DNA of 32,905 bases from Limisphaerales bacterium (GCA_014382585.1 JACNJL010000024.1:1-32905); one strand, 5' to 3'. Shown: positions 1 through 32,905, counted from the stretch's first letter. The notes: generated by a model not told the origin, from the sequence alone. A program made the numbers and translations.

Positions 1-1243
1 CGATCCACTGGGTATAAAATGCCACATTTGACGGGTTAGCCGGCATCAGATTTAACGCGATGCCGGGTTTGGGGTTATTCGGCGTAACCGGGCCCGACGG
101 CATACCCTCCGAATCGGTGCTGAAAAAGAACACGTAGAAAAAAGCATTGGGGTTTAATTTTTTGAGAGTTTCCATCATGGCCAAACGCGCACTAATAAAG
201 CGTCGTTCGGCGGACATGCTCCCGGATTTATCGATGATGAACACATAACGCGCCGGCTTATTCGGCCCCATTCCAAAGCCTCCTCCCGTCACTCCCCCGG
301 TGACCGAAAACCCGTTGGCCTCAAATTCTTTTTGAGTTTTTTTAACAAATAACGCCGGTGGAATATCCGCCTGTGTGCGAACGGGCACCAGTTGCCGCAA
401 CATCAGAATGCGCCCAAGGTTTTCTGTAAGCAACTCCATCGTCCGCGCCCGACGTTGATTGGTCAGCCGTTGATACGAAGCCCGATCCATAGCGCCACTT
501 TCAAGCTCCATCGTTAATCGCTCCACTTTCGCATCATTCAAAATTTCTTTTTTTAACTTCTCCTCAACCAATCCAATTTCCACTTCCACATAAAGCGGCA
601 CATCCAACCGGGTAAAAATAGGATCCACCCACAATGCGCGCCCCGGGTCGTGCGGCGAAACGGCGCGCATCCTGAAATGCACCACATTATCGGAAAGTTT
701 TTGATACTGACCATCCTTATTCGAGGACACCAAGCGAATGATGTGGCGCTTGGGGACCGGGCCCGACTCGTATCGCCACAACCCGCCAATCACGTCATTG
801 GCCTTGCCCGGCTGGCCACGCGATTCTAGTCGGTAAGCCATTTGTTGCCATTGATCGTCATGGCCCAGAAATGAAACGCGACTACTGACAAATGGTTCTG
901 TGGTCGTAAGCCACGTGTTTTGCTGATCTGCCCGGAGCGTTGCCCAGTTGGTGGGGTAAGCGAGTGTTTCCAATCGATTGGTGCGATAGGGAACGGCCTC
1001 AAAATTTGGCTCCAACATTCCGGCCGGAGCCATGCGCCCTAAATCGCGCACAATCAGATCCATCACTGCTCGGCCTTCCTCCAATAATTTGGTGCGACTA
1101 TGCCCGGTACTGAAAACCGACTGCACCCGCGCAAAAATTTGGTACATTGCCACCACCAATATCACCGAGATGAGCACAGCAGCCATTAACTCCACCATGG
1201 TATAGGCGGCCTGGCGGCGTCGGATTGTGCGATGCAGGTTCAT
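1..1243 (-). CDS. Prepilin-like protein with a C-terminal von Willebrand A domain (3' end outside window)
   Basis: The reading frame opens at an ATG ending at 1243 and runs without a stop through base 1, giving 414 complete codons. The N-terminus is a type III prepilin signal: a basic leader, then AAYTMVEL with predicted cleavage after Ala13 and Glu18 at mature position +5, followed by a hydrophobic helix (residues ~17-37). This is PilW-like. Around residues 333-345 the sequence reads YVFIIDKSGSMS, the DxSxS metal-site motif of a VWA domain (Asp338, Ser340, Ser342), followed by a helix and the strand AFFYVFFFSTD; the rest of the domain is beyond the window. Its start overlaps the stop of the previous gene by 4 bases (ATGA), so the two are probably translationally coupled. 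Prepilin and VWA motif are read directly; a role as an adhesive or initiating minor pilin is inferred. It may belong to the Verrucomicrobia-specific cassettes of prepilin-like proteins. Confidence 0.8.
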   Translation of the reverse strand, partial: MNLHRTIRRRQAAYTMVELMAAVLISVILVVAMYQIFARVQSVFSTGHSRTKLLEEGRAVMDLIVRDLGRMAPAGMLEPNFEAVPYRTNRLETLAYPTNWATLRADQQNTWLTTTEPFVSSRVSFLGHDDQWQQMAYRLESRGQPGKANDVIGGLWRYESGPVPKRHIIRLVSSNKDGQYQKLSDNVVHFRMRAVSPHDPGRALWVDPIFTRLDVPLYVEVEIGLVEEKLKKEILNDAKVERLTMELESGAMDRASYQRLTNQRRARTMELLTENLGRILMLRQLVPVRTQADIPPALFVKKTQKEFEANGFSVTGGVTGGGFGMGPNKPARYVFIIDKSGSMSAERRFISARLAMMETLKKLNPNAFFYVFFFSTDSEGMPSGPVTPNNPKPGIALNLMPANPSNVAFYTQWI

Positions 1244-2418
1244 TGGTAATCAGGCGTAAAAAAATAGAACGATGAAAAATAAGAATTGGTCGGTGCCACA
1301 AAACCCAGAAATCGATCCTGTTCCACCTGAAACCGTCCAAATACAGGGGGATAGCCTCCTTGAGGCAAAACACCCGTCATCGGACGGAGCGTATAAAGTC
1401 CGTGCGTATCATACGTACGCCCCATGCGCCATTTGTCTTCCGGGCGCACCTCGCCGGGAGTTGCCCGTTCAGCTTCAGGTTCAGGAATATCAGATACTAA
1501 ATTTGCTTGCTCCATCGCCAATAAAGTGTTGTTCACGGTAACCATCCCCATGCCGGTCAACGCAGAAAGTTCATCGATGGTAATTTTTTCGCCCGGCAAT
1601 GTTACATCCAAAAGCAACTTTTGATTGAGCGGCAATTGTTGCCGGGCCTTGGTTTCATTGGGCGGGGCCCCAACCAGTGTGGTGAAACTCTTGGTGGTCA
1701 CCGTCTTTACATCGCTGGCGTTTTTGGTGGAATCCTTTAAAGTGGGATCATCCAAAACCGGCCACTTGAAGGTTAAGGTAATTCGCCAAAGATTTGCATT
1801 GGCCGGATCGGGTGCGATGCGGGTTTCGAGGAGGTAACTAAACGCAAATTCGCCACCGGATAGTGGATGAAAAGCGGTGTCTCCCTCACTCACAAATTCC
1901 TGGCGGGTCGCCACCAAAACTTTGCGCCCATAAATGCGATCGAAGAGTTGACCGTTTAATGCGCGTACTCGCGCAGTTTTTTTTACACTTCCAAGTCCGG
2001 TGCCATCATCGGGTATGCTCATCCACCCGATCACGTCTGTGGGCCAGGAGGTTTGCTTGAGGTGCCCTCTGAATAACGGAGGCAGATTCGCCCATTCCGG
2101 CCCTGCCCCATCGCCGCCCAAGCGGGGGCGGTGAGCGCGATAAACATTCGTGCTGCTGCCGTCGCCCACTTGCAACTCCACCCACTCCACCTGATGCAAG
2201 GCATCCGTGGGTTGCATTCCGGCACGCAGGACGGTCATCCAATACTGCGCGTCGTAGCGAATAATGGTTTCCTCACGGTTGTCTTTTTGAACGGTAAGCC
2301 CGGCGGGCAACACTCCCAAAACCGCAACTAACCCGAAGGCCACCACACCGATGGCCAACATCACTTCGGCGATCGAAAAACCGCCTTGCGTGTTTCGATG
2401 ATGACTCGTTGTGTTCAT
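1240..2418 (-). CDS. PilV-like prepilin protein with a winged-helix-like segment
   Basis: This 392-residue protein starts with a prepilin leader: GGFSIAEVMLAIG, cleavage after Gly13, Phe at +1 and Glu18 at +5, then a hydrophobic helix to about residue 40. The FSIAEVMLAI form resembles PilV/GspI-type minor pilins, but the protein is about twice the usual size. Residues ~278-310 (ITIDELSALTGMG, then a second helix ending in ANLVSDI) look like the helix-turn-helix of a winged-helix domain of the kind found at the C-terminus of DprA; this similarity is by eye only. The start is an ATG 3 bases after the stop of the preceding pseudopilin gene, and the stop overlaps the next gene by ATGA. It probably sits in the inner membrane before assembly and joins the pilus or pseudopilus. 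Exact function unknown. Confidence 0.75.
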   Translation of the reverse strand: MNTTSHHRNTQGGFSIAEVMLAIGVVAFGLVAVLGVLPAGLTVQKDNREETIIRYDAQYWMTVLRAGMQPTDALHQVEWVELQVGDGSSTNVYRAHRPRLGGDGAGPEWANLPPLFRGHLKQTSWPTDVIGWMSIPDDGTGLGSVKKTARVRALNGQLFDRIYGRKVLVATRQEFVSEGDTAFHPLSGGEFAFSYLLETRIAPDPANANLWRITLTFKWPVLDDPTLKDSTKNASDVKTVTTKSFTTLVGAPPNETKARQQLPLNQKLLLDVTLPGEKITIDELSALTGMGMVTVNNTLLAMEQANLVSDIPEPEAERATPGEVRPEDKWRMGRTYDTHGLYTLRPMTGVLPQGGYPPVFGRFQVEQDRFLGFVAPTNSYFSSFYFFTPDYQ

Positions 2419-2421
2419 CGT

Positions 2422-3507
2422 TTACTCAATTAGCAAATCAACTGAAGGATCCGTCTTCTGCAGTTCGTGCAGTAATTTATTGGCCAAACTGGCGGTGATC
2501 CCTGAAATCACCACCGGGGCTCGTGCCCCTTGGCGGAGTTCCCATCGATCGTTGTTATTCCGATACGCCCCCCCCCAATTTGCATTGTACTGCGCATTGT
2601 TGATGCCAGCCCAATCCGAGATGGCTTTGGCCATGCCTTCGCCGCCGCCTTTCCAGGCGCGATTGGAAAAGAAGATCACTTTAACCGTCACCGCCTTCAT
2701 CGCCGGGGGAACCGTGGTCACCCCCATCGTGTTGGGGCGGCCGGTGAGGTAATTAATCAGAATGCTGTTTTGCACTTTTGCCGTTGTCAGCGGCTCATCA
2801 GACGGACCTAAAAGATAGGCACCATTGGCGCGCTTTTCTGGCGGCAGCACGCCGCCCTCCACCAAACGAATGACCACCCCCTTCGAGTCAGGAGTGGCGG
2901 GCTTTACCCCCAACAACCGCCCGCGAGCATCAAACCCGATATAAGGCAAATGCCATTTGAGATCCACCTGAGCATCATTGCCCAAGTGCGGCACTCGCAA
3001 TAGAGGTTCAGGGCTGTTCACGTTCGCCTGTTTGAGTTGGCCTAACATTCCGCTGGGCAGATAAGCCCCTTCGGGCAGATATTTCCAATCGCTCACCCAC
3101 CGACGACTGGGTTGGCCGAGATTATCACCCAGCGCATACTCCGCAAAAAACGCGTAGGAAATGAGTTGCCCACCAAGTTGTTGATTGGCCAATTGATTAT
3201 TTTGGAAATAAGTTTTCTCCTCATCGCTCAAGGCGTCAACATTACTAGGAAACTTCGGCATAAAAACCACATATACCGGTGAACCGCCATTGATGGCCTC
3301 GAGGCGCGCGTTATTGAAATCAGCGATCAATTGAGTCGTGGCGCTGAGGGAATATTTATCTCCACGCAATCCCTTGAGCGCGGGAAGCATGATGGCCATG
3401 AGACCGATGGCAATGGCTAAGACCACCACCATCTCCACCAGCGTGAAACCCCTTCGCTCCCGGCTGAGGGCCTTATTCTTGTTCACGCTGATGGAGTGGT
3501 GTCTCAT
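2422..3507 (-). CDS. GspH-like pseudopilin
   Basis: The 361-residue product carries the leader motif RRGFTLVEMVVVLAIAIGL, with cleavage predicted after Gly20, Phe21 at +1 and Glu25 at +5. The following AMLPALKGLRG and the phrase ATTQLIADFNNARLEAINGG resemble the start of GspH/FimT-type minor pseudopilins, where a helix of about 50 residues leads into a beta-rich globular head. The head here (residues ~70-361) is much larger than in GspH and I recognise no further domain. It lies in a tight run of prepilin-like genes with 3-base gaps on both sides, so it is almost certainly co-transcribed with them. Inner membrane, then pilus fibre or tip, is the expected location. Confidence 0.75.
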   Translation of the reverse strand: MRHHSISVNKNKALSRERRGFTLVEMVVVLAIAIGLMAIMLPALKGLRGDKYSLSATTQLIADFNNARLEAINGGSPVYVVFMPKFPSNVDALSDEEKTYFQNNQLANQQLGGQLISYAFFAEYALGDNLGQPSRRWVSDWKYLPEGAYLPSGMLGQLKQANVNSPEPLLRVPHLGNDAQVDLKWHLPYIGFDARGRLLGVKPATPDSKGVVIRLVEGGVLPPEKRANGAYLLGPSDEPLTTAKVQNSILINYLTGRPNTMGVTTVPPAMKAVTVKVIFFSNRAWKGGGEGMAKAISDWAGINNAQYNANWGGAYRNNNDRWELRQGARAPVVISGITASLANKLLHELQKTDPSVDLLIE

Positions 3508-3510
3508 GGC

Positions 3511-4266
3511 TTAACGCCAACCCAGAATGTTGTCGGTATTTTCCTTGTCCAATGCGGCCGCCTTGGAGTTGACTTGTCGATCAGGACCGGGCGACCAAAT
3601 CATCACCGAACCTCGCAGCACATATTCTTCCTCGGTCGTATTTTTCACATTGCGAACCAAGCCGATGGATGCGCTTTTGGAAACACCGGTTTCCCGGTAA
3701 AATAAATCCGCCACATTCCCGTCGCCGGCGAGATCCACCGAGATTACATATGGGTTTCCAAATGGATCCCGAAATACGCCGTCGGGGCCCACGCCGGCTG
3801 AATAAGCATCATCAGCGGTCTTGGGGGTGAGGTACGTTGTCTTCTTGGGGTTTCGCCCGTGATTTTTATTTGCCCCATGATCAATCGCCATGAGGATTGC
3901 CATCACCACACTATTATCAGGGGTCTGAGGCGGATTGGGCCAGTCGCCGGCATCCTGCGGCGAACCGTCAGCATGTTTGCGCCCGATGGGCAGATGAAAA
4001 GTGAGATCGCCCCCCTTCAGATTAGCCGCCGCACCTCGTGCGCTGGGGAACCGACTGTAATCATTTTGATAACTCTGGATGGCACCTTTGAGATTCACCA
4101 TATCAGTACGGGCAGTTGCTACTTTGGATTTGGTCATCGCGCGTGTAACAAAAGGCACAGTGATGGTCACCAAAATGGCGATGATGGCGACCACGACGAG
4201 CATTTCCACCAGCGTGAAGCCGCGGAGGGTGAGGGTGGCCGTGGATGGATTCGAGTTGGATTTCAT
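3511..4266 (-). CDS. GspG/PilA-like pseudopilin
   Basis: I place the start at the ATG ending at 4266 (251 residues) because a longer GTG start at 4323 would overlap the previous gene by 47 bases and extend the leader far beyond normal. The leader contains LRGFTLVEMLVVVAIIAI with cleavage after Gly16 and Glu21 at +5. The stretch SKVATARTDMVNLKGAIQSY and NDYSRFPS is typical of GspG-type major pseudopilins and related Verrucomicrobia/Planctomycetes proteins. The C-terminal half contains GVFRDPFGNPYVISVD, the conserved DPFGNPY signature of GspG-like proteins, and ends with MIWSPGPDRQ, also a GspG hallmark. At 251 residues it is longer than the ~140-residue GspG of proteobacteria. Likely a structural subunit of the pseudopilus. 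Confidence 0.82.
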   Translation of the reverse strand: MKSNSNPSTATLTLRGFTLVEMLVVVAIIAILVTITVPFVTRAMTKSKVATARTDMVNLKGAIQSYQNDYSRFPSARGAAANLKGGDLTFHLPIGRKHADGSPQDAGDWPNPPQTPDNSVVMAILMAIDHGANKNHGRNPKKTTYLTPKTADDAYSAGVGPDGVFRDPFGNPYVISVDLAGDGNVADLFYRETGVSKSASIGLVRNVKNTTEEEYVLRGSVMIWSPGPDRQVNSKAAALDKENTDNILGWR

Positions 4267-4276
4267 GTTGCTTGTA

Positions 4277-4762
4277 TTAATTGCTTTCCCAGTTACTGAT
4301 GGTGCGAACTTTGTCGGTTTCACCGATCTCTACCCAGAGGTCGTAACTTTCCCGATTGTGCTCGGGGTTGCGTGAATTATATTTCCAGCGTTCATTTTGT
4401 TTTGAATCTGTTCTACCCAACGCTGGCGAAACCAAATTTCCTGCAGCGTCATATTGTGAGGGCTTCAGATCGGGCAACAGATTTTTCCCCTTCTCCACTC
4501 CCATTCCTGACAGATGTTTGTGGAGTTGATTATTGGCCGGATCGTTCGCGTCGCTGGGCGGGAAGTAGCCGTGCGTTTCTTTATAAATCTGTAGCGCAAG
4601 TTTGATTTGTTCCAGCTCCGTGCGAATGGCGCTCTCGTTAGTTTTTCCCGCCACGCGGGAATAGAGCGCCACGGTCATCGCTGCCAATGCAGCGATGATG
4701 GTAATGACCACCAAGATTTCCACTAGCGTGAAAGCGCGTTTAGAATTTGTGGTAAGGTTCAT
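4277..4762 (-). CDS. GspG-like pseudopilin
   Basis: The start chosen is the ATG ending at 4762, which overlaps the stop of the antitoxin gene by ATGA and gives a normal short leader (161-residue product). The leader reads KRAFTLVEILVVITII: cleavage after Ala10 rather than the usual Gly, Phe11 at +1, Glu15 at +5. The helix is followed by ESAIRTELEQIKLALQIYKE and GYFPPSD, the typical GspG pattern of a helix plus a proline-containing turn. Near the C-terminus there is ESYDLWVEIGET, similar to the closing part of type II secretion-like pseudopilins. It is the first prepilin gene after the toxin-antitoxin pair and is probably translated together with it. Ala at -1 is tolerated by some prepilin peptidases but is worth noting. 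Confidence 0.78.
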   Translation of the reverse strand: MNLTTNSKRAFTLVEILVVITIIAALAAMTVALYSRVAGKTNESAIRTELEQIKLALQIYKETHGYFPPSDANDPANNQLHKHLSGMGVEKGKNLLPDLKPSQYDAAGNLVSPALGRTDSKQNERWKYNSRNPEHNRESYDLWVEIGETDKVRTISNWESN

Positions 4763-5034
4763 TGGTTGATGTTTTCGTTTTCCATCCGTTCGCTGAGCCA
4801 TTGTTTGATCATGCTTTGGTAATTGAGGAAGCGTGAGCGGGCGAGGCGCTTAATGCGGGAAAGCATTCGCGGATCCATGCGGAGGGTAATGGTGACCGAT
4901 TCATTGCCGGCGGAACCGATCGCCACTGAATTTTCCATAAGGCGCACATCGATGGCAGTGTCGCTCCAGTATTTTGCCTCGGCTTCGTCGGTAGCGAAGC
5001 TGGGGACATCTTCCCATTGTTGAATTTGAATCAT
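4759..5034 (-). CDS. CopG-type antitoxin of a BrnT toxin-antitoxin pair
   Basis: This 91-residue protein has an N-terminal acidic segment with DEAEAKYWSDTAID, which resembles the toxin-binding part of the CopG-antitoxin family that pairs with BrnT toxins. Residues ~48-85 contain VTITLRMDPRMLSRIKRLA followed by NYQSMIKQWLSERM, a ribbon-helix-helix DNA-binding domain (beta strand plus two helices). It starts with an ATG overlapping the toxin stop (ATGA) and itself ends by overlapping the first pseudopilin start (ATGA). In known systems such an antitoxin neutralises the RelE-fold RNase and represses its own promoter; here the repressed transcript could include the pseudopilin genes, which is inference. 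Confidence 0.8.
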   Translation of the reverse strand: MIQIQQWEDVPSFATDEAEAKYWSDTAIDVRLMENSVAIGSAGNESVTITLRMDPRMLSRIKRLARSRFLNYQSMIKQWLSERMENENINQ

Positions 5035-5330
5035 GTTGTCGTTTTTTGGTTAAGCAGTTTGTCTTGTTGTCGTTCGTAAAAAAATCGTTCTTCCGCGTAA
5101 AATGTCCGGGCGTGAATGACTTGTATTTGGCGTCCGTTGGTGCGGTAGATGGAGAAGACGCCTTCCCCGTTAGCGGAGCGGCCAAGGTTAAAATAACGTG
5201 CTTTTTCTGCAAATTGCACAGAATCAGGCAATAACCGTACAGCGAATGGATCCTCAAAGGATTCCTCCACATCTTGAGCTTTCAAAGAACCAAGCGCCTT
5301 TGTAGGGCTTTTTTCCCAATCAAAATCCAT
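5031..5330 (-). CDS. brnT: BrnT-family toxin (RelE-fold ribonuclease)
   Basis: The 99-residue product follows the BrnT pattern along its whole length: an opening MDFDWEKSPTKA, the segment ESFEDPFAVRLLPDS, the strand RYFNLGRSANGEGVFSIY, and the closing IQVIHARTFYAEERFFYE where the family has 'I.I.SAR.A...E...Y'. BrnT proteins are small cytoplasmic RNases of the RelE superfamily, kept inactive by an adjacent antitoxin. Toxin first, antitoxin second is the usual BrnT order, and the two genes overlap by ATGA. There is a 120-base gap to pilC upstream, with a plausible own promoter. No truncation or frameshift is seen. Confidence 0.82.
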   Translation of the reverse strand: MDFDWEKSPTKALGSLKAQDVEESFEDPFAVRLLPDSVQFAEKARYFNLGRSANGEGVFSIYRTNGRQIQVIHARTFYAEERFFYERQQDKLLNQKTTT

Positions 5331-5378
5331 TATTGCTGCAGCTTGTAAATCAATTGACCATCAACAGTCACTACAATG

Positions 5379-5407
5379 TATTTACTCCACAATGCAGAAA
5401 ATTTCAA
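5379..5407 (-). promoter_or_regulatory. Candidate promoter of the toxin-antitoxin/pseudopilin genes
   Basis: In the 120-base gap between pilC and brnT, the minus strand has TTGAAA (5402-5407) and TAAATA (5379-5384) separated by 17 bases. The -35 match is good and the -10 match is weak. It lies about 50 bases before the brnT ATG. A promoter here would let the toxin-antitoxin and pseudopilin genes be expressed apart from the ATPase genes. Confidence 0.3.
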
Positions 5408-5450
5408 CCGATTTTTTGATATTTTTCCATTTGTGATGTGGGGTTCGGGT

Positions 5451-6719
5451 TTATTGGCCGAGTTTGTCCATCATCTTGATGAGTGGCAGGAACATCGCGA
5501 TCACGATTGAGCCCACAACAACGGCCAGGAATACGATCATCACTGGTTCCAGAAGTGAGGTCATGGCGGTAACCGCGTTGTCGACCTCTTCTTCGTACAC
5601 GTCTGCAATTCGAACAAGCATCTCAGGCAAGGCTCCTGTTTCCTCGCCAATGTCAATCATGCTGATTACCATCGGCGGAAATACGCCAGAAGCTTCAAGT
5701 GGTTTGGTGATGGTTTCACCTTCTTTTACGGCGTCATAAACTTTTTCAATCGCTGCAGTGAGGATGACGTTGCCGGCGGTTTCTTTAACAATGTTGAGCG
5801 CCTGAAGGATGGGCACACCGGAGGAGACGAGGGTGCCGAGCGTACGGCTGAAGCGGGCGATGGCCACTTTGCGCACCACGTCGCCCAGAATGGGCATGAT
5901 GAGCTTAAACTTGTCAAAAGCTTTGCGGCCGAGTTTCGTTTTGTTGACGATGAGTTTAAACACGATAAAAACGGCTACCACACCGCCGATTACTTGGAAG
6001 ACATTATTTTTAATCGCGTCCGAAATTGCGAGCACCAGCTCGGTGAATTCAGGAAGTCCTTCACCCTCCCCCAGCATGTCGGTGAAAATAGTTTTAAACT
6101 TTGGAATGACGAAGGTCATCAAAATGCCCACAATGATGACCGCTACCACCATCACTGCGATGGGGTAGAACATCGCGGCTTTCACTTTCCCCTTAATGGA
6201 CTGTGACTTTTCCATGAACTCCGAGAGGCGGTTGAGTGCGATTTCGAGCACACCCCCGATCTCACCGGCCTTGACCATGTTGACATAAAGTTTATCAAAA
6301 ATTTTCGGATGCTTGGCCAGCGCTTCAGAGAAAGTAGAACCCCCTTCAATGGTGAGGCCGATTTCATTGATGATACCCTTGAAATATGGATTGCCCTGCG
6401 ATTTGGCCAAGGTTCCCATTCCGCGCATCAAGGGCAATCCTGCATCAATGAGCACCGCGAGTTGTCGGGTGAATTGGGTGAGTTCCTTGCCATTAACGGT
6501 GGGGAGGGCAAGGCTAATTTGGCCTTTCTTATTACCTTTCTTCGCGGCGGCCTTTTTGATGGCGTCATCGCCTCCGGCATCTTTTACCTCGGCCACTTGA
6601 GTGGGATAAAATCCCATCTCCTTAATACGGGCAATAGCCTCGTTTTGGCTGCCCACCTCGAGGGTGCCCTCCTTCTGCTTGCCCTCTTTATCGATGGCGA
6701 TGTAGTTGAACAACGGCAT
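5451..6719 (-). CDS. pilC: Type IV pilus / type II secretion inner-membrane platform protein PilC (GspF)
   Basis: This 422-residue protein has the standard PilC/GspF plan and length. The N-terminus MPLFNYIAIDKEGKQKEGTL is the conserved opening. Two GspF domains follow (residues ~90-215 and ~290-415), each with a cytoplasmic helical part such as FTRQLAVLIDAGLPLMRGM and FSRTLGTLVSSGVPILQAL and ending in hydrophobic helices (about 190-210, 240-260, 390-415). PilC sits in the inner membrane and couples the cytoplasmic ATPases to pilin polymerisation and removal. The gene starts 11 bases after the second pilB. A basic linker of Lys/Ala residues (about 50-68) precedes the first domain. Confidence 0.95.
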   Translation of the reverse strand: MPLFNYIAIDKEGKQKEGTLEVGSQNEAIARIKEMGFYPTQVAEVKDAGGDDAIKKAAAKKGNKKGQISLALPTVNGKELTQFTRQLAVLIDAGLPLMRGMGTLAKSQGNPYFKGIINEIGLTIEGGSTFSEALAKHPKIFDKLYVNMVKAGEIGGVLEIALNRLSEFMEKSQSIKGKVKAAMFYPIAVMVVAVIIVGILMTFVIPKFKTIFTDMLGEGEGLPEFTELVLAISDAIKNNVFQVIGGVVAVFIVFKLIVNKTKLGRKAFDKFKLIMPILGDVVRKVAIARFSRTLGTLVSSGVPILQALNIVKETAGNVILTAAIEKVYDAVKEGETITKPLEASGVFPPMVISMIDIGEETGALPEMLVRIADVYEEEVDNAVTAMTSLLEPVMIVFLAVVVGSIVIAMFLPLIKMMDKLGQ

Positions 6720-6730
6720 GGGATTACAGA

Positions 6731-8434
6731 TCAGGTGAACTTCATAACCTCCTCGAAGGTTGACTCTCCAGAAAACATAACCCGCAATCCATCCATTCGC
6801 AAGGTCTGCATCCCGAACTCAATGGCCTTTTCGCGCAATACAAGGGCGGGCACTTTGTTGGCGATCAGTTCGCGCGTTTGGTCGTTCATTTGCAGCATTT
6901 CATATAAACCACACCGGCCTTTATAGCCGGAGTTGTTACACGCATCGCAACCGGTGCCGTATTTGATTTCTTTACCCTCGATATCCTCATCATTGAGTTG
7001 CAACATTTGGCGCTGATCTTTGGTGATGGGAGTGGACACGATGCATTTGGGGCAAATGGTTTTCACCAACCGTTGGGCCAGAGCGCCGTTCACTGAGGAA
7101 GCAATCAGGAAGGGTTCAACGCCCATATCCATCAGGCGGGTGATCGCTTCAGTGGAACTGTTGGTGTGCAGAGTGGTGACCACCAGGTGACCGGTGAGCG
7201 CAGCCTCGATGGTGATGGAGGCGGTTTCCAAGTCACGAGTCTCGCCAACGAGAATGATATCCGGATCCTGACGCAGAAAGCTCTTGAGTGCCTTGGCAAA
7301 CGTCATCCCCATGGTTTCCTGGATCTGGCACTGCACGATGCCTTCCACCGGAAATTCGACGGGATCCTCGGCGGTAATGATTTTTACATCCACGCTATTG
7401 AGGCGGCGCAAAGCAGCGTAGAGCGTGGTGGTTTTCCCAGACCCCGTGGGGCCGGTAACGAGAAACACGCCGTTGGGTTGCTCTACACAATGAATGATGC
7501 TTTTGTGAACAGAATCAGGAATTTTTAAGACATCAAGCGAAAGAATATCGGTGTTGTTCTTATCGAGCAAACGCAGCACGACCGACTCGCCAAACTGAGT
7601 GGGCAACGTGCTCATGCGAAAAACCAGCTCTTCGCCGGCGATCATCGTGGCGATTCGACCATCCTGCGGGAGCCGGCGTTCGGCAATGTTGAGGTTTGCC
7701 ATGATCTTGAGACGCGAAGAGATCGCTGTGGCCAATTCACGCGGAGGCGGCGTGAGTATCTTCATGGTGCCATCCACTTTCATGCGGATTTGATAAGTAT
7801 CCTCAAATGGCTCGAAGTGAATATCCGATGCGCTGTCTTTCAGCGATTGATAGAGCACCATGTTCACAAATCGAACGATGGGCATGTCGTCACCGACTTC
7901 TTCGAGAATTTCCAGGCTCGTAATTTTATCAGGGTCATCCTCTTCTTCGGGCATATTAAAGCCGCCCATTTCTTCGATAAGGTCACCAAAGGTGGCTTCG
8001 CCTGAATATTTTTGCTCGAGGATATGAAGAATCTGTTTTGGATCAGCAACCCGAACTTGCAGCGGACGATTCAACTGAAAAGCCAACTCATCCAAAACTG
8101 TCGGGTTAAGCGGATCCACCATCGAAAGATGCATGACCTCCCCGTCAAGCCCAATGGGAACGCACTGGTATTGCTTGGCCGTATCCAGCGGCATGAGGTT
8201 CACCAAATCTTCGGTAAATTCAATTTCCGAAAGATCCAGCACATCGGTCCCCAGATATTCGGCGATCAACTCCAGTTGCGTCGGCGTATCCACCAACCCT
8301 TCCTTGGCCAACAGCACAGAAACTGCCTCGCCTGAAAGATTGTGCTCGCCCTGTACCGCCTCCAGATCCTGCTCATCAGCCATCCCCCGCTCGAGAATGA
8401 GCGACAGCAGTGAATCTGTAATTACATTAGACAT
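6731..8434 (-). CDS. pilB: Type IV pilus assembly ATPase PilB (GspE), second copy
   Basis: The 567-residue protein has an N-terminal MshEN/GspE-N domain (residues ~1-150), then the ATPase core. The Walker A motif GPTGSGKTTTLY begins at residue 328; the Walker B region reads RQDPDIILVGETRD with the catalytic Glu, and TGHLVVTTLHTNSS is the His box. A zinc tetracysteine module is present: ICPKC and, further on, CDACNNSGYKGRCGLYE, as in PilB and GspE. It powers pilin polymerisation from the cytoplasmic side of PilC, whose gene follows 11 bases downstream. Compared with the first PilB in the operon it keeps the canonical acidic residues of the DPD box. It could be a GspE serving a type II secretion-like pseudopilus rather than a true pilus; the sequence alone does not decide. 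Confidence 0.93.
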   Translation of the reverse strand: MSNVITDSLLSLILERGMADEQDLEAVQGEHNLSGEAVSVLLAKEGLVDTPTQLELIAEYLGTDVLDLSEIEFTEDLVNLMPLDTAKQYQCVPIGLDGEVMHLSMVDPLNPTVLDELAFQLNRPLQVRVADPKQILHILEQKYSGEATFGDLIEEMGGFNMPEEEDDPDKITSLEILEEVGDDMPIVRFVNMVLYQSLKDSASDIHFEPFEDTYQIRMKVDGTMKILTPPPRELATAISSRLKIMANLNIAERRLPQDGRIATMIAGEELVFRMSTLPTQFGESVVLRLLDKNNTDILSLDVLKIPDSVHKSIIHCVEQPNGVFLVTGPTGSGKTTTLYAALRRLNSVDVKIITAEDPVEFPVEGIVQCQIQETMGMTFAKALKSFLRQDPDIILVGETRDLETASITIEAALTGHLVVTTLHTNSSTEAITRLMDMGVEPFLIASSVNGALAQRLVKTICPKCIVSTPITKDQRQMLQLNDEDIEGKEIKYGTGCDACNNSGYKGRCGLYEMLQMNDQTRELIANKVPALVLREKAIEFGMQTLRMDGLRVMFSGESTFEEVMKFT

Positions 8435-8450
8435 CTTTGATCGTTAAAAA

Positions 8451-9602
8451 TTATCCCGCCGGGGGCGGTTGAGCCCCGCCCGCGGCAAGTTGTTCAGCTT
8501 GCAACGCGGCCTGCTGTTCATCCCATTCCTTGAGCCGCAACATCATGCCGGTATAATCTTGAGCTTTGTTGACGCAATCTTCACGGGAGACAACGCCTTT
8601 TCCATAATAACCGAACAACCCGTCATCCAATGTGACCATTCCGTATTTCTGGCCGGTTTGTTGGTCGGACGGAATCCGGAATGTTTTATTATCGCGGATA
8701 AGCGCCGAGATGGAGGGGGTCATCACCATGATATCGTGAATGGCCACGCGCCCTTTGGGGATCCGTTTGCAAAGAATTTGAGAAATCACGCACGCCAACA
8801 CGGTGGAAAGCTGAATGCGAATGGTCTCCTGCTGTTGCATCGGAAAGGCGTTTACAATTCGATCTACCGTTTTGGCCGCGCCGGTGGTGTGAAGAGTGCC
8901 GAATACCAAGTGGCCGGTCTCGGCAGCGGACACCGCCATCTCAATAGTTTCCAAATCGCGAAGCTCGCCCACCAGAATCACTTCCGGATCCTGCCGCAAG
9001 GCACGCCGGAGTGCCTCGGCAAAGCTTGGCACATCCACATGTACTTCACGCTGGGTGGTCACCGCTTTTTTGTGGGGATGGTAAAACTCAATGGGATCCT
9101 CAATCGTGATCATATGGCACTCATCATCCGTTTCGTTGATGATGTTCAACATCGAAGCGAGTGTGGTGGATTTGCCGGAACCAGTGGGGCCGGTGACTAG
9201 AATCATGCCACGCGGAGTAGCGAGCAGTTTATCAACCAAGCCTTGGTCGAGGCCGATTTGATCGATGGTGAGTAGATCGTTGGGAATCTGCCGGAGCACC
9301 AGCGCCATATTGCCGCGCTCTTTAAAGGAACTGACTCGAAAGCGCGCTTTGGTGCCGAAGGCGAACCCAAAGTCCGCGCCGCCTTGAGTTCGGATTTGCT
9401 GGATCTGATCATCTGAAGCAATCGACTTCACCAGATACTCAACATCTTCCGGCTCGCAATCAGGACCTTCTACGCGCTTTAGCACCCCACTATCGCGATA
9501 GCATGGCGGGATACCTACGCGCACATGCAAATCAGCCGAGCCGCTGTCCACCATAAGCTTCAGCAAATCGGGCATCCGGTAAATAGGTTCTTTTTCAGGC
9601 AT
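8451..9602 (-). CDS. pilT: Type IV pilus retraction ATPase PilT
   Basis: At 383 residues this matches PilT in length and motifs: Walker A GPTGSGKSTTLASML starting at residue 138, Walker B RQDPEVILVGELRD, His box AETGHLVFGTLHTTGA, and the C-terminal ALIRDNKTFRI that corresponds to the AIRNLIRE retraction motif. The N-terminal PAS-like domain (residues ~1-110) includes SGSADLHVRVGIPP, the usual SDLHL region. There is no zinc tetracysteine module, which separates PilT from PilB. It starts 2 bases after the first pilB stop. Presence of PilT argues that the system is a retractable type IV pilus rather than only a secretion pseudopilus. The extreme C-terminus is an Ala/Gln/Pro-rich tail. Confidence 0.94.
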   Translation of the reverse strand: MPEKEPIYRMPDLLKLMVDSGSADLHVRVGIPPCYRDSGVLKRVEGPDCEPEDVEYLVKSIASDDQIQQIRTQGGADFGFAFGTKARFRVSSFKERGNMALVLRQIPNDLLTIDQIGLDQGLVDKLLATPRGMILVTGPTGSGKSTTLASMLNIINETDDECHMITIEDPIEFYHPHKKAVTTQREVHVDVPSFAEALRRALRQDPEVILVGELRDLETIEMAVSAAETGHLVFGTLHTTGAAKTVDRIVNAFPMQQQETIRIQLSTVLACVISQILCKRIPKGRVAIHDIMVMTPSISALIRDNKTFRIPSDQQTGQKYGMVTLDDGLFGYYGKGVVSREDCVNKAQDYTGMMLRLKEWDEQQAALQAEQLAAGGAQPPPAG

Positions 9603-9604
9603 AA

Positions 9605-11335
9605 TTAAATTTCGTCTGAAGTGGTGGTGCGAACTACTTCCTCCACCGTTGTCATTCCGGAGAGCACCTTAGTGATGCCATCCATTCGGAGCGTTTTCAT
9701 CAAGTCATTTTTGATAGCGTAATCACGCACATCGGCCACCGGTTTCTCATCGATGATCATTCGTTGCAAGGTGTCGTCGATTTCTAATACTTCAAAAATC
9801 CCAAATCGACCTTTGTACCCGCCACCATCACAAGCCTTGCACCCGGCCCCCATCATGGGCATCGCCGTTTCCAACTGTTCGGGCGTGAGCCGCAAGGCCT
9901 TGATTTCACCCTCGGTGAGTTTGTGCGGGATAATACATTTCGGGCAAATCCGCCGCACCAGTCGTTGTGCGATGATGCAACGCGTGGCGGCGGCAACCAA
10001 AAAGGGCTTCACCCCCATATCCACCATCCGAGTAATCGCGCCGGGAGCATCGTTCGTATGCAACGTTGAAAACACAAAGTGACCGGTAAGCGAAGCATTC
10101 ACAGCAATGGTGCCCGTTTCCGAATCCCGAATCTCCCCGAGCATGATGATGTTGGGCGCTTGACGCAGCATCGCGCGCAAGGCGGCGGAAAACGTCATGC
10201 CCGCCGCCACGTTCACTTGGCATTGGTTAATGCCGGAGAGAATATACTCCACTGGATCCTCCACGGTGATGATTTTTATATTGGGCGTGTTGAGGAGGTT
10301 GAGGCACGAGTAGAGCGTGGTGGTTTTGCCCGAGCCAGTGGGGCCGGTAACGAGCATAATTCCATCAGGCATTTGCGCGTTCCGTTCAAACACTTCCTGA
10401 TCATCCCGCATGAAGCCCAGTTGATCGAGGCCGAGGTTCAGGCCGCCTTTGTCTAAAATACGCATCACAATGCTTTCACCGTAAATTGTGGGAAGGCAGC
10501 TCACACGAAAATCGATCACCCGGCCATCAATCACCTGCTGATAACGGCCGTCCTGCGGTGTACGTTTCTCGGCAATGTTCATGCCGGATTCGATTTTCAG
10601 CCGACTCACAATAGGCGCCCCCACGCGCTGTGGCGGGGCGTTGCCTTCCCGCAATACGCCATCCACACGATAACGAATCCGCATACGTTCTTCAAACGGT
10701 TCAATATGTACATCCGAGCAGCCCATTTTAAAACCCTCCTGAATGATTAGGCTCACCATCTTGACCAGCGGAGCATCGGAATCATCCTCCACCTCAAAAC
10801 CCGCACCATCCGCCGCCGCACCGCCTTCGGCCTGCACTTGATCAAGGTCCACCTGCGTTTGCGAAAGCTCCTGCACGATCCGTTCCACCGCTTCGTCCGC
10901 CGAACCATAAAAGCGATCAATCGCCGCACGAATTTGTGGTTCGCTGGCCACCTTGAAAATGATGTTTGAAAATTCGACCATCCGCGTGAGGCCATCGGTC
11001 ACATCAATGTCACCAGGGTCAGAAAGTGCCACTGTCAGTTCTGTGCCAGCCACCTCCACCGGCACCACCTGATAACGCCGGGCAATATGCCGGGGAATGG
11101 CCCGCAGCAAATCATCGCGCGGGCGCACTTCGCGCAGGTCAATTTGATCGCACCCAAACTGCATTGCGCGCGCCTGCGTGATTTGGTCGATGTTGATGAT
11201 TTTCTGAATTACCAACGTATCGACCAGTCCCGCCCCCGCGGATTCTGCCGCCGGCCGTGCTGAATCCAATTGGGCATTATCGACCAGCCCCATATTCATG
11301 AGGGTGTCGACCAGGTAATCGTCCTTAACAGCCAT
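9605..11335 (-). CDS. pilB: Type IV pilus assembly ATPase PilB (GspE), first copy, with variant Walker B
   Basis: I use the ATG ending at 11335 (576 residues) rather than a GTG 15 bases earlier. Domains in order: MshEN/GspE-N (residues ~5-150), an acidic linker (EVEDDSDAP, near 190), then the ATPase core with Walker A GPTGSGKTTTLYS from residue 331, His box TGHFVFSTLHTND and the zinc module ICPKC ... CKACDGGGYKGRFG. The Walker B region reads RQAPNIIMLGEIRD: the catalytic Glu is kept but the usual two Asp of RQDPD are replaced by Ala and Asn. It heads the operon, directly before pilT. Two PilB paralogues in one operon may serve different fibre types or act as a hetero-oligomer; this is inference. 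Confidence 0.92.
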   Translation of the reverse strand: MAVKDDYLVDTLMNMGLVDNAQLDSARPAAESAGAGLVDTLVIQKIINIDQITQARAMQFGCDQIDLREVRPRDDLLRAIPRHIARRYQVVPVEVAGTELTVALSDPGDIDVTDGLTRMVEFSNIIFKVASEPQIRAAIDRFYGSADEAVERIVQELSQTQVDLDQVQAEGGAAADGAGFEVEDDSDAPLVKMVSLIIQEGFKMGCSDVHIEPFEERMRIRYRVDGVLREGNAPPQRVGAPIVSRLKIESGMNIAEKRTPQDGRYQQVIDGRVIDFRVSCLPTIYGESIVMRILDKGGLNLGLDQLGFMRDDQEVFERNAQMPDGIMLVTGPTGSGKTTTLYSCLNLLNTPNIKIITVEDPVEYILSGINQCQVNVAAGMTFSAALRAMLRQAPNIIMLGEIRDSETGTIAVNASLTGHFVFSTLHTNDAPGAITRMVDMGVKPFLVAAATRCIIAQRLVRRICPKCIIPHKLTEGEIKALRLTPEQLETAMPMMGAGCKACDGGGYKGRFGIFEVLEIDDTLQRMIIDEKPVADVRDYAIKNDLMKTLRMDGITKVLSGMTTVEEVVRTTTSDEI

Positions 11336-11480
11336 GCAACGTGCCGCCACAACCTACGACCTCCGGAGCCTCCACGTCAAATAAGAGCTATAAACAACGG
11401 GGAATTTGTTGAGATTTTCTACGCATGCGGATAAAGCGAAATCTCAAGAAATCCACAACCAACCTTCGAGGATGGGGCAT
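11336..11480 (-). promoter_or_regulatory. Leader region of the pilus operon with an inverted repeat
   Basis: This non-coding stretch lies between the pilus operon start and the terminator of the DUF1080 gene, so the promoter of the pilus operon should be here. It contains GAGATTT (11411-11417) and AAATCTC (11439-11445), a 7-base inverted repeat with a 21-base spacer that could be an operator or a weak hairpin. I could not pick a convincing -35/-10 pair, and there is no clear Shine-Dalgarno sequence before the chosen ATG. Confidence 0.3.
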
Positions 11481-11507
11481 AAAAAAAGCGGAGCCTCACG
11501 GCCCCGC
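11481..11507 (-). terminator. Rho-independent terminator after the DUF1080 gene
   Basis: Read on the minus strand, an 8-base-pair stem GCGGGGCC / GGCTCCGC (one G-U pair) closes a GTGA tetraloop of the GNRA type and is followed directly by seven T. It lies 26 bases after the stop at 11533, in the correct orientation, and separates that gene from the pilus operon. Confidence 0.85.
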
Positions 11508-11532
11508 CTGCTCAAAAGCACTTATCGCTAAT

Positions 11533-12315
11533 TTACTCATCCAATTCGACCACCCAAATGTTTCTAAATCGCATTGGGTTACCGTGATCCTGCAGTCCGA
11601 TGGAACCCGGGCCATGCTTTTTGTAGGCTTTCACCGAGCGATGGCCGGAAGGGCCGATGAGTTCACGTTTGTCGTGCACTTTCACTCCGTTGTGAATCAC
11701 CGTCACGACCGCCGGCTGTGTCACCTTGCCGTCCTTGGCAAATTTCGGCGCCCGAAATTCGATGTCATAAGTCTGCCATTCCCCGGGAGGACGGCACGCG
11801 TTTACACGCGGTGGATGCTGCCCATAAATCGCCGCGCATTGGCCATCGGCGTAAGAAATATTTTGGTATGAATCCAAAACCTGCACCTCATATTGCCCAC
11901 AGAAAAACACGCCGCTATTGCCACGCGCCTGGCTCTCGCCATCCACTTTGGCCGGAGTAGCAAACTCAATGTGGAGTTTAATCGAACCAAATTTCTGTTT
12001 TGAATTCAACTGGCCCGAACCCCGCGTCACTTCCATATAGCCATTCTCAACCTTCCACTTATTATGGCTCCACCCGCTTGTGTCTGTGCCGTCGAACAAA
12101 ACCACCGCACCTTTGGGCGGCTTCAGGCCCAGCGTCTTGGAAGGTCCCACCTCCACCACCTTGGGCCGCGGCCGATTGGCATCGTGCACCCGCCATTTTT
12201 GTCCGGGAATTTTGGGTGTATCCGTGTAACCAGGCAGTTTCTTGTCAGCACCCGCCGTTTCAATCACTGAAATAGCGAATATGGGAATAATGAAAAAGAG
12301 AATAATGTGTTTCAT
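11533..12315 (-). CDS. Secreted DUF1080 / 3-keto-disaccharide hydrolase-family protein
   Basis: The start is taken at the ATG ending at 12315, which opens a classic signal peptide (MKHIILFFIIPIFAISVIE, cleavage near Ala-Gly-Ala at about residue 23); the 260-residue product is therefore exported. The DUF1080 (PF06439) concanavalin-like domain spans residues ~80-258, with the family motifs LFDGTDTSGW, GNSGVFF, YEVQVLDSY, GEWQTYDIEF and GSIGLQDHGNPMRFRNIW. Members act on sugars or glycans; 3-keto-glycoside hydrolysis has been assigned to some, but the substrate here is unknown. It is a single-gene unit, divergent from the ABC ATPase across a 96-base gap, and ends at a strong terminator. The family is expanded in Verrucomicrobiota and Planctomycetota. 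Confidence 0.9.
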   Translation of the reverse strand: MKHIILFFIIPIFAISVIETAGADKKLPGYTDTPKIPGQKWRVHDANRPRPKVVEVGPSKTLGLKPPKGAVVLFDGTDTSGWSHNKWKVENGYMEVTRGSGQLNSKQKFGSIKLHIEFATPAKVDGESQARGNSGVFFCGQYEVQVLDSYQNISYADGQCAAIYGQHPPRVNACRPPGEWQTYDIEFRAPKFAKDGKVTQPAVVTVIHNGVKVHDKRELIGPSGHRSVKAYKKHGPGSIGLQDHGNPMRFRNIWVVELDE

Positions 12316-12411
12316 ATCAATCGGTTCAGCCGAAAGTTTAACAAGCCCATGACTATCGGCAAGCGAAACTTTCCCTTGGCCGCGTGCCCTCCGCCCGTTA
12401 AAAAGCACCGC

Positions 12412-13215
12412 ATGCCGCGCCGCCCTATTCTATGCATCAACAACCTCCGCCTCGAACGCGGCGACACGGTGATCCTTGACGGCATCAACTGGCGCATCGA
12501 CCCCGGCCAACATTGGGTTGTCCTCGGCCCCAATGGATCCGGCAAAACCTCTCTACTCTCTGCCCTCACCGGCTACAAAACCCCCACCGACGGCGACATC
12601 CAACTGCTCGGCCAAACCTACGGCGAAAGTCATTGGCCCGAGCTCCGTAAAAAAATCGGCCTCGTCAGCAGCGCCATCAACAAACTTATGGCCCCCGCCG
12701 AGCCTGCGCTCGAGACGGTGATTAGCGGCAAATACGCCATGATCGATCTTTGGGAAACCCCCACCCCCTCCGATCGCCGCACCGCCCGCGCCATTCTCAA
12801 ACGCACCGAATGCCTCCCCCTCGTCGATCGCCCGTGGCAACATCTCTCTCAAGGTGAACGACAGCGCGTTCTCATTGGCCGCGCCCTGATGGCCAATCCT
12901 AAACTCCTCATCCTCGACGAACCGTGCGCCGGCCTCGACCCCGTTGCCCGCGAACAATTTCTCCAATTCCTCAACCGCCTCGGCCGCCAACCCAATGCTC
13001 CCGCCCTCATCTTCGTCACCCATCACGTCGAAGAAATTATGCCCGCCTTCTCGCACGCGTTGTTGTTAAAAAACGGCCAAGTGAGCGCAACTGGAACAAT
13101 GAAAACCACATTGACCAGCGAAAACCTGAGCACCTCATTTGGCAACAAAGTGAAACTGGATAAAAAAGGTGGCCGATACGCGCTGAAAATTTCCGCACGG
13201 GATGGGATGATGTAA
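12412..13215 (+). CDS. ABC transporter ATP-binding protein
   Basis: The start is set at the ATG at 12412, just before the conserved strand PILCINNLRLERG, giving 267 residues; earlier in-frame starts would add an unrelated leader overlapping the divergent gene's upstream region. Walker A GPNGSGKTS is at residues 39-47, signature LSQGERQRV at 145-153, Walker B LLILDEPCAGLD at 165-176 and the switch His in FVTHHVEE near 206. The pattern, with an inserted helical region around residues 105-125, resembles the YlmA/ModF-type stand-alone ATPases. No permease or binding protein is adjacent, so the transported substrate cannot be named and it may not be a transporter component at all. It converges on the dehydratase gene with 48 bases between stops. 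Confidence 0.88.
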   Translation: MPRRPILCINNLRLERGDTVILDGINWRIDPGQHWVVLGPNGSGKTSLLSALTGYKTPTDGDIQLLGQTYGESHWPELRKKIGLVSSAINKLMAPAEPALETVISGKYAMIDLWETPTPSDRRTARAILKRTECLPLVDRPWQHLSQGERQRVLIGRALMANPKLLILDEPCAGLDPVAREQFLQFLNRLGRQPNAPALIFVTHHVEEIMPAFSHALLLKNGQVSATGTMKTTLTSENLSTSFGNKVKLDKKGGRYALKISARDGMM

Positions 13216-13263
13216 AATCTTCAAAGGGCAAAACCCACCGCCCAGAACATTTACCTAGTTATT

Positions 13264-14847
13264 TCAAAACTGCGCCCCTGGAAACCAAGGCTGAAACTCA
13301 TCATCCCCAATTCCATTCAACTCACTCTTCGTCTTCTCCCCACTAGCCACCGCAATGATTGTTTCGAATAGCCGCGCCCCCACTTCCGCCACCGTTTCCG
13401 TGCCATCAATAATCGTCCCGGCATTCAAGTCCATATCCTCCTCCATCCAATTGAACAACGCCGTGTTTGTGGCCACCTTGATGCACGGTGCGGGTTTGCA
13501 CCCATAAACGCTCCCGCGGCCAGTTGTGAAAACCCCCACATTACACCCCCCCGCCACCAGTCCCGTCATGCTCACCGGATCGTATCCGGGAGTATCCATA
13601 AAACAAAAACCCGCCGTGTCAATCCGCTCCGCGTAATCATACACAGCCATCAATGGCGACTGCCCACCCTTAGCTAGCGCGCCAAGGCTCTTCTCATAAA
13701 TCGTCGTTAACCCGCCTGCCTTATTGCCCACAGAAGGATTATTATCGATCGTGCTATCGTGTCGACGCGCATAATCCTCCCACCAATGAATTTGCCGCAT
13801 CAACTTTTCCGCGATCTCCGGCGTGGCTGCACGATTGGTCAGCAAATGTTCCGCGCCATAAATTTCCGTTGTTTCTGCAAGCACTGATGTCCCGCCGTGC
13901 CGCACTAATTCATCCGAAGCAATTCCCAATGCTGGATTCGCTGTACACCCGCTGTTGCCATCGGAGCCGCCGCAATTTTCCGCCAGCAATAATTTTGCCA
14001 AAGGCTGTTCCGTGCGCCGCGCTTCCGCCACCTTTGGCAGAATTGCCTCAACCGCCTTGGCGGCAGCCTCGATGGTTTTCAGTGAACCGCCCGTGCCTTG
14101 GATGGTCATAAACTCCGGCGCAAGTTCACCCTCGCGTAAGTTGTCCAAATCATAGTCCTCGCGAATGCCTGCAATCTGATTATCTTCACAACCAAGCCCG
14201 ATCATGACGTAGCCCGCAATATTCGGATGCCGCGCCATATTGCCCAGCGTGCGCCGAATGAGTTGCATCGGCCCGCCCGGCTCCACACCGCAACCGCCTT
14301 GTGTCTTCAATGCAATCACGCCGTCAATTCCAGGAAATTGTTTTTGAAACTCCACCCCCCGAAAGCGCTCCGCCACATAACGCGAAACCGAGTTCGAACA
14401 ATTCACATTGGAAATCACCGCCACATAATTTCGTGTGCCCGCGCGTCCGCCCGGACGAGCAAAACCCTGAAACGTGCGGCGCTCCGCCTCGGGATAAAAT
14501 TCTGTGGGCCGATAATCCGAAGCAAAATGATGTTCCCGCTCGTAATCTCTGCAAACAAGATTCTGCGAATGCACGTGCTCCCCCACAGCGATATCGCCTT
14601 TGGCAAACCCAATAATCTGCCCGTACTTACACAACGGTTCCCCATCCGCCACCTTCTTCAACGCGATTTTATGCCCCGCCGGAATGATCGTGGCCGTGGT
14701 CACCGTGCCGCTCCCGCTGGTCAACGTTCTGCCAGCCTTCAGTGTTTTTTTCAATACGCCCACATGATCACCCTCGCGCAAGCGGAGCACCACCGAATCT
14801 AATTCAGTCGAATCACTCAAAGTAGTTGAAGCCATCGGCGCAAGCAT
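13264..14847 (-). CDS. uxaA: UxaA-family hydrolyase (altronate/galactarate dehydratase type)
   Basis: This 527-residue protein is a full-length UxaA-family enzyme. Residues ~15-105 form the N-terminal SAF domain (DSVVLRLREGDHVGV ... GEHVHSQNL). The catalytic part follows with conserved Cys/Gly motifs: GRAGTRNYVAVISNVNCSNS, TQGGCGVEPGG, MIGLGCEDNQI, ENCGGSDGNSGC and, near the C-terminus, GFCFMDTPGYDPVS and AGGCNVGVFTTGRGS. Family members use iron to dehydrate D-altronate or D-galactarate to 2-keto-3-deoxy sugar acids in hexuronate catabolism. No other uronate-pathway gene is next to it, so the exact substrate is open. A second ATG at 14835 is an equally possible start. The gene symbol is by family, not by proven substrate. 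Confidence 0.88.
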   Translation of the reverse strand: MLAPMASTTLSDSTELDSVVLRLREGDHVGVLKKTLKAGRTLTSGSGTVTTATIIPAGHKIALKKVADGEPLCKYGQIIGFAKGDIAVGEHVHSQNLVCRDYEREHHFASDYRPTEFYPEAERRTFQGFARPGGRAGTRNYVAVISNVNCSNSVSRYVAERFRGVEFQKQFPGIDGVIALKTQGGCGVEPGGPMQLIRRTLGNMARHPNIAGYVMIGLGCEDNQIAGIREDYDLDNLREGELAPEFMTIQGTGGSLKTIEAAAKAVEAILPKVAEARRTEQPLAKLLLAENCGGSDGNSGCTANPALGIASDELVRHGGTSVLAETTEIYGAEHLLTNRAATPEIAEKLMRQIHWWEDYARRHDSTIDNNPSVGNKAGGLTTIYEKSLGALAKGGQSPLMAVYDYAERIDTAGFCFMDTPGYDPVSMTGLVAGGCNVGVFTTGRGSVYGCKPAPCIKVATNTALFNWMEEDMDLNAGTIIDGTETVAEVGARLFETIIAVASGEKTKSELNGIGDDEFQPWFPGAQF

Positions 14848-14917
14848 TAACAGGAAGTCAAAAAAAATACAGAAAACAAACCCAACCTAGCCCGGTCCGG
14901 TGACCCGAGTTGCAAAG

Positions 14918-17176
14918 TTACAGCTCCTCCACCTCGATCCAAGTCTCCAATCGCCGCCCATCTACATCCGCAGTCAATCGATGCCGCCCCGGTTGCAATC
15001 GCGCAAACACATCTCCATCCCGCGCGACGCATTCCAGTGTTTTTGATGACCACTGCGCCGAAGCCGCGTTTACGCGCAGGCGCACCTGGCGACTCGATGG
15101 CGGCAAGTCGGGATCCAAATAAAAAACCGTGCCCGCCAAAGGCGCCAGCACGCGTAATTCTGCAATTTGCGAAACATCGAGCGCCACGCGATTGTGAAGC
15201 GTGTTGTCCGTACTGGCAAACCACTCCACGTAATCCGCGCCCAACTTCACACGTCCTTCAGCATCAAAGTCATTCGGCGTTTCGCAATGCGGCAGATTGC
15301 CCACCACAAACCATTCCCCCACCCCCTGCCCTGCCCTGCGGCCTGTGATCGGATTCACTTGAGCTCGCACCAATCCGTTCGGACGCGCAAAATCACTCGT
15401 GCCAAACCGTTCGCGCAAGTGCTCCATCACCGCATGCATCACCGGCGCGGCCCCCGTCACTCCGGAAACATTTCGCATCGGCGCGCCATCAAAATTCCCA
15501 ACCCACACACCCACTGTAAATTCCGGCGTGTAACCCATTGCCCAGTTATCGCGGAAATCTGAACTTGTGCCCGTTTTGCACGCCACCGGAAATTCAAATG
15601 CCAATGCAGATTCCCACCCAAAAGCCCGCGCCCGCGCCGCGTTGTCGCTCAACATATCTGTAATCAGCCACGTGTGCCGCGAATCGAAAATCCGCTGCGA
15701 AGATTGGGGATCATTCGCAAGCACTCGAAGCGAACGGTGAATTCCCAATCGCGCCAGCGTTGCGTACGCATTGGTCAATTCCAGTAACCGGGCCTCCGCG
15801 TTACCAATGGTGAGTCCGAGCCCGTAGTGATTGGCCTCCGCTTCCAACGTAGATAGACCGCATTCGCGCAATCGTTGATGCAAAGCCTCTGCGCCTCCCG
15901 CTGCTTCCAGTACTTTGACGGCGGACACGTTTAGCGAATTCGCCAATGCCACTCGCAAACGCATTGGGCCGTGAAATTGGCGATTAAAGTTTTGCGGACT
16001 AAACACGCCCGTGCTGGTGGCGAAATCTGTGCGGACATCGGCAATTACCGTCGCAGGCGACATCCCCGATTCCAATGCCAGCAAATAGGTAAACGGTTTG
16101 AACGTAGACCCCGCGCTGCGGCGTGCCCACGCGCCGTTCACTTGGCCCGATTCCGCCTCAAAATAATCACGCGACCCCACCCACGCCAACACATTGCCGG
16201 TTGCGTTTTCGATCACCACCACAGCGCCGTTGGAAACATCCCGTTGGGCCAATCGGTTCAACCGCTCAACGAGTGTTCGGTGGACGAATTGATTTAGCGG
16301 CAAATCAAGCGTGGTTTGCACATTTGCTTTCACCTCGCGTTGCTGGCTCACCCAATCCACAAAATGTGCCGCCGCAAATGCACGGCCATCGCGATTGAGG
16401 GCAATGGGCTCGGCACAGGCACGGTGATGGGCAGCAACATCCAGCCAACCGAGCCGCCGCATACGCCCGAGGATGATAAGTTGCCGCCGTTTGGCGCGAT
16501 TAAAATGGCGATGCGGATTCAACCGCGTAGGACCATTGGGCAACGCCGCCAAAAACGCCGCCTCGGCGGGCGACACGTCGGCCAAGGGTTTCCCGAAATA
16601 AAACCAAGCTGCCGTGCCCGCGCCTCGACAGAGATTTCCATAATCAATGCGGTTCAAATATGCAGTGAGGATTTCTGATTTACTCCAACTACGCTCGAGC
16701 TTAAGCGCCTGCAGGTTTTCAAAAATTTTGGTGCGCACGGTGCGCGGGCGCGGCTCGGCATTTTTGATCAGTTGCTGCGTGATGGTCGATGCGCCGGACA
16801 TCACCCGCCGATGCACCGCAATCTCCTTCACTGCGCGGACCGTGCCAAACCAATCCACCCCCGCGTGTCGCCAAAACCGTTTGTCCTCCGCCGCCAATGT
16901 CGCCTGCAAAAAAACCGGGGCGCAGTCTTCCAGTGCAACCGGTTGAAAAAACCGCTCATCCGAAGTCAGCAGCAACCGTAACGGTTCGCCATTGCGATCG
17001 GTTGCTTGGGGGCTGAACACGGGCGGCACCCCCATCGCCGTCGGCAACGGCATCAGAGTCACAACCGCCTGCAACCCCATCCATCCCACAAGCCAAACAC
17101 ACCCAAATCGCAGCGCCCATCGGCGCCACACTTTTCGCGCGAACCACTCGCGAAGTTGGCGCAGGCGATCACTCAT
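14918..17176 (-). CDS. pbpC: Penicillin-binding protein 1C (bifunctional class A PBP)
   Basis: The start is the ATG ending at 17176, overlapping the macroglobulin stop by 8 bases; the product has 752 residues, normal for PBP1C. Residues ~22-42 are a membrane anchor. The GT51 glycosyltransferase domain has AAEDKRFWRHAGVDW with catalytic Glu97 and SGASTITQQLIKN near 128-139. The transpeptidase domain has the three active-site motifs: SAGSTFKP (Ser357-x-x-Lys360), SLN (414-416) and KTGT (534-537). A C-terminal BiPBP_C-like beta domain covers about 660-750. It polymerises and crosslinks peptidoglycan in the periplasm. Pairing of PBP1C with a bacterial alpha-2-macroglobulin is well known from proteobacteria; here they are tightly coupled and follow a protein kinase gene. 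Confidence 0.94.
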   Translation of the reverse strand: MSDRLRQLREWFARKVWRRWALRFGCVWLVGWMGLQAVVTLMPLPTAMGVPPVFSPQATDRNGEPLRLLLTSDERFFQPVALEDCAPVFLQATLAAEDKRFWRHAGVDWFGTVRAVKEIAVHRRVMSGASTITQQLIKNAEPRPRTVRTKIFENLQALKLERSWSKSEILTAYLNRIDYGNLCRGAGTAAWFYFGKPLADVSPAEAAFLAALPNGPTRLNPHRHFNRAKRRQLIILGRMRRLGWLDVAAHHRACAEPIALNRDGRAFAAAHFVDWVSQQREVKANVQTTLDLPLNQFVHRTLVERLNRLAQRDVSNGAVVVIENATGNVLAWVGSRDYFEAESGQVNGAWARRSAGSTFKPFTYLLALESGMSPATVIADVRTDFATSTGVFSPQNFNRQFHGPMRLRVALANSLNVSAVKVLEAAGGAEALHQRLRECGLSTLEAEANHYGLGLTIGNAEARLLELTNAYATLARLGIHRSLRVLANDPQSSQRIFDSRHTWLITDMLSDNAARARAFGWESALAFEFPVACKTGTSSDFRDNWAMGYTPEFTVGVWVGNFDGAPMRNVSGVTGAAPVMHAVMEHLRERFGTSDFARPNGLVRAQVNPITGRRAGQGVGEWFVVGNLPHCETPNDFDAEGRVKLGADYVEWFASTDNTLHNRVALDVSQIAELRVLAPLAGTVFYLDPDLPPSSRQVRLRVNAASAQWSSKTLECVARDGDVFARLQPGRHRLTADVDGRRLETWIEVEEL

Positions 17177-20100
17177 TGAGCGGCAGCGCCTCGATCGGTT
17201 GACTTGCAGTAAGCCCGACGATGTCCGGATCGTACATCGCCTCGACTTTCGCGGCGGGCGCGGTAGCCGTGCCGGCAGCGCGCACGCGGGCGAGGTATTT
17301 GAACTGGTGCATTCCACGCGGCAGATTGTTTGCATAGAAAACTGCCCGATCTTTGCGCAAAACTTTATGGCTCACGTGCCAATTATTCTTGGGCGACACC
17401 CGTGTGGCTTGAGTTTTTAAACTGGCATTCATCGGCTCTAAATTCGCAGGCAGGCCGTCTTCAATGGCGAAGTAACGCGCAGGCGCGGGGACATCCACTC
17501 GCAAGGTGACGCGCACCAGATCGCCCACGCGCAATGGCGCAGCGTTATCCTCCTTGCCGTTGTCTTTCAATCGCGTGTAAGTGCGATGAATGGAGAGGCC
17601 TTGCTTCACCGGTTTGGTTTGTTGTTGCGCGGGATACATCGCGGCCTTCACCTGCACAAACAAAGTGCGCTCGCCGGGATTGCGCAGGATCATCGGTGTT
17701 TCATCCGGGCCGGGCGCATTTGCAAAAGTAAATTTCAAGCGGCGTTGCTTTGCATCGAGTTTGAAAGGGCGCGCTTGACTGCCCCAAAGAATGGTGCCAT
17801 TTGCCGGACCTTCGTCATTGGGTTGCAAACGGGCAAAAACAGACATCCCATACATAACCCACGCATTGGCAAAGGTAGTCCCCCAATGGCCTTCGCGCAT
17901 ACTGGCAACAATTTTCCCGGCGAGTTGCGCGGCGGCTGGAGACTCCGCATCGTGTTGGCACATCGCCAGCAAACGCATCCCAAGCAATTGGCTGGAGTTG
18001 CCAAAATATCTAAAGCCGCGCTGCTTGGATTGAGCGGGCTTCAGCAAATCACGAACCATTTCTTCCGGCCCATCCACTTTGGCCACGGCCATCGCTAACA
18101 GCGCGCGACCGCTGCTGGACAATTGATCCCGCACCTTAAACATCCGTTCGTGATAAGCCGGCTGCGCCTCGCCGAGCAGCGCGAGCGTGTACAGTGCGAG
18201 GCAATATTCACCGTCGCGTTTCTCGACCAATGGTCCTTTCACTTTTTTGGTAAGATACTTTACCAGCAATTTCAGTTGCTGATCCGGCACGTCGTGGCCG
18301 CGATCCTCCGCGATGGCCAACACCATCCCGCCGTAGGCGCTGGCAAAAAGCGTGGCGCTTCTGCCCGGCCAATAGCCTAAACCGCCGGAGTAATCCTGCA
18401 TGCTCAAGAGGCGGTTGATGCTTTGTTCAATGATTTCCTGTGCCTCCGGGGAATCGGATTTGAAGCGGGGAAAAACATCCTCAAATTCATCCAGCAACAG
18501 CCACGGCAACAATCGCGAGCTGGTTTGCTCCACACAACCGTGCGGGTACAACAGCAAATAATCCGTAGCCGTTTCCAACTCCGCCATCGGCGAAGTACTG
18601 AGGCTGATGGTGTACTTGCCTTCGGCCTGGCGTAGTGCGGGGTCAACGGGTTTCAGCAAATCGGATTTTGCATCCGAGATTCGCTCAAAATGAATCGCGC
18701 GGCGCAAGGGTGCCACATGGCGAATATCGATAAACGACTCGCGCGCATCGGCGAGGTTAGGCTGCGCAGGACAACGAACGCGCCACACGGTTCGAGCTTT
18801 GCCGACATTGGTAAATTGAATCGGGAAGTTCACCGCCATCGTGCCATTGGCAGGGATGGTGATCCGGCGTTCGAGCTTACCGTTGGCAGTGATGGAGTTA
18901 TCCAGCTCGAGCTTCACTTCGGCCTCAATAGCCTGGTCGGTTTGATTGTACACCATCGCCTTGGCCGTGAGTTGATCACCCACACGGCCGAAACGCGGCA
19001 ACACCGATTCCACCATTAACGGCTGATGAATACGGAATCCGCTTTCCGTCGCACCAAAGCGATCGCCCGAATGCGCGACGGCGAAGAGGCGATAACGCGT
19101 GAGGCTGTCGGGCGCGGTAAAGCTGGCGCGAATCCGGCCTTTGGCATCCGTGCGGAGGGCGGCATTCCAAAAGGCAACGGCCAGAAACTTGTGGCGCAGT
19201 TTGCCCGCATCGCCACCGCCGCCGATAATGTGTCCTTTGTTTCCGAAAGCAACACGGCTCGGATCTTCCGTGTGCATAAAGGCAAAAGAAGTCGAGGTTT
19301 CAACTTGAAGCGTACGGGGCGCGTAAAAAAACGAATGAAGATCGGGCGCTTTATAGCCGGTGAGGTCGAGGACGCCCTCGTCCACGGCGTACAGCGCAAC
19401 CTCCGTGCCAGGCACCGGCGCGCCGGCGTGATCGTTGACAACCAAAGCAACCTCCACTTCCTCGCCGGGCTGATAATTGGACTGGGATAATTCAGCCTCT
19501 ACATTCAGGCGCGAATTCGGCCGCTCCACTGTTAATTCGCAATAACCAATGCGGTACTCTGCGGTTTTGATTTTGCGGGTGCTGTCAGCCGAGCCACGCA
19601 GCAGCATCACGGACACGAACACGTTGGGCGCATCGCCTTCCCGCAACGGCACCTCGATGGCCGGCGCGTTTCCGGTGACTTCAACAAAAAAACTGCGCAG
19701 CACTTTCTCGCGTTCAACGGTGACAACCGCGCGGCCGCTAATGGGGGTCTTCAGCAAAATCGTAGCCGTATCGCCAGTGTGATAGATGGCGCGATCCGGC
19801 ACCATTTCCATTTGGAATTCGTTGCGATAATCCCAAGCCAATGATTTTTTGCCACGCACATAAAACGTGGTGATGTTTTGGACAGGTCTTCCTTTGGAAT
19901 CCGCCCCGCGCAGCTCCAGCTGATACTCACCCGCTTCCGGCGGAACGAGTGAGGAAGGAACCGGATCCGCATCGCGCGCGATTGTTTTTAAATCCACTTC
20001 GTTAATCCGGATTGTTTTGCGTTCATTTTTATAACGCGCTACTCCACCCGCACCCTTGATTTTCACGCTGTGCCATTCGACTTTCTTAAGCGTGGCCGTA

Positions 20101-22793
20101 AAGGATTGGCCTACTGCTGCCGCGTTGCTGTCGGATTTCACCGCGACCACCTGCAACGGAATAGGTTGCTTAGCCCATCGCACGCGCGGCAACTCGCGCA
20201 AGGCGAAATAAAAATCAGATGCGTGCCGAATAACCGCAGTGTCGCCGGAAATGGATTGCCCGTTGGCGTTGGTGATGCGGACGGATAAGTTGCCTTCCAT
20301 AGGCATCGGCGAGGTCGGATCACCAGTCACTTCCGGCCGAATGGTCAGCCCACCTTTGGGGGACAAAATGCCTTCGGCGGAAAGCTCCGTGGTGTGACTG
20401 CCATCGGTTTCCCCAAACATAAATTGGTCCCATCCCGTCGGAGAAAAAACCGTGTGATGGCCAGTGAACGACCAAACTGCCTTCGCTCCCGCGAGCGGTT
20501 TGCCGAAGTAGAAACTTGCGTTCAGTGGAATCTCGATCGCCTCGTCCGGCGCAAATTGACGGCGGCCGGTAAAACGGAGCTTGAAGGTTGCCGGTTCGTA
20601 TTCAAATACGTCGATGTAATGATACTGTTCGCCCACCGAAATGGTGTGACTACCGCTGACGCCTTTTGCCAATTGAATATTCGCATCAAACGCGCCCTGC
20701 TCGCTCACGGTGACGGGTCTGCTGAAAAATGTATGGCCGCGCCAATCCCGCGCGCTAACGGTGAGTGTCTCGCCAGCGGGCAATTCAATTTTTCCGTCCG
20801 CCCAATCTCGCACGTGGCCTTTGAGTCGCACCATGTCCCCCGGTTGATAAATGAGACGATCGGTAAACAAATGCGTTTTGCGCGTTTCGGCTTCACCCCA
20901 ACCGTAATTAACATCAAACGACCACAGTGGAACTTCCGCGAAAGATAAGTCCATCTGAATCGCGTGATGATCGTTCCCGTGTGAAACTGAAAGCCAACGC
21001 GTCACGCGTGGTGCGCGGGCTGAAAGCAACACCGTTTGCCCATCGAGATCTGTCCGCCCGGTGACACGGGGCCGGTTGTCACTGCCAAGAACTTGCACCT
21101 TTGCTCCGGCCAACGGTTTGGCCGTGCGCAAAGAAAACGCCTGAATATGAATTCCTCCGCCCGCCTCTTTCCACGCGAGGCCGACATCGGTCAACTGAGC
21201 AATCACTTGCGCGCTACTCACCGTGCCATCCCGGCCCACGCATTCAACGGATACAAACAGTGGTCCGGGCGTCTCGTTGCCCAATAATTCATCCCACACG
21301 AATTCCTTTTTCACCGCTTCATCCACCGCCGCCTTTGGCTTGAATACGCGATCGCACACTTGCGTGCCGGGGATGAGATCAAAACTCAGGGGGTGCCCGT
21401 TGCGCCACCCCCAGCTGCCGGACCAATTAAAACTGCCCTTCGCCATATATTCATTTTTGTAAACCTCCGACACCATCGTCAATTGCTCAGGTGCAATGCG
21501 TTTCACGCGCAGACGAATGGCGCGGTTGTTGACGGAAACGAAACTGAAATGGCGATTGCCATTGACTGCCTGCGAAAAATACGTGCCCGGCAAATACACG
21601 CGGCTGGGCAAGGGATTAAAAACAACTGCCTGGAGCTTTTCCTTGGCCAGCGTGAGACCCAATTTGCTTGGCAAGCCGGGCTTCATTCGCACGCGATATT
21701 TCTGATTTAGCTCAAAACCGCCATTGAGTTCAATCCATGAACCCGAAATATCTACTTTAAATTCAACTTGAGTTTGCACAAAACGCAGCGACTTTTTGGT
21801 ATTAACCTCCACGGACTGCTCCACAACCAACCATTTGGCGAGTTGTCCTGCGGTGAGTTCCTGCGGCAGTGCATGGCTTAAGCGAATCTGGATAGAACGG
21901 CCGTGGTTGAGCCGATTTTCAGCAAATATTCTTTCGACCTGCATTGGCTCGCGCACACCGAGTGGGTACGACACGCTTTCCGACAACCGATTGCCATCAC
22001 CGGAGGGCAGGCCTTTCTTCAAAAGCAACCGCCATTCCATGCCGGGGCTTAAGATGCGCCTGGGGTGAATCAAAACTCGCGTGGGATGGCCCACCAATTC
22101 GGGGCCCTCATCAACCATTCGCATCGACCACGGCTCGTCGGGTGCCTCAAGCCAGCGAAGGTTCTCCTTCGTCATCGGCTCGATGCTGGCGGGAATTACG
22201 CTGCCGTTTTTGGAACGAAACTCCACGAACGCTTCAGCTTTGCCAGCGTCCATCGCCACATTAAACGCCAATGCAGCGCTGAACGGCCGGTCACCATTCA
22301 GCGAGCGCAAATGCTTTGCCTCCACTTGCATCGGCGGGGTGTGAAATTGGCGGCGAAATTTTAGGCCGGTTTTTTTGATGACCGCCTCGCTCAAGCTCAC
22401 GACGAACCGTGCATCCAATTCAAACCCGCTGGCGGGCGTGAATGATCCGGAACGGGTGCTGTCCCAAATAAATTCACCCTTCATCGGCGGCTCAAAAGCC
22501 AATGGGTTAACTTGTCCCGATTCGCCGACTTGCTCCGGCTCAACGATCGGTTCTTCAAACTGCACGCGAAAGGTTGCGCGCGCGGGCAATTCAGAATTAA
22601 TGGGGGTCAGCTTAACACCCGATACCTCCACCAACGCTTCGCCGGACACGGGAACCAAATCTCCATCCGGCAACGGCGGCGGCACTTGCATCATCGCGTA
22701 AGCTGCCAAGCCAATCGCTGAAATGATTACCGCGCCCAAAAAAACTTTTACTGAACCATGCCCGAAACGGGTCTTCCATTGCTCCCAATCCAT
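17169..22793 (-). CDS. Bacterial alpha-2-macroglobulin family protein
   Basis: The start is the ATG ending at 22793, fixed by a strong Shine-Dalgarno sequence; the product has 1874 residues. Residues ~15-40 form one hydrophobic helix, followed by a proline-rich segment. No lipobox Cys is present, so unlike E. coli YfhM it appears to be anchored by an uncleaved inner-membrane helix. The body has the repeated MG domains of the family (for example LTDRLIYQPGDMVRLKG, about 640-660, and SNYQPGEEVEVALVVND, about 1100). The thioester motif CVEQ is intact at about residues 1420-1423 (bases 18525-18536), inside YPHGCVEQTSS, so it should trap proteases covalently. Such proteins are thought to protect the envelope when the wall is breached while PBP1C repairs it. 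The PBP1C gene overlaps its 3' end by 8 bases. Confidence 0.94.
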   Translation of the reverse strand: MDWEQWKTRFGHGSVKVFLGAVIISAIGLAAYAMMQVPPPLPDGDLVPVSGEALVEVSGVKLTPINSELPARATFRVQFEEPIVEPEQVGESGQVNPLAFEPPMKGEFIWDSTRSGSFTPASGFELDARFVVSLSEAVIKKTGLKFRRQFHTPPMQVEAKHLRSLNGDRPFSAALAFNVAMDAGKAEAFVEFRSKNGSVIPASIEPMTKENLRWLEAPDEPWSMRMVDEGPELVGHPTRVLIHPRRILSPGMEWRLLLKKGLPSGDGNRLSESVSYPLGVREPMQVERIFAENRLNHGRSIQIRLSHALPQELTAGQLAKWLVVEQSVEVNTKKSLRFVQTQVEFKVDISGSWIELNGGFELNQKYRVRMKPGLPSKLGLTLAKEKLQAVVFNPLPSRVYLPGTYFSQAVNGNRHFSFVSVNNRAIRLRVKRIAPEQLTMVSEVYKNEYMAKGSFNWSGSWGWRNGHPLSFDLIPGTQVCDRVFKPKAAVDEAVKKEFVWDELLGNETPGPLFVSVECVGRDGTVSSAQVIAQLTDVGLAWKEAGGGIHIQAFSLRTAKPLAGAKVQVLGSDNRPRVTGRTDLDGQTVLLSARAPRVTRWLSVSHGNDHHAIQMDLSFAEVPLWSFDVNYGWGEAETRKTHLFTDRLIYQPGDMVRLKGHVRDWADGKIELPAGETLTVSARDWRGHTFFSRPVTVSEQGAFDANIQLAKGVSGSHTISVGEQYHYIDVFEYEPATFKLRFTGRRQFAPDEAIEIPLNASFYFGKPLAGAKAVWSFTGHHTVFSPTGWDQFMFGETDGSHTTELSAEGILSPKGGLTIRPEVTGDPTSPMPMEGNLSVRITNANGQSISGDTAVIRHASDFYFALRELPRVRWAKQPIPLQVVAVKSDSNAAAVGQSFTATLKKVEWHSVKIKGAGGVARYKNERKTIRINEVDLKTIARDADPVPSSLVPPEAGEYQLELRGADSKGRPVQNITTFYVRGKKSLAWDYRNEFQMEMVPDRAIYHTGDTATILLKTPISGRAVVTVEREKVLRSFFVEVTGNAPAIEVPLREGDAPNVFVSVMLLRGSADSTRKIKTAEYRIGYCELTVERPNSRLNVEAELSQSNYQPGEEVEVALVVNDHAGAPVPGTEVALYAVDEGVLDLTGYKAPDLHSFFYAPRTLQVETSTSFAFMHTEDPSRVAFGNKGHIIGGGGDAGKLRHKFLAVAFWNAALRTDAKGRIRASFTAPDSLTRYRLFAVAHSGDRFGATESGFRIHQPLMVESVLPRFGRVGDQLTAKAMVYNQTDQAIEAEVKLELDNSITANGKLERRITIPANGTMAVNFPIQFTNVGKARTVWRVRCPAQPNLADARESFIDIRHVAPLRRAIHFERISDAKSDLLKPVDPALRQAEGKYTISLSTSPMAELETATDYLLLYPHGCVEQTSSRLLPWLLLDEFEDVFPRFKSDSPEAQEIIEQSINRLLSMQDYSGGLGYWPGRSATLFASAYGGMVLAIAEDRGHDVPDQQLKLLVKYLTKKVKGPLVEKRDGEYCLALYTLALLGEAQPAYHERMFKVRDQLSSSGRALLAMAVAKVDGPEEMVRDLLKPAQSKQRGFRYFGNSSQLLGMRLLAMCQHDAESPAAAQLAGKIVASMREGHWGTTFANAWVMYGMSVFARLQPNDEGPANGTILWGSQARPFKLDAKQRRLKFTFANAPGPDETPMILRNPGERTLFVQVKAAMYPAQQQTKPVKQGLSIHRTYTRLKDNGKEDNAAPLRVGDLVRVTLRVDVPAPARYFAIEDGLPANLEPMNASLKTQATRVSPKNNWHVSHKVLRKDRAVFYANNLPRGMHQFKYLARVRAAGTATAPAAKVEAMYDPDIVGLTASQPIEALPLNE

Positions 22794-22799
22794 TTTCGT

Positions 22800-22807
22800 C
22801 CTCCTTT
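22800..22807 (-). promoter_or_regulatory. Strong Shine-Dalgarno site of the macroglobulin gene
   Basis: On the minus strand AAAGGAGG ends 6 bases before the ATG at 22793. It is the clearest ribosome-binding site in the window and rules out the longer in-frame start at 22880. Confidence 0.85.
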
Positions 22808-22880
22808 TGTTTAAACACAGAACAGCCAGAACACCCGACCCCCATTTATAAGTACCGCGTTCCCAATCCAATTCTAACAA

Positions 22881-23882
22881 TTATTGGTCGGAATCATACT
22901 TGCCCTGAAGCGGCGCTTCGGGCGCAGGTGACTGGGCTGCGGTGTCAGGCTCGGACACTTCTCGAGTGCCCAAGTAAATTAAAAGCGCATCAGAAATCAC
23001 CAACAACAACGCCAAAGCAGTCGCAAGGGCGATAAGGCGACGCTCGCGCCAATTGAAGGGCCCGGCAAAAACCGAGGGCGCATTGAGTTGGCGCAGGGCG
23101 TTTGCAAAATCACTGGCGTTTTCAAAGCGATCGCCATCGTCGGAGGCGCATGCGCGCAATAGTAACGGGTTGAGTTGCATCAACTTTTCGCGTCCGGACA
23201 ACCCGCGCGCGGAGGCCGGCAAATCGGGAAAGGCGTTACGATCTTTGCCGGTGCTGATTTCGTAAAGCACTTTGCCGAGCGCGTACACGTCCGCATCGGG
23301 ACCACCCGTGCCTTCGCTTGGAAGAAAGCCCAATGTGCCGGTGGAAAATGAGGTCATCCCCGAGCCCGCCACAAGGCCGATGTCAGCCAGTTTCGGCTGG
23401 CCGCTTACGAAAACGATGTTGGAGGGCTTAATGTCTCGATGCACCAGATTATTTTGGTGGAGGTAATCGAGTGCATCGGCCAATTGCGCGCCGAGGTCAA
23501 TGCATTCTTCAGCGGGCAAAGGACCGCGCGCGCTCATCTCGGATTGCAACGTGCGTGGCGCATAATCGGCTGTTTGAATTCGCTGGCCAACCACTTGGTC
23601 ATCGGCCAATTCCATTACATAATAAAAATAGCTATCGTCTTCATTGCGCCCCACGTGCAGCAAATCAATAAGTCCATCGTGCCCGCGCGAGAGGGCTTCG
23701 TAATGGCGAATGCCATTGAACTCACGTTGATACGGGCGCACATCCTCGAACAGGGAACGCTGCACAATCTTCACCGCGCGCCACGTGCCGAGCACATTGC
23801 GGGCGAGCCACACTTGACCATAGCTGCCACGGGCGATCTCGATCACCAATTCATAATCCGGAATGTTGAAACTTGTTCCCAT
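22881..23882 (-). CDS. Membrane-anchored serine/threonine protein kinase
   Basis: The 333-residue protein begins with a Hanks-type kinase domain: glycine loop IARGSYGQVW (16-25), catalytic Lys38 in RAVKIV, catalytic loop VHRDIKPSNIVF (147-158; Asp150, Lys152, Asn155), and metal-binding Asp167 in ADIGL, where Ile replaces the Phe of the usual DFG. The APE motif appears as PSEG. A single membrane helix at about 282-305 follows, with a short Ala/Pro-rich tail outside and no PASTA or other sensor domain. All residues needed for catalysis are present, so it is probably active. It is the first gene of the kinase - macroglobulin - PBP1C run, with an 87-base gap to the macroglobulin ATG, suggesting control of an envelope-defence or wall-repair function; that link is inference. 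Confidence 0.92.
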   Translation of the reverse strand: MGTSFNIPDYELVIEIARGSYGQVWLARNVLGTWRAVKIVQRSLFEDVRPYQREFNGIRHYEALSRGHDGLIDLLHVGRNEDDSYFYYVMELADDQVVGQRIQTADYAPRTLQSEMSARGPLPAEECIDLGAQLADALDYLHQNNLVHRDIKPSNIVFVSGQPKLADIGLVAGSGMTSFSTGTLGFLPSEGTGGPDADVYALGKVLYEISTGKDRNAFPDLPASARGLSGREKLMQLNPLLLRACASDDGDRFENASDFANALRQLNAPSVFAGPFNWRERRLIALATALALLLVISDALLIYLGTREVSEPDTAAQSPAPEAPLQGKYDSDQ

Positions 23883-24104
23883 CGGGAATGTTCGCCCAAT
23901 GACCGTGCCCGAGATTATTCACGGGTCATTCACCGGCGGCCAATGACGGCTTTTTCTCACCTCCTTGAGCAAAACATACCTCCGCGGGGCTTGTTCACAA
24001 AGCGAAGGTTATTCACAAACGGGACAAGTTTTATAAAAAAAGTTGTGGATAGTTGTTAGATTCGCGTTTGTGCGGCGGTATTATATAAAAGATGGGGGCA
24101 TCAA
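23883..24104. promoter_or_regulatory. Divergent intergenic region with DnaA-box-like 9-mers
   Basis: This 222-base gap separates the leftward kinase operon from the rightward genes. It holds TTATTCACG (23915-23923), TTGTTCACA (23991-23999), TTATTCACA (24009-24017, a full match to TTATNCACA) and, inverted, TGTGGATAG (24044-24052). AT-rich tracts lie at 24029-24040 and 24080-24090. A direct repeat CCAATGAC occurs at 23896-23903 and 23940-23947, upstream of the kinase start. For the small plus-strand gene, TATTATATA (24079-24087) could serve as part of a -10 region. Promoters for both directions should lie here. Confidence 0.4.
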
Positions 24105-24293
24105 ATGAGACAACGACAACTGACATTGACCTTGGACGGGCCGGGCACCCGAACCACACGCGTGGTGTACCGGCGTTATCAACCGCAGGCGGAATGGTGG
24201 TTCCGAAAAATCCGCGAAAATCTAGACGCGGAACCGAAACCCGCGCCACCGCCCGACCCCGTACCCGCTCAGGAAATTTTCCGCTGGCAATAA
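24105..24293 (+). CDS. Small basic protein of unknown function
   Basis: This 62-residue frame starts with an ATG preceded by GGGGG at 24094-24098, a reasonable ribosome-binding site. The product opens with a short alternating strand (RQRQLTLTLDG), has an aromatic/basic middle (EWWFRKIREN) and ends in a proline-rich tail with IFRWQ. I recognise no domain. It stands alone between the kinase operon and the structured region before the sigma factor. The ribosome site and the non-random composition favour a real gene, but a chance frame cannot be excluded. Confidence 0.45.
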   Translation: MRQRQLTLTLDGPGTRTTRVVYRRYQPQAEWWFRKIRENLDAEPKPAPPPDPVPAQEIFRWQ

Positions 24294-24557
24294 ACGCAAT
24301 TTTTAAAAGTAGGACTACACAGGCATGAGAACAGACACGGTCACAGTTGGGTTAAGAAATGACTGTCGTCCCCCTGGCACCTCCTGCCTCTATCCACAGC
24401 CAGGATCCACCCGGCCACCTGTCCCCTCGGGCGGCCGACCCCTTGGCAACCCCCGCCCCGGCGCCTCCCCAGCGCCGGGCGGGCGTTAGCCATTGATTCT
24501 ATCGTGTGAACCAATCGGCATTGTATGCTGCTCAAACTTGTGCTGCAATCTTCACCC
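24294..24557. other. GC-rich intergenic block with strong secondary structure
   Basis: No gene is supported here. The stretch 24355-24490 is very GC-rich and contains nested inverted repeats: CCTGGC (24373-24378) with GCCAGG (24399-24404), and a near-perfect hairpin with arms 24452-24464 and 24472-24483 (12 pairs, one bulge, 7-base loop). No T-run follows on either strand, so it is not a standard terminator. Another DnaA-box-like 9-mer, CTATCCACA, is at 24390-24398. It could be an unannotated structured RNA or the leader of the sigma gene. I found no match to RNase P, SRP RNA, tmRNA or 6S RNA signatures. Confidence 0.4.
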
Positions 24558-25175
24558 ATGAAGGCTGACCCTCCATTACTTGAGACCCGCAGCAGCCTCA
24601 TCAACCGACTCAAAGCCACCATCAACGGCGAAAGTTGGGAAGTGTTTTTCAACACCTATTGGGAACTCATTTACAGCGTGGCCCGCCGTGCCGGGCTTTC
24701 TGAAGCTGATTCGCAGGACATCGTGCAGGAAACCATTCTCAAAGTTCACAAGAGTCTCGACCGTTTTAAGTACAACCGCAGTCGCGGCAGCTTCAAAGGC
24801 TGGCTGCGCACCATCACCCGATCGCGGCTGGCCGAGCATTTCAAAAAACAACAACGCCAACCACCAACCCAGCAACCCCGAGAGGATGAGGATGACCCGC
24901 TCGCCAATCTCACCGATCCCCAAGGGCCGGAATTGGATCGCATCTGGGGCGAAGAATGGTCGCGCAGCCTCATCCAGCGCGCGCTCGCCTTCCTCAAAGA
25001 ACAGGTGAGCCTCAAACAATACCAAATTTTCAAATGCCACTGCATCGATGAATGGACCGTGAAAGAAACCTGCGACGCCCTCAACGTCAACGCCGCTCAA
25101 GTCTATATGGCCAAAAAACGCATCGGCAAAATCTTCGCCGCCAAGCTGGAACGCCTGAAGCAGGAAGAAGAGTGA
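24558..25175 (+). CDS. ECF-type RNA polymerase sigma factor
   Basis: I start at the ATG at 24558 (205 residues). Region 2 is at about residues 25-95, including FFNTYWELIYSVARRAGLSEADSQDIVQET and GSFKGWLRTITRSRLAEHF, the classic sigma-70 region 2 pattern of ECF factors. A charged, glutamine/proline-rich linker (about 96-130) leads to region 4 (about 140-200), with EEWTVKETCDALNV-like helix-turn-helix content (here DEWTVKETCDALNVN) and QVYMAKKRIGK as recognition helix. It resembles the ECF groups common in Planctomycetota and Verrucomicrobiota. No anti-sigma gene is adjacent; a kinase gene lies divergently ~700 bases away, and sigma-kinase neighbours are common in these phyla. Its last bases overlap a possible GTG start of the next reading frame (GTGA). 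Confidence 0.9.
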   Translation: MKADPPLLETRSSLINRLKATINGESWEVFFNTYWELIYSVARRAGLSEADSQDIVQETILKVHKSLDRFKYNRSRGSFKGWLRTITRSRLAEHFKKQQRQPPTQQPREDEDDPLANLTDPQGPELDRIWGEEWSRSLIQRALAFLKEQVSLKQYQIFKCHCIDEWTVKETCDALNVNAAQVYMAKKRIGKIFAAKLERLKQEEE

Positions 25176-25425
25176 ATCCTTTTCCCTTGCCGCAACTTCA
25201 ATCACTCCATAACGTTTGCTTTGCTGACGGCACAACAACCCGCAACCGCAAACTGCCTCCATCGAAATTCAATTTCGCAATCCCGCCAATGAAGAGACCG
25301 GCAGTTTAACTGAACTGCTGGAAGGCGATGCCGCACGGGAAGAATCAACGCTGGCGGAATTTCATAACGCACCAATTTTCATCCCGCACGCCATCGGCAG
25401 TGGCGCGGCCGATCCGCAGGCGCAA
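25172..25425 (+). other. Frame-broken 5' part of the methyltransferase gene
   Basis: A GTG at 25172 overlaps the sigma stop and opens a frame reading NPFPLPQLQSLHNVCFADG, which ends at a TAA near 25309. From about 25228 a different frame, in phase with the methyltransferase, reads as typical coding sequence (IEIQFRNPANEETGSLTELL, then EGDAAREESTLAEFHNAPIF) but contains no ATG, GTG or TTG before 25426. The simplest reading is one gene whose 5' part needs a -1 shift between about 25228 and 25265: a one-base loss, a sequencing error, or a frameshift during translation. Confidence 0.5.
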
Positions 25426-26358
25426 TTGCTTTTTGAACGCTCGCAAGCCTCCGGCTCGCTGGGCGGCGATGATCCCGAAGCATTTCTGCAACACGCCGCC
25501 CAAAATGGCTGGCGGCCGGCTTTGGAGGCTGAGTTTGGGGCGACTTCACCGGGGATGTTGCGCGCGGTCGCACCCAATCGCACGGCGTGGTCGTATCTCT
25601 TCGATCTCGGCCCCGAATCGCGCGTGCTGGATCTCGGCTGCGGAACCGGCGGCGTCGCGTGTCGACTTGGCAAAGATCATCACGTCATCGCCGCGGATAA
25701 GTCCCCTATCAACGCCGCCTTCGTCAAACTGCGCGGCGAACAGGAATCCCTCCCGCACTTTCATGCCATCTGCGCCGACGGCGTGGATCTCCCCATCGCC
25801 GATGCCCAGCTTGATCTGGTTTGTATGATCGGCAGCTTCGAATGGATGCCCACTTCGTGGCCAAATGAAAATCCCGAAGCCATTCACGCGCGCGTCTTGA
25901 GCGAAGTATTCCGCGTCCTCAAACCCGGCGGCTCCCTTTTTCTCGGCATCGAAAACCGCCAGTACCTCGGCTTCGCACTGGGCGTTGCTGATCCCCACGC
26001 GCGCATTCGGCACGTTTCCTACCTCCCCCGCGACCGTGCCAACCAACTCTCTCTCGATCTGCGCAGCACACCCTTTCTCGAATACACCTACACTCGCAGC
26101 GAAGCCAACACACTCTTAAATAACGCGGGCTTTGCCAACGTGGATGACTATTGGCTGCGCCCCGACTACTCGACGCCTAATTATATTATCCCGCTCAACA
26201 ACGAGCACATCATCAAATATTTCATCGAGGAACGCCTGAACCCGTGGGACTACCAAGGCGGGCGATCCTTTGTTTACAAAATTTTCCGAATGCTCCCTCC
26301 CCGCGAAGTGGCGGAGCACGTGGAGTTCTTTGGCTTTTGCGCCCGCAAACCGGAATGA
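25426..26358 (+). CDS. Class I SAM-dependent methyltransferase (5' end uncertain)
   Basis: The first usable start in this frame is a TTG at 25426 (310 residues), though coding-like sequence continues upstream to about 25228. The Rossmann methyltransferase core is clear: motif I SRVLDLGCGTGGVACRL, the acidic end of strand 2 in VIAADKSP, motif with CADGVDLPIADAQLDLV, and VFRVLKPGGSLFLGIENRQY, the post-core hallmark of this superfamily. The later part contains SLDLRSTPFLEYTYTRSEA, a lipid/small-molecule methyltransferase-like feature. The substrate cannot be told from sequence. The next gene starts inside its stop codon (ATGA), so the two products probably act together. It lies directly after an ECF sigma gene, perhaps in one transcript. 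Confidence 0.82.
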   Translation: MLFERSQASGSLGGDDPEAFLQHAAQNGWRPALEAEFGATSPGMLRAVAPNRTAWSYLFDLGPESRVLDLGCGTGGVACRLGKDHHVIAADKSPINAAFVKLRGEQESLPHFHAICADGVDLPIADAQLDLVCMIGSFEWMPTSWPNENPEAIHARVLSEVFRVLKPGGSLFLGIENRQYLGFALGVADPHARIRHVSYLPRDRANQLSLDLRSTPFLEYTYTRSEANTLLNNAGFANVDDYWLRPDYSTPNYIIPLNNEHIIKYFIEERLNPWDYQGGRSFVYKIFRMLPPREVAEHVEFFGFCARKPE

Positions 26359-27455
26359 TTCCCCGCATCCAAAAATGGCTCACTGAACATCACGCCCGCC
26401 TCGGCGTGCCCGCGGAGCTGCAGCCGCTCGTCCTTATCAACGTCAATTACAAATACGTCGAATCCTACCCCATCATCAGCCGCGTAGTGCTGTGGTTTGC
26501 CAAAGATGCCGAACGCCCCAGTCTCGCCACCAAAATCGCTGACCCCGGTCTCACCCGCGCAGCCATTGATTCCAGCATCACCTTTCAGGATAAAATCGAC
26601 GCCGCACTCGGGCAGGATTTGTTTTTGAAAATTATTGAAGTGGCCGACATCAATGACCGAATGGTCATCATCGAAGAAGCCTGCCCGCATCGCACTTTTG
26701 AAACTGATTTGAAATTCGCCATCTGCGGCCCCGAACGTTCTCACGCCCGATTCGCCCGCACCTTCGCCGCGCAAATGGATGAGATCGGCACACTCTGCGG
26801 CAAACTCACCACCCTCGACCAAGGCGGCCCCGCTAAACGCTGGGGAGATGACGCCGCCACCCGCGCGCATCATTTCAAAAACGACTGTGGTTTTGATGAC
26901 GCAATTTTCCCCGAAGCAAGCATCGAGTTTATGCGCGACGCCCTCAACAAAATCGAACTGCCAAACACCCCCGTGCTCGCCGATTTTGTGTGCCCCAATA
27001 TTTTCCCCGGCCCGCGCCTCATCGACAACGTCCACCCCCAACTCGAAGATTGGAACCGCACCCTCCCCGGCCACATCAACGCCTTCCGCTTTCTTGTCCC
27101 CTACTTTTATTCGCAACCCGTTGATCTCCTTTACCCCGATTGGAGCCTCGCCCTCGCCAGCGCATTGGCCGATACCGAACACCAATCCATCATCGCCGCC
27201 CCCCTTGGAAAACTCTTTGCGATGATCGGGCTCGACGTCAAAACCCAACCCGATGTCATCTGGGCATTCATCATGTACGCCGCCATTTTTGAAATGCAGG
27301 ACAAACTCGATTTCTATCGCGAGAGCCCCTTTATGATCGATGGAAAAATCGACACATTCAAAAAATGGACCCAACGCCTTTGCGGCGTCGCCAACACCGA
27401 AGTCAACGCCGACTACCTCCTCGCCAGCGAAGAAAACCTAAAAGCACAGCCCTAG
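26355..27455 (+). CDS. Unrecognised 366-residue protein coupled to the methyltransferase
   Basis: The start is the ATG at 26355, sharing ATGA with the methyltransferase stop. I do not recognise the family with confidence. The order of segments is faintly like a phosphotransferase/kinase fold of the aminoglycoside-phosphotransferase type: a possible Lys in SLATKIADPG, a hinge-like MVIIEEACPHRTF, and VLADFVCPNIFPGP followed by LIDN where such kinases have their catalytic and metal loops, but the catalytic HGD-type motif is absent. The C-terminal third is helical and rich in aromatic residues (HINAFRFLVPYFY, IIAAPLGKLFAMIG). No signal peptide or membrane helix is evident, so it is probably cytoplasmic. 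Codon use (C in third positions) matches the methyltransferase. Confidence 0.7.
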   Translation: MIPRIQKWLTEHHARLGVPAELQPLVLINVNYKYVESYPIISRVVLWFAKDAERPSLATKIADPGLTRAAIDSSITFQDKIDAALGQDLFLKIIEVADINDRMVIIEEACPHRTFETDLKFAICGPERSHARFARTFAAQMDEIGTLCGKLTTLDQGGPAKRWGDDAATRAHHFKNDCGFDDAIFPEASIEFMRDALNKIELPNTPVLADFVCPNIFPGPRLIDNVHPQLEDWNRTLPGHINAFRFLVPYFYSQPVDLLYPDWSLALASALADTEHQSIIAAPLGKLFAMIGLDVKTQPDVIWAFIMYAAIFEMQDKLDFYRESPFMIDGKIDTFKKWTQRLCGVANTEVNADYLLASEENLKAQP

Positions 27456-27770
27456 AAAAAAGGCTTGAGGGAAAAAATAAATGGTACGCCCTGAGGGAAT
27501 CGAACCCCCAACCTCCTGATCCGCAATCAGTTTCGATTGCTCGTCCGGCGGCGTATTGACTTTTTGAATTTGCTGGGGAATTGCGTGGTTTGGCCTGTTT
27601 TTTAGGGCTGGTTTCACGGTCTTCCTTTTTACTCGCTGGGGACAGTCTAACCCCTTCTATGAATAATGCGAGGTAATAAAGTCGGGCTTAATGTCGGGGT
27701 GGGGTTGGTGCGCGCGGGTTTGGTCGCTACCGCCGCGTGACGGCGCGGCGGCGGAGGTCGAGGCGTTGGC
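27456..27770. other. Intergenic left border of the island
   Basis: Apart from the tRNA-Arg fragment at its left and the stop-side end of a truncated small gene (from 27727), this stretch shows no gene. An A-rich run at 27457-27479 follows the preceding plus-strand gene. The part near 27725-27770 is a GC-rich run of CCGCCG/CGGCGG units, which would form hairpins. Confidence 0.5.
27482..27530 (-). pseudogene. tRNA-Arg 3' fragment (left attachment-like site)
   Basis: On the minus strand the segment has an anticodon loop TTGCGGA (anticodon GCG), a T arm GGGGG-TTCGATT-CCCTC and the acceptor 3' strand ending ACCA. The D arm and a proper 5' acceptor strand are missing. The first anticodon-stem pair is lost (A opposite G). 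Upstream TACGCC could pair with GGCGTA of the acceptor end, but no GG-containing D loop exists, so I treat it as a fragment rather than a working tRNA. Confidence 0.65.
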
Positions 27771-27987
27771 TGCGGCGGGCGGCGGAGAGGCGAGTAAAGG
27801 CGCGGACTTGTACGTTGCTGGCGAATTGGCCACTGACGCGGCGGCCGTCGATGGTGGATCCTGCGGCGAACTGTGAGGTGGTGCCGTTGCCGGCGGGCGG
27901 GTTGATGCCGGTGATGCGATACACTGCACCCTCAACCGGCGGCGAGGAGAGCAGCAGCAGCGCGATCATAAGGCGAACCAAGGACAT
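27727..27987 (-). CDS. Small secreted protein, copy 1, C-terminus replaced
   Basis: Starting at the ATG ending at 27987 (AAGGG a few bases before it), this 86-residue protein has a signal peptide (MSLVRLMIALLLLSS, cleavage near VEGA) and a mature part beginning VYRITGINPPAGNGTTS. It is identical to the copy at 29835-30134 up to ...RLSAARR, then diverges into a basic tail (SQRLDLRRRAVTRR), because the repeat R1 begins at 27771 inside the gene. So this copy lacks the family's C-terminal helix (TEESKHFIQALLHRL). It is probably a remnant formed when the cassette was duplicated or inserted. Function unknown. Confidence 0.5.
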   Translation of the reverse strand: MSLVRLMIALLLLSSPPVEGAVYRITGINPPAGNGTTSQFAAGSTIDGRRVSGQFASNVQVRAFTRLSAARRSQRLDLRRRAVTRR

Positions 27988-28152
27988 GCAATCCCTTGTA
28001 CCACATTCCGTAAACTTCACAAATTGTTTTTTGATTCCGGCCCTCTCACTGTTTTAGTTAGTAGATTAATATGGATGCGGACTAGCTGCTGATAAAATGG
28101 GCATTGGCGTAAACCTCTACTTGTGGCTTTTTTGAAACTTTTTAGTGAGTTT

Positions 28153-28231
28153 GGGTGTGGGCCTTGGGGTGGGCGTTGAACGTTTTTTTTGGGGCTTGGG
28201 GGTTGTTTTTGTGGGGGTTTTGGGTTTGGGG
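28153..28231 (+). other. Two G-quadruplex-type motifs, copy a
   Basis: Within 21 bases (28153-28173) there are four G-runs: GGG-TGT-GGG-CCTT-GGGG-T-GGG. A second set follows at 28191-28231: GGGG, GGGGG, GGGGG, GGG, GGGG with T-rich spacers. Both lie on the strand that codes for the payload, about 105-183 bases before its ATG. An identical pair is in the second R1 copy. Confidence 0.7.
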
Positions 28232-28240
28232 TGAAAATAG

Positions 28241-28335
28241 TTGAAAATAAATGAAAGATTTTACCTCCGTTTCGCGAATATATAGTAGAGGGGCACGTTG
28301 CCCTTTGTTAACCTGAACTCAGAAAGATACGAACT
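28241..28335 (+). promoter_or_regulatory. Presumed promoter and leader of payload cassette 1
   Basis: The stretch between the G-rich tract and the ATG is AT-rich at first (TTGAAA at 28241, TATATAGT near 28279-28286) and fully conserved in both cassettes. The spacing does not fit a standard sigma-70 pair, so exact elements are uncertain. AGAAAGATACGAACT precedes the ATG with no strong Shine-Dalgarno site. Conservation next to unrelated payloads is the main argument for a promoter role. Confidence 0.4.
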
Positions 28336-28989
28336 ATGAAGAAAACATTTCTAACACTGGTGGCCTTGGTTGGCCTGACTTGGAATGTGAATGCGCAGGA
28401 GATGCCGCCTGTACCAAAGAATAACCTTGCGGGAGCACACGAAAGCTTCAACTATTTGACAGGCATTTTTGCTGATAATCCCGATGTGCTCGTGGGTGAC
28501 ACGATTAAGTTTAAGGTTCACCCAATCCCAGAAGATATATATGGGCAACCCACCCCAACACCTCCATATCCTGCCGCTGATATTGGTGCAGCAGTCGCAA
28601 ATCCTTGGACAATTACCATAGGAAAACAAAATGATGTTTTTGATAGCTATCAAATTACGATTGTTAAGCCTGGTAATGCTATTTTTGCGAATTTCATTTC
28701 CTTCGAGTATATGTGGGTTATTGAGACGGTTGAGGTAGTCGGAGGTCAGGTAACGCGAAACGTTATCGTGGAGGATACATTGTATTTCGTGAACGCCCTT
28801 GAAGGCGCTGCATTGCCCTTTGGTGACGACCTGAACTTTTTCAAGCATGCGATACCGGGTAATTTACCAGCTAATCGATTCCAAATTTGGGGTGATTTGG
28901 ACTTTAATGATCAATTTGCACTTATCCTGTTGGATAGCTATATTGAATTTTACGCTATTGAAGGCGCCTATAATGTTGCCAATGACTAA
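28336..28989 (+). CDS. Payload cassette 1, first gene: secreted protein of unknown function
   Basis: The 217-residue product has a signal peptide (MKKTFLTLVALVGLTWN... cleavage after NAQ, residue 21) that is nearly identical to that of the gene at 30483, while the mature part is unrelated to it. The mature protein (about 196 residues) is acidic, low in Lys/Arg, and appears beta-rich (DTIKFKVHPIPEDIYG, SYQITIVKPGN, FALILLDSYIEFYAIEG). No domain, Cys pair or membrane helix is recognised. Base composition is more AT-rich than the chromosomal genes to the left. A second secreted protein gene follows after 12 bases, so the two form a unit. A role in antagonism, adhesion or signalling is possible, but nothing in the sequence decides. 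Confidence 0.75.
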   Translation: MKKTFLTLVALVGLTWNVNAQEMPPVPKNNLAGAHESFNYLTGIFADNPDVLVGDTIKFKVHPIPEDIYGQPTPTPPYPAADIGAAVANPWTITIGKQNDVFDSYQITIVKPGNAIFANFISFEYMWVIETVEVVGGQVTRNVIVEDTLYFVNALEGAALPFGDDLNFFKHAIPGNLPANRFQIWGDLDFNDQFALILLDSYIEFYAIEGAYNVAND

Positions 28990-29001
28990 GAAAGAAAACT
29001 T

Positions 29002-29775
29002 ATGAAACAACAAATGTTACCACGAGTAATCATATCAAGCCTTCTGTTGGCTGTATGCTTAACTCCAGCCCAATCCTTTGGAGCCGGTGGCCCAAGGCCA
29101 AGTTCAGTGCCGCGAGATTTAGTGATCATCGTGACACCTGATGATACACTTGATCGCTTCTATCAAGACCACGAGCCGCCCGTTGAAATATGGAAACATG
29201 TTGACGCCTACACGTTCCTTGGAATGCGGACTCATCCGAATGTTCGGAGTCTTCAGGATGAAGCCTTGCGCAAGGCCCATCCCGATAAACGAGAACCATC
29301 CAGGGCTGATCAGTTAATCAACAAGCTCGAAGGCAAAGTGAATAAACCGAACAAGTACCTGCCGCAGGGTGTCCGGTTTGTCTTCAAGCCGCCGCGTCGA
29401 ATTGACGTTATTGCCGACAAAATCCCCCTGAAAATGGTGCAACACGAGCAATTCAAAAATATGTCCCATTGGCTTGCTTTTCCAGCTGGTAAGGGTGTGT
29501 TGGTAGATGGCTTGCTGCAAGCGTTAAAAGAACGAATGGATGAATTCAAAAAATTGGGCATCGAACGCGAACCAGTTCCGCATCACGCTCTCAATCCTAA
29601 AGCTACGGAGAATGCAATAAAAAGAAGTAATGCATTGCGGCGGCAGGCATATGACAGGCCAATCGCTACATTGGAACGATGGCTAAAGGACATGGATCCA
29701 AAAGACCCTCAACATAAAGTTTTCACTCAAAGGCTTGAAAAATTCAAAAAAGCAAGGGCTCGGTTTGAGGATTAG
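29002..29775 (+). CDS. Payload cassette 1, second gene: secreted basic protein of unknown function
   Basis: The 257-residue product begins with a signal peptide (residues 1-27: basic start, LLLAVCLTPAQSFGA, cleavage near GA). The Cys there is not in a proper lipobox because Val precedes it. The mature part is basic and largely helical: segments such as DELRKAHPDK-like charged helices (here EALRKAHPDKREPSRADQL), LLQALKERMDEFKKLGIERE and a closing QRLEKFKKARARFED. It includes THPNVRSLQDEALRKAH, superficially J-domain-like (a 'HPD' at KAHPDK), but the remaining J-domain pattern is not convincing. It starts 12 bases after the first payload gene and ends shortly before the conserved terminator. 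Unknown family. Confidence 0.72.
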   Translation: MKQQMLPRVIISSLLLAVCLTPAQSFGAGGPRPSSVPRDLVIIVTPDDTLDRFYQDHEPPVEIWKHVDAYTFLGMRTHPNVRSLQDEALRKAHPDKREPSRADQLINKLEGKVNKPNKYLPQGVRFVFKPPRRIDVIADKIPLKMVQHEQFKNMSHWLAFPAGKGVLVDGLLQALKERMDEFKKLGIEREPVPHHALNPKATENAIKRSNALRRQAYDRPIATLERWLKDMDPKDPQHKVFTQRLEKFKKARARFED

Positions 29776-29800
29776 TTGACGATCATTTGATTTCTGCCAC

Positions 29801-29928
29801 TCACCGCCCCGTTTTCACGGGGCGTTTTTTGTGCCTATTGGCCTTCGGATTCTAGGCGGGCTTCTAGTTCGTTGAGGCGGTGGAGGAGGGCTTGGATGAA
29901 GTGTTTGGATTCTTCGGTGCGGCGGGCG
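29801..29928. repeat. Cassette end module R2, copy a
   Basis: This ~128-base segment recurs at 31820-31947 with scattered substitutions and two one-base indels (hairpin loop and T-run). It holds the terminator hairpin for the plus-strand payload and the C-terminal codons of the small minus-strand gene (ARRTEESKHFIQALLHRL and on). It overlaps the start of R1 copy b by 11 bases, so R2 and R1 together make the full small gene. Confidence 0.85.
29805..29830 (+). terminator. Rho-independent terminator of cassette 1
   Basis: An 8-base-pair perfect stem CGCCCCGT / ACGGGGCG with loop TTTC is followed by six T. It lies 29 bases after the stop at 29775 and is conserved behind the second payload as well. 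Confidence 0.9.
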
Positions 29929-30134
29929 GCGGAGAGGCGAGTAAAGGCGCGGACTTGTACGTTGCTGGCGAATTGGCCACTGACGCGGCGGCCGTCGATG
30001 GTGGATCCTGCGGCGAACTGTGAGGTGGTGCCGTTGCCGGCGGGCGGGTTGATGCCGGTGATGCGATACACTGCACCCTCAACCGGCGGCGAGGAGAGCA
30101 GCAGCAGCGCGATCATAAGGCGAACCAAGGACAT
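29835..30134 (-). CDS. Small secreted protein, intact copy 2
   Basis: The start is the ATG ending at 30134, with AAGGG shortly upstream; the product has 99 residues. It has a signal peptide (LVRLMIALLLLSS, cleavage near VEGA), a short region VYRITGINPPAGNGTTSQF and GRRVSGQFASNVQVRAFTRL, then a C-terminal helix TEESKHFIQALLHRLNELEA that looks like a short coiled coil, similar in style to C-termini of tail-fibre chaperone or trimerising segments (weak resemblance). Its codons span the junction of modules R2 and R1. It is convergent with payload 1 and divergent from payload 2. As the only complete copy it may be the cassette's own conserved function. Family unknown. Confidence 0.6.
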   Translation of the reverse strand: MSLVRLMIALLLLSSPPVEGAVYRITGINPPAGNGTTSQFAAGSTIDGRRVSGQFASNVQVRAFTRLSAARRTEESKHFIQALLHRLNELEARLESEGQ

Positions 30135-30547
30135 GCAATCCCTTGTACCACATTCCGTAAACTTCACAAATTGTTTTTTGATTCCGGCCCTCTCACTGTT
30201 TTAGTTAGTAGATTAATATGGATGCGGACTAGCTGCTGATAAAATGGGCATTGGCGTAAACCTCTACTTGTGGCTTTTTTGAAACTTTTTAGTGAGTTTG
30301 GGTGTGGGCCTTGGGGTGGGCGTTGAACGTTTTTTTTGGGGCTTGGGGGTTGTTTTTGTGGGGGTTTTGGGTTTGGGGTGAAAATAGTTGAAAATAAATG
30401 AAAGATTTTACCTCCGTTTCGCGAATATATAGTAGAGGGGCACGTTGCCCTTTGTTAACCTGAACTCAGAAAGATACGAACTATGAAGAAAACACTACTA
30501 ACACTGGTGGCCTTGGTTGGCCTGACTTGGAATGTGAATGCGCAGGA
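29918..30547. repeat. Cassette front module R1, copy b (630 bp)
   Basis: Second copy of R1, matching 27771-28400 without indels. It joins directly to R2 copy a on its left and to the mature-coding part of a different payload gene on its right. Near identity over 630 bases points to a recent duplication or gene conversion. Confidence 0.95.
30300..30378 (+). other. Two G-quadruplex-type motifs, copy b
   Basis: Exact repeat of the G-run pattern at 28153-28231, offset by 2147 bases: four G-runs at 30300-30320 and five at 30338-30378, upstream of the second payload. Confidence 0.7.
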
Positions 30548-31241
30548 TGCGCCCCCGGAGCCTGATAGGAGTTTGCCTCCAATTGAAAGCGATCCCACGG
30601 ATTACGAGATTATTGAAATGCTTGTTCCGCCAGGAGAAATGTTTGTGAATTGTGGTGAAGGCGGTTTTGAATTTAATTTCAACCAAAGTGCCCGTTTTAC
30701 TGGGCTGGTTCGATCACTGGCTGACATGCCATTCCTCACACTTCACGGCATGTTGATGTTTTCTGAAAAAGACAGCATCACATTCACGTACGTTCCGTCT
30801 AGACTGAAGAATGGCGTAAGAATGCCTGACCTTGATGATCAAGTGTCTATCATTGTTTCCAGAGATTTGGAAAAGCCATGTGGATTGGATTTTCAGTTGA
30901 AACACCAAAAACAAAACAAATTTCCATTTGAATTGGAGCTTGCATATCGCTTGAGTACGCTCATTAAAAAACGTGATCCTATAAACGGGGACGAACTGCA
31001 TCTTGCACTCCCTAAAAAAAAGCGATCCTTGGAATGGAATGACCCGTCTCGAATTACGCCAAACAATGAAATGAACCATGAAAAATGGGTTTCTGATACA
31101 CCGGCCATGGATCCAAAGTTGAATTATAATACAAATGAAATTGTCAATCATAAGTTTAACGATGGGAAAATTGTTTACACGATCATTATCACCACTTACC
31201 TAAGATCACTGAAATGGAATTCTGACCCCAAGGCCAAATAG
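30483..31241 (+). CDS. Payload cassette 2, first gene: secreted protein of unknown function
   Basis: The 252-residue product shares its first 21 residues (signal peptide MKKTLLTLVALVGLTWN..., two base changes, one Phe-to-Leu change) with the gene at 28336, and nothing after the cleavage site. The mature protein starts DAPPEPDRSLPPIES, a proline/acid-rich linker, followed by a probable beta-rich part (FEFNFNQSARFTGLV, DSITFTYVPSRL, DQVSIIVSRDLEKPCG) and a Lys/Asn-rich C-terminal third (KIVYTIIITTYLRSLKWN). It has two Cys in the mature part (near CGEGG and PCGLD) that could form a disulfide. No known domain recognised. AT-rich relative to the flanking genome. The partner gene starts 2 bases after its stop. 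Confidence 0.75.
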   Translation: MKKTLLTLVALVGLTWNVNAQDAPPEPDRSLPPIESDPTDYEIIEMLVPPGEMFVNCGEGGFEFNFNQSARFTGLVRSLADMPFLTLHGMLMFSEKDSITFTYVPSRLKNGVRMPDLDDQVSIIVSRDLEKPCGLDFQLKHQKQNKFPFELELAYRLSTLIKKRDPINGDELHLALPKKKRSLEWNDPSRITPNNEMNHEKWVSDTPAMDPKLNYNTNEIVNHKFNDGKIVYTIIITTYLRSLKWNSDPKAK

Positions 31242-31243
31242 AA

Positions 31244-31801
31244 ATGTTTGCTCACATCATATCAATTGCCCTCACTCTTGCCGGCACCTTCAATACACTA
31301 GAAGAAAGGGAAATGGCGATGCAAAGCGCCAAAGCCACTATTCTTTTTGATATTGAATGTCGGAAGATAGTCGATCATTTTTCGCTATTTGACAACGTCC
31401 AATACCCATCAATAACTGATGCTATGTGGACACAAGATGATTGGACGATCTTGCACACTCATAATGAGCTCTTGGACACTTTTCAGCATATTTTCAAAGA
31501 AGACCCAGCCCTTCATGATCATATATTGCTGAAAATTGACCGATGTTTTCGTCAAGCTTTTTTGATCAAAGAACATCGTAATCGGCAACGAGCTTTAGCA
31601 GGCAAAAAACCGCTAGATTCATTTGCAAATGAGAATTCAATTAGGATGAAAAGGCGTTTGAGGCCAATTGGGGGATATGTTATTGGGTACAGGCCTGACC
31701 CATTTATAGAGTCCCTGTTCAAGATTGAGTTGATTGATATAATGCTAAAGCGTGGAGTAATAAATGATCCCAAGGACATTAAAGTGATAATTGTGCCCTA
31801 G
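31244..31801 (+). CDS. Payload cassette 2, second gene: protein of unknown function
   Basis: The 185-residue product starts with a short hydrophobic segment (MFAHIISIALTLAGTF) that may be a signal peptide or membrane anchor, weaker than in the other payload proteins. The rest is mostly helical and charged, with REMAMQSAKATILFDIECRK, HNELLDTFQHIFKEDPALHD and RCFRQAFLIKEHRNRQRALAG, and ends in KDIKVIIVP. I recognise no family. It lies 2 bases after the first payload gene and 22 bases before the conserved terminator, so the pair forms a closed two-gene payload. It is not similar to the second gene of cassette 1. Confidence 0.68.
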   Translation: MFAHIISIALTLAGTFNTLEEREMAMQSAKATILFDIECRKIVDHFSLFDNVQYPSITDAMWTQDDWTILHTHNELLDTFQHIFKEDPALHDHILLKIDRCFRQAFLIKEHRNRQRALAGKKPLDSFANENSIRMKRRLRPIGGYVIGYRPDPFIESLFKIELIDIMLKRGVINDPKDIKVIIVP

Positions 31802-31819
31802 GTATATTGCCCATTGCAT

Positions 31820-31947
31820 TCACCGCCCCGTTTTACGGGGCGTTTTTTTGTGCCTACTGCCCTTCGGCCTCGAGGCGGGCTTCGAGTTGGTTGAGGCGGC
31901 GGAGGAGGGCTTGGATGAAGTGTTTGGATTCTTCGGTGCGGCGGGCG
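31820..31947. repeat. Cassette end module R2, copy b
   Basis: Second copy of the end module, more diverged than the R1 copies (several substitutions). After 31947 the sequence leaves the R1 pattern, so this is the right end of the array. Confidence 0.85.
31824..31849 (+). terminator. Rho-independent terminator of cassette 2
   Basis: Stem CGCCCCGT / ACGGGGCG with loop TTT and seven T follows the stop at 31801. Same stem as the terminator of cassette 1. Confidence 0.9.
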
Positions 31948-32111
31948 TGGTGGGAGGCGTTGATGGCGTCCTGGAAGCCGAGGGGGTGGGCTTGGATGAT
32001 TTCTTGGGCGGAGTTATATTTGATACTCAGGCAGCCGGCCGCGTGGCTCAGAGTAATCAAAAGTATCAGCGCGCGGCCTAAGCCAAAAGAAGCCCCACAA
32101 AAAAGAGTCAT
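31854..32111 (-). CDS. Small exported protein, third member with a different N-terminus
   Basis: Starting at the ATG ending at 32111, the 85-residue product has a signal sequence (LGRALILLITLSHAAGC) with a possible lipobox AAGC, then LSIKYNSAQEIIQAHPLGF, which is unrelated to the other copies. Its last 30 residues (ARRTEESKHFIQALLRRLNQ and on) match the intact copy at 29835-30134. The ATG lies only 3 bases after the CCA end of the tRNA-Arg fragment, so the attachment-like site forms its upstream region. The swap point between N-terminal types is the right edge of module R2. Function unknown; membrane or periplasmic location is likely. Confidence 0.55.
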   Translation of the reverse strand: MTLFCGASFGLGRALILLITLSHAAGCLSIKYNSAQEIIQAHPLGFQDAINASHHARRTEESKHFIQALLRRLNQLEARLEAEGQ

Positions 32112-32114
32112 AAA

Positions 32115-32164
32115 TGGTACGCCCTGAGGGAATCGAACCCCCAACCTCCTGATCCGTAATCAGG
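32115..32164 (-). pseudogene. tRNA-Arg 3' fragment (right attachment-like site)
   Basis: The minus strand reads an intact 5-pair anticodon stem CCTGA/TCAGG with loop TTACGGA (anticodon ACG, the common bacterial tRNA-Arg), a T arm identical to the left copy, and an acceptor 3' strand ending ACCA. Upstream (to the right) there is no D arm or 5' acceptor, so the gene is truncated at the anticodon stem. Confidence 0.7.
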
Positions 32165-32311
32165 TTAAAGGGTGATGCTGTGCAGCCATATAAAGTCGTG
32201 TTTCCCCTATTTTATAGGGTTGTTATTCACATTTTGCGCGCCCAATTGTCTTGGTTAGTTATGGGGAGTCCTGTTTGAAGTGGTAAACAGGATGGTAAAC
32301 GCGCCAACCCC

Positions 32312-32905
32312 TCATTTCCCGTACGCCTTACTACCCATTCCGATGACGTCCTCGTAAACGCTCATCAATGCCTTGTCTCCTGCCTCTTTGGCTTGCAACC
32401 AACGTTCGTGGTTCGGGCTGTAAACACCGCGATGCCAATGCCCGAGGGATTGGAGGCGCTGGACTTGCTCCGTTGTTCTCAAATCCTTCGGCAGTGCTCG
32501 GAGGCGATAGTATTCGGCGAGTAAACCGCGCGCTTGCCCGGGCAGTTGCATCCGGTCAAGAGCCCGTTCGCCAGTACGGGCATTGATCTGCCCCCGCTGT
32601 TGCTCGCGGAAACTCCGTGGCCCCCTCCTCGCGTAATTCCTTGACCGCCTTGCGCGCCTCCCCTTCATTCAACGTCGGAGCCTGCGCCCGCAACAAATCC
32701 GCAAGCATTCCCTCCTGCGCCGGGTCCGCAATTAATTCAGGTAATTCACTCAGGATACTCTCCGGCGCACTTTGCAGCGCCACCTGAGTGAGCTGCTCCA
32801 CATCCAGTGTTTCGAGGCGCAAACTATGCTGCTGTTCCCAGCCGCAATACACCTTGAGCAGCTGCAGGAGGTGGTTCGGGCCATCCGCAAGGCCGGTGGA
32901 AAGAT
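32312..32905 (-). pseudogene. Frame-broken gene of unknown function entering from the right edge
   Basis: A minus-strand frame enters at the window end (LSTGLADGPNHLLQLLKVY...) and reads through VEQLTQVALQSAPESILSEL to KAVKELREEG. It then loses sense and stops near 32556. The neighbouring frame continues plausibly from PRSFREQQRGQINARTGERA to YEDVIGMGSKAYGK, stopping at 32312. The likely switch is at the G5 run at 32621-32625 (C5 on the plus strand) or the one at 32591-32595. So this is one gene of at least 190 residues with a one-base frameshift, either a real mutation or an assembly error. It is helical and charged, perhaps from a phage or integrative element, but I do not recognise the family. 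Confidence 0.55.

Follow-up and report, generated by a model that had tools for sequence, protein, structure and literature searches.

Two tandem cassettes with a constant promoter and signal peptide and differing exported proteins in a Limisphaerales bacterium, probable members of a dispersed, payload-exchanging family

In the 32,905-nucleotide stretch of DNA analyzed here (the window; Limisphaerales bacterium, GCA_014382585.1 JACNJL010000024.1:1-32905, i.e., contig C24 of the source genome, G000), we observe two adjacent cassettes, each with a constant front, a payload of two genes and a terminator. The array is bracketed by two copies of the 3′ half of a tRNA-Arg gene, 57 bp long and 96% identical, which were absent from an earlier sequence-only reading of this DNA. 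The features of the array, with positions counted from the first letter of the window, are as follows.

27477-27533, minus strand: left copy of the tRNA-Arg 3′ half, displaced and changed in its anticodon loop, forming the left border of the islet (57-bp repeat D4; collinear with the intact tRNA-Arg of the sister species genome, G004)
27727-28020, minus strand: ORF X1, a truncated copy with the X head and an unrelated tail (ORF list, X search)
27771-28400, plus strand: R1 copy 1, comprising X head, spacer, cassette leader and signal-peptide segment (repeat comparison)
28128-28335, plus strand: cassette 1 leader, the promoter and 5′ untranslated region common to the cassettes, strongest from 28200 (copy alignment)
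28336-28398, plus strand: cassette 1 signal-peptide segment, MKKTFLTLVALVGLTWNVNAQ, 63 bp, 81-97% identical to the other copies
28336-28989, plus strand: cassette 1 gene A, 217 aa, with a signal peptide and a mature part for which relatives were not detected (ORF list, domain and homology searches)
29002-29775, plus strand: cassette 1 gene B, 257 aa, with an N-terminal signal peptide by inspection (ORF list, homology searches)
29798-29928, plus strand: R2 copy 1, comprising the terminator, CCGCCCCGTTTTCACGGGGCGTTTTTT, and X tail (repeat comparison)
29835-30167, minus strand: ORF X2, complete, 110 aa, convergent with cassette 1 (ORF list, X search)
29918-30547, plus strand: R1 copy 2 (repeat comparison)
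30275-30482, plus strand: cassette 2 leader, promoter and 5′ untranslated region (copy alignment)
30483-31241, plus strand: cassette 2 gene A, 252 aa, of family A-I (also in cassettes C60 and G004:C67), with its signal peptide at 30483-30545 (homology)
31244-31801, plus strand: cassette 2 gene B, 185 aa, of family B-alpha, 40% identical to gene B of cassette C18 (homology, AlphaFold2)
31817-31947, plus strand: R2 copy 2, terminator and X tail (repeat comparison)
31854-32144, minus strand: ORF X3, which joins the X tail to a different head and points away from the tRNA remnant (ORF list, X search)
32110-32166, minus strand: right copy of the tRNA-Arg 3′ half; right border of the islet (repeat comparison)

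Our comparison confirms the two repeats on which the sequence-only reading was built. The R1 copies are identical at 628 of 630 positions (99.7%), non-coding parts included, the R2 copies are about 90% identical (89% ungapped, 92% by BLAST), and the payloads between them have no detectable similarity. The R1 copies differ at just two positions, both in the fifth codon of the signal peptide, and the match ends 1-2 bases past the Gln21 codon (GCG CAG/GA). R1 and R2 overlap by about 11 bp (29918-29928), and both are composite: the left ~360 bp of R1 is the head of the minus-strand ORF X plus a spacer, outside the family-wide leader, and R2 is the terminator plus the ORF X tail. The parts found family-wide are the terminator in R2 and, in R1, the ~270 bp at the right (promoter, 5′ leader and 63-bp signal-peptide segment), with the remaining sequence of R1 and R2 being a local duplication of the convergent ORF X. 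Of X, the left end of the array has only the head, the middle a complete copy, and the right end the tail joined to a different head. The inverted repeats noted in the array region are weak.

Using R1 as a query, we identified three further copies of its right part in G000, on contigs C26, C18 and C60, and the alignment of these five copies served as a sequence model for a search of relatives. This search demonstrated that, among the relatives searched, the full leader with its signal peptide is present only in G000 (n = 5) and G004 (n = 1; this genome matches JAAZZB01, “Verrucomicrobiia bacterium isolate bin84o”), i.e., at five places on four contigs of G000 and at one place, contig C67, in G004. 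A scan of GTDB genomes with the gene A alignment returned the sister genome only, among the matches listed. The copies beyond the window that had been proposed as a check on the array therefore exist, rather than the repeat being found only once, and the description of the locus as essentially a tandem array gives way to that of a dispersed family in which the tandem pair is one case. These copies also bear on a further reading, in which an assembly artefact, or simple tandem duplication, in a draft of many fragments has been taken for a cassette system. G000 is assembled in 70 contigs, the intact tRNA-Arg of G000 forms the starting edge of contig C51, exactly at the tRNA-Arg repeat, and near-identical 630-bp repeats are prone to misjoining; however, the same leader precedes different payloads on three other contigs and at a conserved site in an independent genome, and the R1 copies differ at two positions, and we consider this reading very improbable.

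Examination of the six copies demonstrated that the constant front stops at the end of the signal peptide. The signal-peptide segment is 70-97% identical among the six copies at the nucleotide level versus 15-48% for the mature part of gene A, and in all 15 copy pairs ungapped identity falls from 0.70-0.97 in the signal peptide to 0.27-0.57 in the next 30 bases. The leaders themselves have diverged by locus (62-92% identity), mostly tracking the site. Each signal peptide ends in NAQ or SAQ, and a lipobox cysteine is absent from all six. The terminator hairpin of R2 recurs 3′ of the C26 and C18 cassettes, and no terminator was detected for the C60 cassette. With a common promoter block and, in most copies, a common hairpin terminator, both read from sequence, a cassette looks like an independently transcribed unit. 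We dropped the idea that this promoter is private to the cassettes, since a shorter core of the same type is also present 5′ of a protein-kinase-like gene and of a small-RNA-like unit in several members of the genus.

This boundary is also visible at an orthologous site in the two sister genomes, where the C18 and G004:C67 cassettes are both flanked by the same permease gene on one side and a tRNA-Lys sequence on the other. Here the promoter and 5′ leader are 86% identical and the signal-peptide segment is 95% identical, with identity at background level from the first post-cleavage codon onward. In C18 the payload starts with a type A-II gene that a stop interrupts, followed by a B-alpha gene and a third ORF; in G004 it is a type A-I gene and a distant B gene. 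The terminators of the two cassettes resemble each other without being identical, which leaves the 3′ boundary of the exchange less well defined. The pattern proposed for the window, i.e., a constant front (promoter plus signal peptide) and terminator around differing payloads, is supported, and here a different payload follows a retained leader. This is the one case in our data of an orthologous site with a different payload; with site and leader the same and the payload different, the sister genomes provide a clean natural experiment.

The statement that the payloads are unrelated holds for the window pair, where BLASTP and HHalign comparison of the mature parts of payload 1 and payload 2 gave no significant similarity, but not family-wide, as several payloads fall into shared families. 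Family A-I contains the gene A proteins of cassette 2, C60 and G004 (24-25% identity), family A-II those of C26 and C18 (53% identity), with only a weak local match between A-I and A-II, and family B-alpha contains the gene B proteins of cassette 2 and C18 and, more weakly, those of G004 and C60, detected via a profile built with them. The cassette 1 genes stand alone, outside these three families: our homology searches against the other payload families found no relative of either, and gene B of cassette 1 has no relatives among 292 other genomes of the order. The gene pairings are also discordant, with A-II joined to B-alpha in C18, A-I to B-alpha in cassette 2, and A-II to another B gene in C26. 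The presence of B-alpha behind both A-I and A-II indicates that first and second genes reassort. Both A-II genes, those of C18 and C26, carry interruptions, and it may be that some cassettes are undergoing decay instead of being used.

These relationships allow a different explanation, in which an operon was duplicated to several sites and its mature proteins diverged very fast while the signal peptide and promoter remained constrained, so that payload exchange is unneeded. Such a gene-family expansion accounts for the payloads that, at the identities just given, are true distant homologues, and for leaders that diverge by locus and mostly by site. It fits poorly with an R1 that is near-identical, non-coding parts included, beside payloads with no similarity, with mature sequences at background level behind matching signal peptides at the C18/G004:C67 site, and with the discordant relationships of first and second genes; we judge it unlikely. 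The near-identity of R1 next to unrelated payloads implies that replacement or capture in the window was recent, relative to the species split.

Ten proteins searched against Pfam, NCBIfam and PHROGs gave no convincing match. The AlphaFold2 model of the cassette 2 gene B protein is helical (pLDDT 78.6), with no match in the PDB at E<=0.001; a gene A model, built from a three-sequence alignment, was discarded (pLDDT 37.5). Judged by eye from N-terminal sequence, B proteins included, the products of both the first and the second genes look exported, and a role at the cell surface or outside the cell is likely, perhaps in adhesion, in receptor or antigen change, or in antagonism. A function in competition had been put forward in the form of effector-immunity pairs, which here would be polymorphic toxin-like pairs exported by a common leader. 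The idea fits the two-gene layout and high diversity of the units, their mobile surroundings and their turnover from one close species to another, yet no toxin or immunity domain was recognized in the payload proteins in the three databases above, and it is weakened because the A and B families reassort rather than traveling as cognate pairs and because both products look exported; we regard it as improbable.

The cassettes sit at tRNA genes and gene 3′ ends, and several of these sites are empty in relatives. The contigs that carry them also carry chromosomal genes (tRNA-Arg, tRNA-Lys, gcvP and pcrA). To the left of the array the window is 95% collinear with G004 up to the tRNA, where the tRNA-Arg of G004 is intact, and no cassette is present in G004 at this position or at the gcvP (C26) and pcrA (C60) positions, nor in more distant congeners at the gcvP and pcrA positions. 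The C26 cassette is flanked by ~185-bp direct copies, each comprising the rpoD-gcvP spacer and the gcvP 3′ end; the genome G005 has this segment once. G004 has an element that starts at tRNA-Lys and encodes a phage-type integrase, HTH proteins and a DnaB-like helicase, and a copy of the tRNA end (74 bp, 98.6%) adjoins the cassette on contig C67; as the element contig and C67 are unjoined in the assembly, the far end of the element is one that we infer.

A search for PF00589 in G000 gave matches on contigs C17, C38 and C23 and none on the window contig, on which we found no recombinase. No phage genes were recognized within 27.5-32.2 kb, and searches of phage, plasmid and viral collections found no donor molecule. 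The sequence-only reading had set the locus apart from integrons and shufflons, and our results agree on both counts: there is no integrase on the window contig, and the units are framed by direct repeats with no recombinase alongside.

Taking these findings together, we favor, with moderate confidence, the explanation that the array is two members of a dispersed, moron-like family of AT-rich cassettes for exported orphan proteins, which gains diversity by exchanging payloads behind a constant leader and is erp-like in its working. The payload GC content is 0.38-0.47, compared with 0.54 in the window up to 27.4 kb. Each cassette consists of the constant promoter and 5′ leader, the 63-bp signal-peptide segment and two (sometimes three) exported orphan proteins, with most copies closed by a constant intrinsic terminator; the constant front stops at the signal-peptidase site, and the sequence behind it would be exchangeable. 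New payloads may be brought in by integrative elements that target tRNA sites and gene 3′ ends, and homologous recombination may then place them in resident cassettes, anchored at one end in the leader and at the other in the terminator or a duplicated tRNA end. In this way the set of exported proteins would change while a single expression and export signal stays constant.

The sequence-only reading knew of no described system with this layout, which does not hold in view of the erp loci of Borrelia burgdorferi (ospE/ospF/elp, upstream-homology-box), where each locus, carried on a cp32 prophage, is mono- or bicistronic, the promoter, operator and leader polypeptide are conserved, and the ORF bodies have many independent origins, with recombination (PMC10016077). 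Compared by layout, the cassettes share with erp loci a conserved promoter and leader peptide ahead of mature parts of independent origin, a mono- or bicistronic layout and a link to mobile elements. They differ in lying in chromosomal islets at tRNA genes and gene 3′ ends rather than on cp32 prophage plasmids, in a signal with no cysteine at the cleavage site, i.e., a non-lipoprotein signal, where erp products are surface lipoproteins, and in a constant terminator in most copies. On this comparison the erp group appears to be the closest known arrangement, and because of the non-lipoprotein signal, the constant terminator and the chromosomal positions, the cassettes would work like erp loci without being members of that group.

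Other known systems share fewer of these features. Like phage morons, or lysogenic-conversion cassettes, the units have what appear to be their own promoter and terminator, have aberrant GC and adjoin what may be the tRNA attachment site of an integrative element, but they appear to lie outside an intact prophage; morons in general are not known to place a single leader ahead of differing payloads. The Mycoplasma Vpma/Vsp genes form a cluster in which a conserved 5′ region and signal peptide precede divergent mature proteins, and in this respect they resemble the cassettes. Vpma switching uses Xer1-mediated site-specific recombination (PMC5634654). In contrast to Vpma, each cassette has its own leader, and inverted segments and a local recombinase were not seen here. 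Integron gene cassettes likewise exchange payloads beside a constant sequence, whereas here each unit has its own promoter and mostly its own terminator, the copies are dispersed at tRNA and gene ends, and the contig is without an integrase.

A second constant module, with no relation to the cassette leader, was found beside X-like sequence in G005, and consists of a promoter-like TTTACA-17-TAGGGT abutting the start codon and a lipoprotein signal, MKQILLMIAVVALVGCG. We list at least 133 matches to it in seven genomes of the genus (at least 40 of them in G005), with a further 30 in a second genus of the same family. The module, which precedes unrelated exported proteins and is often found in tandem arrays, is fused at varying positions to FGE-sulfatase-type, PQQ/beta-propeller, Sel1, SNase, PDZ, thioredoxin-like and oxidoreductase proteins. 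Our search of the literature on mobile promoters yielded nothing of specific relevance. The spread of this second module suggests that re-using promoter and signal-peptide modules may be a habit of this lineage. It is conceivable, though we put this forward only tentatively, that exported proteins in this lineage evolve through the movement of DNA modules made of a promoter and a signal peptide, with the cassette leader as one example and the second module, fused to unrelated exported enzymes and lipoproteins, as another; if true, bacteria would here have an equivalent of exon shuffling that acts on secretion signals.

The cassettes would place an erp-like strategy, i.e., a constant expression and export signal with an exchangeable exported protein, outside the spirochetes and in a lineage of the Verrucomicrobiota, and leader-anchored turnover of exported proteins may therefore be more general than the cases known from pathogens.

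The cassette at the rpoD-gcvP site (contig C26 of the Limisphaerales bacterium genome) is framed by a direct repeat, and both this cassette and the one on contig C18 carry an interrupted gene of the A-II payload family:

L012 (C26 cassette region), 6908-7102 and 8575-8766: direct repeat, about 185 bp, of rpoD-gcvP spacer and gcvP 3' end.
L012, 7797-7813: A-II interruption, C26.
L013 (C18 cassette region), 7141-7145: A-II interruption, C18, an in-frame TAA.

The length of this repeat greatly exceeds that of any usual target-site duplication. The two interruptions occur at similar positions, with homology persisting past them (C18A2 versus C26m), and may represent either decay or an unusual feature common to both genes.

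In the sister species (G004), a copy of the tRNA-Lys end adjoins the cassette on contig C67, with the integrative element itself located on contig C21. In the window, the overlapping ORFs beyond the right tRNA-Arg half had no Pfam match and are perhaps a second islet:

L183 (G004:C21), 1154-4979: integrative element at tRNA-Lys (phage integrase, HTH regulators, DnaB-like helicase).
Window 32312-32903 (-): two overlapping ORFs, cut by the contig end.

The promoter core of the cassettes also begins a small-RNA-like unit conserved in five genus members, where about 100 nt follow it, terminating in a GC-rich hairpin with a T run (no Rfam match for L052, L053 or L055), and precedes a protein-kinase-like gene in four. 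A second constant module has 133 matches among those listed, summed over seven genus genomes:

L055:4457-4640; L053:3991-4200; L052 (minus); L056 (minus); L057: small-RNA-like unit.
L060 (G000:C53), L054, L058, L059: core CGCGAATATATAGTAGAG 5' of the kinase-like gene.
L126:3317-3425 (= G005:C5:98316-98424, congener); also L159-L173: second module, promoter plus lipoprotein signal peptide, encoding MKQILLMIAVVALVGCG.

Unrelated exported proteins are joined to this second module at differing fusion points, and these fusions frequently form tandem arrays.
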